Assembly (NCBI GenBank): GCA_004298155.1
Contig: SCRD01000012.1
Span: 372,001 to 436,000 of the forward strand
DNA: 64,000 nucleotides
From: Acidobacteriota bacterium
GTDB lineage: Bacteria > Acidobacteriota > Terriglobia > UBA7540
Direction of reading: 5' to 3'
Each line of letters opens with the position of its first letter. Positions within the stretch are counted from its first letter, which is position 1. Of the stretch, positions 1 to 64,000 are shown piece after piece. Both the position numbers and the translations under genes were made by a program. The notes beneath the pieces were generated by a model that saw nothing but the letters and a program-made list of their open reading frames with translations, was not told where the DNA came from and did no database searches.

Positions 1-1002
1 TTTACCTTCAATTACTGGCCAGTCGTGTACATCCGTCGGCAAAGGATGCAGAGAGGCCACGACCTCCAGAAAGTCTTCCTCAGGGCGAAGTTTGAAGATA
101 ATTACCTGGGCCGGATTGAAGCGGTCGCGGAAAGCGTGCAGAATCTGGTCGTAGACTTCGCTCTCTGATGTGCACTCGGTAACGGATTCCGAGAAACGCT
201 TGATGGCTGCGAGTTCCTCCCGGTCCCGCCGCAGGGACTGGGACATGTGGAGAAAGCTTCGAGTGAGGACGCCGAATTCATTGTCTGTTTCCGGCGGCAG
301 CATGAGATCAAAATCACCCTGGCGGAGCCGGTCTGAGGCCTGGGTCAGCTGAAGTACAGGATTTGAAATGTTGCGGCTGATCACATGCACCAACACCGCC
401 AAAAGCAACGCAAACACTCCCACCAGCACAGCGCCCGAGATGAGCCCGGAGTGAACGATCCGCTGGCTTTGGTCTCTATTCTCTGCGGCAGCCGCCTGAT
501 TGGCGCCCCGGAACTGACGGATAGTAGTCTGTATGCCGACGAATTCCTCGCTGCCCTGGAGCATCGCAACCGTGGCCTCAGAGGAGCGCCCTGCCTTGAC
601 TTTTTCGATCAATGGATCAGCCCACGTCTTCTTCCAATCTTCGACACTTTTTCGGATATTCTCCACTCGTGGCGCCATGAGAGGAACGTCTGACTCGATT
701 TCTCGAAGAACGACAAAATCCTGAAACACGGAAGCTAAGGCCGAATTATAATCGTCCAGGAACAACTGCCGGCCGGTCAGGACATACCCTCGCACACCTT
801 CTGACATTTGACTGGTGCCCTGCAGCAAAGAATCAGCCCTCATCGCGGCCAATTCTCGATTCTGCGCAGAGACCGTAATGCGCCCCACTTGCCAGTAGTT
901 GTAAAAAAACAGGGCGATGATTCCCACCAAGGCGAACAGCAGGGGCAGCACCAGGATGAGCACCTGGTCCCTGATTTTCAATTGTTGAATCGAGATAGCC
1001 AT
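1..1002 (-). CDS. Sensor protein with CHASE3-like, HAMP and GAF-like regions (C-terminus off the window)
   Basis: A minus-strand reading frame is open from an ATG at 1002 to the window edge, giving 334 codons. The start MAISIQQLKIRD is followed by a hydrophobic segment (LILVLPLLFALVGIIALFF). Next comes an extracytoplasmic helical region with a CHASE3-like pattern (GVRGYVLTGRQLFLDDYN), a second membrane helix near residues 200-220, a HAMP linker (SNPVLQLTQASDRLRQGDFD), and the beginning of a GAF-like domain. This is the input half of a membrane sensor, most likely a histidine kinase or a phosphatase/cyclase. The output domain is not visible, so the class is inferred. The frame stays open upstream of 1002 without a clear ribosome site, but the membrane segment right after this ATG makes it the natural start. 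Confidence 0.75.
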   Translation of the reverse strand, partial: MAISIQQLKIRDQVLILVLPLLFALVGIIALFFYNYWQVGRITVSAQNRELAAMRADSLLQGTSQMSEGVRGYVLTGRQLFLDDYNSALASVFQDFVVLREIESDVPLMAPRVENIRKSVEDWKKTWADPLIEKVKAGRSSEATVAMLQGSEEFVGIQTTIRQFRGANQAAAAENRDQSQRIVHSGLISGAVLVGVFALLLAVLVHVISRNISNPVLQLTQASDRLRQGDFDLMLPPETDNEFGVLTRSFLHMSQSLRRDREELAAIKRFSESVTECTSESEVYDQILHAFRDRFNPAQVIIFKLRPEEDFLEVVASLHPLPTDVHDWPVIEGK

Positions 1003-1200
1003 CGTCTGCTTCAGTATCCGGCGGTTGCTCGTCCCGGCAGCCCCGGCGTTGCTGCCAGAATGGCCCAAGACCTTGAATCCGTCGCCGTGGTGCACGTCCG
1101 TCAAATCAGAACAGGGCAGCTTGGAAGGAACCAATTTGCCCCTTTATACGATTCGCACGGTCGACTTTACCGGACTCTTTTGTCCCCCCGTTGATCGCCC

Positions 1201-2028
1201 TCAACGTAACTGGCGCACAAACTTGCCAAGGTCCCGCAGCCTCCGGGCAAGCGGAGCAAAGTTCTGGAGCTTCAACGCGGATGAGCCGTCCGACAGCGCC
1301 TTCTCAGGGCGGTCGTGCACTTCCAAAAAGATGCCGTCGGCGCCGGCGCCCACGCCTGCCCTTGCCAGAGTTTCGATAAACTGCGGCTGCCCTCCGCTCT
1401 TCTGCCCTTCTCCTCCCGGCAACTGCACCGCATGCGTACAATCGAGCACTACTGGATAACCCCAGTCGCGCATCACGGCCAGCCCGCGCATATCAACCAC
1501 CAGGTTGTTGTATCCAAAAGTGGTTCCACGCTCTGTGATAAGAATCCGGCGGTTTCCAGTGCGCTCGATTTTCTCTATGGCGCTCCGCATGTCCCAGGGG
1601 GAGACGAACTGGCCTTTCTTGATGTTGACAGCCGCGCCACAGCGCCCGGCTGCTTCCAACAGGTCGGTTTGTCTGCAAAGGAAAGCGGGAATCTGGAGCA
1701 CGTCACAAACTTCGGCCGCTGCCCGTACCTGGCTTGCATCATGAATGTCGGTAAGGACGGGAATGCCAACCTTCTTCCGGATCTCCGCCAGTATCGCAAG
1801 CCCCCGCTCGAGGCCGGGCCCTCTATAAGACGACGCGGAAGTCCGGTTGGCTTTATCGAATGACGATTTGAAGATATACGGAATACCCAGCCGGCGCGCG
1901 ACGGCGCTCAGACGCCGGGCCATCATTAGTGCGTGCGGTTCGCTCTCAATAACACAAGGGCCGGCGATTAGAAATAAGGGACGTCCCTGGCCGAGTGAAA
2001 GCCTGCCGATGCGAACCGCGCGTTTCAT
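1201..2028 (-). CDS. kdsA: 3-deoxy-D-manno-octulosonate 8-phosphate synthase
   Basis: Condenses phosphoenolpyruvate with arabinose 5-phosphate to make KDO-8-phosphate for the lipopolysaccharide inner core; cytoplasmic TIM barrel. From the ATG at 2028 it is 275 residues, normal for the family. Visible motifs include IAGPCVIES, SSFDKANRTS, TDIHDASQ, VNIKKGQF, TERGTTFGYNN and LDCTHAVQLPG. The Cys in IAGPC, with the His of CTHAVQ, the Glu of LEVHDRPEK and the Asp of ALSDGSS, matches the metal-dependent class; the metal-independent E. coli type has Asn at the Cys position. The 2028 start has a GAGG six bases upstream; an in-frame codon at 2067 would add 13 residues. It follows pyrG closely on the same strand, so the two are probably co-transcribed from the promoter near 3861-3890. 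Confidence 0.95.
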   Translation of the reverse strand: MKRAVRIGRLSLGQGRPLFLIAGPCVIESEPHALMMARRLSAVARRLGIPYIFKSSFDKANRTSASSYRGPGLERGLAILAEIRKKVGIPVLTDIHDASQVRAAAEVCDVLQIPAFLCRQTDLLEAAGRCGAAVNIKKGQFVSPWDMRSAIEKIERTGNRRILITERGTTFGYNNLVVDMRGLAVMRDWGYPVVLDCTHAVQLPGGEGQKSGGQPQFIETLARAGVGAGADGIFLEVHDRPEKALSDGSSALKLQNFAPLARRLRDLGKFVRQLR

Positions 2029-2071
2029 AAGAGTCCTCAAACTGGACTGGCAGTAAACCGCCGGCAACCGC

Positions 2072-3745
2072 CTAGCCCGTAGACTGATTGCCCTCCTCGA
2101 TCAGTTGGCCGGCGGGGGTTGCAGCCTCAACGACCGCTGACTGTCGCTCCCCACGATAGGCCAGCGCGGCTCCGATAAACGCTTTGAACAATGGATGCGG
2201 TTCCAGTGGGCGTGATTTGAACTCCGGGTGAAACTGGCAGCCAAGGAACCAGGGATGGTCGCGAATTTCGACGATTTCCACGTAGGTACCATCCGGCGTT
2301 TCTCCGGTTATTTCCAACCCGTTGGCCACCAACGTAGCCTCATATTCACGATTGAACTCATAGCGGTGCCGGTGGCGTTCAGAAATTTCAACCTGGCCGT
2401 AGGCTTCCTGGGCGAAGGAGCCGGGTTTCAGGCGGGCCGTCCAGGCGCCCAGCCGCATGGTGCCGCCAAGCTCGTCAATGCCGCGCAGCTCGCGCAGCTT
2501 GTAGATCACCCGGTGCGGCGTGGAGGGGTCAAACTCAGAGCTATCCGCCCCCTGCAGCCCGCATACATTTCGCGCATATTCGATCACCGCGCACTGCATT
2601 CCGAGACAGATCCCCAGGAAAGGCACTTTTCGCGTGCGAGCATAAGTAATGCCGCGCAGCATGCCCGGAATGCCCCGCTTGCCAAAGCCGCCCGGCACCA
2701 GCACGCCGTCGAATCCATCAAGCTGCCGTTCCCAGTCTTCGCCCTCAAGGCCTTCGGCCTCAAGCCAAACTACATTGGTGAGCACATTGTTAGCCAAGCC
2801 ACCGTGCACGAGCGCTTCATTCAGACTCTTGTAGGATTCCTGGTATTCAACGTATTTGCCCACAATCGCAATAGAAACCTCATCATGAAGGCCTCGCAGC
2901 CGTTCCACAAGTTCGGTCCAGGGTTTCAAGTTGCACTCGCCAGGATCCAAACCCCAGCACTTCACGATCTGCGTGTCCAGACCTTCGCCGGCCAGCACCA
3001 GCGGGACTTCGTAAATATTTCCTACATCCTTTGCCGTGATCACCGAGTCTTTCTGGACACTGCAGAAAAGTGCAATCTTCGATTTGATATCCGAGGGCAG
3101 AAAGCGGTCCGTGCGGCAAAGCAGGATATCCGGCTGGATACCGATTTCCCTCAAATCCTTCACTGAGTGCTGTGTCGGTTTAGTTTTTAGTTCGCCGGAA
3201 GCATTGATGAAAGGAACCAGTGTAACGTGAACAAAGACCACGTTTTCACGCCCCTGTTCCTGCCGCATCTGGCGAATGGCTTCGAGGAATGGCAGCGATT
3301 CAATGTCACCCACCGTGCCGCCAACTTCCACAATAGCCACGTCTACGTCCGAGCCGACCTTCCGAATGACTGCCTTGATTTCATCGGTGACATGTGGAAT
3401 CACCTGCACGGTCTTTCCAAGATAATCGCCGCGCCGTTCCTTGGTAATGATGGTTTCGTAAATTCGTCCTGCCGTGCAGTTGTTTTCGCGCCGCATGCGG
3501 GCATGGGTAAAGCGTTCGTAGTGGCCCAGGTCCAGGTCAGTTTCTGCGCCATCATCGGTAACATAAACCTCACCATGTTGAAAAGGGCTCATGGTCCCTG
3601 GGTCAACGTTCAGGTAGGGATCAAACTTGAGAAGGTTAACCTTCAGCCCTCGTGCCTCCAGCAGGCACCCGATCGAAGCCGCGGCAAGCCCCTTGCCCAG
3701 TGAGCTTACAACCCCCCCGGTCACAAATATATACTTGGCGCTCAT
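2072..3745 (-). CDS. pyrG: CTP synthase
   Basis: Makes CTP from UTP, ATP and glutamine; last step of de novo pyrimidine nucleotide synthesis, and CTP is also needed to activate KDO. The 557-residue length is typical. The N-terminal synthetase domain starts with [16 protein letters not shown] and carries the P-loop and GGTVGDIES. The C-terminal class I glutamine amidotransferase domain has the oxyanion segment VPGGFGKRG, the nucleophile elbow FLGICLGMQ (catalytic Cys) and the His-Glu pair in QFHPEF. It is the first gene of a pyrG-kdsA pair and has a sigma70-type promoter about 110 bases upstream. Confidence 0.97.
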
Positions 3746-3860
3746 GATTCTCCTTTTAGGTATCGGCTGAAATGCACGGAATACTTAATGCCCGGACGAC
3801 GGAACCCAATCTTTTCAGTTCGAACGCATTCTCGTTGACGGGTAGGACAGTGTACTGCCT

Positions 3861-3890
3861 ATTATCAGTTCAGCGAGAGAAGGTTGTCAA
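3861..3890 (-). promoter_or_regulatory. Sigma70-type promoter of pyrG-kdsA
   Basis: On the minus strand TTGACA (3890-3885), an 18-base spacer and GATAAT (3866-3861, 5/6 to TATAAT) lie about 115 bases before the pyrG start. No other gene intervenes. Predicted by pattern only. Confidence 0.6.
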
Positions 3891-3963
3891 CGGCAAAACA
3901 AGGCCGTGGCGGGCGCAATTTGAGCGCATCTCTGCCGTACGGGTGAGTCCGTCACAAAGGTTG

Positions 3964-3972
3964 TGCTAGAAT
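3964..3972 (+). promoter_or_regulatory. Possible extended -10 element before the VWA genes
   Basis: TGC-TAGAAT forms an extended -10 (TGn plus a 5/6 hexamer) about 75 bases upstream of the first VWA gene. No good -35 is present, as is usual for extended -10 promoters. Weak support. Confidence 0.3.
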
Positions 3973-4048
3973 TGAGTCAGGTCATGCCGAGTCTTCAGAG
4001 GAGCAACCGGAGGGGCTAAGCCGGCTGCGACCAAAGGAAGGTGCCTGG

Positions 4049-5068
4049 ATGCTGGGACACATCACTGGGCGCGCATTCCGTATAGGTTTGGGTCCGTGTC
4101 TGGTTTTTTTGGCCCTCGCGGGCTTGCCGTTGCTCTGCCTTGCGTCGGGCGATAAATCAGCAGACCAACCCGATACAAAAAATCAGGTGCCGGATGTTGA
4201 AGTCCGTCGACCTCCTATCAATACGACGCCCATCCAGATGAACGTTGACAGGGTGATCGTTCCAGTGACCGTGACGGACCCTTTCGATCGAATTGTCACA
4301 GGCCTTGGCCAGGACAATTTTGAAATCTTTGATGACAAGGTTGAGCAAAAGATTTTGACGTTTGCCACGGAAGATGCACCCATCTCCGTTGGCATGGTGT
4401 TTGATACGAGCGGTTCGATGTCTGACAAGATCCAGAAGTCCAAGGAGGCAGCCCTCGAGTTCTTTAAGACATCTAACCCCGAAGACGTGTTTATGCTGAT
4501 CAGTTTCAGCAACCGTCCGTATATGGTGTCTTCGTTCACGGACAATTATGAAAACATTCTCGATAGAATGCTTTTTGTAAAGGCTGGAGGCAGGACTTCT
4601 CTGCTCGACGCGATTTACCTCGGCTTGAGCCGAATGAAAAAAACGGATACTAGTCGGAAGGCGCTGCTGGTGATTTCTGACGGTGGAGACAATCACAGCA
4701 GATATACTGAAAGAGACATCAAGCGCGCCGTCAAGGAGGCGGATGTCCAGATTTATGCTATCGGAATTTTTGAGCCACTGGCTGACCGCGATCGAACGCC
4801 GGAAGAGGCCGCAGGCCCTTCATTACTCTCCGAATTGGCCAACATTTCAGGCGGAAGGATGTTTTCAGTTGAAGACCCCAGCGAACTGCCGGATATCGCA
4901 GAAAAAATCTCAATTCAATTGCGGAACCAATACGTCATTGGATACAAGCCCTCGAATCTTGTGCGGGACGGACACTGGCGGCGGATCAAAGTCAAGCTTA
5001 ATCCGCCACGCGGACTACCACCCTTGCAAGTTTATGCCCGGACTGGATATTATGCCCCAACTCAATAG
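4049..5068 (+). CDS. Secreted VWA-domain protein (acidobacterial VWFA-related type), copy 1
   Basis: The 339-residue product begins with a signal peptide (hydrophobic GPCLVFLALAGLPLLCLAS) and then carries one von Willebrand factor A domain. The metal-ion-dependent adhesion site is intact: DTSGSMSDK gives the DxSxS triad, with a Thr in GGRTSLLDA and an Asp in ISDGGDN. A beta-rich region after the signal (FDRIVTGLGQDNFEIFDD) and a C-terminal RTGYYAP tail match the VWFA-related proteins that are abundant in Acidobacteria. The role is unknown, probably protein binding in the periplasm. AAGGAAGG precedes the ATG. The stop overlaps the start of the next, homologous gene by 17 bases, so they form a tandem duplicated, translationally coupled pair. 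Confidence 0.88.
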   Translation: MLGHITGRAFRIGLGPCLVFLALAGLPLLCLASGDKSADQPDTKNQVPDVEVRRPPINTTPIQMNVDRVIVPVTVTDPFDRIVTGLGQDNFEIFDDKVEQKILTFATEDAPISVGMVFDTSGSMSDKIQKSKEAALEFFKTSNPEDVFMLISFSNRPYMVSSFTDNYENILDRMLFVKAGGRTSLLDAIYLGLSRMKKTDTSRKALLVISDGGDNHSRYTERDIKRAVKEADVQIYAIGIFEPLADRDRTPEEAAGPSLLSELANISGGRMFSVEDPSELPDIAEKISIQLRNQYVIGYKPSNLVRDGHWRRIKVKLNPPRGLPPLQVYARTGYYAPTQ

Positions 5069-6104
5069 GAGATCACCCTCGCTTTTGCTACCCTTCAGAC
5101 AGGTTTTATTTACCGGCCTTGCCTCCCTCCTTTTCTGCACAGCACTGCTGGCGCAGGACCCTGCAGCCCCTAAGACGCCACCTCCCACTCCCCAGAAGAA
5201 CGACCAGTACAAGATCAATGTCAACGTGAACCTGGTGGTCCTTCACGCGACGGTGGTTGATAAGCAGGGGCGCATGGTCGAAAACCTCGCCGAAAAGGAC
5301 TTCCGCGTGCTCGAGGACGGCGCCCAGCAGAAGTTGTCGGTCTTCAGCCATGCCGACATTCCCGTGACCATGGGAATTGACATCGATGACAGCGGCAGCA
5401 TGCGCGACAAACGGGCGGCCGTGAATGAGGCGGCGGTCACCTTCGTAAAAACCTCCAACCCGGATGATCAGGTTTTTGTGGTGAATTTCAATGACGAATA
5501 CTACCTGGACACACCCGGGAATTTTGCCAGCAATATGGAGGAACTGAAAGGCGCTCTGGCCAAAATTGATTCCCGTGGCGGCACGGCGCTCTATGACGCG
5601 GTTTCCGCATCGATCGACCACCTGAAACTTGGCAACCGCGACAAGAAGGCTATCCTGATCATTTCTGACGGCGAAGACAACGCCAGCCGCTATTCCTTCC
5701 CGGACCTGCTGCGGCAGGCCCAGCAGTCAAACGCCGTGATCTACTGCATTGGACTGCTTGGCGAGGAACATCCCGGAGGGCTGTTCAAGATCCACGGCGG
5801 CGGCGACAAGCGGGCTGAAAAAGTGCTAACACAACTGGCCGAGGCCACAGGCGGGAAAGCATATTTCCCCAGGTCCCTCGACCAGGTTGAGCCTATCTGC
5901 GTCAGTATCGCACGCGACATTCGCAACCAATACACGCTTGGCTACTACCCGACAAATGCAAAAAAAGACGGCTCATTCCGAAGGGTTGAGATCGAGCTCA
6001 CCGACCATCGCGACATCAAGCGCTACACTGTGAGAACGCGTCCTGGATACTATGCGCCGAAAGGCGAGGGATCAGAGGCCGTTGCAGCCAGCCGCCAGGA
6101 ATAA
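5052..6104 (+). CDS. Secreted VWA-domain protein (acidobacterial VWFA-related type), copy 2
   Basis: A 350-residue paralogue of the preceding gene with the same plan: basic N-terminus, hydrophobic signal (VLFTGLASLLFCTALLAQ), Pro-rich stretch (PAAPKTPPPTPQK), beta region (VVDKQGRMVENLAEKDFRV), VWA domain and RPGYYAP tail. The adhesion-site motif is DDSGSMRDK, followed by GGTALYDA and ISDGEDN, so metal binding is probably kept. The frame is open far upstream inside the first gene, but the ATG at 5052 puts the signal peptide exactly at the N-terminus and is the sensible start. The overlap with gene 1 (5052-5068) implies coupled translation. Function unknown. Confidence 0.88.
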   Translation: MPQLNRRSPSLLLPFRQVLFTGLASLLFCTALLAQDPAAPKTPPPTPQKNDQYKINVNVNLVVLHATVVDKQGRMVENLAEKDFRVLEDGAQQKLSVFSHADIPVTMGIDIDDSGSMRDKRAAVNEAAVTFVKTSNPDDQVFVVNFNDEYYLDTPGNFASNMEELKGALAKIDSRGGTALYDAVSASIDHLKLGNRDKKAILIISDGEDNASRYSFPDLLRQAQQSNAVIYCIGLLGEEHPGGLFKIHGGGDKRAEKVLTQLAEATGGKAYFPRSLDQVEPICVSIARDIRNQYTLGYYPTNAKKDGSFRRVEIELTDHRDIKRYTVRTRPGYYAPKGEGSEAVAASRQE

Positions 6105-6240
6105 GCCCCTCTGTCATCAGGTCGCGAGACAGGCCTTGTCGCCAGCAAGTTGGGCTTTCCAGCTCCAATGCGCGACAGGCTCTCCAAATTGCAGGCCCTC
6201 TCTTTGCATCCTTGGCCCTTAGAAGGTACACTCCCACTTC

Positions 6241-7818
6241 ATGTCCTCTCCTCAGATCTCACCCAAAGAAACCCGCCCGCGGGAGCAACTCTTAGTCGCC
6301 GCAGTATTTGTGGTGACCGCAGGAGCTATGTGGCTGTTATGGGCCAACCGTTTCTTCCTCTCGCTTGATGAGGGCATATATCTCGCCGGCGCAGAACGTC
6401 TACTGCGTGGCCAGGTTCCCTACCGCGACTTTTTCGTGATCACAGGCCCGGGAAGCTTCTGGATACAGGCGGGGATTCTGGGCCTGCTGGGACCCACCCT
6501 TCGTAACGCCAGGCTGGCCCTGGTGTTTGACCTGGCGGTCCTCAGCGCGGCGGTTTACTGGCTGACCACTCGGCTTGCGGGGCGAAATTTTGGGTTGGTG
6601 GTGACGACTGTATTTTTTGCTCTGGAAACCCGGCCTCTTTTCCGACTATATGTAAACCATCGCTGGGACAGCAGTGCATTCGCCATCCTAGCCGTAGTTT
6701 TTGTCTTTGCCGGAACGGAAAATCCCTGTTTTCAAACTTTTCTGGCGGCAGGCATAGCAGCGGCTGCAGCAACCTGGATTACACCTTCGCTTTTGGCCTT
6801 GCTAATCCTTTTGGCGATATGGACGCTCCTGATCAAAGATCTGCGCCGCCAGACCATTCCTTACCTTGCAGGAATAATGTCCGTTTCGCTGCTTGCGGGC
6901 GGTGTGTTATTTTTCCAGGGTGCGCTTGCCGCAATGTTCCGCGACCTTCTATGGACATCCGCGAGTTATCCGGCAGCAAACCGAGTGCCGTACGGATACG
7001 GAGCCATTGACCCCGGCGGACTGCGTGCAATGTTTGCGGGTGCCGAAGGGGCGGCATTCATTGCGCGCACCACCGGCATGGTCGCTGTGTTGGCGCCGGT
7101 CGTGCTACCCGTCGCTGTCTATGTCGGGTGGATGGTCCGCCGCCTGCGGCGGAAGGAAATCGACCAGTGCGAGAAGCTGGCTGCCCTGCTGATGCTCGCC
7201 TCTTTCGGGTTCGTGATCTCAAGTTACCCGCGTTGGTCGGCAGACCAACTCCTGTTCATTGTCCCAGTTTTCTATGTTCTGGCAGCCTATCTGCTCGGCC
7301 AGGCCCTCACAGGCAGAATTGTCAGGGTCGCCTCCGGGGCCATGGTGCTCGGGCTGGCCGCTGCCGCGCTCAGTTATTCTGTGCTCCGGGTAACGTCAGA
7401 GCCTGTGATCGAAACACACGTTGGTGTTGTCCGTGCTGGTGCCTCTGAGCAGTCTATCATCAGGCTTGCTGGCGCAAGAATCAAACCCGGTGACACCCTG
7501 TTTGTCTACCCCTACTTGCCCATCGTTTACTTTCTGACCGGCACCGAGAACCCTACCCCGTATTCGTTTCTGCAGCCTGGCATGATGCAACCCGCCGACT
7601 ACAATAAGGCGCTCTCCTCCTTACGTGCTCATCCCCCCAAATGGGGCCTCTATTTCGCATTTCCCCTGGAAACCTATCACGGCATTTGGCCCGCGGCGGA
7701 CCCCCGCGGGCTCAACCTGACCCCGGTTGACCACTTTATCCTTTCCAACTATCACCCGGTCGGCATCCTGCAGGGGGCCGGGATGCACTTTTTCCTGCTC
7801 GAACAGGGCTCTAGCTGA
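6241..7818 (+). CDS. Polytopic GT-C (PMT/ArnT-like, GT39-related) glycosyltransferase
   Basis: A 525-residue membrane protein with about ten hydrophobic helices. After the first helix the loop SLDEGIYLAGAERLLRGQ carries the Asp-Glu pair that GT-C enzymes use for metal or catalysis, followed by VPYRDFF and ITGPG, typical of the ArnT/PMT-like superfamily. The soluble C-terminal segment (IRLAGARIKPGDTLFVYPY) resembles the periplasmic part of these enzymes. They transfer sugars from polyprenyl-phosphate donors to lipids or proteins outside the cytoplasmic membrane; donor and acceptor here are unknown. The gene stands alone between the VWA pair and the convergent DUF2911 gene. Confidence 0.8.
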   Translation: MSSPQISPKETRPREQLLVAAVFVVTAGAMWLLWANRFFLSLDEGIYLAGAERLLRGQVPYRDFFVITGPGSFWIQAGILGLLGPTLRNARLALVFDLAVLSAAVYWLTTRLAGRNFGLVVTTVFFALETRPLFRLYVNHRWDSSAFAILAVVFVFAGTENPCFQTFLAAGIAAAAATWITPSLLALLILLAIWTLLIKDLRRQTIPYLAGIMSVSLLAGGVLFFQGALAAMFRDLLWTSASYPAANRVPYGYGAIDPGGLRAMFAGAEGAAFIARTTGMVAVLAPVVLPVAVYVGWMVRRLRRKEIDQCEKLAALLMLASFGFVISSYPRWSADQLLFIVPVFYVLAAYLLGQALTGRIVRVASGAMVLGLAAAALSYSVLRVTSEPVIETHVGVVRAGASEQSIIRLAGARIKPGDTLFVYPYLPIVYFLTGTENPTPYSFLQPGMMQPADYNKALSSLRAHPPKWGLYFAFPLETYHGIWPAADPRGLNLTPVDHFILSNYHPVGILQGAGMHFFLLEQGSS

Positions 7819-7882
7819 AAGTGGAATGACGGAAGCAAAGAACGGGTAAATGTCTGGAAAATATGATGGTGGCAGGTTTGTT

Positions 7883-7928
7883 GTAGCGCCACCTCGCAAG
7901 GCAATGAGCCCACCGGCAGGTGGCGCTA
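7883..7928. repeat. GTAGCG inverted-repeat element
   Basis: TAGCGCCACCT (7884-7894) and its exact reverse complement (7918-7928) flank a 23-base centre that can form a small GGC/GCC hairpin. It lies between two convergent genes, so it may also help end transcription. The outer GTAGCG arm matches the elements near 32752 and 36122. Confidence 0.6.
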
Positions 7929-7956
7929 AAGGGCTATCAGACTCTTGCAAATCAGC

Positions 7957-8478
7957 TTACTTGGCCGTGAAGTTCGTTCCCAGCTCCAGGTCACCCCACT
8001 GAATCGAAAGGTTGCCTCCGCCACCTTCCGCTTCCAGTTCGATGGTGACCATTTCCGCCGAGTCATCCGCTTTGGACTCTTCCAACGGTACCTTCACAAA
8101 ATCCAGCTTGGCATCGTGCTGGGTTCCCCACTGCCCATGCTGTTTGTTAAAAACCAGGTCCCATTTGTTGCCGGCCATTTTCTCCGCCCACAGGCTGTAG
8201 GTGCCCGCCGGAACGGTCTCATTGCCAAAAACCAGATCTACAGCGGTTTCAAAGGTGGTGGACGAGTCTGCGCCAAGTCGCCAGAATCCTCCCTCCTTCA
8301 GTTGGGAAAGCATTTCCGCGACAGTTCGGCCATGAAGCGTAGGCCGCCCGTAATCCACGGAAACCGTCTTGCCGCTTAAAGTGATCTCACTTTTGCCTCG
8401 CGCATTCGCCGCCTGAAGAGGCAACGTCATCGCTACCGCCAAAGCCAATCCGAAGGTCGTTGTCAGGAACCGTTTCAT
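7957..8478 (-). CDS. Exported DUF2911 protein
   Basis: A 173-residue product with a signal peptide (KRFLTTTFGLALAVAMTLPLQA) followed by the DUF2911 fold. Recognisable segments are VSVDYGRPTLHGRTV, WRLGADSSTTFET and VPAGTYSLWA, then the tryptophan-rich strand KWDLVFNKQHGQWGT. DUF2911 proteins are common in Bacteroidota and Acidobacteriota and have no established function. GAGGAGG lies five bases before the second of two adjacent ATGs (8478), which decides the start; an ORF extension to 8514 is not needed. Confidence 0.85.
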   Translation of the reverse strand: MKRFLTTTFGLALAVAMTLPLQAANARGKSEITLSGKTVSVDYGRPTLHGRTVAEMLSQLKEGGFWRLGADSSTTFETAVDLVFGNETVPAGTYSLWAEKMAGNKWDLVFNKQHGQWGTQHDAKLDFVKVPLEESKADDSAEMVTIELEAEGGGGNLSIQWGDLELGTNFTAK

Positions 8479-8583
8479 CATGTCCTCCTCAATGTCGTGT
8501 ACCCATTGCCCCAAAGTTTTATGTCTTCTTATCCTATCGCGCTTTCAGCACCGAGAAAATAAATATCGTTGCATCGTTTCCGG

Positions 8584-9552
8584 TCAACGGTCCTGCTGTT
8601 CCAGAAGTTCCAGAAAGGCAGCCAGCTTGGCCGGCAGGGGCGAGGTAAAGCTCACCGGTAAGCCTGTACGCGGATGCGCAAACTCGATATGCGCCGCGTG
8701 AAGGAAGTTCCGGTCCAGCGTCCCCTTCTCCTGCGATCCGATGCGCACCTTTGCCGGCGCTCCGTACATGCGATCACCCACCACCGGGTGATGAATATAG
8801 GCGAAGTGAACGCGAATCTGGTGCGTCCTGCCGGTCTGCGGCTCTGCGTCCACCAGAGTAAAGTGATGAAAGCGCCGCACCGCCTGGTAAAGCGTGACGG
8901 CCTCCCGGGCCGCGATGCCGTCCACCTTCATGCGCGCCCGCCTTACGGGATCCCGTCCGACGGATGCCTCGATTTTCCCGCGCTCCGACTCCACGCGCCC
9001 GTGGACCAGCGTCTGGTAGCGCTTATGCACGGTCCTCGCACGGAATTGGTCTGCCAGCGAACGATGTGCGGTATCGTTCCTGGCCACCACGATCAGACCG
9101 GAAGTCATTTTATCCAGGCGATGAACGATCCCGGGCCGCATCTCTCCGGCAACGCCCGAGAGGCCATCGCCCAGGTGGAAAAGCAGCGCGTTCACCAGCG
9201 TTCCGGATCTGGTTCCCACGCCGATGTGGACCGCCATGCCTGCGGCCTTGTCAATCACCGCCAGGTCTTCGTCCTCATACAGGATGGTGAGGGGCAACTC
9301 TTCAGGAAAGGCGCGGATCGGTTCATGTTTTGCCACGACACTGATGCGATTGCCAGCTTCCACTTTTTCACCGGCTTTGGAGGCAGGCTGCTGGTCAATC
9401 TTCACCAGTCCTGACCTGATCACCTGCTGCAACTGGCTGCGGCTCCAATCCGGCATATGCCCGGCAAGAAAGACGTCCAGTCTGCGCCCGGCGTCTTCAT
9501 TCGCCGCCACAAACTCCCGCAATTCCTGGCTCTGAGGCTCGTTATCCTGCAT
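8584..9552 (-). CDS. rluD: RluA/RluD-family 23S rRNA pseudouridine synthase
   Basis: A 322-residue enzyme that converts uridine to pseudouridine in RNA. An S4 RNA-binding domain is at the start (RRLDVFLAGHMPDWSRSQLQQ). The catalytic domain has the family motif HRLDKMTSGLIVVARND with the essential Asp, and later QTGRTHQIRVHFA. This domain order is that of RluD (positions 1911/1915/1917), but RluC or RluA specificity cannot be excluded from the sequence. It begins six bases after lspA in the same direction, completing the ileS-lspA-rluD order seen in many bacteria. Confidence 0.9.
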   Translation of the reverse strand: MQDNEPQSQELREFVAANEDAGRRLDVFLAGHMPDWSRSQLQQVIRSGLVKIDQQPASKAGEKVEAGNRISVVAKHEPIRAFPEELPLTILYEDEDLAVIDKAAGMAVHIGVGTRSGTLVNALLFHLGDGLSGVAGEMRPGIVHRLDKMTSGLIVVARNDTAHRSLADQFRARTVHKRYQTLVHGRVESERGKIEASVGRDPVRRARMKVDGIAAREAVTLYQAVRRFHHFTLVDAEPQTGRTHQIRVHFAYIHHPVVGDRMYGAPAKVRIGSQEKGTLDRNFLHAAHIEFAHPRTGLPVSFTSPLPAKLAAFLELLEQQDR

Positions 9553-9558
9553 CGGTGG

Positions 9559-10104
9559 CTACTTTGAAAGAAGAATTTCGAGAAGGAGGAGGCCCGCTCC
9601 CACTACGATGGCGCTATCCGCCAGGTTAAATGTGGCCCAATGATAGCTCCGGAAATAGAAGTCAAGAAAGTCAACCACCTGCCCGAAGCGGATTCGATCC
9701 AGCAGGTTTGAGGACGCCCCGCCCATGATCAGCGCCAGCCCCACGCCGGCTTTCCAGTTCATTCCCCGGCTTTTCAGGGCCACGACGATAACAGTGATGA
9801 GCAAGGCTGCTGACACGCCGATGATCAGGCCCAACTTCCATGAAGATGAAGCGCCGGCAAACAAACTGAAAGCAATGCCGGTGTTTTCCGTGTGAATCAG
9901 GTTGAAGAAACCGGGTATCACCGGGATCGTCACGTCGTGTGGGATTGCACGCTGCACAATGTCTTTTGTAATCTGGTCACCGGCAAAAACCAGGACAACG
10001 ACCAGAAGGCAGAAGATGCGCCGAAGGGTATACACACGTCTCGCCATCGGGGCGGGCATCACGGGAGCGTCCATAGCCTGGGAGGATTTTTCCACCATAT
10101 CCAA
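9559..10104 (-). CDS. lspA: Lipoprotein signal peptidase (signal peptidase II)
   Basis: Cleaves the signal peptide of diacylglyceryl-modified prolipoproteins in the inner membrane. The 181-residue protein has four hydrophobic helices and the conserved blocks NTGIAFSLF, GGASSNLLDRIRFGQVVDFLDF and FNLADSAIVVG; the two catalytic aspartates are the D of VVDFLDF and the D of FNLADS. It carries an N-terminal extension of about 30 residues, slightly longer than usual; internal ATGs (for example MARRVYTLRR) may be the real start. It lies between ileS and rluD, probably in one transcript. Confidence 0.93.
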   Translation of the reverse strand: MDMVEKSSQAMDAPVMPAPMARRVYTLRRIFCLLVVVLVFAGDQITKDIVQRAIPHDVTIPVIPGFFNLIHTENTGIAFSLFAGASSSWKLGLIIGVSAALLITVIVVALKSRGMNWKAGVGLALIMGGASSNLLDRIRFGQVVDFLDFYFRSYHWATFNLADSAIVVGAGLLLLEILLSK

Positions 10105-10204
10105 CAGTTTATCCGAGAATTCGTCGGGACAAGCTTGTGTTGGCTGCCTCGGAGCGCAACACCGGGAATTGCCGCGGTATCAAAAGCGGGTGCTAGCGCG
10201 AGAG

Positions 10205-13048
10205 CTAATCCGCGCCATCTTCCTCAATCTCGCGCAAGGCGGCCAGACAACGCTCGCAAGCGTCTGGATAAACATCATCCTTCCCAACCTGCTCCGAGTA
10301 GTTCCAGCAACGGGCGCACTTGGCCCCCGAGGCGTGCTCAATTCTTATTTTAAGCCCCGGTATGGAGCTCTCACCAGCGCCGCTGGCGGAATATGGCTCA
10401 ATCTCCACCTGGGAAACGATCAGGAGAGTGGGTAATTCCGTGCGATATTTTTCAAGCAGAGGGCCAAACGTCTCGTCGCCGCTCAGGATAAGCCGGGCCT
10501 CAAGCGGACTGTGGATCACATCCTGGCGCCGCGCCGCCTCCAGCGCCTTCAACGCGGCGCCTCGCACTTCTATCAAACGTGGCCAGTTGTCAAGCTTTCT
10601 GCGGTTAGCCGTCGAAACCTCATCGCGCAAGCTGGAAGCCGAAATGAATTGCGCCAGGTGCACGCTGGGCTCGCGTAGTGCGGCAGGCGGCAGGTGCGAC
10701 CAGACTTCTTCTGCTGTAAAACACATTAACGGGGCAACTGCACGCACGAGCGCATCGGCAATCCTGTAAAGTGTAGTCTGCGCCGCCCGCCGTCGCACTG
10801 AACGCGCCGGAGCGGTATAGAGCCGGTCCTTCAGAATATCGAAGTAGAAAGAACTCAGCTCAATCGTGGCAAAATCGTAGATCGCGCGATAGACCTTGTG
10901 GAAGGCATCCTCGTTATAGGCCGCGTACACCCGGTCCAGCAGGTTTGCGGACTCGGCGTGCGCCCAGCAATCGATCTCTTCAAGCTGGTCGCCGCGCACA
11001 CTGTTGTGGGCCGGATCAAAGCCATAAAGATTCGACAGGCAATATCGGAAGGTGTTGCGCAGCTTGCGATACGCCTCCGACAGTCTCGTGAGAATGTCCG
11101 GAGAGATCACAACGTCTTCGCGGAAGTCGATGGAAGCCACCCAGAGGCGCAGGATTTCAGCTCCGTGCGTCTTGATGACCTCATTCGGGTCAATCACATT
11201 CCCCAGTGACTTCGACATGGCGCGCCCCTGCGCGTCGAGCGCCCAGCCGTTGGTGAGCACTGCGCGATAAGGCGCCCCGCCCTTCGTAACCATCCCCACC
11301 AGGAGTGAGCTGTGGAACCATCCGCGATACTGGTCGCCGCCTTCAAGATACACATCCGCGGGCCAGGGCAAGTCTGGCCGTTGTCCCAGCACGGCGGTGT
11401 GGCTCGATCCAGAATCGAACCAGACATCGAGGATGTCGGTTTCTTTGCGCAGGTTGCTGCCACCGCAAATGGGACACGTGGTACCCGGCGGAAGCAGGTC
11501 CTTGACATCATGCGTATACCAGGCGTCTGCGCTTTCCTGCTTGAACAGTTCAACCGCCCTGCGAGCGAGGCCGGCGTCAAGCAGGGGCTTGTTGCAATCA
11601 ACGCAGTGGAAAATCGTGATGGGCACACCCCACGCCCTTTGACGCGAAATGCACCAGTCCGGGCGCGTGGCGATCATATTAGAAATCCGTTCTTCGCCCC
11701 ATTCCGGCGACCAGCGGACCTTCTTGATCTCCTCCAGCGAGCGCCCGCGCAGGCCGTCGTGGTCAATGCTCACGAACCACTGCTCGTTGGCCCGGAAGAT
11801 AATCGGATTGTGGCATCGCCAGCAGTGCGGGTAGGAGTGCGTCAGGCGGCCCACCGGCCCCATCAAATTGCCGTGAGTTTTTACCAGGTTGATGATAGTC
11901 TCGTTGGCATCAAAAACCTTCTTGCCCTTATATTCAGGCAAACCTTCGGTGAACTCGCCCGCGTCGCCCACCGGGCAATAGATTTTGATGCCATACCGCA
12001 TTCCCGTTTCGTAGTCTTCGCGCCCATGTCCCGGAGCGGTGTGAACGCAGCCCGTGCCATCTTCCGCCGTAACGTAATCCGCCAGCACGCCCATGAGCTT
12101 TCGCTCCAGGAACGGATGCTGGATTGCAATGCGGTCGAGTCTCATGCCCGGAAATCGCGCAAGCAGCTCGGGCGCATCAAGTCCCATCTCAGCCATAGCC
12201 GGCCCGAGCCGACGGCTCTCCAGGATGTAAACGGGGCCGTCTTTACTGCCGTCGCTGGCCGCAACATATTCAAACCCCGGATGGAAGGCCACCGCCATGC
12301 TGGCCGGCAGGGTCCAGGGGGTGGTGGTCCAGATGATGACGTACAATTCGCGCCCTTTGAGTTCGGGAGCGATGGCACTCAAATCCGAGAGCACCCGGTA
12401 GCGCACATAGATGGAGGGGCTGGTATGCTGCTCGTATTCAACTTCTGCCTCGGCCAGCGCCGTTTTGTCGCGAATGCACCAATAGACCGGCTTGAGTCCG
12501 CGGTAAACGTAGCCCTTCTCAAGAAATGTCAGAAAGTTTTCCGCAATCAATGCCTGGTAGGAAGGGTCCATGGTGAGATACGGCCTGGACCACTCGCCGA
12601 ACACCCCGAGGCGCATAAAATCTTCCCGCTGAAGGTCGATGTACTTCTCCGCGTAACGGCGGCACGCTTTGCGAACTTCCACCGTGCTCATCTGCCGCTT
12701 CTTGGGGCCAAGTTCCTTGTCAACGTTGATCTCGATCGGCAATCCGTGGCAGTCCCAGCCTGGGACGTAGGGAGCGTTGAATCCCGCCAGCGTTTTTGAC
12801 TTAATGATGAAATCTTTAAGGATTTTATTCAGCGCGGTGCCCAGGTGAATTCGGCCGTTGGCGTAAGGGGGACCGTCGTGCAGAGTGAAAAGCGGGGCAT
12901 GCTTCCGCGCATGGCGAATCTGGCCGTAAAGGCTCTCCTCCGCCCAGCGGGCAAGCCAGCGAGGCTCGTTCTGGGGCAGGTTCGCCTTCATCGAAAACTT
13001 TGTTTGCGGAAGATTCAGCGTCTGTTTGAGATCGAGCGCCTTTCGCAT
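10205..13048 (-). CDS. ileS: Isoleucyl-tRNA synthetase
   Basis: Charges tRNA-Ile. The 947-residue class Ia synthetase shows the ATP-binding motif in PYANGRIHLGTALNKIL (HLGT form of HIGH), the signature AMSKSLGN (KMSKS loop), the editing-domain segment WTTTPWTLPASMAV, DVWFDSGSSH, and a C-terminal zinc finger CARCW...CERC. The start at 13048 is supported by GGGGGAG just upstream and by a promoter at 13077-13106; an in-frame ATG at 13096 lies upstream of the predicted transcript start and is excluded. The leader is only about 20 bases, leaving no room for a T-box. Confidence 0.96.
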   Translation of the reverse strand: MRKALDLKQTLNLPQTKFSMKANLPQNEPRWLARWAEESLYGQIRHARKHAPLFTLHDGPPYANGRIHLGTALNKILKDFIIKSKTLAGFNAPYVPGWDCHGLPIEINVDKELGPKKRQMSTVEVRKACRRYAEKYIDLQREDFMRLGVFGEWSRPYLTMDPSYQALIAENFLTFLEKGYVYRGLKPVYWCIRDKTALAEAEVEYEQHTSPSIYVRYRVLSDLSAIAPELKGRELYVIIWTTTPWTLPASMAVAFHPGFEYVAASDGSKDGPVYILESRRLGPAMAEMGLDAPELLARFPGMRLDRIAIQHPFLERKLMGVLADYVTAEDGTGCVHTAPGHGREDYETGMRYGIKIYCPVGDAGEFTEGLPEYKGKKVFDANETIINLVKTHGNLMGPVGRLTHSYPHCWRCHNPIIFRANEQWFVSIDHDGLRGRSLEEIKKVRWSPEWGEERISNMIATRPDWCISRQRAWGVPITIFHCVDCNKPLLDAGLARRAVELFKQESADAWYTHDVKDLLPPGTTCPICGGSNLRKETDILDVWFDSGSSHTAVLGQRPDLPWPADVYLEGGDQYRGWFHSSLLVGMVTKGGAPYRAVLTNGWALDAQGRAMSKSLGNVIDPNEVIKTHGAEILRLWVASIDFREDVVISPDILTRLSEAYRKLRNTFRYCLSNLYGFDPAHNSVRGDQLEEIDCWAHAESANLLDRVYAAYNEDAFHKVYRAIYDFATIELSSFYFDILKDRLYTAPARSVRRRAAQTTLYRIADALVRAVAPLMCFTAEEVWSHLPPAALREPSVHLAQFISASSLRDEVSTANRRKLDNWPRLIEVRGAALKALEAARRQDVIHSPLEARLILSGDETFGPLLEKYRTELPTLLIVSQVEIEPYSASGAGESSIPGLKIRIEHASGAKCARCWNYSEQVGKDDVYPDACERCLAALREIEEDGAD

Positions 13049-13076
13049 CGCTCCCCCTTGTTGGGATAAATTGTTG

Positions 13077-13106
13077 ATTATAGAAAAGGTCTCCATTCGG
13101 TGTCCA
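13077..13106 (-). promoter_or_regulatory. Sigma70-type promoter of ileS-lspA-rluD
   Basis: TGGACA (13106-13101), 18-base spacer, TATAAT (13082-13077, perfect). The predicted transcript starts near 13070, about 22 bases before the ileS ATG. Confidence 0.65.
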
Positions 13107-13368
13107 GCACAGGGTTGTCACTGAAGAGACCCAATTGGGCCCCTATTTTGTGACACACTCATGCTGAACGTGTCTAATGATGGCAGTACGGTCGAGGACG
13201 TCCGCACCGCAAGTCGGGCTGAGTCACAACCGTGACGCCTCCCACATAATGTCCGCCGCTCCAGGTACAGCGAGGCAGCAGTTTCAACGCGAGGTCTATG
13301 CACTACGAGATGATAGAGCATCCGAATGGCGTGTATCGGCCCTTTGGAATCAAGGCCTGACGCCCGTT

Positions 13369-13378
13369 TAACCGGTTA
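13369..13378. promoter_or_regulatory. Palindrome of LacI-operator type (AANCGNTT)
   Basis: The perfect palindrome TAACCGGTTA lies 80 bases upstream of the TonB-dependent receptor gene. It fits the LacI-family core AANCGNTT. The surrounding 13,107-13,458 region has no other gene and no clear promoter hexamers. Inference only. Confidence 0.3.
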
Positions 13379-13458
13379 GAAGCACTCCTGTTATTCCGAG
13401 TTTCTCAGATTCCCTCCTCACATTTCATAGAACTGAGCGACAATGGAAAGCGCAACTG

Positions 13459-16083
13459 ATGCGAGTGCATTCTTCCCAACACGGAAATCGGCTGAAAGAG
13501 TGGGCCGCCTATAGCGTAGAAGGACTGCTTTTTCTCAGTCTGCTCGCCAGCCTTGCCGCTCTCAATGCGCTTGCCGCATGCCCGCAGGCGAAGACACCAC
13601 CGCAGGAAACCAGGCGACAAACCCGCGGGGTTGGCTCGCAAGTAGCGGCCCCGTCGGAAACCCCGCCTCCCACAACACAGCACCATGAAAGCAGCATCCC
13701 GGAGCAGGCCGACACGTTGCTGGTGATCGTGAATGATGAGAACGGCCTGGCCGTGTCGCTCGCCCATGTTTACCTTATAAGAACAGGCGCAGAACCTGTT
13801 GAGAAGGGGGAAACCAATTTTGCAGGGAGGTGCATCTTCAGGGGTCTGACGCCCGGCAATTATCAACTGATTGTGGAGAAAGAGGGATTTTATGCCGTCC
13901 GCTCCGGCAACATTGCCGTGGGCAAGTTGGAGGGTACAGAAGTCATCCTGAACCGCGTGCGGGAAGTTCATCAGCGCGTTAATGTGGTGGCATCGCCCGC
14001 AGCCATCGATCCGGCAAAAACCTCATCGACGCACGGGTTGAGCGACACAGAGATTATGAACCTGCCGTACAGTGTTCCCCGCGACATCCGTTACGCTCTG
14101 CCGCTGATTCCTGGTATTGTGCAAGACGCCACCGGCCAGATCCACGTGAATGGCGCTCCCACGCGGCAAGTCCTCGACCAGATGGATGAATTCAACATCA
14201 CCGACCCCGCCAGTGGCTTCTTTGACGCCCGAGTGGCAGTTGATGCGCTGCGCTCCGTTACAGTCTACGGCACCCGCTATCCGGTTCAGTATGGCAAAGC
14301 TTCCGGGGGCGTCCTCGATATGGAATCGGGCATGGGCGACGACCACTACAGGTTTTCCGGCACTGACCTGCTTCCTTCGATCGCAAACCATAAGGGGTAT
14401 CATGTAAATGGCTGGACCCCGCACGGCAGTTTCTCCGGGCCTATCAGAAAGGGCAAAGCCTGGTTTCTGCTGGCTCCCGAAAGCGAATATGACCTTGACC
14501 TGATCAATGAGCTTCCACCCGGCGCTGACTCCAACACCCGCTGGCGGTGGGGAGACCTTGCAAAATCGCAGATCAATCTGACGCGGTCAAACATCCTGAC
14601 TACCGACTTTCTGTTTAACGAATTTCGCAGTGACCATGCAGGGCTTTCGCGCTTCAGCCCCGTGGAAACCACCACCCATCAAAACCAGTCCAGCTACCAT
14701 CTTTCAGCCATTGACCAGTCCACGCTTTCCAGTGGAATGCTGATGGAATATGGGATCGGGTTCAGCCGCTTCCACATTGCCGAACTGCCGCTGGGAAATG
14801 CTACATACGTGATCACTCCCGAAGGATTTAGCGGCAATTTCTTCCAGCGCGCCGAAGGACGTTCTGAACGCCTGCAATTCATTTCAAATGTTATCGCCCC
14901 CACCCTCAGCAAATGGGGTACGCACGAATGGAGGGCGGGCTTTGATTTTGACCGCGTTTCGAGCGTGGAGTCCTTCAATCGCCATGACATTTCAATCATT
15001 CGACAGAATGGAACGCTCTCGCGCACGGTGACGTTTCCTGGCAACCCGTCGTACGACCAGACCAATTTCGAATCCGGCATTTACGCCGAGGACCACTGGT
15101 CAATCTCACCCCGTCTGTACGTGGATCCCGGCCTCCGCGTCGAGTGGGACCAGATTGCCCCGGGCGCCCGCGTGGCACCCCGAGTGGCGTTCAGCTTCAC
15201 TCCGTCGGCGGAAGATAATACGAAGCTGGTTGCAGGCGTGGGTGTCTACTTCGATCAATCGAATCTCGACTTGTACACTCAGCCGCGCGCAGGAGCGCGC
15301 ATCGACTCTTTTTATGACCCGACGGGCGTCGCACTGATTCGCCCGCCGGTAGAAAGCGTCTTTGTAATCGACCAGCAACAACTGAAGAAGCCCTGGGTCC
15401 TGAATTGGAGCACCGGCATCGAGCGCAAACTTCCGGCCAACTTCTTTTTGCGGACTGAATACATCCAGAAGCGCGGGCATAGAGGCTGGACCTATGTGAA
15501 CCCTTGTTCTGGCCAACAAGGCTGCTTCACCGGGCAGTTTCCACTGGAGAGCACGCAACGAGACCGTTACGATGCCGTGGACATCGCCTTACGGCGGCGC
15601 TTCAGGAGCGGGCATGTCATCTACGTCGCCTTCACGCACTCGAATTCCCGGTCTAACGCGGTGCTGGATTTCAACCTTCTAAACCCCTACTTCAGCCCGC
15701 AGGGAGCCGGACCGCTGCCGTGGGACACGCCTAACCGGATCGTCTCCTGGGGAATCCTCCCTCTCTTGAAACAGTTCGATCTTGCCTACACTCTTGACTG
15801 GCATCAGGGCTTTCCTTTCAGCGTTGTGAACGAAGACCAGGAGCTGGTCGGACCGCCCAACAGCATGCGTTATCCCGCCTATTTTTCGCTGAACATGGCG
15901 CTCGAACGAAGGATCGCCCTGTTCGGCTTTCGCTGGCAGCTTCGCGCCGGCTTTGACGACATCACTGACCGCCACAATCCTTACGCCGTCGATAACAACA
16001 TTGATTCGCCTACCTACCTGACCTTTGGCAGCACCGGCGGCCGTTCGCTCACAGGCCAGGTGCGCCTGTTGGGGCGCAATTGA
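13459..16083 (+). CDS. Oar-like TonB-dependent receptor with carboxypeptidase-regulatory domain
   Basis: An 874-residue outer-membrane receptor. After a basic start and hydrophobic segment (GLLFLSLLASLAALNALAAC) there is a Pro/Thr-rich linker and then a beta-sandwich with GLTPGNYQLIVEKEGFYAV, the carboxypeptidase-regulatory-like fold found before acidobacterial TonB receptors. A plug domain follows (IHVNGAPTRQVLDQMDEFNI, GTRYPVQYGKASGGVLDM) and then a long beta-barrel with many aromatic strand ends. The barrel is shorter than in the 1,210-residue paralogue at 51533. These proteins import large substrates such as glycans or metal chelates using the proton motive force; the substrate cannot be told. 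It is a single gene, divergent from ileS. Confidence 0.85.
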   Translation: MRVHSSQHGNRLKEWAAYSVEGLLFLSLLASLAALNALAACPQAKTPPQETRRQTRGVGSQVAAPSETPPPTTQHHESSIPEQADTLLVIVNDENGLAVSLAHVYLIRTGAEPVEKGETNFAGRCIFRGLTPGNYQLIVEKEGFYAVRSGNIAVGKLEGTEVILNRVREVHQRVNVVASPAAIDPAKTSSTHGLSDTEIMNLPYSVPRDIRYALPLIPGIVQDATGQIHVNGAPTRQVLDQMDEFNITDPASGFFDARVAVDALRSVTVYGTRYPVQYGKASGGVLDMESGMGDDHYRFSGTDLLPSIANHKGYHVNGWTPHGSFSGPIRKGKAWFLLAPESEYDLDLINELPPGADSNTRWRWGDLAKSQINLTRSNILTTDFLFNEFRSDHAGLSRFSPVETTTHQNQSSYHLSAIDQSTLSSGMLMEYGIGFSRFHIAELPLGNATYVITPEGFSGNFFQRAEGRSERLQFISNVIAPTLSKWGTHEWRAGFDFDRVSSVESFNRHDISIIRQNGTLSRTVTFPGNPSYDQTNFESGIYAEDHWSISPRLYVDPGLRVEWDQIAPGARVAPRVAFSFTPSAEDNTKLVAGVGVYFDQSNLDLYTQPRAGARIDSFYDPTGVALIRPPVESVFVIDQQQLKKPWVLNWSTGIERKLPANFFLRTEYIQKRGHRGWTYVNPCSGQQGCFTGQFPLESTQRDRYDAVDIALRRRFRSGHVIYVAFTHSNSRSNAVLDFNLLNPYFSPQGAGPLPWDTPNRIVSWGILPLLKQFDLAYTLDWHQGFPFSVVNEDQELVGPPNSMRYPAYFSLNMALERRIALFGFRWQLRAGFDDITDRHNPYAVDNNIDSPTYLTFGSTGGRSLTGQVRLLGRN

Positions 16084-16195
16084 CTGGCAAAGGATTTTTA
16101 GGTCCGGCCCGCCGCTTGCCCCACCGTGCAATGACCGCCGGGCTATCCTGCTCTTGACTGCAGCTAATCCACAAGACATGATGGCTTGTTCTGCC

Positions 16196-17131
16196 ATGGG
16201 ATATTTTTTAGGAATTGACGGCGGCGGTACTCGCACCACGGCTTGGCTAGCCGACGGGGACCTTTCCGTCCTCTCACGCGTCGAGGCAGGCCCCTCGAAC
16301 CCCGTGAAGGTTGGGCTTTCGAGCGCCCAGCGGGAGATCGCACGTGCTTACCGCAAAGCTTTTCGCGAGGCCTGCATGCGGCCTGCCAGGCTCGATGGGA
16401 TTTGCGCGGGACTTGCCGGTGGAGATAGCATTCCCGTTCAGCGGAGCATGCTTCGCTGGCTGCGAAAGACGATTCCCGCACGCGCTCACCTGATGACCAC
16501 CGACGCTGCCGTGACGCTTGCCGCAGCGCTCGGCGAATCGCCGGGCATCATCGTCATTGCCGGAACCGGCTCAATCGCCTTCGGCCGCAATCGCCGAAGC
16601 CGCATCCTCCGGGTAGGAGGCTGGGGCAGCCAGTTTGATGACGCGGGGTCGGGGTACGATTTGGGACAAAAAGCCATCGCCGCAGGCCTTCGTGCGCATG
16701 ACGGCAGGGGCAAGTTCACCACCCTCGTGCCAGCGCTCTGCCGCGAGCTTCACCTCGGAAAGATCACCGAAGTTATTCCCATGCAACTTTCCCCCCAGAC
16801 CATTGCGGCACTTTTTCCCCTGGTGGAGAAGGAAGCGCGGGCAGGAGATGCAATCGCCCGGCGCCTGTGTCGCCAGGCAGCAAACGACCTTGCCGAGATG
16901 GCCACAACCCTCATTGCCCGCCTTCGTTGGAAACATAGCGCTGTTCCGGTCGTCTGCTCCGGGGGCGTGTTCCGGTCCAGCGATCTCATTCGGCAGGCTT
17001 TTGCGCGCCGCATCCATCATCTTGCTCCCCGCGCCGTGGTTTCGTTGCTCGGTCACGAACCTGTTGAGGGGGCACTGCTTCTGGCCCGGCAGTTGGGTCT
17101 GCCTCGCAACACAAAACACACTTCTACCTGA
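16196..17131 (+). CDS. BadF/BadG/BcrA/BcrD-type ATPase, N-acetylglucosamine kinase-like
   Basis: A 311-residue member of the ASKHA sugar-kinase fold. The phosphate-1 loop is GIDGGGTRTTAWLAD, the glycine-rich phosphate-2 loop is IVIAGTGSIAFG, followed by GGWGSQFDDAGSGYDLG, which is characteristic of the N-acetylglucosamine kinase-like branch. It probably phosphorylates an amino sugar released from peptidoglycan or chitin, but the substrate is inferred from family only. The frame is open upstream; the ATG at 16196 puts the phosphate loop at its usual place. Hydrogenase genes start about 170 bases downstream. Confidence 0.8.
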   Translation: MGYFLGIDGGGTRTTAWLADGDLSVLSRVEAGPSNPVKVGLSSAQREIARAYRKAFREACMRPARLDGICAGLAGGDSIPVQRSMLRWLRKTIPARAHLMTTDAAVTLAAALGESPGIIVIAGTGSIAFGRNRRSRILRVGGWGSQFDDAGSGYDLGQKAIAAGLRAHDGRGKFTTLVPALCRELHLGKITEVIPMQLSPQTIAALFPLVEKEARAGDAIARRLCRQAANDLAEMATTLIARLRWKHSAVPVVCSGGVFRSSDLIRQAFARRIHHLAPRAVVSLLGHEPVEGALLLARQLGLPRNTKHTST

Positions 17132-17210
17132 AAAAGTGACTCCCACCCGATTAATTCATATTCATCCAGCTAGGCCGTTTATTTCGCTACGAGACGAGGT
17201 AAAATGCTTT

Positions 17211-17226
17211 AGTGACGGACATCACT
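17211..17226. promoter_or_regulatory. CRP-type palindromic operator upstream of the hydrogenase operon
   Basis: AGTGA-CGGACA-TCACT is a perfect dyad with the half-sites and six-base spacing of a CRP-family operator (TGTGA-N6-TCACA). It lies about 80 bases before the likely TTG start of the beta-subunit gene. A weak -10 (TACTAT, 17264-17269) sits downstream at a distance compatible with activation. Binding protein unknown. Confidence 0.55.
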
Positions 17227-17300
17227 GCAAGATCAGGGGCTGCGAGCAAGACTGGAATGTGAGTACTATTAGCCTGACCAACTCTCCTGAGGTGGGCCCA

Positions 17301-18467
17301 TTGAGCGAAACGCTCCCCGAGCACAAGTTCGTCTTTGAGCGCCAGGGCTTACAGAAGCTTTTTGACGTGTTGGCCGGTAAGGGCTACCAGATCATCGGCC
17401 CAACTCTCATCGAAGGCGCTATCGTCTACGACGAAATCAGGTCCGTGGAGGACCTGCCGGCAGGCTGGACCGACGTCCAGGATGCTGCTTCCTACCGCCT
17501 GGAGAAACGGGACGACGAGGCACTGTTCGGCTACAACGTGGGACCCCATTCCTGGAAGAAGTTCCTCTTTCCGCCACGGACGCGGTTGTGGCAGGCAGAA
17601 CGCAAAGAAGGGTCGGCCCAGGTCATCGATGAACCCATCGAAAACCGCAAACTGGCGTTCGTTGGGGTGCGCTCTTGCGAGCTGCACGCCATCGCCGTTC
17701 AGGACCGCGTTTTCATTCAGCCCGGCTTCGTCAACGCGCCTTACCAGGCACGCCGAAACCAGATCTTTACTGTCGCAGTAAATTGCGGTCAAGCCGGCGG
17801 TACCTGCTTTTGTGTTTCCATGAACGCCGGCCCCAGAGTCACCACGGGCTTTGACCTCGCCCTGACTGAGATCATTGAACCGGGACGGCACTATTTCGTG
17901 GCCGAAGCTGGAAGCGAAGCCGGCCTTGCCGTCATCCAGCAGGTACCGCACGTCGAGGCCGGCCCGGAGCAGATCGCGGCGGCTGAAGGGGCCGTTGCTA
18001 AGGCAGCCGGGCAGATGGGCCGGCAGATGGATACGTTCGGCATCAAAGACCTTCTTTATCGCAATTACAGAAATCCCCGCTGGGACGATGTGGCGTCCCG
18101 CTGCCTCGCCTGCGCCAACTGCACCATGGTGTGCCCTACCTGCTTTTGCTCTACGGTCGAAGACGTCACCAGCCTGAAGGGGGACCACGCGGAGCGCTGG
18201 CAGAGGTGGGATTCCTGCTTTACCCTGGATTTCTCTTATATCCACGGAGGCAGCGTCCGTACCAGCACGCGTGCCCGCTATCGCCAGTGGATGACCCATA
18301 AGCTCGCCACCTGGTTTGATCAATTTGGGACTTCGGGCTGCGTCGGCTGCGGCCGCTGCATCACCTGGTGTCCCGCGGCCATTGACATCACAGAAGAAGT
18401 CCGCGCCATTCGGCAATCGGAACAGAGAAACGCAGCACCGACGGAGGGCCAACATGGAGACACTTAG
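17301..18467 (+). CDS. hydB: Group 3b [NiFe] hydrogenase (sulfhydrogenase) beta subunit, 4Fe-4S protein
   Basis: Electron-transfer subunit that links the hydrogenase module to the flavin subunit. About 388 residues, with two C-terminal ferredoxin-type cysteine clusters: [14 protein letters not shown] starting near residue 268 and [12 protein letters not shown] near residue 347. The N-terminal part has the family segment [14 protein letters not shown] and [11 protein letters not shown] chose the TTG at 17301 because GAGGTGG sits five bases upstream and the domain begins right after it; a GTG at 17259 is the alternative and would add 14 residues. First gene of the operon; its end overlaps the next start by 14 bases. 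The order beta-(CNB)-gamma-delta-alpha is that of soluble NADP-coupled group 3b enzymes. Confidence 0.9.
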
Positions 18468-18915
18468 ACCTATTCTGGCCGAACACCCTTTTTTCAAGGA
18501 CCTTGAGGAACGCCATCTCGACCTGGTTGCCGGGTGCGCCTCCAACGTGCGTTTCAAAGCCGGCGACTTCATCTTCCGCCATGGCGAGGAGGCGAATGAG
18601 TTCTACCTCATTCGGGAGGGCCTCGTCGCGATTGAGATGTTTGTGACAGGCCGGGGTGCCGTAAACGTGCAGACGATTGGCGAGGGCCAGATCCTGGGAT
18701 GGTCCTGGCTGGTCCCCCCCTATCGCTGGATGTTCGACGCTCATGCGTTGGAAACGACCCGTGCCATTGCACTTGACGGCATCTGCCTTCGCAACAAGTC
18801 CGAGCAGGACCACGACCTGGGATATCAGCTCCTGAAGCGGTTCGCGACGATCGTACAGAAAGACCTCGACGCCGCCCGGCTTCAAATCCTTAATATTTAT
18901 GAAGTCCATGCCTGA
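18454..18915 (+). CDS. Stand-alone cyclic-nucleotide-binding-domain protein in the hydrogenase operon
   Basis: A 153-residue protein consisting almost only of a CRP-like beta-roll: start [21 protein letters not shown], then [23 protein letters not shown] and a binding-cassette-like region [17 protein letters not shown]. The C-terminal helix ([17 protein letters not shown]) is the dimer-helix equivalent, after which the protein ends, so the DNA-binding winged helix of CRP/FNR is missing. It may bind a ligand and act on the hydrogenase directly, or be a partner of a regulator. GGAGG precedes the ATG; both ends overlap the neighbouring genes, showing it is a fixed member of the operon. The binding cassette departs from the cAMP consensus, so the ligand is uncertain. 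Confidence 0.85.
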
Positions 18916-19762
18916 CACCATGATCGAAGCCGCAAAGCCCGACGCCATGACGCCGGTTTTCTGCCGCGTTCTCAAAACGCATCAGGAGACTCGGGACACG
19001 TTCACGATTGATTTGGAGCCCCCTTCCGGGCCACAAGTCCTTCCTTTTGCTCCCGGGCAGTTCAATATGCTCTACGTGTTTGGCGTGGGCGAGGTCCCCA
19101 TTTCCGTCAGCGGAGATCCGCGTCGCACCCACACCCTGGTCCACACCGTCCGTGAAGTCGGCGCCGTCACACAGGCCATGCGCCGCCTCAAACGGGGAGA
19201 AGTGTTGGGAGTCCGCGGGCCGTTCGGCAGTTCCTGGCCGGTGGAGCAGGCCGTCGGAAAGGACGTTGTGATCGTCGCGGGCGGCATTGGCCTCGCGCCA
19301 CTTCGGCCTGCCATCTACTCCATCCTCGCTCACCGCCAGGAATACGGCCGCGTGGTCCTGCTGTACGGCACCCGGACCCCGGAGGACATCCTCTTTCGAA
19401 AAGAACTGGAGCGCTGGCGCGCCCGCCTGGACCTCAGCGTCCACGTTACGGTGGACCGCGCGCTGGCATCCTGGCGCGGTTCAGTGGGCGTTGTAACCAC
19501 CATCATTCCACGGGCGCACTTCGACTCCAACAACGCGCTGGCCATGATCTGCGGCCCGGAAGCCATGATGAGCTTCACGGTTCTGGAGCTTGAGAACCGC
19601 GGCGTCGGCCTGGAGCATATTTATGTCTCCACCGAGCGCAATATGAAATGCGCGATCGGATTCTGCGGGCATTGCCAGCTCGGCCCTAAATTTATCTGCA
19701 AGGATGGCCCAGTCTTCCCCTATGACAGGATCCGGCAGTTCTTCGAAATCCGGGAGATCTGA
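18899..19762 (+). CDS. hydG: Group 3b [NiFe] hydrogenase gamma subunit (FAD/NAD(P)-binding)
   Basis: Flavoprotein that exchanges electrons with NAD(P)H. The 287-residue product has a ferredoxin-reductase-type FAD domain ([23 protein letters not shown]), an NAD(P)-binding domain beginning [15 protein letters not shown] with [11 protein letters not shown] and CGPEAMM, and a C-terminal iron-sulfur motif [12 protein letters not shown] plus a fourth Cys in FICKDGP, as in dihydroorotate dehydrogenase electron-transfer subunits. The start at 18899 overlaps the preceding gene by 17 bases; ATGs at 18908 and 18920 are alternatives. The stop is followed after one base by the small-subunit start. Confidence 0.93.
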
Positions 19763-19763
19763 G

Positions 19764-20543
19764 ATGGCGCAACGCGCAAAACCGAAACTGGCGGTCTGGA
19801 AATTCTCCTCCTGTGACGGATGCCAGTTGTCACTTCTCGACTGCGAAGATGAACTGCTGGAGGTAGCGGGTGAATTGGACATCGCGAACTTTCCTGAAGC
19901 CTCCCGCGCCGTTGTGAAGGGGCCTTATGACCTCTCGCTGGTGGAAGGATCCATTACGACTCCGCATGACGCCGAGCGAATCCACCAGGTGAGACGCGCA
20001 TCAAAATTCCTGGTGACCATCGGAGCTTGCGCCACGGCGGGCGGCATCCAGGCCCTCAGAAACTTCTCCGACATCAGGAAATTCACTTCGATTGTTTACG
20101 CAACGCCGGAATATATTGAGACGCTCAGCAAATCCACGGCCATCAGCGAACACATCCCGGTGGATTTTGAGCTGCGCGGCTGCCCCATCAACAAACGCCA
20201 GCTTCTTGAAGTCATCAGCGCCTTTCTGAACCAGCGCAAACCGAATACGCCCGCGCACAGCGTCTGCATCGAGTGCAAACTGCGCGGGACCGTTTGCGTG
20301 ATGGTGGCCCACGGCACGCCATGCCTGGGACCGGTGACCCACGCCGGGTGCGGCGCCATCTGCCCAGCCTACGAACGCGGCTGTTACGGGTGTTTTGGGC
20401 CCATGGAATCTCCGAATACGAAATCGCTGAGCACCCAATGGGTCCGCCTGGGCGCAAGGGAGAGCGACCTTGTGCACGCCTTCCGGGGGTTCAACGCCTA
20501 CGCCGACCCCTTCCGCAAGGAAAGCGAGGCCCATGAAAAGTAG
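19764..20543 (+). CDS. hydD: Group 3b [NiFe] hydrogenase delta (small) subunit
   Basis: Carries the iron-sulfur chain from the active site. The 259-residue protein starts with a lysine-rich stretch and [12 protein letters not shown], the proximal-cluster CxxC of the 20-kDa NuoB/hydrogenase small-subunit family, followed by IGACATAGG and RGCPI. The C-terminal part has further cysteines ([35 protein letters not shown]) for more 4Fe-4S clusters. There is no TAT signal, consistent with a cytoplasmic group 3 enzyme. The start is one base after the gamma-subunit stop; the end overlaps the large-subunit start by 11 bases. Confidence 0.94.
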
Positions 20544-21822
20544 AACCATCAAGGTGGACTACCTGGCACGCGTGGAGGGTGAAGGCGCGCTGCTCGTCAA
20601 AATCAAAGGCAACACACTGGCTGATGTCAAGCTGAAGATTTTCGAGCCACCCCGCTTTTTTGAGGCCTTCCTTCGCGGCCGTCGATACAGTGAAGCGCCC
20701 GACATCACGGCCCGCATCTGCGGCATCTGCCCGATTGCCTATCAGATGAGCGCCGTGCACGCCATGGAAGATGCCTTTGATGTGCAGGTCCAGGGGCCTC
20801 TTCGCGAATTGCGCCGCTTGCTTTATTGCGGAGAATGGATTGAAAGCCACACCCTGCACGTCTACATGCTCCATGCGCCGGATTTTCTGGGCTTCCAGGA
20901 TGCCATCCAATTAGCGCGGGAACACCCGGCTGTTGTCCAGCGCGGCCTCAAGCTGAAGAAAAGCGGAAACGAAATCGTCACGCTGCTGGGCGGCCGGGAA
21001 ATCCATCCCGTCAACGTGCGCGTCGGCGGTTTCTATCGTGTCCCAACTCGAAAGGAATTGGAACCGCTGCTTGAACAGATGAAGTGGGCGCGTGATGCAG
21101 CACTGGAAACGGTGCGGTGGTCTGCCCAATTGCCTTTCCCGGAATTTGAACAGGATTACACGTTCGTTTCTCTGCGCCACCCGGACGAGTACCCTTTCAA
21201 CGAGGGACGGCTGGTCTCCAACCGCGGGCTGGATATTTCCGTCCACGATTACGACGATTATTTCACCGAAGAGCAGGTGGCGCACTCAAACGCGCTGCAC
21301 TCCGTGCTGAAGCCTGGCACACCTTACTTTGTGGGGCCGCTGGCGCGGTACAGCCTGAACTTTGACCGCCTCTCACCTGTGGCGCAGGAAGCCGCCCGCA
21401 GCGCCGGCCTCGGGAGCGAGTGCCGCAATCCGTTCAAGAGCATCATTGTCCGCAGCGTTGAAATTCTCCAGGCCTGCGATGAGGCCATACGAATCATCGA
21501 AGGCTACCAGCGCCCGGACAGGCCGGATGTGCCTATCCAACCCGGCGCCGCGCGCGGCTATGCCTGCACGGAGGCTCCCCGCGGAACGCTCTACCATCGC
21601 TATCGCATCGATGAAAGCGGGACCATCCGCGAGGCGAAAATCGTTCCGCCCACCTCGCAGAACCAGAAAACCATCGAGCAAGACCTCCGTCACTTTGTTG
21701 CCGGGCATCTGGATGACAGCCAGGATGAGCTTCGCTGGCGCTGCGAGCAGGCCATTCGCAATTACGATCCCTGCATCTCCTGCGCAACCCACTTCCTCAA
21801 GCTCGACATCGAGCGCGAATGA
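20533..21822 (+). CDS. hydA: Group 3b [NiFe] hydrogenase alpha (large, catalytic) subunit
   Basis: Contains the NiFe(CN)2CO active site that oxidises or evolves H2. The 429-residue protein has the start motif [12 protein letters not shown], the N-terminal nickel ligands in [11 protein letters not shown] (Cys63 and Cys66), and the C-terminal ligands in DPCISCATH (Cys414 and Cys417). The nine residues after His420 (FLKLDIERE) are the expected peptide removed by the maturation endopeptidase encoded next. All four nickel-binding cysteines are present, so it should be active. Related group 3b enzymes couple H2 to NADP and some also reduce sulfur; which applies here is inference. The downstream gene starts at the stop codon (ATGA). 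Confidence 0.95.
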
Positions 21823-21833
21823 GGGAGCGTGCA

Positions 21834-22328
21834 ATGGGACCCATCCGGGCACCGCGGCTGCTGGCCATCGGAATCGGAAATATCTATCGCAGCGACGACG
21901 CCGCGGGAGTGATTGCAGCACGCCGGCTGCGACAGGCGGGCATTGACCCTTCCCTTGTGGTAGAGCATTCCGGCGAGGGCGCATCCTTGATGGAAGTCTG
22001 GAAAGGCGCGGATGCCGTCATCCTGATTGACGCCGTCAGTTCCGGGCGCCCGCCAGGAGAAGTCCTCAGGCTGGAGCCGATCAACACTCCGCTGCCCACG
22101 CAGATGTTTCAAAGTTCGAGCCATGCCTTCAGTATTCCGCATGCCATTGAAATGGCGCGGGCGCTTGGCCAGCTCCCTGCCCGCCTGATTGTATTCGGGA
22201 TTGAAGGAAGTAATTTCCATGCCGGCACTGAGTTGTCACGGGAAGTCAGCGCCGCTATGCCCGGCCTTGTGCAGTCGGTAATCAAAGAGATAAATCGTCT
22301 GCAGTTCGCGAGCGGAGAAGGAGAATAA
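21834..22328 (+). CDS. Hydrogenase maturation endopeptidase (HybD/HyaD/HycI family)
   Basis: Removes the C-terminal peptide of the large subunit after nickel insertion. The 164-residue product has LLAIGIGNIYRSDDAAGV (Glu replaced by Ser-Asp-Asp around the first nickel ligand), then EHSGEGASLMEVWKGADAVILIDAV (aspartate ligand), and FGIEGSNFHAGTELS. The usual histidine appears as SHAFSIPHAIEMA. ATG 21834 has a GAGGGAG six bases upstream; an ATG at 21819 that overlaps the hydA stop (ATGA) is the alternative and gives five more residues. Confidence 0.88.
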   Translation: MGPIRAPRLLAIGIGNIYRSDDAAGVIAARRLRQAGIDPSLVVEHSGEGASLMEVWKGADAVILIDAVSSGRPPGEVLRLEPINTPLPTQMFQSSSHAFSIPHAIEMARALGQLPARLIVFGIEGSNFHAGTELSREVSAAMPGLVQSVIKEINRLQFASGEGE

Positions 22329-22333
22329 CCTCC

Positions 22334-22597
22334 ATGCACGAGGCATCACTGATGAAGGACCTGATGCGCAAAATTGAGGGAGTTGCGCGCGAACAGAACG
22401 CCAGCCGCGTGCTCGGAATCAGCGTCCGGCTGGGAGCGCTCTCGCACATGTCAGCCAGTCATTTTCGCGAGCACTTTGCGGTGGCTTCGCGCGGGAGCGT
22501 TGCCGAGGGCGCCCGCCTGCGCATCGAGGTCCTTTCGGACATGAATGACCCGCACGCTCTGGAGATTTTGCTCGAAAACGTGGAAATTGCGGAATGA
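22334..22597 (+). CDS. hypA: Short HypA-like protein lacking the zinc domain
   Basis: HypA delivers nickel to hydrogenase, binding Ni through the N-terminal Met-His-Glu. Here the start MHEASLMKDLMRKIEGVA keeps that motif, and the alpha/beta fold continues through RVLGISVRLGALSHMSASHFREHF. However, the protein is only 87 residues against about 113 usually. The two CxxC pairs of the zinc ribbon are absent: after RIEVLSDMNDPHA it goes straight to the final strand EILLENVEIAE. It therefore looks like HypA with the zinc loop deleted, not a simple 3' truncation. It is last in the structural operon and converges on hypE 21 bases away. Confidence 0.85.
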   Translation: MHEASLMKDLMRKIEGVAREQNASRVLGISVRLGALSHMSASHFREHFAVASRGSVAEGARLRIEVLSDMNDPHALEILLENVEIAE

Positions 22598-22618
22598 GCC
22601 AGGTGACGAAGCGCTGAT

Positions 22619-23686
22619 TCAGCAGATGCGCGGCAGCGGCTCGCCCAGCATCACGTCAAGCACGCGGGTCCCGCCGATTTCAGTTTTCAGCAGCACCCGC
22701 CGAGGGTGCGCGGCGACCACCTGGCCTATGCAGCAGGAGTGGCGGCCCAGTGGGTGGCTGCGCATGCGCTCCAGCACGGCATCGGCAACCTCAGGGGCTA
22801 CCACCGCCACCAGTTTACCCTCGTTTGCAACGTAGAGCGGATCGAGTCCAAGGATTTCACACGCTCCCTTCACGCTTTCACGGACCGGAACGCTGCGCCC
22901 CTCCAGTTCCATGCCCACCTGCGAACGGGCGGCAATCTCATTCAGTATGGTTGCGACGCCGCCCCGGGTGGGATCACGCAGGCAATGGATCTGCTCACTC
23001 GTATCCAGCATGCCCGCCACCAGCGTGTGCAGCGCTGCCGTATCACTCTCAATGGGCCCTTCGAATTCCAGCCCTTCGCGCCGCGACATGATGGCCATGC
23101 CATGGTCGCCGATAGTCCCGCTGAGAAGAACTCGATCGCCCGGCCGCGCCTGGTCGGCGGAGATCTTCACCGGCCGCTCCAGGACCCCCAGGCCCGTTGT
23201 GGTGATGAAGACCTGGTCACCTTTACCCCGGTCCACCACTTTGGTGTCACCCGTGACCAGCAGGACGCCCGCTTCCTCTGCCGCCTGCCGCATAGATTGC
23301 ACCACCCGAGCCAGGTCTTCGGAGACCAATCCTTCCTCCAGAATAAATGCCGCCGCAATAAATCGAGGCGTAGCCCCGCTCATGGCAAGATCGTTCACTG
23401 TGCCGTTGATAGCAAGGTGGCCGATGTCGCCGCCGGGAAAAAAGATTGGAGTGACGACAAACGAATCCGTCGTGAAAGCCAGCCGCGACCCGTTCACTTC
23501 CAGCACCGCCTGGTCGTCGAGCCGGTCCAGATAATCGTTGCTGAAGTTCGCCAGGAACAGTTTTTCCACGAGGTCCTGGGTGAGCTTTCCGCCGCTCCCG
23601 TGCCCCAGCACAATCTGCTTATGGCCAAGGACTGGAACTGGACACGCCTCACCCGGCATCATGCGGGACCTGTTTTCACTCGCCAA
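22619..23686 (-). CDS. hypE: Hydrogenase maturation protein HypE
   Basis: Makes the thiocyanate on its own C-terminal cysteine that becomes the cyanide ligand of the active-site iron. The 355-residue PurM-like ATPase has LGHGSGGKLTQDLV, FVVTPIFFPGGDIG, GTVNDLAMSG and RDPTRGGVAT, and ends in PLPRIC with the essential terminal Cys. The start is a TTG at 23686 with GGGAGG seven bases upstream; it begins three bases after hypD stops. Last gene of hypF-hypC-hypD-hypE. Confidence 0.96.
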   Translation of the reverse strand: MASENRSRMMPGEACPVPVLGHKQIVLGHGSGGKLTQDLVEKLFLANFSNDYLDRLDDQAVLEVNGSRLAFTTDSFVVTPIFFPGGDIGHLAINGTVNDLAMSGATPRFIAAAFILEEGLVSEDLARVVQSMRQAAEEAGVLLVTGDTKVVDRGKGDQVFITTTGLGVLERPVKISADQARPGDRVLLSGTIGDHGMAIMSRREGLEFEGPIESDTAALHTLVAGMLDTSEQIHCLRDPTRGGVATILNEIAARSQVGMELEGRSVPVRESVKGACEILGLDPLYVANEGKLVAVVAPEVADAVLERMRSHPLGRHSCCIGQVVAAHPRRVLLKTEIGGTRVLDVMLGEPLPRIC

Positions 23687-23689
23687 CAG

Positions 23690-24796
23690 CTAGCCTCCCA
23701 CAGTGGTCTTCTGGCGCCGCCCGTAAAGATAATAGGCCGCGCAGGCGCCTTCCGATGAAACCATCGTGGCCCCCAGCGGATGCTCGGGCGTACAATCATT
23801 GCCGAAGGCAGGGCAATCGTGCGGCTTCCTGACGCCTCGCAACACCTCACCGCTGATGCACACAGAAGGCTCCTGCGTGTCGATGGCGGCCACATCAAAG
23901 CGCCGTTCGGCGTCAAAGCCGCTGAACTCCTCCCGCAAACGGTAGCCGCTGTTCGGGATCGGGCCCACGCCCCGCCACTTCCGCTCACCCACCTCGAACA
24001 CTTTTGCAACAAGTTCCTGCGCGGCCTGGTTCCCTTCCCGCGTTACGGCGCGAACGTACTGATTTTCAACCCGCGCCTGGCCTTCTTCGAGCTGCCTTAT
24101 TGTCATCAGTACGCCTTCCAGCAAGTCGACCGGCTCAAAGCCCGTGATGACGATCGGCACTTTATACCGCGCGCTGATCTCCTCGTATTCGCGGTAGCCC
24201 ATGATGGCGCAAACGTGTCCCGGCCCCAGGAAACCCTGCACGCGGTTCCAGGGAGAATCCAGGATCGCCTCGATGGCCGGCGGCACCAGCACGTGCGAAA
24301 CCAGCACTGAAACGTTCCTGATTCCCTCCTGTTTTGCGCGCCACACCAGCATGGCGTTGGCGGGGGCCGTCGTCTCAAACCCGATGGCGAAAAAGACCAC
24401 TTGCTTTTCGGGATGTTTGCGTGCGAGTTTCAGGCAGTCAAGCGGCGAGTAAACCACGCGGACGTCCGCGCCACGCGACTTCACCGTAAGCAGGTCGCAC
24501 TCGGAGCCTGGGACGCGCAGCATGTCGCCGAACGAACAGAAGATAACGTCCCGCCTCGCGGCAATGGCATGCGCCTTGTCAATCAACTCGAGCGGCGTAA
24601 CGCACACGGGGCAGCCCGGTCCGTGCACCAGTTCAATATCCCTGGGAAGAAGATCGTCAACCCCATACTTCACAATGGAGTGTGTCTGCCCGCCGCAGAC
24701 CTCCATCAGCACCCAGGGCCGCCGCTGGACTTGCTGGATTTCCTTGAGCAGCCGCCGGGCCAGGTCTGCGTCGCGGTATTCGTCCAGGTATTTCAT
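23690..24796 (-). CDS. hypD: Hydrogenase maturation protein HypD
   Basis: The iron-sulfur scaffold where the Fe(CN)2CO unit is built with HypC. About 368 residues from the ATG at 24796, close to the family length. Motifs: [59 protein letters not shown], and the C-terminal cysteine set CISGEVLRG...[21 protein letters not shown]. The ATG at 24796 has GAAGAAG upstream; the frame extends to 24916 but that lies inside hypC. It follows hypC with a gap of 25 bases. Confidence 0.96.
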
Positions 24797-24821
24797 CGCT
24801 TCTTCTTCACTCCTATGGCCG

Positions 24822-25121
24822 CTATCCGTCAGGCTTGCTTCCAGCCGAATCGTTCCCGCCAGGCTCCACGTCAACGTCTGCCTGATCAAGCTCCGCAAGC
24901 TGCCCCATTTCCTCAAGAAGCTGATATGTCCGGGCAGCTTCCTGCTCGTCCACGCGGCTGATGGCGAAGCCGGCGTGAACTATCACATAGTCACCCTCTG
25001 CAACTTCAGGGACGTATTCCAGGCAGGCATCGCGGACAATCCCACCGAACCGGACTTTGCCCATGCGCAACCCCCCGGCGTTTTCCAGCAAAACGACCTG
25101 TCCCGGAATTCCCAGGCACAT
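24822..25121 (-). CDS. hypC: Hydrogenase maturation chaperone HypC
   Basis: Carries the iron cofactor from HypD to the large subunit. The 99-residue protein begins [10 protein letters not shown] with the essential Cys2, then [27 protein letters not shown], the OB-fold core of the HypC/HupF family. It has an acidic C-terminal tail ([11 protein letters not shown]) somewhat longer than average. AGGGAGG precedes the ATG, which starts two bases after the hypF stop, so translation is coupled. Confidence 0.96.
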
Positions 25122-25123
25122 CC

Positions 25124-27448
25124 TCAGCCTCCCTTTGTCGCCACAGCGTTGGCAATCGCCGCCTGCCCCAGCGCAATCCCGCCGTCGTTCGGCGGAACCT
25201 TTGCGTGCAGGTACACCTCAAACCCGAATTTGCCCAGACCGGAAAGCGTTCGATCCAACAGCAGCATGTTCTGAAATGTTCCCCCGCTCAGGCACACCTT
25301 GTTCAGCCTTTCCTGCTCGCGCAACTGCCGGCACACCTGTGTGATCATTTCGGCCAGCGAGTTGTGGAAGCGCCCCGCAATCACTCCGGGAGGCGTCTCG
25401 TCCTCAACCTCGTTTACAATCGATTCTATCACCGGGCGCAGATCAATCTGCCAGGGATCGCAATATTCCACCTGGAAAGGATACACGCCTCCGGCCGCTT
25501 CCTGCGCGGCCATTTCCAGTGCGATGGCAGCCTGCCCTTCAAAGTTGACTTCATACCGCAAACCCAGAATAGAGGCCACGGCATCAAATAGCCGCCCGCA
25601 TGAAGAAGTGGCGACCGTATTGATTCCCTGCTCCAGCATTTTCCAGATCAGCCGGCGCTCATTATCGGGAACGCCATTCCACATCGGCAAAAACGCCGGC
25701 GCTTCTTTGCCGTAGGTTTCCCGCAGGTAGCTCAAGCCAGACCGCCACGGATGGCGAATGGCGGCATCTCCACCGGCGAGCGGAATGTAGCGCAAATGCG
25801 CGCGGCGCTCGAACTTTCGAAAGTCGGCCACCAGGAATTCCCCACCCCAGATCTGTCCGTCGGTCCCGTAACCAGTCCCGTCAAACGCCACACCAATCAC
25901 CTTTTCATCCAGGCCGTTTTCCGCCATGCAACTGGCGATATGCGCATGATGGTGCTGCACTCCAATTTTTTCAATCTCGTCCTGCTCCATGGCGTACTGA
26001 GTGCTCAAATAGTGCGGGTGAAGATCATAAGCGATGATGCGTGGACCAATGCGGAACAGATTCTTCAGGTTTGCGAGTGTTTCCTCGAAAAACACGAGGG
26101 TCTCGTAATTCTCCAGATCGCCGATGTGCTGGCTGAGAATGGCGTGCTGCCCATGAGTGAGGCAGAAAGTGTTTTTCAATTCCGGGCCGCAGGCCAGAAT
26201 ATCGGCTACCGGCCGGCCGAGGTCGATCACCGCAGGCACATACCCTCTCGACCGCCGCAACACTCGTTCCTTTCCTCTGAAAACGCGCACCACGGAATCA
26301 TCCACTCTCATGTGGATGCGCCGGTTGTGCAGGAGCAACGCATCGGCTACATGCCCAAGCTGTGAAAGCGCGTCTCCGTTTGAGATAACGATAGGTTCCT
26401 CGGCCAGGTTGCCGCTGGTCATTACCAGTGCCGTAAAAGCCGGGGGACATTTCGCGTTGTCGCCAAACAGCATCCAATGCAGCGGCGTGTAGGGAAGCAT
26501 TACGCCCAGCGTTCTGTTATCCGGAGAGACGGCAGGTGAAAGGAGCGCATCCTGACGCCGATCGAGGATCACTATGGGATGGCGGGGTCCGAGGAGCGCA
26601 TCACGGTCTTCTTTCGTGACGTGGCAGAGTCTCTCGACGGATGAAAGGTTGGCCACCATCAAGGCAAACGGTTTGTCACTGCGCCGCTTGCGCGCGCGCA
26701 GCCGTTCCACCGCCTGATGGTTTTCGGCATCACAGGCCAGGTGGAACCCTCCCAGCCCTTTGATGGCGATAATCTTCCCGGCTTTCAGCAACCGCCGGAC
26801 TTCACGGATGGCATCGAGGTCCCCGGCTGGTCCACCGCTCTCTGGGCGGGGGATGTCCATCTCGGCCCCGCTCGAATCAACCAGGGAGAGCCGGGGCCCG
26901 CACACCGGGCAGGCATTGGGCTGGGCATGGAACCTGCGGTCGCCGGGATCGTCATATTCAGACTGGCACTCCGCGCACATTCGGAACTCGTGCATGGTCG
27001 TCGCCGGACGGTCATAAGGAACGCCTTGAATAATGCTGTAACGAGGTCCGCAATGGGTGCAATTGGTGAAGGCGTAACCGAAGCGCCGGTCGCTGGGATC
27101 GGAAAACTCACTCCGGCAATCATCGCAGGTCGCAACGTCAGGAGAAACAAGCACGGTGCCAAAGTCCTGCTCGATGCTCTCCTGGATAACAAACTCTGTT
27201 TCACCCATCGGCCGGAGGTCATTGGCGGCAACTTGCGCTATTTCAGCCAGCGGCGGTGGGCTTTGGGTGAGGTCTTCCACGAAATTGGAAATCGCCGCGC
27301 CCGGTCCTTCTACTTCGATCAGAACACCATCGGGAGTGTTGCAAACAAAACCCGCCAGGCGGAAGCGGCGGGCCAGCCGGAAAACGTGGGGACGAAAACC
27401 AACCCCTTGCACAATCCCGCGGATATGGAATTGCTTTCGAATCGTCAA
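25124..27448 (-). CDS. hypF: Carbamoyltransferase HypF
   Basis: Uses carbamoyl phosphate and ATP to carbamoylate HypE, supplying the cyanide ligands. The 774-residue protein has the full domain set: N-terminal acylphosphatase (RGIVQGVGFRPHVFRLA), two zinc-finger pairs (CDDCRSEF, CTHCGPRY, CAECQSEY, CPVCGPRL), the YrdC-like domain (IIAIKGLGGFHLACDAENH) and the Kae1-like domain with HHHAHIAS and GVAFDGTGYGTDG. Start appears to be TTG at 27448. It lies 49 bases downstream of the alpha-mannosidase gene on the same strand, probably without functional connection. Confidence 0.96.
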   Translation of the reverse strand: MTIRKQFHIRGIVQGVGFRPHVFRLARRFRLAGFVCNTPDGVLIEVEGPGAAISNFVEDLTQSPPPLAEIAQVAANDLRPMGETEFVIQESIEQDFGTVLVSPDVATCDDCRSEFSDPSDRRFGYAFTNCTHCGPRYSIIQGVPYDRPATTMHEFRMCAECQSEYDDPGDRRFHAQPNACPVCGPRLSLVDSSGAEMDIPRPESGGPAGDLDAIREVRRLLKAGKIIAIKGLGGFHLACDAENHQAVERLRARKRRSDKPFALMVANLSSVERLCHVTKEDRDALLGPRHPIVILDRRQDALLSPAVSPDNRTLGVMLPYTPLHWMLFGDNAKCPPAFTALVMTSGNLAEEPIVISNGDALSQLGHVADALLLHNRRIHMRVDDSVVRVFRGKERVLRRSRGYVPAVIDLGRPVADILACGPELKNTFCLTHGQHAILSQHIGDLENYETLVFFEETLANLKNLFRIGPRIIAYDLHPHYLSTQYAMEQDEIEKIGVQHHHAHIASCMAENGLDEKVIGVAFDGTGYGTDGQIWGGEFLVADFRKFERRAHLRYIPLAGGDAAIRHPWRSGLSYLRETYGKEAPAFLPMWNGVPDNERRLIWKMLEQGINTVATSSCGRLFDAVASILGLRYEVNFEGQAAIALEMAAQEAAGGVYPFQVEYCDPWQIDLRPVIESIVNEVEDETPPGVIAGRFHNSLAEMITQVCRQLREQERLNKVCLSGGTFQNMLLLDRTLSGLGKFGFEVYLHAKVPPNDGGIALGQAAIANAVATKGG

Positions 27449-27497
27449 TGGATTTCCGATGCTGCCTGGCCTTCATGAGGCGCCGGACCCAGACAAG

Positions 27498-30400
27498 TCA
27501 TACGTTGTAAGGGGGCGGTGCAGCCCCAGCGTCATGCTTGAATGAGACCTTAACGGTCCCGATTTCGTATCGCCCGATGGCAAGGGCCACTTCTTTCCCG
27601 TTCGCCTCAAGAGAAATCTTATTCTCTTCCTTCTCCATCAGGTTCGTCTGCACGGCCCCGGTCGCGGCTTCCGGCAGCCTCAACCGGACCTGCCCGGGTT
27701 TCCCTTCGAATTCATAGAAACGGAAGAGCACTGCATTATCTTCTTCCGCCTTCTTGACCGCAGTGAGGATCACATTTCTCGGCTCGATCTGCACAAATGA
27801 ATGGGAGGCCGGCAGGGCCCCTTCGTGGGCCACAGCCGCCACTGGAAGAAGCCGGTAATTCAATTCATAGCCCCGCAATTCCGTCTCCGCCTCGAGCCAG
27901 GTGCCCGCATGCGGATACATCGCGTAAGTGAATTCGTGGAAGCCCTGGTCCGCATGAGGATCGGGATCGACCGGTGAGCGAAGCAACGTCAGCCGAATCG
28001 TTCCCGGCTCAAAAGTATCGTATCCGTAACTTTCACGGTTCAGCAGGCTGAAGCCGCGCCCGTTCTCCGACAAGTCGCCCCACTGCTGAGCGCAAACCTC
28101 GAATTCCGCTTCCTGAGCCAGCAGAGGATCATACCTGGGGTGTTTCTGGCTGATCTCCGTCGCCTCCGTGAAGGGGACAGCAGGCTTTCCCGGCACGTGC
28201 GGAATTGCCGGCCGCTCGATGGTCCCATAAGGTATTTCATAAGTTGCCTTATCCGGCCTGATGCTCAAAGGAAAGGCGACCTTCAGCATCGTATTTCGTT
28301 CATGCCAGTCCGCCTGCATGTTGACATCCACGCGTGCCACCCCCGGATACATGCAGATGTCTTGCACAAAAGAGGAGTTCTGGAAGCGCTTCTTCACGCG
28401 CACCACGGCGCGAATGGGGGTGTTTTCCACCAGCTTTACTTCTTCAGCGTTCAGCAGTTCGGTTTTAGACTTCTCGTAATCCGGATCGATGTTCCACGCG
28501 TCGTATTCCCGCGGCTTGTCCACAAAGGTTTCGAGAAGGTTACCCTGCCCGCCGGCCCGCAGGATGTTTTTCCCGTCTTTCTTGCTCACCAGGCTGGTGA
28601 CGCAGCCCGTCTTCGGATCGATCTCAACACTGATGAATTCGTTCTCCATGTGAAGGCCGTTCACTTTTAGAGTTGACGCAACCTTACCCGGGCCATTCGC
28701 GGAGACCAGGTGGAACACCCGGTAGCCGGTCGATGGCACACCCCGCGCCAGGAAGCGTACTCTCACCGTGTTAGTCGCCTCATCCCGCGAGACCATGGCC
28801 GAAGGCACAGCATGGCCTTCGGGGTCTCGAACCTCGATGTTTGCCACCTTTTCGGGGAACTGCACTTCGGCTTCAGTCACGTCCGTGCGCTCCCAGCTCA
28901 GCGGGTTGAACACGGCAACGGGAATGCCCGGTCCGCGGGTGTCCACGCGTGCGGCAAGGGTTTTTATCGCTTCGTCGAGGATTGGCTCATTCGTCAGCTT
29001 GACGAATTCCATGCTTTCGCCCTCGTCCTCGTAGATGACGTGAATGCCTGACCCTGCCATGAGATCGTGGAACTGATTGAACAGGACCCGCCGCCAGCAA
29101 TCCTCGAATTCTTCCTGCGGATACTTGCGCCCTCGCAGCATGGCAAGCGACGAAAACCTCTCCGCATTCAGCAGCAGGCGTTCCATCTGCCGCATGCGTT
29201 TCTTGCTGTCAGCCTGGGAGGTGTAAGTACCGCGATGGAACTGAAGGTACATTTCATCGTTCCAGACGGGAAGATTCAGCTTTGCAAGGTTTCTGTCCAC
29301 TTCGTCAAAAAAATCCTGCGCGGTGCTGAACTTGAAATTCGGGAATGCCGCCTTTGGAGATTTCTGCCAGCGCACGGCTGCATCCAGCATCTGCCGCGTG
29401 GGCCCGCCTCCGTGGTCTCCGACGCCGTAAAGCAGCATCTGAGTGCGGATGCTCGAACAGAGCGGAGTGTCTTCACCGATGTACTCGGCGCATTGCACGG
29501 GATTGATCCCGTTCACGTAATCGTGCGGGAAGTAAGTGAGCACGCGGCTGCCGTCCGGCGCCTCCCATTGAAACAGCTTGTAGGGCAGTGGCACCGTATC
29601 GTTCCAGGACATCTTCTGCGTCACAAAATAATCCACTCCCGACCGCTTGTAAATTTGCGGCAACTGCCGGCTGTAGCCGAATGAATCCGGGTTCCACCCG
29701 ATTTTCACATCAACGCCGAACTTCTGCTGGAAGTAGCGCTTGCCCGTCAGGAGCTGCCGGACCAGCGATTCGCCGCACGGCATGTTGAGGTCGGGCTCGC
29801 ACCACATGCCGCCCACCAGTTCCCACCGCCCCTCTTTGACGCGCTGCTGAATCTGCCTGAAGAGGTCGGGATACTTTTTTTCGAGCCACAGGAAATCCTG
29901 CGCCGAGGACTGGGCGAAGATGAACTGCGGATATTCCTCCATCAGCTCGACGGCCGTTCCGAAGGTGTCGCGGACCACCTCCACCGTTTCGGTCCATGGC
30001 CACAGCCAGGCCAGGTCAATGTGCGCATTGCCCACGGCGAGGATCGTAAACTGCCTCATCCATTCGGCCAGTGGCTGCATCTTTGCATCGGCGGCCGCGA
30101 GCGACCGGTCAAAAGCCTCCTGGCCGCCCCGGTCAAGCGCGGCAAAATCGAGTGCTTTGACCGCCGCACTCAACTGCGCCGCGCGCTGCGGCTGCCCCTC
30201 CGGGAACCCTTTCGACGCCGCCTGCACCGCCAGAATCTGCTGGAGCATGGTCAGAGGATTGGGCTGATCGGGCGAATAGTCCACATCGAGACTAGCGCTG
30301 ACGATTTCCGCCCCGCCCTCACCTGCAGGCGCAGACGCCGCAACCACAAACTTTTCACCGGGCCTGGCGCTTTCACTCAACAGGATGGGCTGCTGAGTGC

Positions 30401-30854
30401 TGGTATCGGTCATTTCCACCATCGAGCCGTTAAAAAACACCCTTACGCGGCCGTGCCCATGGAAGCCCAGCCGCAAATTCAGCATGACCCTCTTGCCCTC
30501 GATGCCGTATCCCCCCATCGCCCTGGGAATCTCTATAACCCGCCGGAACCACGCCGGCCGCTCATTCACTCGCTCCCGAACCTTTACAGCTTTCCAGCTT
30601 GAGTCATCCAGGGCAGGATCTTCCGGATGCGGCAGATTGTCCGGGTGGACCCGCCAGTCCGTGAGTGGCATTGTGACCATCTCCTCCAACCGCTGGAGGG
30701 CCGCTCCAAAAGGATTATTTTTCAACTCGCGCCGAATGCCGCGCGGCAGGGCCTGTGCCAGCAAGGGAAACGCTGCACCATCAACGATCAAATTCTCAGC
30801 CAGGAATGAAGCGGCAGAAATCTGAAAAAACTTTCTGCGGTCCATGGGCGACAT
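27498..30854 (-). CDS. Secreted GH38 alpha-mannosidase
   Basis: Hydrolyses alpha-mannosidic bonds, probably in the periplasm. The 1,118-residue product starts MSPMDRRKFFQIS, with a twin-arginine-like signal. GGAGG precedes this ATG (30854); the frame continues to 30956. An N-terminal galactose-binding-like beta region is followed by the GH38 catalytic domain with zinc ligands in GNAHIDLAWLWPW, the nucleophile in WNPDSFGYSRQLPQ, and the HDY segment in YFPHDY. The rest is the large beta-sandwich half starting near LHMENEFISVEID. Substrate (N-glycan, fungal mannan or other) is unknown; the neighbourhood has no other glycosidase. Confidence 0.92.
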   Translation of the reverse strand: MSPMDRRKFFQISAASFLAENLIVDGAAFPLLAQALPRGIRRELKNNPFGAALQRLEEMVTMPLTDWRVHPDNLPHPEDPALDDSSWKAVKVRERVNERPAWFRRVIEIPRAMGGYGIEGKRVMLNLRLGFHGHGRVRVFFNGSMVEMTDTSTQQPILLSESARPGEKFVVAASAPAGEGGAEIVSASLDVDYSPDQPNPLTMLQQILAVQAASKGFPEGQPQRAAQLSAAVKALDFAALDRGGQEAFDRSLAAADAKMQPLAEWMRQFTILAVGNAHIDLAWLWPWTETVEVVRDTFGTAVELMEEYPQFIFAQSSAQDFLWLEKKYPDLFRQIQQRVKEGRWELVGGMWCEPDLNMPCGESLVRQLLTGKRYFQQKFGVDVKIGWNPDSFGYSRQLPQIYKRSGVDYFVTQKMSWNDTVPLPYKLFQWEAPDGSRVLTYFPHDYVNGINPVQCAEYIGEDTPLCSSIRTQMLLYGVGDHGGGPTRQMLDAAVRWQKSPKAAFPNFKFSTAQDFFDEVDRNLAKLNLPVWNDEMYLQFHRGTYTSQADSKKRMRQMERLLLNAERFSSLAMLRGRKYPQEEFEDCWRRVLFNQFHDLMAGSGIHVIYEDEGESMEFVKLTNEPILDEAIKTLAARVDTRGPGIPVAVFNPLSWERTDVTEAEVQFPEKVANIEVRDPEGHAVPSAMVSRDEATNTVRVRFLARGVPSTGYRVFHLVSANGPGKVASTLKVNGLHMENEFISVEIDPKTGCVTSLVSKKDGKNILRAGGQGNLLETFVDKPREYDAWNIDPDYEKSKTELLNAEEVKLVENTPIRAVVRVKKRFQNSSFVQDICMYPGVARVDVNMQADWHERNTMLKVAFPLSIRPDKATYEIPYGTIERPAIPHVPGKPAVPFTEATEISQKHPRYDPLLAQEAEFEVCAQQWGDLSENGRGFSLLNRESYGYDTFEPGTIRLTLLRSPVDPDPHADQGFHEFTYAMYPHAGTWLEAETELRGYELNYRLLPVAAVAHEGALPASHSFVQIEPRNVILTAVKKAEEDNAVLFRFYEFEGKPGQVRLRLPEAATGAVQTNLMEKEENKISLEANGKEVALAIGRYEIGTVKVSFKHDAGAAPPPYNV

Positions 30855-31262
30855 ATGAATACCTCCATTTTTGGGGTATGAAATTGGCGGGATTCCCCCC
30901 TTCCAGGGGCAGGCAGGAATAGCGATATAAATAACCGCCAGGAATGGAACTATCAAAGGTCAGGACGAGCATCGTGTGTAAATAACCAGTAATCACTTTG
31001 CGCCTGTTTGCCTATAAGTCAACCATCATACACCCGCACGGCGAAGATGGTTCGCTACGCTGCAGTGATTCCGAGGAGCCCGTTCGCCCTCCACTTGAGC
31101 ACGGCTCTGATCCCCAACGCGGGTCCCCGGATGAAGGGCGGCGAGGGATCTGCGTCCGGTCTCTGTGGAGAATAACGGCTGGAACATATGCAGATTTTTC
31201 TGCTAGAAATCGGCCTCAGATTGACGTATGCAGAGCATCGAGACCGGAAGATGGTCAACCGC
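30855..31262. other. Gene-free leader region upstream of the mannosidase
   Basis: About 400 bases between the mannosidase start and the TPR-TonB gene end, both on the minus strand. I see no convincing ORF, terminator or promoter hexamers in it. Confidence 0.5.
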
Positions 31263-32414
31263 TCACGAATGCGGAGCAGTCGCCAACTCGAAGTTGATAT
31301 CAATTTCGGTAAGCACCTCCACCGGGCTGCCATTCATCAAAATCGGTTGATACCACCATTTCCGAACTGCGTTAACGGCTGCCGGTGCGAGGAGCGGGTT
31401 GCCGGACAGCACTTTCACTTCTGCAACCGACCCATCCCTGCCGATTACCACTTCCAGCCTGACGACGCCTGCGACGCGAGCTGCTTTCGCATCATCGGGG
31501 TAAACCGGCTTCTCGAAATAAATGCGTTTTGCTGCTATCACTTGGCCGCCGACACGAATTCGTTTTGGGATATTGGCGTCAACCGGCAGCGCCGCCGCGG
31601 CTCGAAACTCCCCCTCCGCGGCAGCAATGTCGCCCTTCTTCGCCAAAGCCTCACCCAGCATGCGATGCAGTCCCGGGTTTAGCGGCGCCAATTGCAAACC
31701 TTCGTGGTAGAGCGCGATCGCCCCATCAACATTTCCCTGCTGCAGCATTACATAGCCGACACGAAAGCGCACGCTCGAGTAGTCGGGCTCCAGGCGTAAA
31801 GCCTCCTGATATTCCGGCACGGCCTTGGCGGGATTTTTCGGGTCGTCCAACAAGATTGCAAGCTCCATATGTGCATCCGCACAATCCGGCTGCAATTGAA
31901 TCGCCCGGCGACACTCCTCAACCGCTGCCTTCTTGTCGCGATTGTACGTGAGGATGGTTGCCAGTGAAAGATGCAGATAAACATTCTCAGGCTCGATCTT
32001 CAGGGCCGCGCGCAGCTCTTTTGCGGCATCATTGAATGTGTGCTGGTCCCAAAGTTCAATCCCGCGCTCAAGGTGCGAAAGTGTCTCCGCCTCGCTGTCC
32101 CCGGCGGCGTTCGGTTGTGAAGTACTAGCGTGGCCCTGCCCCGATGCTTGGCCGGCTTGCCGCAAGGCCGTCAGTAGTGGCTCAAGTCCCCCGGCGGTCT
32201 TTACCGCCCGAAGGTAATCGTCTGTTGGGCTAAAGCTCAAGCCTCGCTGTCGGACGAGCCTTTCCACCCGGTAGCTTTTTGTCACTTCATTTGAAGTGCC
32301 GACCAGTCGCGCCAGCACCTCCACACTGCCCATTGGCGGCGCCGTCGCCGGTGCCGTTTGCGCCAGTACAATTGCGCAACTGAATAGTGCCCACAGTAGA
32401 CTAGTTAATTTCAT
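31263..32414 (-). CDS. Secreted TPR protein with a TonB C-terminal domain
   Basis: A 383-residue product with a signal peptide (MKLTSLLWALFSCAIVLAQ), a region of about 100 residues of unknown fold, around five TPR repeats (for example DAAKELRAALKIEPENVYLH and KAVPEYQEALRLEPDYSSVR), and a C-terminal TonB fold (EKPVYPDDAKAARVAGVVRLEVVIGRDGSV, VRKWWYQP). Classical TonB has an uncleaved membrane anchor and a proline-rich arm; here there is neither, so energy transduction is doubtful and a periplasmic adaptor role is more likely. AAGGAG lies five bases before the ATG at 32414. Confidence 0.85.
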   Translation of the reverse strand: MKLTSLLWALFSCAIVLAQTAPATAPPMGSVEVLARLVGTSNEVTKSYRVERLVRQRGLSFSPTDDYLRAVKTAGGLEPLLTALRQAGQASGQGHASTSQPNAAGDSEAETLSHLERGIELWDQHTFNDAAKELRAALKIEPENVYLHLSLATILTYNRDKKAAVEECRRAIQLQPDCADAHMELAILLDDPKNPAKAVPEYQEALRLEPDYSSVRFRVGYVMLQQGNVDGAIALYHEGLQLAPLNPGLHRMLGEALAKKGDIAAAEGEFRAAAALPVDANIPKRIRVGGQVIAAKRIYFEKPVYPDDAKAARVAGVVRLEVVIGRDGSVAEVKVLSGNPLLAPAAVNAVRKWWYQPILMNGSPVEVLTEIDINFELATAPHS

Positions 32415-32751
32415 CAATTCTCCTTAAGCCAGTGGGCAGGTCTTTCCACAAGAGCCGTGACAGGCGAAGGCAACAACGCCGCTCAGACAACCAGGATTAT
32501 AACCCGGCAAGGACGCGCATTGAGGAGAACGCATCGCGGACGCACCTGGCGCAGACGCTTGCCTCCCCACCGTGTCAATTTTGAGCAAACCGCCGGATTT
32601 TATTTAAACCATCACTTGGAATACAAAAGCTAACCACCTGATTCTACAAGGCAAGAAAATATATTTTTCAATTTGTCCCATACGTCCCAAACGTCCCATT
32701 TTCGCCTGCTACGCTTGATGGGGCGGGCTTCCGAGCTCGCCACAGGCAAGC

Positions 32752-32807
32752 GTAGCGGCGGCTTTACGCCGCCAATCTCAGATGTGACGCGCTGAACGCG
32801 CCGCTAC
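32752..32807. repeat. GTAGCG two-hairpin element
   Basis: Outer arms GTAGCGGCG (32752-32760) and CGCCGCTAC (32799-32807) enclose two smaller hairpins: GGCGGC-TTTAC-GCCGCC and GCGC-TGAAC-GCGC. It lies in the 530-base gene-free stretch 32,415-32,944, which has no other visible feature except the second copy. Confidence 0.65.
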
Positions 32808-32852
32808 TCTTGGCGCAGCGGTACCACGCGATCGAATGTTGCGGCCCGCGTC

Positions 32853-32875
32853 CGTAGCGGCGGCTTTACGCCGCC
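32853..32875. repeat. Direct copy of the GTAGCGGCGG hairpin arm
   Basis: The 23 bases from CGTAGCGGCGG to CGCCGCC repeat positions 32751-32773 exactly, 102 bases apart. It forms the same six-base-pair hairpin but the closing CGCCGCTAC arm is missing, so it is a partial element. Confidence 0.6.
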
Positions 32876-32944
32876 ATCGCCTGCTGAAACATTCGAAGTG
32901 AGGGTGATAGGACCCGCCGCCAAGGTTAGCTTAAGGAGGACGAT

Positions 32945-33877
32945 GTGGAAAAAACAAATGACAATCTCACGCCCAGGCAACTGGAATCGAGGCGCGAAAA
33001 CGCGCAGAAATCCACCGGGCCGCGCAGCGAAGCGGGCAAGCGCCGCGCGGCATTAAACGCGCTTAAGTACGGCGATCACACCGGCCCGCACACCCTGGAA
33101 CAGAGCATGGCCATACTGGGCGAAGACCCGCGCGAGTTCCACGCCTTCCGCCAAAGCCTCTTCGCCAGCCGCCAGCCCGCCGACGCCATCGAGCGGATGC
33201 TGGTAGAAGACATTGCCTTGCTGGCCTGGAAAAAGCGGCGGCTCAACCGCGCCCAGCAGGGGCTCCAGTTGCGCAGCCTGGAAGTGCTGGAACTCGCACG
33301 CCAGCGCCAGGCGCTCGAAGTGGGCCGCGAAAGCGCCGACATCTCGCAGGAAGAGGTGCTGAAGTCCGGCCTCCGCCGCGCTCCCAGATCGCCCGCGAAG
33401 TTCGGGGAAATCCTCTCCCACCTTGACACGCTCAAGGCGCTGGTGGCCAGGAAGGATTTTTCGCAGGACATCAGCTTCGCCATCACCATGCTTTACGGCG
33501 AAAAGCCCACGCTGCGCGGGGCGCAGATCGCCAACAGCTACCGGCAGCTCGGCGAGCAGAGCGTCGAAACCGAAGAGCAGCGCGCACTGGCGGCCGAGCT
33601 GAAAATCGCGATTGAAGAAGAGGCCCGCGACGTGATGGAGGAATACGCGCTCTTCCTGCAGGAACACGTCCACCTCTCGCCCGCCCTGCGCGACTCGGCG
33701 CTGGCCCCCGCGCATCCGCAGTGGACTGCTATCGTCCGCCACGAGTACACGCTCGAACGCTCGATGGAGCGCAAACTGAAGCTCCTGACCGAGATTCAGG
33801 CCAACCGCAAGCTCGAAGAATTGGCCGCCCGGGTAATGGAACATGACGTGCGTGGGACAAAAAAACACGATTTTTAA
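32945..33877 (+). CDS. Hypothetical protein with a KSTGPRSEAGKRR N-terminal motif
   Basis: A 310-residue cytoplasmic, highly charged, mainly helical protein. The N-terminus RRENAQKSTGPRSEAGKRRAALNALKYG is, from memory, a motif of a family frequent in Acidobacteria and Planctomycetes without assigned function. The middle is rich in Arg/Glu/Gln helices (KKRRLNRAQQGLQLRSLEVL) and could be a coiled coil. The start is GTG at 32945 with AAGGAGG five bases upstream. It is preceded by GTAGCG repeats and followed directly by an ACGAACCGGA repeat tract, so the whole unit may be a repeated genomic module. No catalytic motif is visible. Confidence 0.75.
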   Translation: MEKTNDNLTPRQLESRRENAQKSTGPRSEAGKRRAALNALKYGDHTGPHTLEQSMAILGEDPREFHAFRQSLFASRQPADAIERMLVEDIALLAWKKRRLNRAQQGLQLRSLEVLELARQRQALEVGRESADISQEEVLKSGLRRAPRSPAKFGEILSHLDTLKALVARKDFSQDISFAITMLYGEKPTLRGAQIANSYRQLGEQSVETEEQRALAAELKIAIEEEARDVMEEYALFLQEHVHLSPALRDSALAPAHPQWTAIVRHEYTLERSMERKLKLLTEIQANRKLEELAARVMEHDVRGTKKHDF

Positions 33878-33880
33878 AAA

Positions 33881-33998
33881 ACGAACCGGAGAGGTTGTTG
33901 AAAACAAAGGATCGGCATCAAAAAACGAACCGGAACGAACCGGAAAACGAAGCGGAGAAGTTATTGAAAATACGTACCTGTGGAAAAAACGAACCGGA
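33881..33998. repeat. ACGAACCGGA short direct-repeat tract
   Basis: ACGAACCGGA occurs at 33881, 33925, 33935 and 33989, with a variant (ACGAAGCGGA) at 33947. A longer unit continues as GAGGTTGTTGAAAA (33891) and GAAGTTATTGAAAA (33957), 66 bases apart. Open frames crossing it have repetitive Lys/Arg/Glu/Asn-rich translations and are probably not genes. The rest of 33,999-34,246 has no clear feature. Confidence 0.7.
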
Positions 33999-34246
33999 GA
34001 GTGTCCCGCTCGGTGGAGTCTGCGCTATGGAGCCGATTCATCGCCCGGATGGCCGTCGCATGGCCGCTTCAAAGCGCCAACCAAAGGCCCTGTCCCGGTT
34101 GTGAAGGTCGTCAGAAATCTGGTAAGATTCATCAGAAGCAGGAACACCGAAGATGGTGGCGCATGGTGTGGGAACGGGTCCCACAAAGACCGGTGGGCGG
34201 CGAGTCATGAGTGGGAGATATATGCTGAGAGGCAAAGAGGTTACTC

Positions 34247-35587
34247 ATGGATCATCCAACTGTTATTGTGGTGGGCGCCGGCCCCGCTGGATTGTTTGCA
34301 GCCCGCAAAATCGCCGCAGCCGGACATCATGTCCTGATTCTTAACCGGGACATCAAGCCCGGCGGCCTTGCCGAGTACGGCATCTACCCCCAGAAATTCC
34401 ACATGAAGAACGGCCTGAGGAAGCAGTTTGCCAAAATCCTTGCCATGCCGAATGTGGATTACATCGGCAACGCGAAGGTGCGTCGCGACGAACGGCTGAC
34501 GATTGAGGGCCTGAAAGACTGGAATCCCTCAGCCATCGTTTTCGCGGTGGGGGCGCAGGGAACCAAGAACCTGGGCCTTCCCGGAGAGAATGCAAAGGGC
34601 ATTTATTCAGCCAAGGACTTTGTTTACCACTACAACCTGCTGCCTCCTTTTGCCTCACAGGACTTCTCCACCGGCCGCCGGGTGGCCATCGTTGGAATGG
34701 GCAACGTGATGGTCGACATCGCGCGCTGGCTGCTGATTGACCAGCCTGGCCCGAAGCCGGATGAAGTGACGGTGATCGCGCGGCGCGGCCCGTATGAAGT
34801 TAAGTTTGACCGCAAGGAGTTTGACGAGGTCGAAACTTTCCTGGACCGCAGAGTGTTCCAGGGGGAACTGGGCAGGGTCGCGGAAGCGTGCAAGGCCGTT
34901 GGCCAGGATGTGAGCCAGGTGGCCGACACATGCTTCCCCTGGCTTAAATCTCAGTTGGAAAACCCGCCGGCATCCAAATTGGCCTTTCGCTTCCTCTGCT
35001 CACCCCTGGGGATCGAATCCGGCGCGGACGGCCGCATTGCCCGGTTGCAAATAGTTGAAAACATCCTCGTCGCTGATGGTGAAAGCACGCGCCCGAAGGC
35101 GACGGACACGCAGGCGCTGCTCGACATTGATACGCTCATCTTTGCCATCGGCGACATGGCCGACCCGGGTGTTGGCCTGCCTTATGCAAGGAATTCGTAT
35201 GTGACCCACTCGGACCCCGCCGATCCGGACCGCTCCGCCTATGAGGTTTTTGATCCCGCAACAGGAACGGTGGTTGACGGCGTATTCGTTGTTGGCTGGG
35301 CTCGGAAGGCCAGCGAAGGCCTGGTGGGCAAAGCCCGCTTTGATGCCGAGCACGGGGTCGAACATGTGCTCAAGTATCTCGAGCGGAGCGGTAAATGTGC
35401 GTCGGCGCCAGTTTCGGAAATCCTTGGCGAACTCCGCGGGAAAGGAATCGAGGCCGTCACCAAAGAGGACGTCACACTGCTCAGCCAGATTGAACTCCAG
35501 CAAGCACAATCGCTTGGATTGCCTGAATTCAAATTTTCCACGAATGAGGAGATGTTACGGGCCATCGAGGCCAAGGTGGCCAGTTAG
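34247..35587 (+). CDS. FAD-dependent pyridine nucleotide oxidoreductase, ferredoxin-NADP reductase/GltD-like
   Basis: A 446-residue flavoprotein. The FAD-binding Rossmann motif VIVVGAGPAGLFAARK is at residues 6-21, and the NAD(P)-binding motif VAIVGMGNVMVDIARWLL lies near residue 147, with VIARRGPYEVKFD after it. GVFVVGWARKASEGLVGKAR is the second FAD contact region. The layout is that of adrenodoxin-reductase-like ferredoxin-NADP reductases and of the small subunit of glutamate synthase. It carries no iron-sulfur motif, so electrons probably go to or from a separate ferredoxin. AAGAGG precedes the ATG. PII and ammonium transporter genes follow convergently, which fits a nitrogen link but does not prove it. 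Confidence 0.85.
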   Translation: MDHPTVIVVGAGPAGLFAARKIAAAGHHVLILNRDIKPGGLAEYGIYPQKFHMKNGLRKQFAKILAMPNVDYIGNAKVRRDERLTIEGLKDWNPSAIVFAVGAQGTKNLGLPGENAKGIYSAKDFVYHYNLLPPFASQDFSTGRRVAIVGMGNVMVDIARWLLIDQPGPKPDEVTVIARRGPYEVKFDRKEFDEVETFLDRRVFQGELGRVAEACKAVGQDVSQVADTCFPWLKSQLENPPASKLAFRFLCSPLGIESGADGRIARLQIVENILVADGESTRPKATDTQALLDIDTLIFAIGDMADPGVGLPYARNSYVTHSDPADPDRSAYEVFDPATGTVVDGVFVVGWARKASEGLVGKARFDAEHGVEHVLKYLERSGKCASAPVSEILGELRGKGIEAVTKEDVTLLSQIELQQAQSLGLPEFKFSTNEEMLRAIEAKVAS

Positions 35588-35609
35588 GCGGCGTGTGCCG
35601 CAACTGAGG

Positions 35610-35637
35610 CCGCTGCTTCCCGCGAGGGAGCGGGCGG
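35610..35637. terminator. Hairpin between convergent genes (possible terminator)
   Basis: CCGC...GCGG arms enclose a GCTTCCC-GCGA-GGGAGC stem just before the glnB stop and 23 bases after the flavoprotein stop. No T-run follows on either strand, so intrinsic termination is only possible. Confidence 0.3.
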
Positions 35638-36060
<423 letters not shown>

Positions 36061-36121
36061 CTACGATCACGATGACGAGCACGGGTTCTAATGAGGATTA
36101 CATACTAGAGTAACACCTTTC

Positions 36122-36176
36122 GTAGCGCCGGCATCTTGCCGGCCCCGAAAAGTGCCGCCGGGACGGCGGCGCTACA
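36122..36176. repeat. GTAGCG two-hairpin element
   Basis: Outer arms GTAGCGCC (36122-36129) and GGCGCTAC (36169-36176) enclose GCCGGCA-TCT-TGCCGGC and GCCGCC/GGCGGC hairpins. Its length (55 bases) and plan match the 32752 element. It sits in the 290-base gap between amt and glnB, which otherwise has nothing visible. Confidence 0.65.
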
Positions 36177-36267
36177 AACGAGCGTTGTCACCGTATTTTG
36201 TAATCCACATTAGGGTGGCAGGCATGAGGTTCAGGATGACAGGCCCGCAACACCTTGCCCTGAAGCG

Positions 36268-37704
36268 TCACGCCTCAAAAGTGTATCCTTCTTCCCCGTG
36301 CAGGGCCAGGTCGAGGCCCTGGATCTCGTGCTCGTCGGGCACACGCAGCCCGATCAGCGCATCAACGGTTTTCAGTATGATCAAGGTGCCGACAATGGCC
36401 AGGCCCCAGGCGATCAGCACGCCCACCAGTTGGTTCAAGACCTGTCCGGCATGCCCATCGACCCACCCCACAGGCAGCGCATTGCCCTGCCTGTCCTTGA
36501 AAATGGGATTGATGGCAGCCGTTGCGAACACGCCAGTCAGGAGCGCTCCTAACGTGCCTCCCGCACCGTGGACTCCAAAAGCGTCAAGCGAATCGTCATA
36601 GCCAAAGCGGCTTTTAACTTTCGAAACCATTAAGTAGCAGATGACCCCGGCAATGAACCCAATCAACAGCGCGGACATTGGAGTGACAAATCCCGATGCT
36701 GGCGTGATGGCCACCAGGCCCGCTACTGCTCCCGAAATCGCGCCTAGCACGCTAGGTTTGCCATTCCTGATCCATTCCGCCAACGTCCATCCGATGGCCG
36801 CCGCTGAAGCCCCAAAGTGTGTTGCAACAAAGGCGCTGGTGGCCAGGCCATTTGCGGCAAGCGCGCTTCCCGCGTTGAATCCAAACCAGCCCACCCATAG
36901 CAGACACGCCCCAATAAAGCTGAGGACAACGCTATGAGGCGGCATCGGTTCGTGCGGATAGCCAACTCGCTTTCCGAGGTAGAGTGCGCAGACCAGCGCC
37001 GACACTCCGGAAGTAATGTGCACTACCGTTCCGCCCGCAAAGTCGAGCGTGGGGAATGCGCCTCCCAGGGCGGCGTTGAGAAACCCACCCTTACCCCATA
37101 CCATGTGGGCCATCGGATCATAGACGATCAGCGTCCACAACACCATGAACAGGACCATTGCGCTGAACTTCATGCGTTCGGCAAAAGCCCCGCAGATCAG
37201 GGCCGGAGTGATGATCGCGAACATCAGTTGGAAAACCATGTAGGTTTCAAACGGAATCGTGCCCGCATAAGTCGGATCGGCCGCGCTGCCCACGCCGTGA
37301 AGGAAAATGTTCCCAAGCCCGCCGATGAAGGACGTTCCTGTGCCGAAACAGAGGCTGAAGCCCACGATCGCCCAAAGCACCGTAACGAGGGCCATCAGCG
37401 AGAAGCTCTGCATCATGGTGGCAAGCACGTTCTTCTTGCGTACCAGGCCGCCGTAGAAGAGCGCCAGGCCGGGCCCGGTCATCAGCAGCACCAAAGCGGA
37501 ACAAAGCAGCATCCAGGAGTTGTCGCCTGCGCTCTGGGCGCTCGCGATCTCTCCCTCAATCTTCTGTGCTTGCGCTGCTGGCGCCTGCGAAGGGGCCGCA
37601 GCCTGCGCTATGGACGCAGACTGCGGCGCTGTCTGGGCGACACCCTTCCCCGCAGAGAGGCCAAGAGCAAACCCAAGTATCAATACGGATATCAGCCGTT
37701 TCAT
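36268..37704 (-). CDS. amt: Ammonium transporter
   Basis: Imports ammonium across the cytoplasmic membrane. The 478-residue product has a cleavable-looking N-terminal hydrophobic stretch, an Ala/Gln/Pro-rich linker (QAPAAQAQK), and about eleven membrane helices. The pore histidine motifs are FAGGTVVHITSGVSALVCAL and DAFGVHGAGGTLG, and the Amt signature region is LLWVGWFGFNAGS. The ATG at 37704 places the signal peptide at the start; the frame runs on to 37845. Upstream of PII, the standard amt-glnK arrangement. Confidence 0.95.
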   Translation of the reverse strand: MKRLISVLILGFALGLSAGKGVAQTAPQSASIAQAAAPSQAPAAQAQKIEGEIASAQSAGDNSWMLLCSALVLLMTGPGLALFYGGLVRKKNVLATMMQSFSLMALVTVLWAIVGFSLCFGTGTSFIGGLGNIFLHGVGSAADPTYAGTIPFETYMVFQLMFAIITPALICGAFAERMKFSAMVLFMVLWTLIVYDPMAHMVWGKGGFLNAALGGAFPTLDFAGGTVVHITSGVSALVCALYLGKRVGYPHEPMPPHSVVLSFIGACLLWVGWFGFNAGSALAANGLATSAFVATHFGASAAAIGWTLAEWIRNGKPSVLGAISGAVAGLVAITPASGFVTPMSALLIGFIAGVICYLMVSKVKSRFGYDDSLDAFGVHGAGGTLGALLTGVFATAAINPIFKDRQGNALPVGWVDGHAGQVLNQLVGVLIAWGLAIVGTLIILKTVDALIGLRVPDEHEIQGLDLALHGEEGYTFEA

Positions 37705-38095
37705 TTTCAATCCGCCGCTCCTGGGGCAATCACCCTGAGCATGGGCCGCCACAGTCCGGCTGAGCCAAACTCTCATGCAAAGTGCCTCGACGTTATTGTT
37801 CAGATTCCAGGAGAAAGGTACAACGCGAACTATGATGAGCGCCAATTATATCCCGGAGAAAACTTCAGTCAATAGTCTTGTGAAAATAATTTTCAGGGAG
37901 AAGAGCGCTGCCCGCAAAGGCAATATAATCACGGGAACAGGCGCAGTCCGCCCATGGAATTCCTTCCAAAACCGGAGAGGAGTGTGATAGCGTGGCTGGT
38001 TCGGCCCTCGGGCGGGTTAACGCGACACCTGAAACAGCCGATGGCGACATCGAGACCACGGCGACAAACACGCCCGGCCAAAGGAGGAAAAGAAA

Positions 38096-39388
38096 TTGAG
38101 TGAAGATTCCCTCAAAAAGATAGGAAGGAGAGAATTTATAGGCACGGCTGCGGCTGCGGCAGGTTTTATGATGATGGCGCCGCAACTGGTGCGTGGAACG
38201 GCGGCAAATTCGTCGATCCGTGTCGGATTGCTGGGCTGTGGAGGCCGCGGCACAGCAGACGCCACCTACACCGTGGAAACAGGTAAAGCGCGGCTTGTGG
38301 CCTTAGGCGACCTGTTTCAGGACAAGCTGGACGAAGCCAAAGCGCATTTTGACAAGCTTCAGCAGGCAAAAGGGATTCCGGCAATCGAGCGCAGACTGAT
38401 GTTCCGGGGCGCCAGCGCTTACAAAGAAATTGCGAACTCGAAGGATGTCGATGCAATCATCATCACAACGCCGGCATACTTCCACCCGCAGCACCTTGCC
38501 GAGGTTGTGACAGCCGGCAAGCATGTTTACTGTGAAAAGCCGGTGGCCATTGACCCTACGGGCTGCGTTTCGGTGCTTGATTCCGCCCGCCGCGCGCAGG
38601 GACGACTGAGCCTGGAGATCGGGTTCCAGTTGCGCAACGCTCCTCCGTATGTGGAGCAGGTGAAGCGGATTCACGCGGGCGCGCTGGGAGATATCATTTC
38701 CGGAGAGGGCCACTACTACGCCACCTGGCCAAAGCTACCCGATTGGCCAAACGCCTCTGCGGATGAACGGACCATCCGCAACTGGTATTACTCCCGCATT
38801 CTATCCGGCGACATCATCGTGGAGCAGAACATCCATATCGTTGACGTGTGCAACTGGGTGCTCCAGTCGCACCCCATAATGGCTTCGGCCTCAAGTTCCC
38901 ATAACGGCCGGCCCGAGAAAAGTGATATTGCGGGACACTACAGCGTGGTCTTCAAATATCCCAACGGCGTCAGCCTGACGTTTGGGTCCACCCAGTTCGG
39001 TAACAATCCGTGGGAAGTAGGCTGGAGATTCTTCGGCACGAAGGGCGCTTCGGAGGCCCACTATTCGGGTCCGGTTGCCATCTATGGTGAGAATGCCTGG
39101 AAATGGGGCGGCGACCAGCCGGCCGCGCAAGGTGGCGCGCAGGAATTTTCAACATCCGGCGTCTTCCATGACAATCTGGCGCAAGCAGACCCGGAAAAGA
39201 AGATGTCCTTTGTGGACAGCATCCTGAGTGGCAGCTTCCATAACCAGGCCGGGCAGGGTGTTGAATCGGCCTTGAGCTGCATGATGGCCCGGCACTCTGC
39301 CTATACGGGTCAGGAAGTCAGTTACGAAACGATGGCCACTTCAGGTGAACACTGGGACGCCGACATTAACATGAGCCAATTCGCCTGA
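38096..39388 (+). CDS. TAT-exported Gfo/Idh/MocA oxidoreductase
   Basis: A 430-residue NAD(P)-dependent sugar dehydrogenase-like protein. The N-terminus KKIGRREFIGTAAAAAGFMM is a twin-arginine signal, followed by the Rossmann nucleotide motif VGLLGCGGRGTAD and the catalytic-region motif KHVYCEKPVAID. Members exported by TAT bind their cofactor in the cytoplasm and act in the periplasm on glycans. The start is TTG at 38096 with AGGAGG upstream. It opens a cluster of sugar enzymes that runs to 45,782. Confidence 0.88.
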   Translation: MSEDSLKKIGRREFIGTAAAAAGFMMMAPQLVRGTAANSSIRVGLLGCGGRGTADATYTVETGKARLVALGDLFQDKLDEAKAHFDKLQQAKGIPAIERRLMFRGASAYKEIANSKDVDAIIITTPAYFHPQHLAEVVTAGKHVYCEKPVAIDPTGCVSVLDSARRAQGRLSLEIGFQLRNAPPYVEQVKRIHAGALGDIISGEGHYYATWPKLPDWPNASADERTIRNWYYSRILSGDIIVEQNIHIVDVCNWVLQSHPIMASASSSHNGRPEKSDIAGHYSVVFKYPNGVSLTFGSTQFGNNPWEVGWRFFGTKGASEAHYSGPVAIYGENAWKWGGDQPAAQGGAQEFSTSGVFHDNLAQADPEKKMSFVDSILSGSFHNQAGQGVESALSCMMARHSAYTGQEVSYETMATSGEHWDADINMSQFA

Positions 39389-39522
39389 AGCATGACCGGC
39401 AGGCGTCGGCGAGCACCGGCGGATTAAAATAGCTGAATAAGCCTGATGGGCGTCATGAGGCGTGTCCCCGTCTGGCTTCGGGCCGTGCTCACTGCAAAGC
39501 TGTCCGCAGGAGATGATAAAAG

Positions 39523-40137
39523 TTGGTAAACACGACGATGAACCTGTCAGCTTATCTGACTGAACTCAAGACAGTCATAGACAGCCTCCCGCTCCAGCAG
39601 ATCTCAAGAGCGGCAGACATTTTGTTCGAATGTTACAAAGCTGACCATACCGTTTTCACATTTGGCAATGGCGGGAGTGGAGCGTTGGCGTCCCACTTGG
39701 TCGCCGACCTTGGCAAAGGCACTCACTTCCCCGGACCCAAAGAACTGGCCAACGTCAGACGCCTCAAAGCGATGGCAGTGACCGACAATATGCCGATGAT
39801 GACTGCATGGGCCAACGATACCCACTACGAGGACGTTTTCATGCGCCAGCTTGAAAATTTCCTTCAGCCTGGTGACGTTGCCTTCGCCATCAGTGGAAGC
39901 GGCAATTCTCCTAATGTCCTCAAAGCCCTCGGATTTGCCCGCGGCGCCGGCGCAACCACCATCGGACTGGGCGGGTTCGGCGGGGGTAAAATGAAGGACC
40001 TGCTGGATTGCCCCGTCATCGTTCCGTCCAGCAATATGCAACAGGTTGAGGATGCCCACCTCGTCATCAGCCACATGATTTTTCTGGATCTCAAGGCTCG
40101 TATGATGGCCCGGGCACCAACCCATCAGAGCGCCTGA
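39523..40137 (+). CDS. SIS-domain protein, phosphoheptose isomerase-like
   Basis: A 204-residue single-SIS-domain protein. It has the phosphosugar-binding loop FGNGGSGALASHLVADLGKG and the second motif FAISGSGNSPNVLKAL, the pattern of GmhA (sedoheptulose 7-phosphate isomerase) and DiaA. GmhA would feed ADP-heptose for lipopolysaccharide, matching the kdsA gene at the start of the window. The start is a TTG at 39523 with AGGAG ten bases upstream; the ATG at 39538 is an alternative. Exact substrate unproven. Confidence 0.8.
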   Translation: MVNTTMNLSAYLTELKTVIDSLPLQQISRAADILFECYKADHTVFTFGNGGSGALASHLVADLGKGTHFPGPKELANVRRLKAMAVTDNMPMMTAWANDTHYEDVFMRQLENFLQPGDVAFAISGSGNSPNVLKALGFARGAGATTIGLGGFGGGKMKDLLDCPVIVPSSNMQQVEDAHLVISHMIFLDLKARMMARAPTHQSA

Positions 40138-40252
40138 ATTGGCCTCTGCCTCAGGCAACGCTGGAACACCGCTGACGGCACAGTCCACGAATTTCCGCTG
40201 GCTCCTGCGGTTCCGAAGTGCCGTCTGCAATACTGGGATGTGTAACCGCAGG

Positions 40253-40549
40253 TTAGTTGATGCTATTTGTCTGGGTGGTGGGTTTCACGATGAACTGGTT
40301 GCGTGGATGCTTCCTGGCGAGGCGCTCAAGACCCCAGAGGGAAGATTCCGCTCCACCCTCTTTCAATTCCTGGAAGGATCGCGTGTTGCCGTCGTTACAG
40401 CGCGGACAAATCATGGTGGGCCGCCCCAGGACGTTCACCTTTGGGCTCTCGGAGTAAAAGATTGATTTGAGCGCGTCATGATCGTTATGCATCATGCAGT
40501 TGTGGCAAATAAACCAGCGGTTCCTGTCAATCTTCCTGAAGATACTCAT
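40253..40549 (-). CDS. Small hypothetical protein with two CxxC pairs (zinc-ribbon-like)
   Basis: A 98-residue basic protein with two cysteine pairs, CHNCMM and CPRCND, about 30 residues apart, which looks like a zinc ribbon. Between them lies HNDHDALKSIFYSES. A stretch AGGGA is present 7-11 bases before the ATG. No family name is recognised; the paired cysteines and the ribosome site argue that it is real. It stands alone among sugar enzymes, on the opposite strand to its left and right neighbours. Confidence 0.55.
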   Translation of the reverse strand: MSIFRKIDRNRWFICHNCMMHNDHDALKSIFYSESPKVNVLGRPTMICPRCNDGNTRSFQELKEGGAESSLWGLERLARKHPRNQFIVKPTTQTNSIN

Positions 40550-40888
40550 TGTAGTTCCCTTTCGCTCTTTCCCTGTGCTCTGGATCGTCCTTGAAAGTGA
40601 ATGATCACCGTTTTACATGCGGCTTTCAACCTGTAATTTTCGCCGGTAGGCACTTTAAATTAGCCTGTTCCCGGTTAACTTCGGAAGTTCGTGCTTGGGC
40701 ATCGTTTTCAGCAAACATTAAATGCAAAGCTCTCTGTGCGCTCGTGCCCACTGGAATTATTGTTCCGCTCATCGAGCCTCATGCAATTATATTTCGAATT
40801 GGCGCCAACCTGCCACAGAAACGCGCAGAGTAGTTTTTCGGGTCACAGATGGGAGGCCATCCACCACTTAAGCGCCCTTCCCTTGAAA
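40550..40888. other. Gene-free stretch, little visible
   Basis: AT-richer intergenic DNA between the small zinc-ribbon gene and the 41000 oxidoreductase. Short ORFs (for example at 40591) have no start signal or recognisable content. Confidence 0.5.
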
Positions 40889-40952
40889 ATGCACTCCGAT
40901 ATTCCGCTGCGGATGGTAGAATGCACTTCGATATCCATGTGTGGATAGCCGC
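40889..40952. repeat. Imperfect 32-base tandem direct repeat
   Basis: ATGCACTCCGATAT (40889) and ATGCACTTCGATAT (40921) begin two adjacent units with period 32; 22 of 32 positions agree. It lies about 50 bases upstream of the Gfo/Idh gene and could be an operator pair. Confidence 0.45.
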
Positions 40953-40999
40953 CTCCGAAGAGTGTCGGTATCATCAATCCAGTAAAAGCGGAGCATAAA

Positions 41000-42187
41000 A
41001 TGACAAATCCTATTCGAATTGGTATTGCCGGAGCGGGTTTCGCCGCGCGGTTTCACATGAAGGGCATTCGGAGAGTATACGGTGTTCCGCTTACGGTCAC
41101 CGGCGTCATCTCCAACACGCCAGCCTCGCGCCAGAAGTTCGCGCAAGAGTTCGGCATAAGAGCCTTCGACACTCTCGAAGAGCTTTGCGACGCCTCCGAC
41201 GTCATCGACGTCTGCACGCCCGGGTCTAGCCATGAAACCGTGGCAGTTGAAGCCCTCAAGCGCGGCAAGCATGTCATCATCGAGAAGCCGTTTACTGGTT
41301 ACTACGGACCTCCAGGCGACGACGGCGCCGAATTTCGGGGGAATAGTTTTTCCAAAGAAATCATGTTGCGCGAAGCTATGTCCAGTTGCCGCCGAATTCT
41401 GGATGCTGCCAGCAGGAGCGGAAAGTTGATTGGCTATGCTGAGGACTGGGTTTATGCGCCTTCCGTCCAGAAAGAGCGCGAAATCCTGGAGAAAAGCGGA
41501 GGCCAGATTCTCTGGCTGATTGGCGACGAATCCCACAGCGGCTCTCATTCCCCTTACTATGGCATATGGAAATTTTCCGGCGGTGGCTCGATTGTAGGCA
41601 AAGCCTGCCATCCCCTCTCGACGGCACTCTACCTGAAGGCTGTTGAGGGAAAGGCCCGTGACGGCAAAATCATTCGTCCAGCTACGGTATCAGCGCGCAC
41701 GCATGAGATCACCCGCCTGAAGACATTTCGCGACGCGGGCGTCATTCGCACCGGGTATGACGATATTGAAGACTACGGCCAGATCCACATCACGTTTGAA
41801 GATGGAACGGTGGCCGACATTTTTGCCTCCGAACTCGTCATGGGCGGGGTCCACAATTGGCTCGAAGTCTTTGCCAACAACCACCGTACCCGCTGCAACC
41901 TGAATCCAATCGATGCACTTACAACCTTCAATCCCAAAGAGGATTTCTTCAAAGACATTTACGTTACTGAAAAGATTTCCACCAAGCAGGGCTGGAACCA
42001 TCCGGCGCCGGACGAGGATTGGCAGCATGGCTACCCGCAGGAGTTCCAGGACTTTCTTGAGGCCTTCCGCGACAACCGCGAGCCATTGGCTAACGGCATT
42101 CTGGCGTCGGACAGCATCGCTGTGCTCTACAGCGCATACCTCTCGGCCGAGCGCCGGGGCGCGGAGGTGGAAATCCCACGGGGCTAG
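41000..42187 (+). CDS. Gfo/Idh/MocA oxidoreductase
   Basis: A 395-residue cytoplasmic NAD(P)-dependent dehydrogenase. The N-terminal Rossmann motif is IRIGIAGAGFAARFHMKGIR and the catalytic-lysine motif is KHVIIEKPF. Its C-terminal substrate domain is typical of the family (FEDGTVADIFASELVMGGVH). GGAG sits seven bases before the ATG. Substrate unknown; converges on the SIS gene of the minus-strand amino-sugar run. Confidence 0.85.
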   Translation: MTNPIRIGIAGAGFAARFHMKGIRRVYGVPLTVTGVISNTPASRQKFAQEFGIRAFDTLEELCDASDVIDVCTPGSSHETVAVEALKRGKHVIIEKPFTGYYGPPGDDGAEFRGNSFSKEIMLREAMSSCRRILDAASRSGKLIGYAEDWVYAPSVQKEREILEKSGGQILWLIGDESHSGSHSPYYGIWKFSGGGSIVGKACHPLSTALYLKAVEGKARDGKIIRPATVSARTHEITRLKTFRDAGVIRTGYDDIEDYGQIHITFEDGTVADIFASELVMGGVHNWLEVFANNHRTRCNLNPIDALTTFNPKEDFFKDIYVTEKISTKQGWNHPAPDEDWQHGYPQEFQDFLEAFRDNREPLANGILASDSIAVLYSAYLSAERRGAEVEIPRG

Positions 42188-42252
42188 CAATAGATCGCGA
42201 CCGGCGTGCTGGCCCGGGAACGCAGAATTCTTCAAAACTCTACCGCAGATAG

Positions 42253-43287
42253 TTATAGCGTCCGGGTAACAATCTTGAGGGAGCGAGGCTTGTCTGGATC
42301 AATGCCTTTCAATTCCGCCAGCAGGCAGGCAAATAGCTGGCCAGGGACAATGTAAGGAATTGGAGTATAAACTTCAGGGATTGCGGCTGGAACACGAATA
42401 GAGGTCATGTGGCCCGGCAGTCTCACGCCCTCCCCGGAAATGACGAGAGTTTCCGCGCGCAGTTTTCGGACACGGTCTGCCAGCTTCCTCATGTCCGCAT
42501 ATGTCTTTCCAGGCGGCATGAAGAGGATCATCGGAAAGTCGCTCTCGACCATGGCGATTGGGCCATGCAGGAAGTCGGCAGCGGAGAATCGTTCTGCAAC
42601 GATGTAACAGGTTTCCATCAACTTCAGCGAAAGCTCAAAGGCGTTTGCATAATTCAGTCCCCGTGCCACCACGACGCACTGCCGCATAAAGCGGTAGCGC
42701 TCTACGATCTGCCGGATTTCCGGAATTATCTTGAGCGAACTTTCCGCCCACCTCGGAATTTCGCCCACGTGCTCGAGTTTTATATGCGATCCCAGCGCCG
42801 TGGCCAGCATATAAAGCATCAGAAGTTGGCCTGTATAGGTTTTGGTGGCTGCGACAGACCGCTGAGTTCCGGCGCGTACAAAGAAGGCGTCGTCTACAAT
42901 TCCCGCCATCGTCGATTTTGCTTCATTTGTGATGCCAATCGTAAAGGCGCCTTGCCGACGCGCAGCCGCTATGACGGTATTGATATCGGTCCCCTCACCC
43001 GATTGCGAAATACCAATCACCAGTGCCTTCCGCAGATCAAGCTTGGCGTGGTAGAGCGTATGGATTGAAGGAGCGCACAGAGAAACAGGTTTGCCCGTGG
43101 TCAGTTCCAGCAGGTAACGTCCGAACAGCGCAGCATTGTCGGAAGTCCCGCGCGCGACCAGAAGGATTAAGCGGAAGTCCTGCCGTTCGGCAAACCTCTT
43201 GAGCTCAATGGCGTGCTTGTGTTCGGCTTTATAGCAGCGCAGCAGCGCGTGCGGCTGGTCCAGAATTTCCTTCATCATGAATGACAC
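42253..43287 (-). CDS. Double-SIS isomerase, GlmS C-terminal/AgaS-like
   Basis: A 344-residue protein with two SIS domains and no glutaminase domain. Motifs: ILLVARGTSDNAALFGRYLLE, ISQSGEGTDINTVIAAARRQ, TKTYTGQLLMLYML, and VVARGLNYANAFELSLKLMETCYI with FLHGPIAMVE, as in the isomerase half of glucosamine 6-phosphate synthase. Such stand-alone proteins often act as amino-sugar 6-phosphate deaminase/isomerases. GTG start at 43287 has AGGTGA upstream; the two ATGs at 43278 and 43275 are alternatives. Last of a minus-strand run that starts with the DegT aminotransferase. Confidence 0.85.
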   Translation of the reverse strand: MSFMMKEILDQPHALLRCYKAEHKHAIELKRFAERQDFRLILLVARGTSDNAALFGRYLLELTTGKPVSLCAPSIHTLYHAKLDLRKALVIGISQSGEGTDINTVIAAARRQGAFTIGITNEAKSTMAGIVDDAFFVRAGTQRSVAATKTYTGQLLMLYMLATALGSHIKLEHVGEIPRWAESSLKIIPEIRQIVERYRFMRQCVVVARGLNYANAFELSLKLMETCYIVAERFSAADFLHGPIAMVESDFPMILFMPPGKTYADMRKLADRVRKLRAETLVISGEGVRLPGHMTSIRVPAAIPEVYTPIPYIVPGQLFACLLAELKGIDPDKPRSLKIVTRTL

Positions 43288-43474
43288 AGATCACCTGTGC
43301 GATTAGAGATCTCTGGCTGCTAGAGAGCTGCAGCGTTAACGGACGATGGCATTACGCAACGCAACGGGCTCACCAAAGCCATTCCGTTTTCGTTCTAATC
43401 CTCGGGCGGGTTGGCACGCTTGGGAACGGTGGCAAATCCTCCCACGGGTCGGGACATGCCTGAAGCGCAGCCAT

Positions 43475-44509
43475 TTACCCAGGGAGGACATTTTTCAGAG
43501 CTTCCAGTTCCGGCTCGCCCGGTCCAAGGGGCAACTTGACCTTGCCGCGATGGGTAGCAGACCGGCAGATGGCCATCATGATCTCAAACCCCTTATAGGC
43601 GCTCTCGCCGTTGCAGGGATGGACTTTCTTCGGATCATCCAGCCAGTCGGCAATTTCCTGAATGTAGGGCGGCATATCGTGTGCGTAGTCCATGCAGCCA
43701 GGACCGGAGATTACTCCACCGGAATTCCTAGTAATAGCACGCCAGCCCCCACCCGTCAGTACTTCTGCAAAGCCTTCCGTGCCCTGGGCTCCAATCCGGC
43801 ATTTCCGCCACCAGTAATCGACCTCCGGAACATCCGGCGCGCCATCGCCGCTCTCAACAATGCCACGAACGCCGTTTGAAAACTGGATGAGACCCGCCAC
43901 GTAATCTGGCGAGGGATGGTTGTCGGAAAACTTTTCCTTTCCGGCTGCCTGGCCCACAACCCACTCCGCTTCTGCATCGTCATTGAACCAGCGTATGTAC
44001 TCTATCAGGTGAGTCAGCATATGCATCATCCAGCCTGTCGCAGTGCCGTAAACTGTATGGACGCGACCGATCGAGCCGCTTGCAATGATCTCCTTTACCT
44101 TCTTATAGTGCTCGCCATAACGATGCTGGTGGCTTACCACGGTCTTCACATTTGCCTCACGCACTAATTTCATCACCTCAATGGCTTCGCTGGTGCTCAG
44201 GGCAATAGGCTTTTCAAAAGCGATCAGGCCCGCGCCCGATTCCACTCCCAGGCGGATCATGTCGAGCCGCAATTGTGGTAAAGTGCAAAAGCAAAATACA
44301 TCGGGCTTGAGTCCCTGCATCAGGACCGTGGCATCAGTGGCAGTTTTGGGCCCGCCGAACTTCTTCGCTGCAGCATCCAAACGTTCCCTGTCAATATCGC
44401 AAAGCCCCACGATCTCGAAGCGGCTGTTATTTGCGAATGCTTCGGCGTGGTGCATTCCTCGCTTGCCCAATCCAACAACAGCAACGCTATATTTCTTGTT
44501 TCCGCTCAT
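43475..44509 (-). CDS. Gfo/Idh/MocA oxidoreductase next to an aminotransferase
   Basis: A 344-residue dehydrogenase. VAVVGLGKRGMHHAEAFANN is the dinucleotide motif, IAFEKPIALSTSEAIEVMKL has the catalytic lysine region, and the middle part HQHRYGEHYKKVKEII matches the family. GGAGG and AGAGG lie before the ATG. It is 127 bases from the DegT gene upstream and 187 bases from the SIS gene downstream. This pairing of an oxidoreductase and a DegT aminotransferase is used to turn a sugar hydroxyl into an amine through a keto intermediate (as in NtdC-NtdA or GnnA-GnnB), so that role is inferred. Confidence 0.85.
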   Translation of the reverse strand: MSGNKKYSVAVVGLGKRGMHHAEAFANNSRFEIVGLCDIDRERLDAAAKKFGGPKTATDATVLMQGLKPDVFCFCTLPQLRLDMIRLGVESGAGLIAFEKPIALSTSEAIEVMKLVREANVKTVVSHQHRYGEHYKKVKEIIASGSIGRVHTVYGTATGWMMHMLTHLIEYIRWFNDDAEAEWVVGQAAGKEKFSDNHPSPDYVAGLIQFSNGVRGIVESGDGAPDVPEVDYWWRKCRIGAQGTEGFAEVLTGGGWRAITRNSGGVISGPGCMDYAHDMPPYIQEIADWLDDPKKVHPCNGESAYKGFEIMMAICRSATHRGKVKLPLGPGEPELEALKNVLPG

Positions 44510-44636
44510 CCTCTACGAATCCTCCCTCAAGCTGTGCTGGCAGACCTCCGCGGCCCAGCCGGAAGGAGCAGATCGCCCTGCCCTCTTCCGGCCGGTTGAA
44601 GCCATATTCGCTCAGGAAAATTCCCTTACGGACTGA

Positions 44637-45782
44637 TTAAGCTCCTGCCGTACCGGCCGCGACCTTGCGCGATTTCTCCCATTCCTTGATTCCCTCGATA
44701 ACCAGCTTGACCTCGTCAGAGGTCAGTTCAGGGAACATGGGCAGTGAGAGCACGTGGGCTGCCGAGCGCTCAGAATGTTCCAGGGAGCCGGAGATCCGGG
44801 CCGCTTGTCCAAACGGGAATCCTTCCTGCTGGTGGATGGCAATCGGATAGTGGGTCAGCGCGCGGATGCCCTTCGTCAACAGGAATTCCTGGAGCTGATC
44901 GCGGTGCTCCGTCTCAACGATGTAAAGGTGGAAGATGTGCCGGAAGCCCTTCCGCACCGTAGGGAGCGTCAGCGAAGTCCCGGCCAGGCCGGCGTCGTAC
45001 TCCTTAGCGCGCTCACGACGGAGGTCGTTCCATTTGTCAAGCTGCTTCAATTTCACGCTCAGCACAGCGGCGTGGATGTCGTCCAGCCGGCTGTTGTATC
45101 CAAGGCTGTGTTGAGAACGCTTCGCCGACCCATGGTTTCGCAGCTTACGGATTTCATCCGCCAACTTGGAATTGTTTGTCATCACCGCGCCGCCGTCGCC
45201 AAAGCAGCCCAGATTTTTCTGAATAATAAAACTGGTGCACACCGCATCACTTAATTCCCCGACAGCAAAATCGTCTCCGCGCGCACCCAGGGCCTGCGCA
45301 CAGTCTTCGACGACATACAGCTTGTGAGCTTTTGCTATCTTTGAGATCTGGCGCATCTCGGCTGGCTGGCCATAAAGGTGAACCGGAATAATCGCCTTTG
45401 TCCTCGGAGTGATCGCCGCCTCTATCAGGTTCGGATCGATGTTGCACGTCTTGGGTTCAATGTCCACAAAAACCGGCGTCGCGCCAATCAGCCATACGGC
45501 TTCCGCCGTCGCAAAGAAGGTGTTGGATGTCGTGATGACTTCATCACCTGCCCCCACGCCCAAAGCCTTCAATACCAAAATCAGAGCGTCCGTGCCGGAA
45601 TTAAGACCTACAGCCTCCTTGGTACCGCAATATCTGGCGAGTTCCGCTTCAAACTGCGGTACCTTGGGGCCCAGCACATAATTTCCGCTTTCAAGGACTT
45701 CCAGAATGGCCGCATCAATTTCTGCCTTCAGATTGTGGTATTGGCGAACGTGGCCGTAAAAATCAACTCGATACTTCGACAC
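44637..45782 (-). CDS. DegT/DnrJ/EryC1/StrS sugar aminotransferase
   Basis: A 381-residue PLP enzyme that aminates keto sugars (nucleotide-linked or free). Motifs: LESGNYVLGPKVPQFEAEL, GLNSGTDALILVLKALGVG, EVITTSNTFFATAEAV, VEDCAQALGA, and the internal-aldimine lysine in SFIIQKNLGCFGDGGAV. The C-terminal part has GYNSRLDDIHAAVL. The start is GTG at 45782 with GGGAGG six bases upstream. It is first in the probable amino-sugar run with the oxidoreductase and SIS isomerase. Confidence 0.92.
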   Translation of the reverse strand: MSKYRVDFYGHVRQYHNLKAEIDAAILEVLESGNYVLGPKVPQFEAELARYCGTKEAVGLNSGTDALILVLKALGVGAGDEVITTSNTFFATAEAVWLIGATPVFVDIEPKTCNIDPNLIEAAITPRTKAIIPVHLYGQPAEMRQISKIAKAHKLYVVEDCAQALGARGDDFAVGELSDAVCTSFIIQKNLGCFGDGGAVMTNNSKLADEIRKLRNHGSAKRSQHSLGYNSRLDDIHAAVLSVKLKQLDKWNDLRRERAKEYDAGLAGTSLTLPTVRKGFRHIFHLYIVETEHRDQLQEFLLTKGIRALTHYPIAIHQQEGFPFGQAARISGSLEHSERSAAHVLSLPMFPELTSDEVKLVIEGIKEWEKSRKVAAGTAGA

Positions 45783-46248
45783 AATGAACCTCCCTTAGAT
45801 CATTTTCCTGAGCTTCCAGGATGCTTACGTCCCCGCCTGGTCGGATTGGCCGAGTATGGCGCTTTCGGGTAACGAAGCTAAGATTATAACATCTCTCCCT
45901 GGTTCATAGGACCACCCTTCCATAAGGGATTTCCGCAGGTCTCTCAAGACAAAGCCTCCCGGCTGCGGAGTTCTCAAAAATGCATCACGCCACGATCTCG
46001 GGGAACCTATGAACGAAAAGTCTGTATTAATTGCTGAAACTACATGTCAACCTGTGAGAGAATGATGGCAGTATAGGATTAGATGGAGATTTTCGGAGTG
46101 TTGACTCGAACTGAAGATGTTGCCTTTCTTTACCACGCCTAGGTTGGCCACACCGGCACTGAATAAGGGGGAAAAAGAATATTCCCCTGATCTCGGTAGA
46201 TCAACCCTGGTTATTTGAATGAAATACCTAAACCTGTGAGGAAAACGA
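45783..46248. other. Divergent intergenic region
   Basis: About 465 bases between the DegT gene (minus) and the RRM gene (plus). It should hold both promoters, but I see no hexamer pair good enough to call. The 200 bases before the RRM gene are AT-rich and could be a long 5' leader. Confidence 0.4.
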
Positions 46249-46617
46249 ATGAAGAACCTATTTGTGGGTAACCTTCCCTTTACCGCCACCGAAGATGAAC
46301 TCCGGGATATGTTCAGTGCGTTCGGGGAAGTTCAGCAAGTCCGGATCATGACTGACCGTGACACGGGCAAGTCTCGCGGCTTTGCGTTTGTGGAAATAGC
46401 AGATGACGATGCAGCCACAAAAGCTATTACAGAGCTTAACGGCAAAGAACTTGGCGGACGTGCGCTCACCATTAACGAAGCCAGGCCCAAGCCTGAACGC
46501 CGGGGCGGGGGCGGTTTCGGCGGTGGGGGCGGATTCGGCGGAAAACGCCGAGGGGGTGGCGGTGGTGGCCGCGGCGGGTCGCACGGGCCGCACTCTCCCC
46601 GGGAACCGCGTTGGTAA
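46249..46617 (+). CDS. Glycine-rich RNA-binding protein (RRM)
   Basis: A 122-residue RNA-binding protein. One RRM is visible: RNP-2 motif KNLFVGNLPF at the start and RNP-1 motif KSRGFAFVEI near residue 46, then GKELGGRALTINEARP. The C-terminal 40 residues are a glycine/arginine tail. Such small RRM proteins in cyanobacteria and other bacteria are often cold-induced RNA chaperones. GAGGAAAACGA precedes the ATG. Confidence 0.93.
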   Translation: MKNLFVGNLPFTATEDELRDMFSAFGEVQQVRIMTDRDTGKSRGFAFVEIADDDAATKAITELNGKELGGRALTINEARPKPERRGGGGFGGGGGFGGKRRGGGGGGRGGSHGPHSPREPRW

Positions 46618-46864
46618 GGCAACCACACTGTATTGGATCCAGCGCAAATCATATCAGTCGCCAGTCTTGAGCATGGCAATCGCTGGCCCCATAGGGAACC
46701 AGTTTGGGAATTATGGTGCTCGGAGTGCACGCGCGCTTCTTCTTGGTTTTTTGTCGCTCGTGCTTCAACCTTCGGGCACCACTCATCCCGGCTATGACGT
46801 ACGCTCTTCGAGCGTATTGCCGAGACGAATTAACAGGACGGGAAGTTTCGTCAAGGATAGAAGC

Positions 46865-46901
46865 TTGACGCATGGTCCTTTCGTACTCGTAAAATAGCTC
46901 T
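46865..46901 (+). promoter_or_regulatory. Possible promoter giving a leaderless TPR mRNA
   Basis: TTGACG (46865-46870) and TAAAAT (46890-46895) are separated by 19 bases, longer than ideal. The predicted transcript start coincides with the ATG at 46902, and no Shine-Dalgarno is present before it. Confidence 0.3.
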
Positions 46902-48311
46902 ATGAGGGTGAGTCGTATCCAACGGACTGTAGTGCTTTTTGTTCTTGGCGCAGCACCTTCACTGCTTCCTGGCAAGGCTCTGCCACCTTTACCGGAGCTT
47001 AAGACCACCGACCTTTTTCCGGCCGTAGTGAGGCAGGTGGATGAAGCCTATAAAACAGCGCGCGCTCATCCGATGGACGCGGCGGCCAACGCCAAGCTGG
47101 CCATGATCCTCGATTCCTACGAACAGTATTCTCTGGCCGAAGTCTGTTACCAGCGCGCCAATTTCCTCGACCCCCAATCCTTTGACTGGGCTTATGACCT
47201 GGGCTATGTCCTCTTCAAAGAGGGTCGGTACAGCCAGGCTATTGAAGCGTTGCGGGAGGCTCTCGCGCTCCGGCCCGACTATGTACCAGCAAAATTGAAG
47301 CTGGCTGACAGCTTGTTTGCAGCCGGGCAGCCGGAAGCTGCAGGCAAGCTTTATGAGGATGTCATCCAACAGAACTCCGGCAGTGCCGAGGCGTGGTACG
47401 GACTGGGCCGGGTCCAGGCTGCTCAAGGCGATGCCAAAGCGGCCGCAGTGTCACTTGCAAAAGCCTGCGAATTGGCGCCCCGATACGGCGCGGCGCAATT
47501 CGCGCTGGCAACCGCCTACCGGAAAATCGGAAAGACTGAACAGGCAACCGAACACTTCAAGCTCTACCAAGCCAACATGACCACTGTCCCACCGGCCGTC
47601 GACCCAGTCCGCGCCGCCGTGCAGGCCCTGGACCAAAGCGCCACCGCTTACTTGCGACGGGGGCTGGCCCTGGCTGATGCGGGCGATCTTCAGGGAGCCA
47701 TTCGGCAGCATCTGGAGGCGATAAAGGCCGACCCGAACGAGGTGCAGGGCTATATCAACCTGATCCAGCTCTATGCCCGCGTTGGCGATAACGACAAGGC
47801 GGTGGAAGCGTACCAGAAAGCCGTCTCGATCAACCCGAACCGCGCCGACTGTTATTACAATTACGGGGTGCTGATGTTTGATCTGCGGAAACTGCCGGAC
47901 GCCGAGCAGGCAATGAGAAAGGCCCTCCAAATCAACCCCTTTTACGCGGAAGCCCACGACAGCCTGGGATACCTGCTGGCCATGCAGGGCCATTTCAATG
48001 AAGCCCTCGACGAGTACAGCAAAGCAGTTGAGGAACGTCCCGATTTTCGGCTGGCGCGTTTTCACACCGGACAGATACTTGTGAGCCAAAGCAAATATCC
48101 GCAAGCCATTCAGGAATTTCTGAAGATCCTCTCTCCAGATGATGCCAGTACTCCGGGATACCTCTATGCTCTTGGCGCCACTTATGCGCGCGCTGGGGAC
48201 CGCCAGAACGCCCTCGCCTATATGCGTAAAGCACGGGATGAAGCGGCGGCACGCAATCAGGAACAATTGCTAACCAGCATCAAACGGGACATCTCCGATC
48301 TTGAAAAGTGA
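46902..48311 (+). CDS. Exported TPR-repeat protein
   Basis: A 469-residue protein with a short signal-like hydrophobic segment (RTVVLFVLGAAPSLLPGKAL) and then about ten tetratricopeptide repeats covering nearly the whole chain, for example GRYSQAIEALREALALRPDY, GDNDKAVEAYQKAVSINPNR and GHFNEALDEYSKAVEERPDF. TPR superhelices mediate protein-protein contacts. It lies 46 bases before an FG-GAP/UnbV gene, a pairing common in Acidobacteria, so the two probably work together outside the cytoplasm. The ATG has no ribosome site. Confidence 0.85.
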   Translation: MRVSRIQRTVVLFVLGAAPSLLPGKALPPLPELKTTDLFPAVVRQVDEAYKTARAHPMDAAANAKLAMILDSYEQYSLAEVCYQRANFLDPQSFDWAYDLGYVLFKEGRYSQAIEALREALALRPDYVPAKLKLADSLFAAGQPEAAGKLYEDVIQQNSGSAEAWYGLGRVQAAQGDAKAAAVSLAKACELAPRYGAAQFALATAYRKIGKTEQATEHFKLYQANMTTVPPAVDPVRAAVQALDQSATAYLRRGLALADAGDLQGAIRQHLEAIKADPNEVQGYINLIQLYARVGDNDKAVEAYQKAVSINPNRADCYYNYGVLMFDLRKLPDAEQAMRKALQINPFYAEAHDSLGYLLAMQGHFNEALDEYSKAVEERPDFRLARFHTGQILVSQSKYPQAIQEFLKILSPDDASTPGYLYALGATYARAGDRQNALAYMRKARDEAAARNQEQLLTSIKRDISDLEK

Positions 48312-48357
48312 TGATGCTCCATCTGCAGGGAGGCCGTGAAATTCAAATGGCAGAACG

Positions 48358-50100
48358 GTGCCGAAGGATAGCGAGGTTTCATTGACTCGACGCGACCTTT
48401 TACTGGCCGGTCTTGCTGCCTGCGCATGGCATCGTAACGCCCGCGCAGCCTTGCCCTTACCATCGGCGCGCCGGCCCATTTTCCGCGATGTGGCTCCGGA
48501 GACTGGCCTCAACTTCCACCACTTCAGCGGCGCCGCCGGCGATCTGTTGATGCCGGAAATCCTTGGGGCCGGCCTGGCATTGATCGATTATGACAATGAT
48601 GGCGACCTGGACATTTACCTGCTCCAGGGAACCATGCTCCAACCTGATAAGAAACCCTTGGCACCCCCTCCACCAGGCTGGAAGCCAGGGAACCGCCTGT
48701 TTCGAAATATGCTCTCTGAAACCGGCAAGCTGCAGTTTGTGGATGTCACGGAAAAGGCTGGCGTGGGAAACATCGGCTACGCCATGGGAGTCGCCGTCGG
48801 AGATTATGACAACGACGGTTATCAGGACATTTATGTCACTAACTTCGGCCCTAACGTTCTCTACCACAATAACGGTGATGGAACTTTTACAGACGTCACC
48901 GAGGAAGCCGGCGTGGGAGACCCTCGCTGGAGCACCAGTGCCGCCTGGGTTGATTACAATGGGGACGGCTTGCTTGACCTCTTGGTGTGCGATTATGTGG
49001 ACTTTACGGTGCGGGGCCACAAGAAATGTTATTCACCTTCCGGCCAGCCCGATTATTGTTCACCGATTGCATATCACGCCATTCCGTCGCGCTTGTTCCG
49101 CAATCTCGGCAACGGAAAATTTGAAGATGTCACCCAGGCCTCCGGCATTGGGTCCTCTTATGGACCGGGACTCGGTGTTATTTGCATGGACTTCAACGGC
49201 GACGGGTTGATCGATATCTATGTGGCAAACGATACGGCTGCGAACCTCCTCTGGCTCAACCAGGGCAATGGCACATTCAAAGAATCCGGTCTTGATTTGG
49301 GAGTTGCCCTCAGCGCAGATGGCCTGCCGAAGGCCGGCATGGGAATCACCGCAGATGACATTGACAATGACGGCCGCCTGGAGGTCCTGATCACCAATCT
49401 GAACCGGGAAGGGGTCACCCTGTTCCGGAGCGACGGAAAGGGAATGTACGACGATGATACCGCCCAATTCCGCCTGGCACAATCTACCTTCGGTTACACC
49501 GGTTACGGCGTCGGTTTTATTGATTACGACAACGACGGCCTGATGGATCTCTTCATCGCAAATGGAGCCATGACCATCATCGACTCCATGCAAAGCAACC
49601 CCAACCCTTACGCCCAGAAGAACCAACTGTTTCACAATGAAGGACCGGGCAATGGGTTTCGCGAAATCACTGATGGCGCCGAACCTTTCCTGCAGTTGAT
49701 TGAAGTGAGCCGCGGCGCAGCCTTCGGCGACATCGACAACGACGGCAACATCGATATCGTTATTACCAACGATGACGGCCCTGCCCGGCTCTTCCTGAAC
49801 CAAGGCCGCTCGGTAAACCACTGGCTGATAGTAAGACTGGAAGCTCCGAAGCTTAACCGCTTTGGCATGGGCGCCAGGGTTGGCGTATTCCGTCGCGATA
49901 TGCCTGCCCTCTGGCGTCACGCCCACACTGACGGCAGCATGTTGAGCGCCAGCGACGTTCGGGTGCACTTCGGGCTTGGGAAGAGTCCTAGGATTGAAGC
50001 AATTGTGGTCAACTGGCTGGATGGGAAAAAGGAAAAGTGGGAAAACGTCCGGGCCGACCGCATCATCACGCTACATCAGGGGACTGGACACGTCCTCTAG
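48358..50100 (+). CDS. FG-GAP/VCBS-repeat protein with ASPIC/UnbV C-terminus (CRTAC1-like)
   Basis: A 580-residue exported protein. TRRDLLLAGLAAC near the N-terminus is a twin-arginine-type signal. The chain is a beta-propeller of FG-GAP/VCBS repeats with calcium-binding DxDxDG loops: IDYDNDGDLDIYLLQG, GDYDNDGYQDIYVTN, DYNGDGLLDLLV, DFNGDGLIDIYVAND, and DYDNDGLMDLFIANG. The C-terminal ASPIC/UnbV domain is RLEAPKLNRFGMGARVGVF with VRVHFGLGKSPRIEAIVVNWLDG. Start is uncertain: GTG at 48358 or TTG at 48382, just before the twin arginine. Likely function: binding partner of the preceding TPR protein. Confidence 0.87.
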   Translation: MPKDSEVSLTRRDLLLAGLAACAWHRNARAALPLPSARRPIFRDVAPETGLNFHHFSGAAGDLLMPEILGAGLALIDYDNDGDLDIYLLQGTMLQPDKKPLAPPPPGWKPGNRLFRNMLSETGKLQFVDVTEKAGVGNIGYAMGVAVGDYDNDGYQDIYVTNFGPNVLYHNNGDGTFTDVTEEAGVGDPRWSTSAAWVDYNGDGLLDLLVCDYVDFTVRGHKKCYSPSGQPDYCSPIAYHAIPSRLFRNLGNGKFEDVTQASGIGSSYGPGLGVICMDFNGDGLIDIYVANDTAANLLWLNQGNGTFKESGLDLGVALSADGLPKAGMGITADDIDNDGRLEVLITNLNREGVTLFRSDGKGMYDDDTAQFRLAQSTFGYTGYGVGFIDYDNDGLMDLFIANGAMTIIDSMQSNPNPYAQKNQLFHNEGPGNGFREITDGAEPFLQLIEVSRGAAFGDIDNDGNIDIVITNDDGPARLFLNQGRSVNHWLIVRLEAPKLNRFGMGARVGVFRRDMPALWRHAHTDGSMLSASDVRVHFGLGKSPRIEAIVVNWLDGKKEKWENVRADRIITLHQGTGHVL

Positions 50101-50114
50101 AGCGGTACCCGGCA

Positions 50115-51155
50115 CTACAACTTTTTGACCGTGCCGCGCACCACTAGTTCCGTGGGGAGCGTTTTTTCAACAAAAGCCCTCTCCGAGCAACGAAGCCTCT
50201 CGAGCAGCGTTCTCAGGCAAATCTGCCCAATCTCTTCCTTCCTAACACGGACAGTTGTGAGTGGCGGGTCCATCAATAATGCTTCCTCACGGTCGTCAAA
50301 CCCAATCAGGCTAATGTCGGCAGGAACACGAACACCTCTGCGGCGAAATGACCGCCATAGCCCGAAGGCAACCTCATCGTTAACCGCAACCACGGCGGTT
50401 GGGCGATGGACCTGGTCCAGCACACGCCCTCCCGCCCACTCCCCATAATCCACAAAGTTAGGAGCCCGAGCTGTCGTAATGCATTGAGGAGCCACCGTGT
50501 GATCACGGCAGGCTTTCATAAATGCGTCAAAGCGAACCCTTACCCACGGGTAGCTGACGTCCCCGACAAACATGAGGTCGCGGTGCCCAAGCCCGATCAC
50601 GCTTTCCACCGCCTCCAACTCGCCCCTGAATCCGTCGTAGCCAACCTGATCAAAATATTTTTCCCCTTCAAAATCCACCAGGTTATTTCCGAACACAACA
50701 AAAGGAATCCGCATTTTCTGGATTCGCGTCAGGAAATTGGGATGGTTCGTTCCTGAAAGAATCAGGCCATCGAACAACCCTCGCTCCTCCAAGATAGAGG
50801 GTAGATTTATCTGCCACGGTACAGTCGTCGAGTCGTAATTGACACCCGCGAACAGCACGTGCTGCTTTAACTCTCGCGAACAGTCCTCTACGCCCTGCAA
50901 GATTCGAGCGTGGAAGGAATTCAGAAACATCCGATTGCTAAGCAGAAAGCACACGACCTCAGCGCGCCCCCGTTGGATCCGCCTTGCCTGGGCGTTTGGG
51001 CGAAAGCCCAGCTGGCGGATAGCAAGTGCCACGCGCTCCCGTGTTTCCAGCCTGACTTTGTTCCCGCCGTTCAGGACCCGTGAAACGGTTCCAATCCCTA
51101 CGCCGGCCTCCCGGGCAACATCACGAATCGTGGCTGCATTGTAGAGAGGATTCAT
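50115..51155 (-). CDS. LacI-family transcriptional regulator
   Basis: A 346-residue repressor. The N-terminal helix-turn-helix TIRDVAREAGVGIGTVSRVLNG with the hinge FRPNAQARRIQRG is followed by the periplasmic-binding-protein-like sugar domain (GLFDGLILSG, VVFGNNLVDFEG, VGYDGFRGELEAVE, ISLIGFDDREEALLMDPPLTTV). The frame extends to 51335, but the ATG at 51155 puts the DNA-binding domain where it normally starts. It is divergent from the Oar-like receptor gene, whose promoter carries a LacI-type palindrome, so local control of that gene is likely. The sugar effector is unknown. Confidence 0.92.
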   Translation of the reverse strand: MNPLYNAATIRDVAREAGVGIGTVSRVLNGGNKVRLETRERVALAIRQLGFRPNAQARRIQRGRAEVVCFLLSNRMFLNSFHARILQGVEDCSRELKQHVLFAGVNYDSTTVPWQINLPSILEERGLFDGLILSGTNHPNFLTRIQKMRIPFVVFGNNLVDFEGEKYFDQVGYDGFRGELEAVESVIGLGHRDLMFVGDVSYPWVRVRFDAFMKACRDHTVAPQCITTARAPNFVDYGEWAGGRVLDQVHRPTAVVAVNDEVAFGLWRSFRRRGVRVPADISLIGFDDREEALLMDPPLTTVRVRKEEIGQICLRTLLERLRCSERAFVEKTLPTELVVRGTVKKL

Positions 51156-51326
51156 ATTCAACTTGTCATATCTCCATAATGTCGCTTCAGCGCCCTCCGC
51201 ATTCATTGTCCCTTTTAAAGCGTTTGACCCATTTTGGTATGCGGCAGGTGTTGAAAGAGCTACCTTTACGCCAAATCCCCTTTCACCGCACGAGCGACGA
51301 TTCGGCTTGAGGTCATAAAATAATCC

Positions 51327-51369
51327 TTGACACACAGTTTGTCCAGTGCTATATCATGGAACCGTTTCC
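51327..51369 (+). promoter_or_regulatory. Promoter with overlapping LacI-type operator
   Basis: TTGACA (51327-51332), 17-base spacer, TATATC (51350-51355) is a good sigma70-type pair. GGAACCGTTTCC (51358-51369) contains AANCGNTT, the LacI-family core with a central CG. It overlaps the predicted start of transcription, where a bound repressor would block it. It faces the receptor gene at 51533. Confidence 0.65.
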
Positions 51370-51532
51370 GTCCTACTCGCGTCGGACCTCGGGGCTAAAC
51401 GCACATCTTTCGTGGCAGGTTGAGGCCTCGATTTGTGCTTGGAATACTTTTGTGCTTGATCTGGCCTCACAGCCTTTTGATCACTCGGGCCACACATCCG
51501 AAATGGTTTTTGTAAGGAGGGATTAAGATATC

Positions 51533-54500
51533 ATGACTGGCAACGACTGCATTCACTGCGCGCCTCTCAGTCGCTTCGCCCGCAGTGCAATTTTAGCAAC
51601 TATTGTTTTCTCAGTGGTCCTGGCAATTCCCATAACCGGCGCAGCCCAGGTTCTTTATGGAACCCTGGTCGGTAACGTCAAAGACCCCACCGGCGCTGTC
51701 GTCCCCGGGGCAACCGTTACGGTTACCCAGACAGAAACTGCCCTCACTCGCAAGGCGCAGACGGACTCACGCGGCGGGTACACAATTTCGACCCTTTCAG
51801 CCGGAACCTACATTGTCAAAATCGAAGCCAAAGGCTTTAAAACATTTGCCAAATCAGATGTGGCTGTGGTGATCAACTCAATCAGCCGCGTGGACGCAAC
51901 TCTTGAGATTGGTGCCGTAAGCCAGACGGTGGAGGTCAGCGCCAGCGCTGCGATGCTGCAGACCGACCGTGCGGATGTTCACCATGATTTGACGGCCAGC
52001 ACCCTCGAGCAAGTTCCACTGCCGCCGGGGAACAATTTCCAGTCTCTGATGCGGGTTATTCCAGGAGCCACCCCGCCAACCACAGCACACTCTATCCCGA
52101 CTAATCCGACGCGCGCCTTGGATTACCACGTGAATGGAACCAGCGATTATGGAAACACTGTCCGGATTGACGGCGTCACTCAGTACAACATCTGGGTCCC
52201 GGAGAATACCTCCTACATTCCATCATCGGACGCGATTCAGACCGTAAACGTCACAACGGCTAACTTCAATCCTGAACAGGGACTTGCTGGCGGATCAACG
52301 ACTAACGTGGAGATCAAGAGCGGGACCAACCAGATCCACGGGGATATTTATGAATACCATTTCGACAACAACACTGAGGCCCACAACTTTTTTGACCCTA
52401 ATAACAAAATCACTCGCAAGCCCAAGGATATTTTCAACCAGTTCGGGGCGAGCATCGGCGGGCCTATCAAGAAGGACAAACTGTTTTACTTCTCGAACGT
52501 CGAGTGGACGCGCCAGCGACAATTTGCTACACGGGTCTCTACAATCCCGACAACAGCCATGATGGCGGGAGATCTGCGAGGGAACGACCCGGCCAACGGG
52601 CTGGCACGCAACGCCGACATTGTCTATGACCCGACGACGGGCAACGCGAACGGAACAGGGCGAACGCAGATTTACGCCACCAACAATCCCAACGACCCCG
52701 CCCATTACAACTCCCTCTGCGCCAGCGCGCAGTGCTTCAATATGGTCCCCACCAGCCGAATCAGCCCCGCCGCGTCAAAGCTCCTTGCCCTCCTGCAGCA
52801 GGCGCCGGGGCGCTTCCTCCAGAGCGCCAGTACGGCCACCCCAAACGACAACTATCTTGCCGCCACCGACTTTGCATTCAACCGTTTCAGCACGGACGAC
52901 AAGATCAACTGGAACGCCACAGATAGATTCACCATGTACGGTCATATCGGCTATTTGAATTTCGACGACCTTGACCCTCAGCAATTCGGCGCAGTGGGCG
53001 GCACACAAATCAGTGGGTTCGGCGGCAATGAAGGGCATGGGTTCGGACACACCATCACTACCAGCATAACTGCGAATTATGTGGCCACTCCGAAGTTTGT
53101 TGTGGACGCCAATTTCGGGATCACACGCCAAGTTGTCAACTCGGAAATGCTTGACCTTAACAAAAACCAGGGGCTTGACGTTCTCGGCATCCCGGGGACC
53201 AACGGCACTAGAAAGTTCGAGGGGAGTTGGCCCCACTTCGGGATCAGCGGCTTTGACACGCTCGGTACAGACCATAATTTTATGCCGTATTTCCGCAACG
53301 ACCCTCAGTTCCTCTGGAGCGGAAATGCCAGTTGGATCCACAGCAATCATACGGTGCGATTCGGTGGGACTTTCTACATCCAGCGCCTACATCACCAGCA
53401 GCCGGAGTGGAACGCAGGCGGGTCTTCCTACGGCCCGCAGGGAGGGTTTGGTTTCGGATCAGGGCCCACCGCCTGCAAGAACTGCAACGGCGGGAAGGGG
53501 TCAAAAACCAACTCTTACAACGACTTCGGAACTTTCCTCATGGGCCTGGCCACCAACTATGGCAAGAACATTCAAATTCCTGATTACTTTGACACGGTCA
53601 CTCATGCTTATGAAGTGTATGGCGGGGACCAGTGGCAGGTTACCAATAAGCTGACAGCCAACCTGGGAGTCCGTTGGGAATACTACCCGATGCCCACTCG
53701 TGGCGGCAGCCGTGGCTTGGAGCGCTATGACTTCGCCAAGAACGCGATGATGCTCTGCGGTGTAGGCGATGTTCCCACTGACTGCGGAACCTCCGTGAGC
53801 AAGACCTTATTCGACCCGATTGTTGGTTTTGCTTATCGCGTAGCGCCCAGTTTCGTGGTCCGTGCCGGGTATGCTCTCACCAACGAACCTTACAACCTGG
53901 CGGACGACCTAAGGACGAACTTCCCGGTCATGATTCCTCTTTACGTCAGTGCGGACAACTATCAGGCGGCTACTGTGCTGAACTCGGTCGATCTGCAAAA
54001 CAGCCCCATCGGTTCGGCGTTGCCAGTCGGCATTCCTCTGCCGGCAACCCCGTGCCAGACCTGTACCGAAGATCCTATCCCCGGCAATGTTGCTTTGGGA
54101 ACCACCCAGAACGATCTGAAGCGCGGGTACATCCAGTCCTGGAACGTTACGCTTGAGAAAGAGCTGGCTCACGGCTGGCAGGCGCAGGCAGGTTATGTTG
54201 CCACGCGAACGATTCGCCAGCTCGGGTTCCAGGACCTGAACGTTGAAACGCCGATCGGCCCGGCGGGTTGCACGGTGGGCACGAATTGCGGCGGTCTCGC
54301 CAGCCTGCCATTCTTCTACAATTACGCCAGCGGTGGCTGCTCCAATGTCGCATCAACTGACCCTGGATGCCGGCGCGCATCGACCAACATCGTTGCGCCA
54401 ATCGGGAACATGCATTACGACTCTCTCCAGACCACTCTGAGACACCAGTTTGCTCATGGTTACCAGATCATGCTTGCGTACACATGGTCGAAGAATATCG

Positions 54501-55165
54501 GAATGGCGGGTGTGAACAACGAGAAAAGCCACCCCACGATCAACACTCCTGCATTTTATTTTCTCAATCGGGGCCTTGATCCGAATGACCGTCCCCGGAA
54601 CTTCCAGGCGTTATTTATAGGCCAATCGCCTTTTGGCGCCGGTAAACGATGGATGACGACTGGAATTGGATCCAAACTCCTGGGTGGGTGGCAGGTCAGT
54701 GGTATCCTTTCGAAGGTCTCAGGTAGCCTCTTTACAGTGACTGCCGGAGGGTCGTCATCGAACAATTTGAACGCGACGGTCGGTAACAGCCAGCGGCCCG
54801 ATCTGATAAAACCGTCCATCAACGTATTGAGCAATTATGGTCCGCACACCACCTGGTTTGACACCTCAGCCTTCGCAGCGGTATCCGACCTGAACCGCTT
54901 TGGCACCTCGGCATTCTATCCTCTGCACGGGCCCCCTTACTTCGACCTTGACTTCGCTCTTGCCAGGAACTTCAAACTATCTGAGCGCTTTGATCTTCAG
55001 TTCCGTGCCCAGTCGATCAACTTTACCAATACACCTCACTTCGGTAATCCGACCGGAGACTTCAACAGCAGCAATTTCGGCCGGGTCAACGGTTTGGCGA
55101 ACACGGGCCGCGACGGCGGAGTGGACGCACGACAATTCATCTTCACCGCCAGGCTTAGCTTTTAG
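51533..55165 (+). CDS. Oar-like TonB-dependent receptor
   Basis: A 1,210-residue outer-membrane receptor. Signal peptide (FSVVLAIPITGAAQ), carboxypeptidase-regulatory-like domain (GNVKDPTGAVVPGATVTVT, YTISTLSAGTYIVKIEAKGF), plug domain (NGTSDYGNTVRIDGVTQYNI, GGSTTNVEIKSGTNQIHGDI) and a large barrel ending in FTARLSF, whose C-terminal Phe is a typical outer-membrane insertion signal. It probably takes up an oligosaccharide, as the neighbours are a LacI regulator, a sugar porter and a glycosidase. AAGGAGGG precedes the ATG. It is followed by a good terminator. Confidence 0.93.
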   Translation: MTGNDCIHCAPLSRFARSAILATIVFSVVLAIPITGAAQVLYGTLVGNVKDPTGAVVPGATVTVTQTETALTRKAQTDSRGGYTISTLSAGTYIVKIEAKGFKTFAKSDVAVVINSISRVDATLEIGAVSQTVEVSASAAMLQTDRADVHHDLTASTLEQVPLPPGNNFQSLMRVIPGATPPTTAHSIPTNPTRALDYHVNGTSDYGNTVRIDGVTQYNIWVPENTSYIPSSDAIQTVNVTTANFNPEQGLAGGSTTNVEIKSGTNQIHGDIYEYHFDNNTEAHNFFDPNNKITRKPKDIFNQFGASIGGPIKKDKLFYFSNVEWTRQRQFATRVSTIPTTAMMAGDLRGNDPANGLARNADIVYDPTTGNANGTGRTQIYATNNPNDPAHYNSLCASAQCFNMVPTSRISPAASKLLALLQQAPGRFLQSASTATPNDNYLAATDFAFNRFSTDDKINWNATDRFTMYGHIGYLNFDDLDPQQFGAVGGTQISGFGGNEGHGFGHTITTSITANYVATPKFVVDANFGITRQVVNSEMLDLNKNQGLDVLGIPGTNGTRKFEGSWPHFGISGFDTLGTDHNFMPYFRNDPQFLWSGNASWIHSNHTVRFGGTFYIQRLHHQQPEWNAGGSSYGPQGGFGFGSGPTACKNCNGGKGSKTNSYNDFGTFLMGLATNYGKNIQIPDYFDTVTHAYEVYGGDQWQVTNKLTANLGVRWEYYPMPTRGGSRGLERYDFAKNAMMLCGVGDVPTDCGTSVSKTLFDPIVGFAYRVAPSFVVRAGYALTNEPYNLADDLRTNFPVMIPLYVSADNYQAATVLNSVDLQNSPIGSALPVGIPLPATPCQTCTEDPIPGNVALGTTQNDLKRGYIQSWNVTLEKELAHGWQAQAGYVATRTIRQLGFQDLNVETPIGPAGCTVGTNCGGLASLPFFYNYASGGCSNVASTDPGCRRASTNIVAPIGNMHYDSLQTTLRHQFAHGYQIMLAYTWSKNIGMAGVNNEKSHPTINTPAFYFLNRGLDPNDRPRNFQALFIGQSPFGAGKRWMTTGIGSKLLGGWQVSGILSKVSGSLFTVTAGGSSSNNLNATVGNSQRPDLIKPSINVLSNYGPHTTWFDTSAFAAVSDLNRFGTSAFYPLHGPPYFDLDFALARNFKLSERFDLQFRAQSINFTNTPHFGNPTGDFNSSNFGRVNGLANTGRDGGVDARQFIFTARLSF

Positions 55166-55193
55166 GTCAGGCCCGAAAACGCTGAGTACAACC

Positions 55194-55233
55194 AAGGGGG
55201 ACCAGTATCACGCCACAGGACGGTCCCCTTTTT
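55194..55233 (+). terminator. Intrinsic terminator after the receptor gene
   Basis: AAGGGGGACC (55194-55203) pairs with GGTCCCCTT (55222-55230) apart from one bulged G, and five T follow. It ends the plus-strand gene before the convergent MFS gene. Confidence 0.7.
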
Positions 55234-55292
55234 GTACTTCGCCTAATAGGTGCCCCAAACGACATCTGGCTCAGACGGTTGAGTGCCGAAAG

Positions 55293-56672
55293 TTACAGGC
55301 TTCCCGTCTCAGTCAATGGCGGAAGGGCCTTTCCGCCCCACGAAGCCTCAATCTCTTCGAGCGTGCGCCCCTTGGTTTCGGGAACCAGCCTGAACGCAAA
55401 CACGAAAGCGGCGACACAGGCGGCGGCATAGATCCAAAACGAGAACTTAGCTCCCAAGGCGCCAATCAGGCTCAGGAAGGTCATACTCACCACCAGGTCG
55501 AAGATCCAGACGGTGACAGAGGCTACGGACATGGCCTGGCCGCGGATTGTGGTGGGGTAGATCTCTGAAATGAGCAGCCAAAACACCGGACCGAGCCCAA
55601 TGGCAAAGCAGGCAAGGTAAACCAGCACAACCGACAGGATCGCGGCTCGCGAAACGTGCGCGGCGCCGAACAGGTAACCCAGGCAGGTCAAGCTGACCAG
55701 CATGCCCCCAACTCCGAGCAGCAACAACGGCCTGCGGCCCACGCGGTCCAGAAGGAAAAGCGCTACGATGGTCATCATCAGGTTGACTCCGCCCACCAGC
55801 ACTGTGGCCAGGATTGCACTCGACGCGCTCTTAAAACCCGCCATCTGCAGGATGGTGGGCGTGTAATAGATGATGGCATTGACCCCGGTAATCTGTGTAA
55901 AGATGGCAAGCCCCACGCCAATGATCAGCGGCTTTCTGAACCGGCCGCCGAAAAGGTCCCGGAAGCGCAGCCTGTCTACTTCGGTCACCATTTTAAGTTC
56001 TTGGAGATGACGGTGGACGTCCTGACTGCTTTCAACCCGATTAAGAATTCTGAACGCCTCATCCTCTCTCCGTCTTATCACCAACCAGCGCGGGCTCTCG
56101 GGAAGAAAGATCAGAGCAATGAGCAGAATTACGGAAGGGACTAGGGCACTGATAAACATGGCCCGCCAGTTGGATGAAGCGGAGAACAGATAATCGACGT
56201 AATATGCAACCACAATCCCGGTAACGATGGCCAGTTGATTCAGAGTGACGAGTGCGCCGCGGATTTTGGGCGGAGCCAATTCCGCGATATACAGGGGCGT
56301 CAGCATCGACGCGATGCCTACGGCAATCCCAACCACAAATCGTGCCGCCAGAAATAGCGGCAGGCCGTTGGCCATGCCTGTCAGCACGGCAAACACGCCG
56401 AAAAGAACGGCGTTCACAATCAGCACAGGTCTGCGCCCGTAGCGGTCGCCGAAAGAGCCTGCAAAAGCCGCCCCCAGCGCTGCCCCAGCCAACACAATGC
56501 TCACCGCCACTTCGGTCTCGACGGGTGTTAAATGGAATTGTTGCCGCACAAACAGGATGGCGCCGGAGATCACGCTCGTGTCGTACCCGAAAAGCAGCCC
56601 GCCCAGTGCCGCGGCCACCGCAATCATCAGCGCATAAGCCCGTTTGCCCAATCCGAAAGAGGCTTTCTCCAT
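55293..56672 (-). CDS. MFS sugar porter
   Basis: A 459-residue transporter of the sugar porter family with 12 membrane helices. Signatures: GGLLFGYDTSVISGAI, GDRYGRRPVLI, FLPESPRWLVIRRR, QITGVNAIIYYTPTI, DRVGRRPLLL and VPETKGRTLEEIE. The QxxGxNxxxYY motif binds hexose in this family, so a monosaccharide/H+ symporter is likely. GGAGG lies before the ATG at 56672, which decides it over an upstream TTG at 56687. Divergent from the GH39 gene; with it and the LacI/receptor genes it forms a carbohydrate locus. Confidence 0.93.
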   Translation of the reverse strand: MEKASFGLGKRAYALMIAVAAALGGLLFGYDTSVISGAILFVRQQFHLTPVETEVAVSIVLAGAALGAAFAGSFGDRYGRRPVLIVNAVLFGVFAVLTGMANGLPLFLAARFVVGIAVGIASMLTPLYIAELAPPKIRGALVTLNQLAIVTGIVVAYYVDYLFSASSNWRAMFISALVPSVILLIALIFLPESPRWLVIRRREDEAFRILNRVESSQDVHRHLQELKMVTEVDRLRFRDLFGGRFRKPLIIGVGLAIFTQITGVNAIIYYTPTILQMAGFKSASSAILATVLVGGVNLMMTIVALFLLDRVGRRPLLLLGVGGMLVSLTCLGYLFGAAHVSRAAILSVVLVYLACFAIGLGPVFWLLISEIYPTTIRGQAMSVASVTVWIFDLVVSMTFLSLIGALGAKFSFWIYAAACVAAFVFAFRLVPETKGRTLEEIEASWGGKALPPLTETGSL

Positions 56673-56802
56673 ATGGCCTCCGGCCAAGGCCTAAGATCGT
56701 AACCGATGTCCAGGGGATTGTCACTTCTCGCGATACATGGCCGCTTGTTGTATATTTTTAGCGATCACTCTTGTGCCCCACTTCTGGCGGCTGGCTGGTC
56801 AT

Positions 56803-58344
56803 ATGGAAAAGTCCAATTTTCAAACAATGCTGGCTATGGGTTCCTTACTTCTTGCACTCCTTTGCACTTATCAACAATTTTTGCCCGGCCAGTCGAATTT
56901 GGGTGCGCGGGCTGAAAACATAACTATTGACACCCAGGCGCCTTCGCATCCCTTCCCACACTATTGGGAACAGATGTTTGGTTCAGGACGCGCAAGCCTT
57001 TCTCTACGCGAGAGTTACCGTCATGATCTGAAGGCAGTGAAGGCGGTTACAGAATTTCGATATGTACGATTCCATGGTATTTTCGATCGCGATGTGGGCG
57101 TCTACAATGAGAACAAGCAAGGACAAGCAGAATACAATTTCACCTATGTCGACCAGATTTACGACGGCCTGCTGGCCAGTGGAATTCGGCCCTTCGTCGA
57201 ACTCAGCTTTATGCCTCAAGCCCTGGCATCAACATCTCAGCAACAAGAATTTTTTTACCACCCCTATATCACGCCTCCGAAGGATTGGAACCGGTGGGGC
57301 GATTTGATCGGTTCCTTCGCGCAACATCTTGTGGCGCGTTACGGCATCGATGAGGTTTCACAATGGTATTTCGAAGTCTGGAACGAACCGAATATCGGGT
57401 TCTGGGCAGGCGAACCGAAACAGGCGAAGTACTTTCATCTTTATGATGTTGCCGCCCGGTCGCTCAAGAGCGTCAGTGTGCGGATTCGCGTTGGCGGGCC
57501 GGCAACAGCGCAGGCTGCATGGGTCAGCGCATTCGTTGCTCACTGTGCCAAAGAAAAGGTCCCCGTTGATTTCGTCTCAACCCACGTATATGGCGATGAC
57601 ACTGCGGAAAACGTTTTTGGAACTTCCCAAAAAATCACAAGGCGCGACATGGTGGCGATGGCCGTCAAAAAGGTCCATGATGAAGTTGCCTCCTCGCCAA
57701 TGCCCTATCTCCCCATTATTTTCAGCGAGTACAACGCTACCTATATGAACATCCGCGACATTACCGATTCGGCCTTTATGGGACCATGGCTGGCAGAAAC
57801 CATCAGCCGCTGTGACGGGCTGGTTCATTTGCTCTCATACTGGGCTTTTTCCGATGTCTTTGAAGAACAGGGGGTTGCAAAGACGCCTTTTTATGGCGGT
57901 TATGGCCTTGTGGCCACGGGCCACATCTCGAAGGCGGCTTATAATGATTTCGCTCTGCTGCACCGCCTCGGCACAGAACGGCTCTCGGAAAAACCCGGCC
58001 CACTCATCGTCACCCGCCGCGGCGATGGAACGCTTGCCGTCGCATTGTGGAATTATGCTCCGCCCGGGCATGGTGGGGTAGCCCGAGTTTATGACCTTTC
58101 ATTCGAAGGCCTCCGCGGCGCACACCATGCAATCGTTTGGACAGTTGACCAGCATCATGGATCGCCTCTTGCTGCGTGGGAAGCGATGGGAGGGCCCCAA
58201 TTCCCTGCTCCGTCCCAGCAGCAAATTCTCCGACAGGCCGGCCAACTGTTTCCGCCCATTATTGAATCTATGGCGGCAGACCATCCATCTCTGTCAATAA
58301 CTCTTGAGCCACACGGGCTTTCACTGATCGAAATTACGCAATAA
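56803..58344 (+). CDS. Glycoside hydrolase, GH39-like (beta-xylosidase type)
   Basis: A 513-residue exported glycosidase. Start MEKSNFQTMLAMGSLLLALLC gives a signal peptide. The (beta/alpha)8 domain has the acid/base region WYFEVWNEPNIGFW and the nucleophile Glu in IIFSEYNATYM, the usual GH39 pair. A C-terminal beta-sandwich domain (DGTLAVALWNYAPPG) follows. GH39 covers beta-xylosidases, alpha-L-iduronidases and others, so the substrate is open. The ATG at 56737 in the same frame would add 22 residues; I prefer 56803 because the signal peptide then starts the protein. Divergent from the sugar porter. Confidence 0.85.
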   Translation: MEKSNFQTMLAMGSLLLALLCTYQQFLPGQSNLGARAENITIDTQAPSHPFPHYWEQMFGSGRASLSLRESYRHDLKAVKAVTEFRYVRFHGIFDRDVGVYNENKQGQAEYNFTYVDQIYDGLLASGIRPFVELSFMPQALASTSQQQEFFYHPYITPPKDWNRWGDLIGSFAQHLVARYGIDEVSQWYFEVWNEPNIGFWAGEPKQAKYFHLYDVAARSLKSVSVRIRVGGPATAQAAWVSAFVAHCAKEKVPVDFVSTHVYGDDTAENVFGTSQKITRRDMVAMAVKKVHDEVASSPMPYLPIIFSEYNATYMNIRDITDSAFMGPWLAETISRCDGLVHLLSYWAFSDVFEEQGVAKTPFYGGYGLVATGHISKAAYNDFALLHRLGTERLSEKPGPLIVTRRGDGTLAVALWNYAPPGHGGVARVYDLSFEGLRGAHHAIVWTVDQHHGSPLAAWEAMGGPQFPAPSQQQILRQAGQLFPPIIESMAADHPSLSITLEPHGLSLIEITQ

Positions 58345-58635
58345 CAAAAAGTGCTGTGATTGATTAATTGATGAATGATACCGGCTGCCACTCCATCGTT
58401 AATGGAGCTGCGGATCGTGGAATGACGTGCGGTTGTGCCATTACTTTTGGGACAAATTGTGCACGCGACTGGCGGCCATAGCCACCCGCGATAGCGCTCG
58501 ACAAAACCCGGAAAAGCCAGAGAGTCCCCATGCCCGGCATTCGCGTGGCACTCCCATACCTCAACATGCTTTGAAACCCAGGGAAGTTCCTGGCTGGGCC
58601 TCCGCGATCAAACTTTATACAGGCAGCCGAAAACT

Positions 58636-59937
58636 CTAAACCCACTCGCCCTGGCGCATCACGGGTTCGGCGTTGCCCTGCGCGGTGAGACCGTCCACAT
58701 CAATCTTGTTCGATCCAATCATCCAGTCCACGTGGATGAGGCTGTCATTTGCTCCGCGTGCGGCCAACTCTTCCGGGCTTAACTTGTCGCCGTTCTTCAC
58801 ACAGTTGCTGTAGGCCTGTCCCAGTGCGATATGGCAAGCAGCGTTCTCATCGTAAAGCGTATTGCTGAAGAGCAATCCGCTGGACGCAATGGGTGAGGAG
58901 TGCGGCACCAGGGACACTTCTCCCAGGCGTCTTGCGCCGTCATCGGTCTCAATCATTCGCTGCAGAACCTGTTCGCCGCGTGCCGCGCGAGCTTCGGTAA
59001 TGCGGCCGGCCTCGAACTGCACCGTGATCCCCTCAATCATCGTGCCCTGGTGCGAGAGCGGTTTGGTGCTGGTCACGTGCCCTTCCACACGGTCTTTGTG
59101 GGGAGTTGTAAACACCTCTTCGGTCGGCATGTTGGGAATGCAGTAGCGGCCATTTCCCGCAACCGTACCCCCACCGAGCCATAGATGGTCATCGGCAAGA
59201 CCTACCTTCAGGTCTGTGCCGGGTCCTCTAAAGCGCAGCGCTGCATAGCGGCTACGGTTCATGCGGTCGGCCCATACATGCAATTTGGCGTCATGAGCTT
59301 TCCAGGCAGCCACTGGATCGGGCCGGTCGGCACGCGAAGCCGCAAAAATAGCATCCCACAGCCGACGAATTGCCTCTTCCTTCGGAAGAGTGGGAAATAC
59401 TGCCGCCGCCCATGCTGGAGTAGCACACGAAACAATCGTCCAGTTGATATCGTGCCTGGTGATTAATTCCATCGCCGGCCGATAGGCCTTGGAAGTCGCA
59501 CGATTAGCACGACTTACTTTGTCCGGATCCTCCCCTGACAGCAGCGCAGGGTTGCCGCCGGCAATGGCCAGCCTCGCTGCGCCGCCGCGGTAAGCCTGGG
59601 CCATCCCTTCATAGAGCCAGGAAGCTGCCACGTCAAAGCTAGCGTCGGGAGCATACCGATAGCGAAGCAACGTAGACTCTTCATCTCCCAGCAGCGTGGT
59701 TACGAGCGTGGCGCCTGCTTTATAGGCGTGTTCCGTGATAAGGCGCACCAGAGGAACGGCATCCAACATGGCTGTCATCACCAACTGCTGGCCGGGCCCT
59801 AGCCCCAATCCAACATGGACTGCAACTTCGGCTAAACGGTTGAGTTTCTCTTTAAATTCTGGGATGTTGGCAAACTGCCCTTCAACTAATGCGGTCGTAG
59901 ATATCATGACCTTCATTATGGCTTGTGGTTCGGCCAT
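58636..59937 (-). CDS. Aminopeptidase of family M29 (AmpS/PepS type)
   Basis: A cytoplasmic metallo-exopeptidase that removes N-terminal amino acids. From the ATG at 59937 it has 433 residues. The metal-ligand segments of M29 are visible: IPNMPTEEVFTTPHKDRVEG, VSLVPHSSPIA, FSNTLYDENAACHIALGQAY and NDSLIHVDWMIGS. ATGs at 59916 and 59907 are also possible starts, and the frame extends to 60027; none has a clear ribosome site. It is a single gene. Confidence 0.87.
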   Translation of the reverse strand: MAEPQAIMKVMISTTALVEGQFANIPEFKEKLNRLAEVAVHVGLGLGPGQQLVMTAMLDAVPLVRLITEHAYKAGATLVTTLLGDEESTLLRYRYAPDASFDVAASWLYEGMAQAYRGGAARLAIAGGNPALLSGEDPDKVSRANRATSKAYRPAMELITRHDINWTIVSCATPAWAAAVFPTLPKEEAIRRLWDAIFAASRADRPDPVAAWKAHDAKLHVWADRMNRSRYAALRFRGPGTDLKVGLADDHLWLGGGTVAGNGRYCIPNMPTEEVFTTPHKDRVEGHVTSTKPLSHQGTMIEGITVQFEAGRITEARAARGEQVLQRMIETDDGARRLGEVSLVPHSSPIASSGLLFSNTLYDENAACHIALGQAYSNCVKNGDKLSPEELAARGANDSLIHVDWMIGSNKIDVDGLTAQGNAEPVMRQGEWV

Positions 59938-60027
59938 TGGCAACCCATTGTATTCGGCACAGCGTCGAGCTGAGCGATTGTTTAAACATCTTTGACTCCC
60001 TGCAAGGACCGGTGAGCTGCTCCCCAA

Positions 60028-60703
60028 GCTCCTGACGGATACGCGATGTAACTTCGTTGATTCAGGCTTCAGTGACTAGCTGCGCCCGTAACTTATACTT
60101 CTACTCCTTGCTTTACTTCAATTAATTCGGCAGCGCCTAGAACACATAGGGGGACTGGCCTTCCCCAATAATTGGATTAAGGTTTCCAGCCAGCGGGGGT
60201 CAATCGTAGGCAAGCATGAGTATCAGATCTGGATTTTAATCCTGGCCAGATTTGGCATATGAACTGCTGTGCCTAAGGTAGGTCAGATACGCTTCAACTC
60301 CTCCAGATTCGGAGTCCAGGAGGTTATACCGACAGACGTCTTGGACTCCGACTCCTCCATCAAGCTTCAAGTTCCTTATTTTCAGACAGTTGATAAAAAC
60401 CCATCACATGCCCCTAATGCAATCATCTGCTTCCTCGAAGGATTCTTCGTCTCATTCCACATCAAAAACAAAGTCTTTATTTCACGATTCCGGTAGTTTT
60501 TACTTCTTTGACAAACTCTCTCAACCTATGCTTTTCTCCTCTGGCTCGTAACGGCTTGGGGCGCAATCGTTGATGCCTGGCAGCCCCAACCGAAACAGCC
60601 TTTAATGCTGCAACCCAGGTAATAAAATGCACTACAGCGTAGTCTTGTCGTGTTCACGTCCTGTTCACAAAATGCCTTGGAGAAACAATGTGGAGGAGGT
60701 CAG
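60028..60703. other. Gene-free stretch before a small ORF
   Basis: No convincing gene in this 676-base stretch, which is AT-richer than its surroundings. Its only clear structure is an inverted repeat at 60308-60350. The 75-codon frame at 60269 has no start signal and atypical codon use. Confidence 0.5.
60308..60350. repeat. 10-base-pair inverted repeat
   Basis: TCGGAGTCCA (60308-60317) and TGGACTCCGA (60341-60350) form a perfect stem around a 23-base loop. No T-run follows. Role unknown. Confidence 0.45.
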
Positions 60704-60817
60704 ATGGCCTGGAACTGTATTCTAGCGATCTTGATCGTAATCTTGATGACTCCCGCCCCAATCTCAGCCCGTGACAACGCCCGCATCAACCACGCATATG
60801 TAAATACGGTCATGTAA
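60704..60817 (+). CDS. Small exported peptide ORF or remnant of a broken gene
   Basis: ATG at 60704 is preceded by a strong GGAGGAGG. The 37-residue product begins with a signal-peptide-like segment (AWNCILAILIVILMTPAPISA) and ends at TAA after INHAYVNTVM. In the same frame the sequence goes on after the stop with GLPMGDHKTVLDMEGNLTDYSRW, which reads like protein. A later frame shift would continue as SLNTTLLFRKLFHVNFSID. It may therefore be the start of a decayed secreted-protein gene rather than a functional peptide. No family recognised. Confidence 0.35.
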   Translation: MAWNCILAILIVILMTPAPISARDNARINHAYVNTVM

Positions 60818-61017
60818 AGCTTGATCGGCCTCCCCATGGGCGACCACAAAACCGTCTTAGACATGGAAGGAAATTTGACCGACTACTCACGTTGGCCACT
60901 GAGCATGGACTTCTGGATCCCCAGGTGCAGGCGTGTCCCTCAATACCACGTTACTCTTCAGGAAGCTTTTTCATGTCAACTTTTCTATCGATGCCACCCA
61001 ATTAAACTGCTGCTTTT

Positions 61018-63675
61018 TTATTCTTGGAGCTTGCTTGCCTGCAGTCCCTTCCACTCCTGCCGATAGCCGCCGTCAGGATCGAACGCCACCACCGTATACG
61101 TGCCCGGCTCGCGGACCAGGGGGCTAAACAAACTGCCGTTGATCCTCACCGTGTAAACAACTTCTCTGTCCGGCTCTTTGAGGACCTGAACCACCTGATC
61201 GCGCCGACCGGGAGTTTCGATTTTTCCCAATGCCCACCCTGCCCCGTGCAAGCCGTTGTCAAGCTGTTTGACAGTGACCGGCCAACCATTGTACGGCCTT
61301 GCTCCAGATTCTGCCGGGTCAATCCATCGCGGCCACACAGCCACATACACGTCCCGAGTCTGGCGGTTGCACCTTACGATGGAATAGCCTGTTGCCCGGT
61401 GTCGCAACGCTTCAAGTCCCGCACCCGGATATCGGTGGGGATTCGCCACTGCCAGCACTGTAATGCGATTACCAAAACGGTCCAGGTAGTCGCCGGTGTT
61501 CCGGGTATCCGGCAAGGCGTTCTTCCCGGGCTGCGCCGGAAACCAGCGGCGTGGAAAGATATTCGAAATCGCCGGCGTGCAAACTGCGTAGACGCCGTCG
61601 CGAAAATCGTCAACGCCATAGTGCGAGGTCGTCCCGAGATGCTGATCACCGCTCAAGTGCATGGCAAACCCTTTGCGCCATTTTCGGATCGCCTCGTTGC
61701 GTCCCCGCTGCGGCCAGCCGTCCGAATCGTGGTCGGCCATCATCCAGTCATTCGGCGGATACTCTCCCATTGGAAGGATGTGCAACCTGGGATCGAAGGT
61801 GTCGTCCGAATCGCCATAAGGTTCCGTGGCGAGGCAGGCAAAGAGCGTCTGGGAAACGGCAAACTTCATCCAGGTTCCGCCACTCCAATCCGCTGCCCAG
61901 TATTCCAGAAAGTCCAGCTGGCGCCGACCCAATAGCTCTGCCGTCGGCACGTCATCCTTCAACGCATCCCAGCCAGGATCTTTCGGGAAGCCGTTGTGGA
62001 TCTCTGCTTGTGGACACTCCACTTTCGGCGCCGATTTCCATTTTCGGTCTTCGAGAATCGCAAAACTGATCCCGCCCCATTGAAGGTGCGTGTAGTAGAC
62101 CATTATTCCCTGCTGGATTGGCGTCACATCAAAGGGATCCGGTAGGTGTGAGGTCTGAGTTCGCTGGGCCATGTTCACCCATCGCGCTGGCATCTTGTAG
62201 CCGCCCGAATCCTGGCTCGCATCCCCTTCCAAGGGCAGACCAGGATCAGTCGCCTTGCCACCACATCCCCAGATGTTGCCGTGGAACATGTCGTGGTCGT
62301 CCGGCATGCAAACCGACGGGATGTGTCGCGTCAGGTCGCGAGTGGCCCAACCGAAGAGGAACCACTTGCGAAGGTAGTCGTGCATCGAGGGAACCAGCAG
62401 TTCCGGATCGCGCGTCTCCATCACCCCAAAGCCGCCCACCGGCTCATAAACCTGGTCGCCTGTCCAGAACAGCACGTCCGGCTTGTGCCAGCCCAGGTGC
62501 CGGACAAACTCGGCGTGCGGAAAACCCATGTCCCACATGCAGGTCAGCAGGCCCACCGTGATTTCATTTTGTCCCTTGGGGTCCTTGCGGATTGTCCCTT
62601 CATATGTGTACTGGCGAAGCTTCCCGCTGGCATCCGGCAGGACGTAAAACAACCGGTAGGCATGATCTTTCGAGTCGTTCCATGCGGGCACCCGGAATAC
62701 CGCGTTCCAAGCGTCCGGATCCAGTTCCGCCGTTGCAATCGCCTTCCAGCGGTTCCCACCGTTGCGTATTTCGAGCCGTATTTCTTTTGGCGCGTTGCCC
62801 ATCGGCGGGCATTGCACAGAAAGCTTCAACACCCCACGGCTCACGGTGTAAAGCGCGAACAAGATGGGCCCGAACGTGTGGTTCACGTGCCCATCAACCT
62901 TATTGCCGTCAACTATCCAGTCGGCAAACCAGAACCGCACGTTCCCTCCCCGCTCCTGCTTGGGAGGATAGAACGCGTAGCCCGTCAGATTGCCGAGCGG
63001 CTTCGGTGTCGGCTCGACCTTCCCAGAACTTGACACGAGCGCCACGCCGCCTTCCAGCCAACCGCCCTGAACCTGCCTCGTGACTTCTGCCAGTGTTTTT
63101 CCTATCGTATCTTCTGCGCGGAGAGTTACGGCATAGCGACCGCCCGAAGGTTGTGCATTAAGATTAAGGCGTAGCTCCTGGTTCAGCTTTACGCGCGGCG
63201 TTGACGTTTTAACTTCGCCAATGAAAAGCTTCCCTTCAGCCGTAATGCCCGCATTCAATCCGCGGCCGTGGATTGCTCTTGCCCGATAGTCGTCCACAAA
63301 GCTTTTGATGCCCAGTCGAAATCCAGCATAACCCTCATCCAGGTCTTCCGAATCCTCCATCCGCCCAACCCTCACGCTCATTGCGAGGGTTCCTTCTCGG
63401 CTGGAAACATCATGCGTCAGCAGAAATACGTTGCGGTCACCGCCTGCTCCAATGCACTCGAGACGACCGTTCCGAATGCGCCAATCCTCCAGCGGGTTGG
63501 CCCAGTATTCGGGCCCCGCCCAGGGGCGCTCGGCCTGTGGGGGCCAGGCACTGCGAAAAACGTTCTCGCCAGCCGCAACGGCCTGCGAGGGTCCCAGCAG
63601 CGAAACGGCTGTGGCTCCCAACGCAGCCCCGCTCGACCGCTTCAGGAACGATCTCCGGTCAATTCGTCGGCCCAT
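61018..63675 (-). CDS. TAT-exported PhoD-like metallophosphatase
   Basis: An 885-residue protein with the twin-arginine signal DRRSFLKRSSGAALGATAVS. After about 350 residues of beta-rich region, a PhoD/alkaline phosphatase D-like phosphoesterase domain is visible: VLFWTGDQVYEPVGG, CMPDDHDMFHGNIWG, FAMHLSGDQHLGTTSHYGVDDF and the aspartate/histidine metal ligands in them. PhoD-type enzymes hydrolyse phosphodiesters and monoesters outside the cytoplasm. The N-terminal extension (about 40% of the chain) is unusual for PhoD and has no name I recognise. AGGAG lies ten bases before the ATG. Confidence 0.85.
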   Translation of the reverse strand: MGRRIDRRSFLKRSSGAALGATAVSLLGPSQAVAAGENVFRSAWPPQAERPWAGPEYWANPLEDWRIRNGRLECIGAGGDRNVFLLTHDVSSREGTLAMSVRVGRMEDSEDLDEGYAGFRLGIKSFVDDYRARAIHGRGLNAGITAEGKLFIGEVKTSTPRVKLNQELRLNLNAQPSGGRYAVTLRAEDTIGKTLAEVTRQVQGGWLEGGVALVSSSGKVEPTPKPLGNLTGYAFYPPKQERGGNVRFWFADWIVDGNKVDGHVNHTFGPILFALYTVSRGVLKLSVQCPPMGNAPKEIRLEIRNGGNRWKAIATAELDPDAWNAVFRVPAWNDSKDHAYRLFYVLPDASGKLRQYTYEGTIRKDPKGQNEITVGLLTCMWDMGFPHAEFVRHLGWHKPDVLFWTGDQVYEPVGGFGVMETRDPELLVPSMHDYLRKWFLFGWATRDLTRHIPSVCMPDDHDMFHGNIWGCGGKATDPGLPLEGDASQDSGGYKMPARWVNMAQRTQTSHLPDPFDVTPIQQGIMVYYTHLQWGGISFAILEDRKWKSAPKVECPQAEIHNGFPKDPGWDALKDDVPTAELLGRRQLDFLEYWAADWSGGTWMKFAVSQTLFACLATEPYGDSDDTFDPRLHILPMGEYPPNDWMMADHDSDGWPQRGRNEAIRKWRKGFAMHLSGDQHLGTTSHYGVDDFRDGVYAVCTPAISNIFPRRWFPAQPGKNALPDTRNTGDYLDRFGNRITVLAVANPHRYPGAGLEALRHRATGYSIVRCNRQTRDVYVAVWPRWIDPAESGARPYNGWPVTVKQLDNGLHGAGWALGKIETPGRRDQVVQVLKEPDREVVYTVRINGSLFSPLVREPGTYTVVAFDPDGGYRQEWKGLQASKLQE

Positions 63676-63806
63676 TGGTCAATTTCTCCTCATCGCAAAA
63701 GGTGCTCAAATCAAATCGCAACACATAGATCTTTATCAACCCAACAGGAGCTCACCGACCAGACGGAAAATGCGTATTCAAAGGTGAGCGGCTCCTTCGC
63801 TTGTGA

Positions 63807-64000
63807 TCAGCTCTCCGCAATCAGTTTCTTGAGGTAAGCCATGTCTTCCCGGATTTCCTGATCGCGCTCCTCGCGGCCCAGCACCGGCTCAATGGTAATA
63901 GGCCCTGTGTACCCGAGCTTCTTCAGGCCTGGAATCAGCCGCGGCCATTCCACCTTGCCATGCCCGCAGGCAACCTGCCGCCCCAGATAGCGGGGACTGG
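63807..64000 (-). CDS. Sugar phosphate isomerase/epimerase (C-terminal part, cut by the window edge)
   Basis: Only the last 64 codons are visible on the minus strand, ending at a TGA (63809-63807). The sequence has PRYLGRQVACGHGKVEWPRL, LKKLGYTGPITIEPV and DMAYLKKLIAES, the end of a xylose isomerase-like TIM barrel. The Glu of TIEPV corresponds to a metal ligand in this superfamily. The start and most of the gene lie beyond the right edge. It is transcribed toward the PhoD-like gene, which follows 131 bases downstream on the same strand. Confidence 0.8.
   Translation of the reverse strand, partial: SPRYLGRQVACGHGKVEWPRLIPGLKKLGYTGPITIEPVLGREERDQEIREDMAYLKKLIAES

Follow-up and report, generated by a model that had tools for sequence, protein, structure and literature searches.

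The canonical HypA/HybF proteins of E. coli and H. pylori share with the 87-residue HypA described here the MHE site and an alpha-beta nickel domain; unlike it, they possess two CxxC pairs and have the GTPase HypB as a partner. In the literature, nickel insertion is said to require NTPases of the HypB type, and importance for hydrogenase activity is ascribed to the zinc site of HypA (PMC12134894, PMC3287977, PMC5557546). According to PMC5557546, changes to the zinc-site cysteines of H. pylori HypA lower hydrogenase activity.

The best PDB sequence match to the short protein is HypA of T. kodakarensis (PDB 3a43, 5aun, 5yxy, 5yy0), which resembles it in nickel-domain fold, in the MHE start and in having HyhL as its partner. 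It differs in possessing a zinc ribbon, His98 and an ATP-using HypB (PMC7055735), and the alignment reveals no counterpart in it of the His38/His43/His47 motif discussed below. Once T. kodakarensis HypA is bound to HypB, its His98 relocates to the MHE and a nanomolar, square-planar nickel site results; the residue is reported to play this part only in the presence of both HypB and ATP. Where HypA is bound to HyhL, the N-terminal tail of HyhL meets the HypA nickel site (both in PMC7055735).

A hypB-less arrangement has been described in Nitrosococcus oceani AFC132, whose hypAFCDE cluster resembles the present one in maturation gene order, and Luminiphilus syltensis is listed among the other carriers (PMC7285500). 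That paper proposes UreG as a substitute, for which our UreG counts give no general support, and the portion of it that was available mentions neither loss of the ribbon nor new histidines. The operon of Nitrospina gracilis is credited with six accessory genes (PMC3578206). Among the open-access matches listed (titles and abstract beginnings, most subscription papers lying outside this set), none dealt with zinc-ribbon loss in HypA or with the histidine motif. Thus the lack of HypB has been noted before, but none of these matches, as far as their available text goes, links it to a HypA that has lost the ribbon and gained histidines.

The hypA gene and its neighbourhood

The window is the whole stretch of 64,000 nucleotides that was analysed, from contig SCRD01000012.1 of an Acidobacteriota bacterium. 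The following features were identified in it.

17200-18467, + strand: hyhB, 4Fe-4S (beta) subunit; from synteny and homologues annotated as 4Fe-4S dicluster protein, start approximate
18454-18915, + strand: cyclic-nucleotide-binding-domain protein; from synteny and homologue annotation, start by eye
18899-19762, + strand: hyhG, FAD/NAD(P)-binding (gamma) subunit; from homologues annotated as FAD/NAD(P)-binding protein and synteny
19764-20543, + strand: hyhS, small subunit (delta); from profile matches (Pfam, NCBIfam), start by eye
20533-21822, + strand: hyhL, group 3b-like NiFe large subunit; start by eye, C-terminal end of 18 residues recorded
21834-22328, + strand: hydrogenase maturation protease; HycI 50.5 bits and TIGR00072 112.6 bits for the ORF from 21819, start by eye
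22334-22597, + strand: short hypA, 87-residue HypA without zinc ribbon; ATG start, TGA stop
22334-22342, + strand: MHE nickel-binding start (Met1, His2, Glu3), invariant in the alignment of 26 short sequences
22445-22474, + strand: His38-x4-His43-x3-His47 motif, in the loop before helix 2 and the first turns of that helix
22538-22558, + strand: DMNDPHA linker, residues 69-75, standing in place of the zinc ribbon
22619-23686, - strand: hypE; TIGR02124 472.7 bits
23690-24796, - strand: hypD; TIGR00075 511.9 bits, start by eye
24822-25121, - strand: hypC; PF01455 90.1 bits
25124-27448, - strand: hypF; TIGR00143 796.2 bits

The order on the + strand is hyhB, the cyclic-nucleotide-domain gene, hyhG, hyhS, hyhL, protease and hypA, with the protease directly behind hyhL and a gap of 5 bases between its stop and hypA. 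The hypFCDE block (22619-27448) lies on the - strand and converges on hypA, inverted relative to most other cassettes. The hydrogenase was assigned to group 3b (Hyh/sulfhydrogenase) from the four-subunit hyhBGSL set and from a large subunit nearest to the ShyA and HydA models; the best NCBIfam matches of HyhL, sulfhyd_ShyA (273.5 bits) and HydA (246.6 bits), are both below the strict cut-offs of 700 and 880. HyhL retains the C-terminal DPCISCATH sequence followed by a tail, and the cassette includes the protease gene; nickel would therefore still be expected to enter before the tail is cleaved (PMC12134894). The cyclic-nucleotide-binding-domain gene (18454-18915) between hyhB and hyhG is a usual cassette member across phyla, absent in one locus (L026), and it also adjoins the hydrogenase genes of most full-HypA relatives.

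The product of hypA is recognisable as HypA/HybF by its MHE motif, by the sequence and fold of its nickel domain and by the neighbouring NiFe hydrogenase and hyp genes. It contains no cysteine, and so lacks the two CxxC pairs of the zinc ribbon. The Pfam HypA profile (PF01155; 49.6 bits, cut-off 28.9) matches residues 1-66 only, corresponding to profile positions 1-66 of 112, and the match to TIGR00100 (49.8 bits) is under the cut-off of 88.1. Invariant residues in the alignment of 26 short sequences are Met1, His2, Glu3, Leu10, Gly34, His38, His47, Ala60 and Ala75; within the linker Asp69 is nearly invariant and Ala75 invariant, and column 67, Ser in at least 90% of the sequences, is Leu in the window protein. 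The roles of Met1, His2 and Glu3 in nickel binding are described in PMC5557546 and PMC7055735. A sequence-only reading of this DNA had recognised an 87-residue HypA at 22334-22597 (+) that has lost the ribbon and kept the MHE and the final strand, and our coordinates, frame, length and structural model agree with it; the three conserved histidines, the conservation of the linker and the absence of HypB had escaped it. It had also proposed to look for a full-length hypA elsewhere. Searches of the window genome (5.21 Mb, 97.6% complete) detected no second HypA, the next match scoring 13.2 bits, and one NiFe large subunit.

Predicted fold and loss of the zinc ribbon

An AlphaFold2 model of the window HypA, built from 26 sequences (mean pLDDT 94.3, pTM 0.83), predicts a helix at residues 2-20, a strand at 25-33, a second helix at 41-52 and strands at 61-66 and 78-86. 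Between 86 and 87 of its residues can be superposed on solved HypA chains that cover residues 1-135, the best being 5aun_A (Z 13.1, rmsd 2.1), followed by 5yxy_D (Z 12.8) and H. pylori 6g81 (Z 12.3 over 87 residues). T. kodakarensis HypA gave Z 12.6-13.1 in five entries and the domain-swapped 3a44 gave Z 9.6 over 70 residues; the best non-HypA chain has a RidA-type fold (Z 8.2). Profile-profile comparison with hhalign of the short HypA and 16 full HypAs yielded a probability of 98.7 over 66 columns. Since the model matches the nickel domain of the solved HypA structures in full, the ribbon is missing while the last strand is kept; that is, the nickel domain is predicted to be complete, with the zinc ribbon, which in other HypAs is inserted between strands 2 and 3, cleanly excised.

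Distribution of the short form and organization of the cassette

Thirty-three short HypA proteins of 86-104 residues from several phyla, including that of the window, were compared. The deletion whose recurrence the earlier reading had proposed to check is present throughout this conserved clade. A contig scan gave 19 relatives, of which 18 have an intact reading frame (86-95 residues) and one, L034, is interrupted by two stops; the host record titles name Alphaproteobacteria, other Proteobacteria and one MAG each of Verrucomicrobia, Candidatus Hydrogenedentota, Planctomycetota and Simkania, and the decayed L034 lies in a MAG titled Chlamydia trachomatis. Among named carriers are Thalassobaculum fulvum KCTC 42651, Luminiphilus syltensis NOR5-1B (L020 is from the same species) and Parvibaculum sedimenti HXT-9, and the gene is also found on four plasmids of Burkholderiaceae.

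The alignment of 26 short sequences (86-95 residues, separate assemblies) was made without L034, because of its stops, and L028, a near-copy of L027. The full-HypA rows used for comparison were picked by their two-CxxC pattern, so that their cysteines are conserved by construction; 18 such ORFs were found in 27 scanned loci and 16 were used, L059 and L063 being dropped as near-copies. In a tree of the N-terminal domain, 30 short rows including the window are split from 19 others with support of 99/93, and the four plasmid copies form one branch inside the short clade (99/84); the tree has only 68 columns, which makes its inner order untrustworthy, and excludes L143-L145. The short form is a minority among the sampled genomes: it occurs in 2 of 297 genomes of the window's own phylum (window genome included), in 7 of 385 of the class of Thalassobaculum, where 20 have a full HypA, and in 4 of 140 of the family of Luminiphilus, where 12 do, the centre genome being counted among the 7 and the 4.

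The cassette order hyhB-cNMP-hyhG-hyhS-hyhL-protease-hypA-hypF-hypC-hypD-hypE is complete in 11 of the 19 contig loci (L017, L020, L021, L022, L024, L025, L027, L028, L029, L030 and L031). In L023, hypD and hypE lie upstream. Contig ends truncate L018, L026 and L032, and it is L026 that has no cNMP gene; hypF alone follows hypA in L016 and L019; L033 has hypA alone, and L034 is decayed. Five further loci have the whole order (L074, L075, L076, L078 and L079, the last a second cassette of genome G012), as does L071, where the hypF match is partial; L073 and L077 are truncated. The order is conserved across phyla, and the cassette, which is portable and appears to be horizontally mobile, also occurs on plasmids. 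Two loci depart from it in other ways: in L025 about 4.2 kb (3194-7436) separate hyhG and hyhS, which are adjacent in other cassettes, and in L034 (6910-7164) the cassette is decaying, with stops inside hypA, partial matches to hyhB and hypF, and no large subunit.

Absence of HypB

The clade of ribbon-less HypA proteins of about 87 residues with His38, His43 and His47 occurs where HypB does not. No HypB over cut-off was found in the window genome (best TIGR00073 match 28.4 bits, against 121.2). HypB exceeded the cut-off in none of 28 genomes with the short HypA only, in 62 of 65 with a full HypA and in both of the genomes that have the two kinds. Of the three HypB searches behind these totals, the first gave 0/17 short-only and 2/2 with both, the second 0/9 short-only and 39/41 full, and the third 0/4 short-only and 23/24 full; G002 and G005 are counted once across searches in the total of 28. 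The full-HypA genomes tested comprise 33 of 131 in the phylum sample, which were hand-chosen (13 of the same class, the rest from the list or for a close HyhL), 20 of 20 in the sample of the Thalassobaculum class and 12 of 12 in that of the Luminiphilus family. Searching 32 short-HypA regions by tblastn revealed no hypB in any, and two control regions with hypB gave one each.

Fisher's test of HypB against HypA kind gave 2e-8 for 41 full and nine short-only genomes, which share an inherited cassette. HypB absence largely reflects this one inheritance, so the 28 short-only genomes do not amount to 28 independent events.

Three full-HypA genomes had no HypB over the cut-off: G042, whose HypA is near a contig start, G151, in which a piece of HypB is cut by a contig end, and G663. 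The last has a full HypA and a match of UreG strength only (70.5 bits), and on present evidence does break the pattern; it may be a separate instance of HypB absence in which the zinc ribbon is intact. Another genome, G305, was scored as full and also holds a separate ribbon-less HypA (L072, see below). G070 (99% complete, 8.4 Mb) was placed in neither group; it has a hyhBGSL-protease cluster (L115) whose HyhL is 68% identical, and no match to HypA at E <= 1e-4 or to HypB at E <= 1e-5. It may have a different maturation route or an assembly gap.

The histidine motif

His38 is present in 29, His43 in 31 and His47 in all of the 33 short HypAs, and each is absent from all 16 full-length ones. His47 alone is invariant, so a three-histidine site is not essential everywhere. 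In the model, helix 41-52 carries both His43 and His47, at a spacing of four residues, and the preceding loop holds His38; in the alignment, His38 is two columns from the residue that matches Asp40 of H. pylori HypA, which PMC5557546 places among the likely nickel ligands.

All four plasmid copies have position 38 replaced, by Q, P, V or G. On pMSMB0266 of Burkholderia savannae the cluster is annotated whole and carries Val38, so His38 is dispensable for persistence of the gene set there. The large subunit of plasmid pPF72-1 is a fragment. On pPV15 of Pandoraea vervacti (L128, 7211-8490), the large-subunit gene lies in two pieces in different frames, is missing from the gene table and looks broken; hypA and hypFCDE are in the table.

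A further ribbon-less HypA, the L072 protein of G305 (contig C4, about 122904-123167, - strand), resembles the short clade in its 87 residues from the MHE start and in having the ribbon cut out, and it comes from the window's own phylum. Unlike the clade, it groups with full HypAs in the tree, on a long branch, is without the histidine motif and is directly followed by hypB. Its region gave no match to any of the 11 cassette genes, and elsewhere G305 carries a full HypA and another HypB.

Proposed nickel delivery without HypB

On balance we favour the view that the short HypA is the nickel chaperone of a self-contained, mobile group 3b cassette which matures its enzyme without HypB, the nickel site being completed in the small domain. 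With the MHE retained and neither a counterpart of His98 nor a HypB to shift it, the most economical interpretation is that one or more absent ligands are provided by the new histidines on the same domain. The site would consist of the N-terminal amine, His2 and perhaps Glu3, completed within the domain by at least one new histidine. Holding nickel in such a ready-made site, the short HypA would need no remodelling by an NTPase; like T. kodakarensis HypA, it would bind apo-HyhL at its N-terminal tail, and it would hand nickel over to the large subunit, already loaded with Fe(CN)2CO, with no NTP being hydrolysed, whereupon the cassette protease would cleave the C-terminal tail of HyhL. More tentatively, and at somewhat less than even chances, this may be a natural NTP-independent route in which a built-in His/MHE site replaces the zinc ribbon and HypB together and has been swapped onto large subunits about 70% identical.

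In favour of the chaperone role we count the single HypA, the lack of HypB and the one NiFe large subunit of the window genome; the HypB counts by HypA kind; the single clade, its gain of histidines, its purifying selection (see below) and its gene order; the gaps in UreG; superposition of the model on HypA of the HyhL-HypA and HypAB-Ni complexes; and the position of His38 beside Asp40. Against it stand the replacement of His38 in the four plasmid copies, the lack of His43 in two of 33 proteins, the exception G663 and the shared inheritance behind the absence of HypB. The literature consulted yielded no report of hydrogenase activity in a cassette carrier.

The main rival is that a host NTPase outside the cassette, such as UreG, an Mrp-type ATPase or a COG0523 GTPase, replaces HypB and that the short HypA has been reshaped for this partner, which we consider unlikely but the most serious of the alternatives. 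Certain ATP-hydrolysing HypB homologues of archaea are of the Mrp type. The existence of archaeal HypB homologues that hydrolyse ATP (PMC12134894) favours this rival, as does the proposal of UreG for N. oceani AFC132 (PMC7285500), and UreG is over cut-off in 12 of 25 short-only genomes (the later-found carriers G718, G719 and G722 not being in this count). It is absent from the other 13, the window genome among them, and as a general substitute for HypB it was rejected on that ground. When non-cassette ORFs of at least 60 residues from 20 short-HypA regions, that of the window included, were compared all-against-all, a single family reached three regions and no family exceeded that number, so the cassette is not accompanied by a substitute for HypB; a cassette that crosses phyla would, moreover, need a fitting partner in each host.

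It is also conceivable, though rather improbable, that nickel is loaded with little help, free nickel being enough and the short HypA a mere docking or folding aid for apo-HyhL. Added nickel is reported to rescue hypA or hypB mutants in part (PMC3287977), and the copy on plasmid pOLGA1 of Paraburkholderia phytofirmans (L127, 9001-9315; 104 residues) starts with MRE rather than MHE. This copy is the only one of 33 without His2, Met1, His2 and Glu3 being invariant in the 26 aligned sequences; no hypFCDE was found within the 18 kb examined around it, and it is probably losing function. Nor would a docking aid account for histidines that were gained, as opposed to residues merely lost.

Relation to group 3b hydrogenases

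The large subunits nearest to the window HyhL in the sample of its own phylum are those of G151 (74% identity), G028 (71%) and G093 (71%). G093 carries the short form; in G151 a HypA with zinc ribbon is encoded upstream of hyhB; and in G028 a full hypA-hypB pair is followed by hyhB-cNMP-hyhGSL-protease-hypFCDE. A tree of large subunits places L071 (from G093) and the window among full-HypA rows (15-row set, 88/91). The short label needs five changes on this tree, or four without counting L115 and L126, but well-supported branches force only one; L115 was scored as full even though the search of its genome (G070) turned up no HypA. This pattern suggests that HypA kinds have been swapped repeatedly on large subunits. 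No HyhL position is fixed between the two kinds (rows L115, L125 and L126 left out).

The ribbon-less HypA belongs to the cassette sub-lineage and not to group 3b generally. That group 3b hydrogenases at large use it is hardly credible and was refuted here: the structural genes beside short-clade HypA were, where met, of group 3b type, but the close relatives in G151 and G028 sit with zinc-ribbon HypAs, and T. kodakarensis HyhL has been solved with its full HypA (PDB 5yxy). In agreement with group 3b not being HypB-free in general, Methylacidiphilum strains with a 3b hydrogenase are described as having a full hypABCDEF set (PMC6688271). The earlier statement that nickel delivery differs in this enzyme family is therefore to be narrowed: it very probably differs, since HypB is missing too, within the limits of the cassette sub-lineage. 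The prospect, raised by the same reading, of related operons with full HypA beside an isolated decayed copy came true in its first half (G151, G028) and proved false in its second.

dN/dS values of 0.07-0.35 in six pairs, three of them among L143-L145 (which are also in the histidine counts), point to purifying selection on short-clade hypA; a seventh pair was saturated. Together with the length of 86-95 residues kept in 26 sequences from separate assemblies, and carriage by named strains, they rule out for the clade a decayed or misassembled hypA, an explanation with next to no probability despite the two stops of L034 and damage to other genes in three of the four plasmid clusters.

Biological meaning

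With the ribbon and HypB apparently removed and all else kept, the benefit of the NTP step can be put to the test. Two genomes whose HyhL proteins are 71% identical, that of the window with a short HypA and no HypB and G028 with a full HypA and HypB, constitute a natural swap pair. A hypB-free cassette could simplify the production of NiFe hydrogenases in foreign hosts, and the pattern as a whole points to a simpler natural nickel loading of the enzyme.
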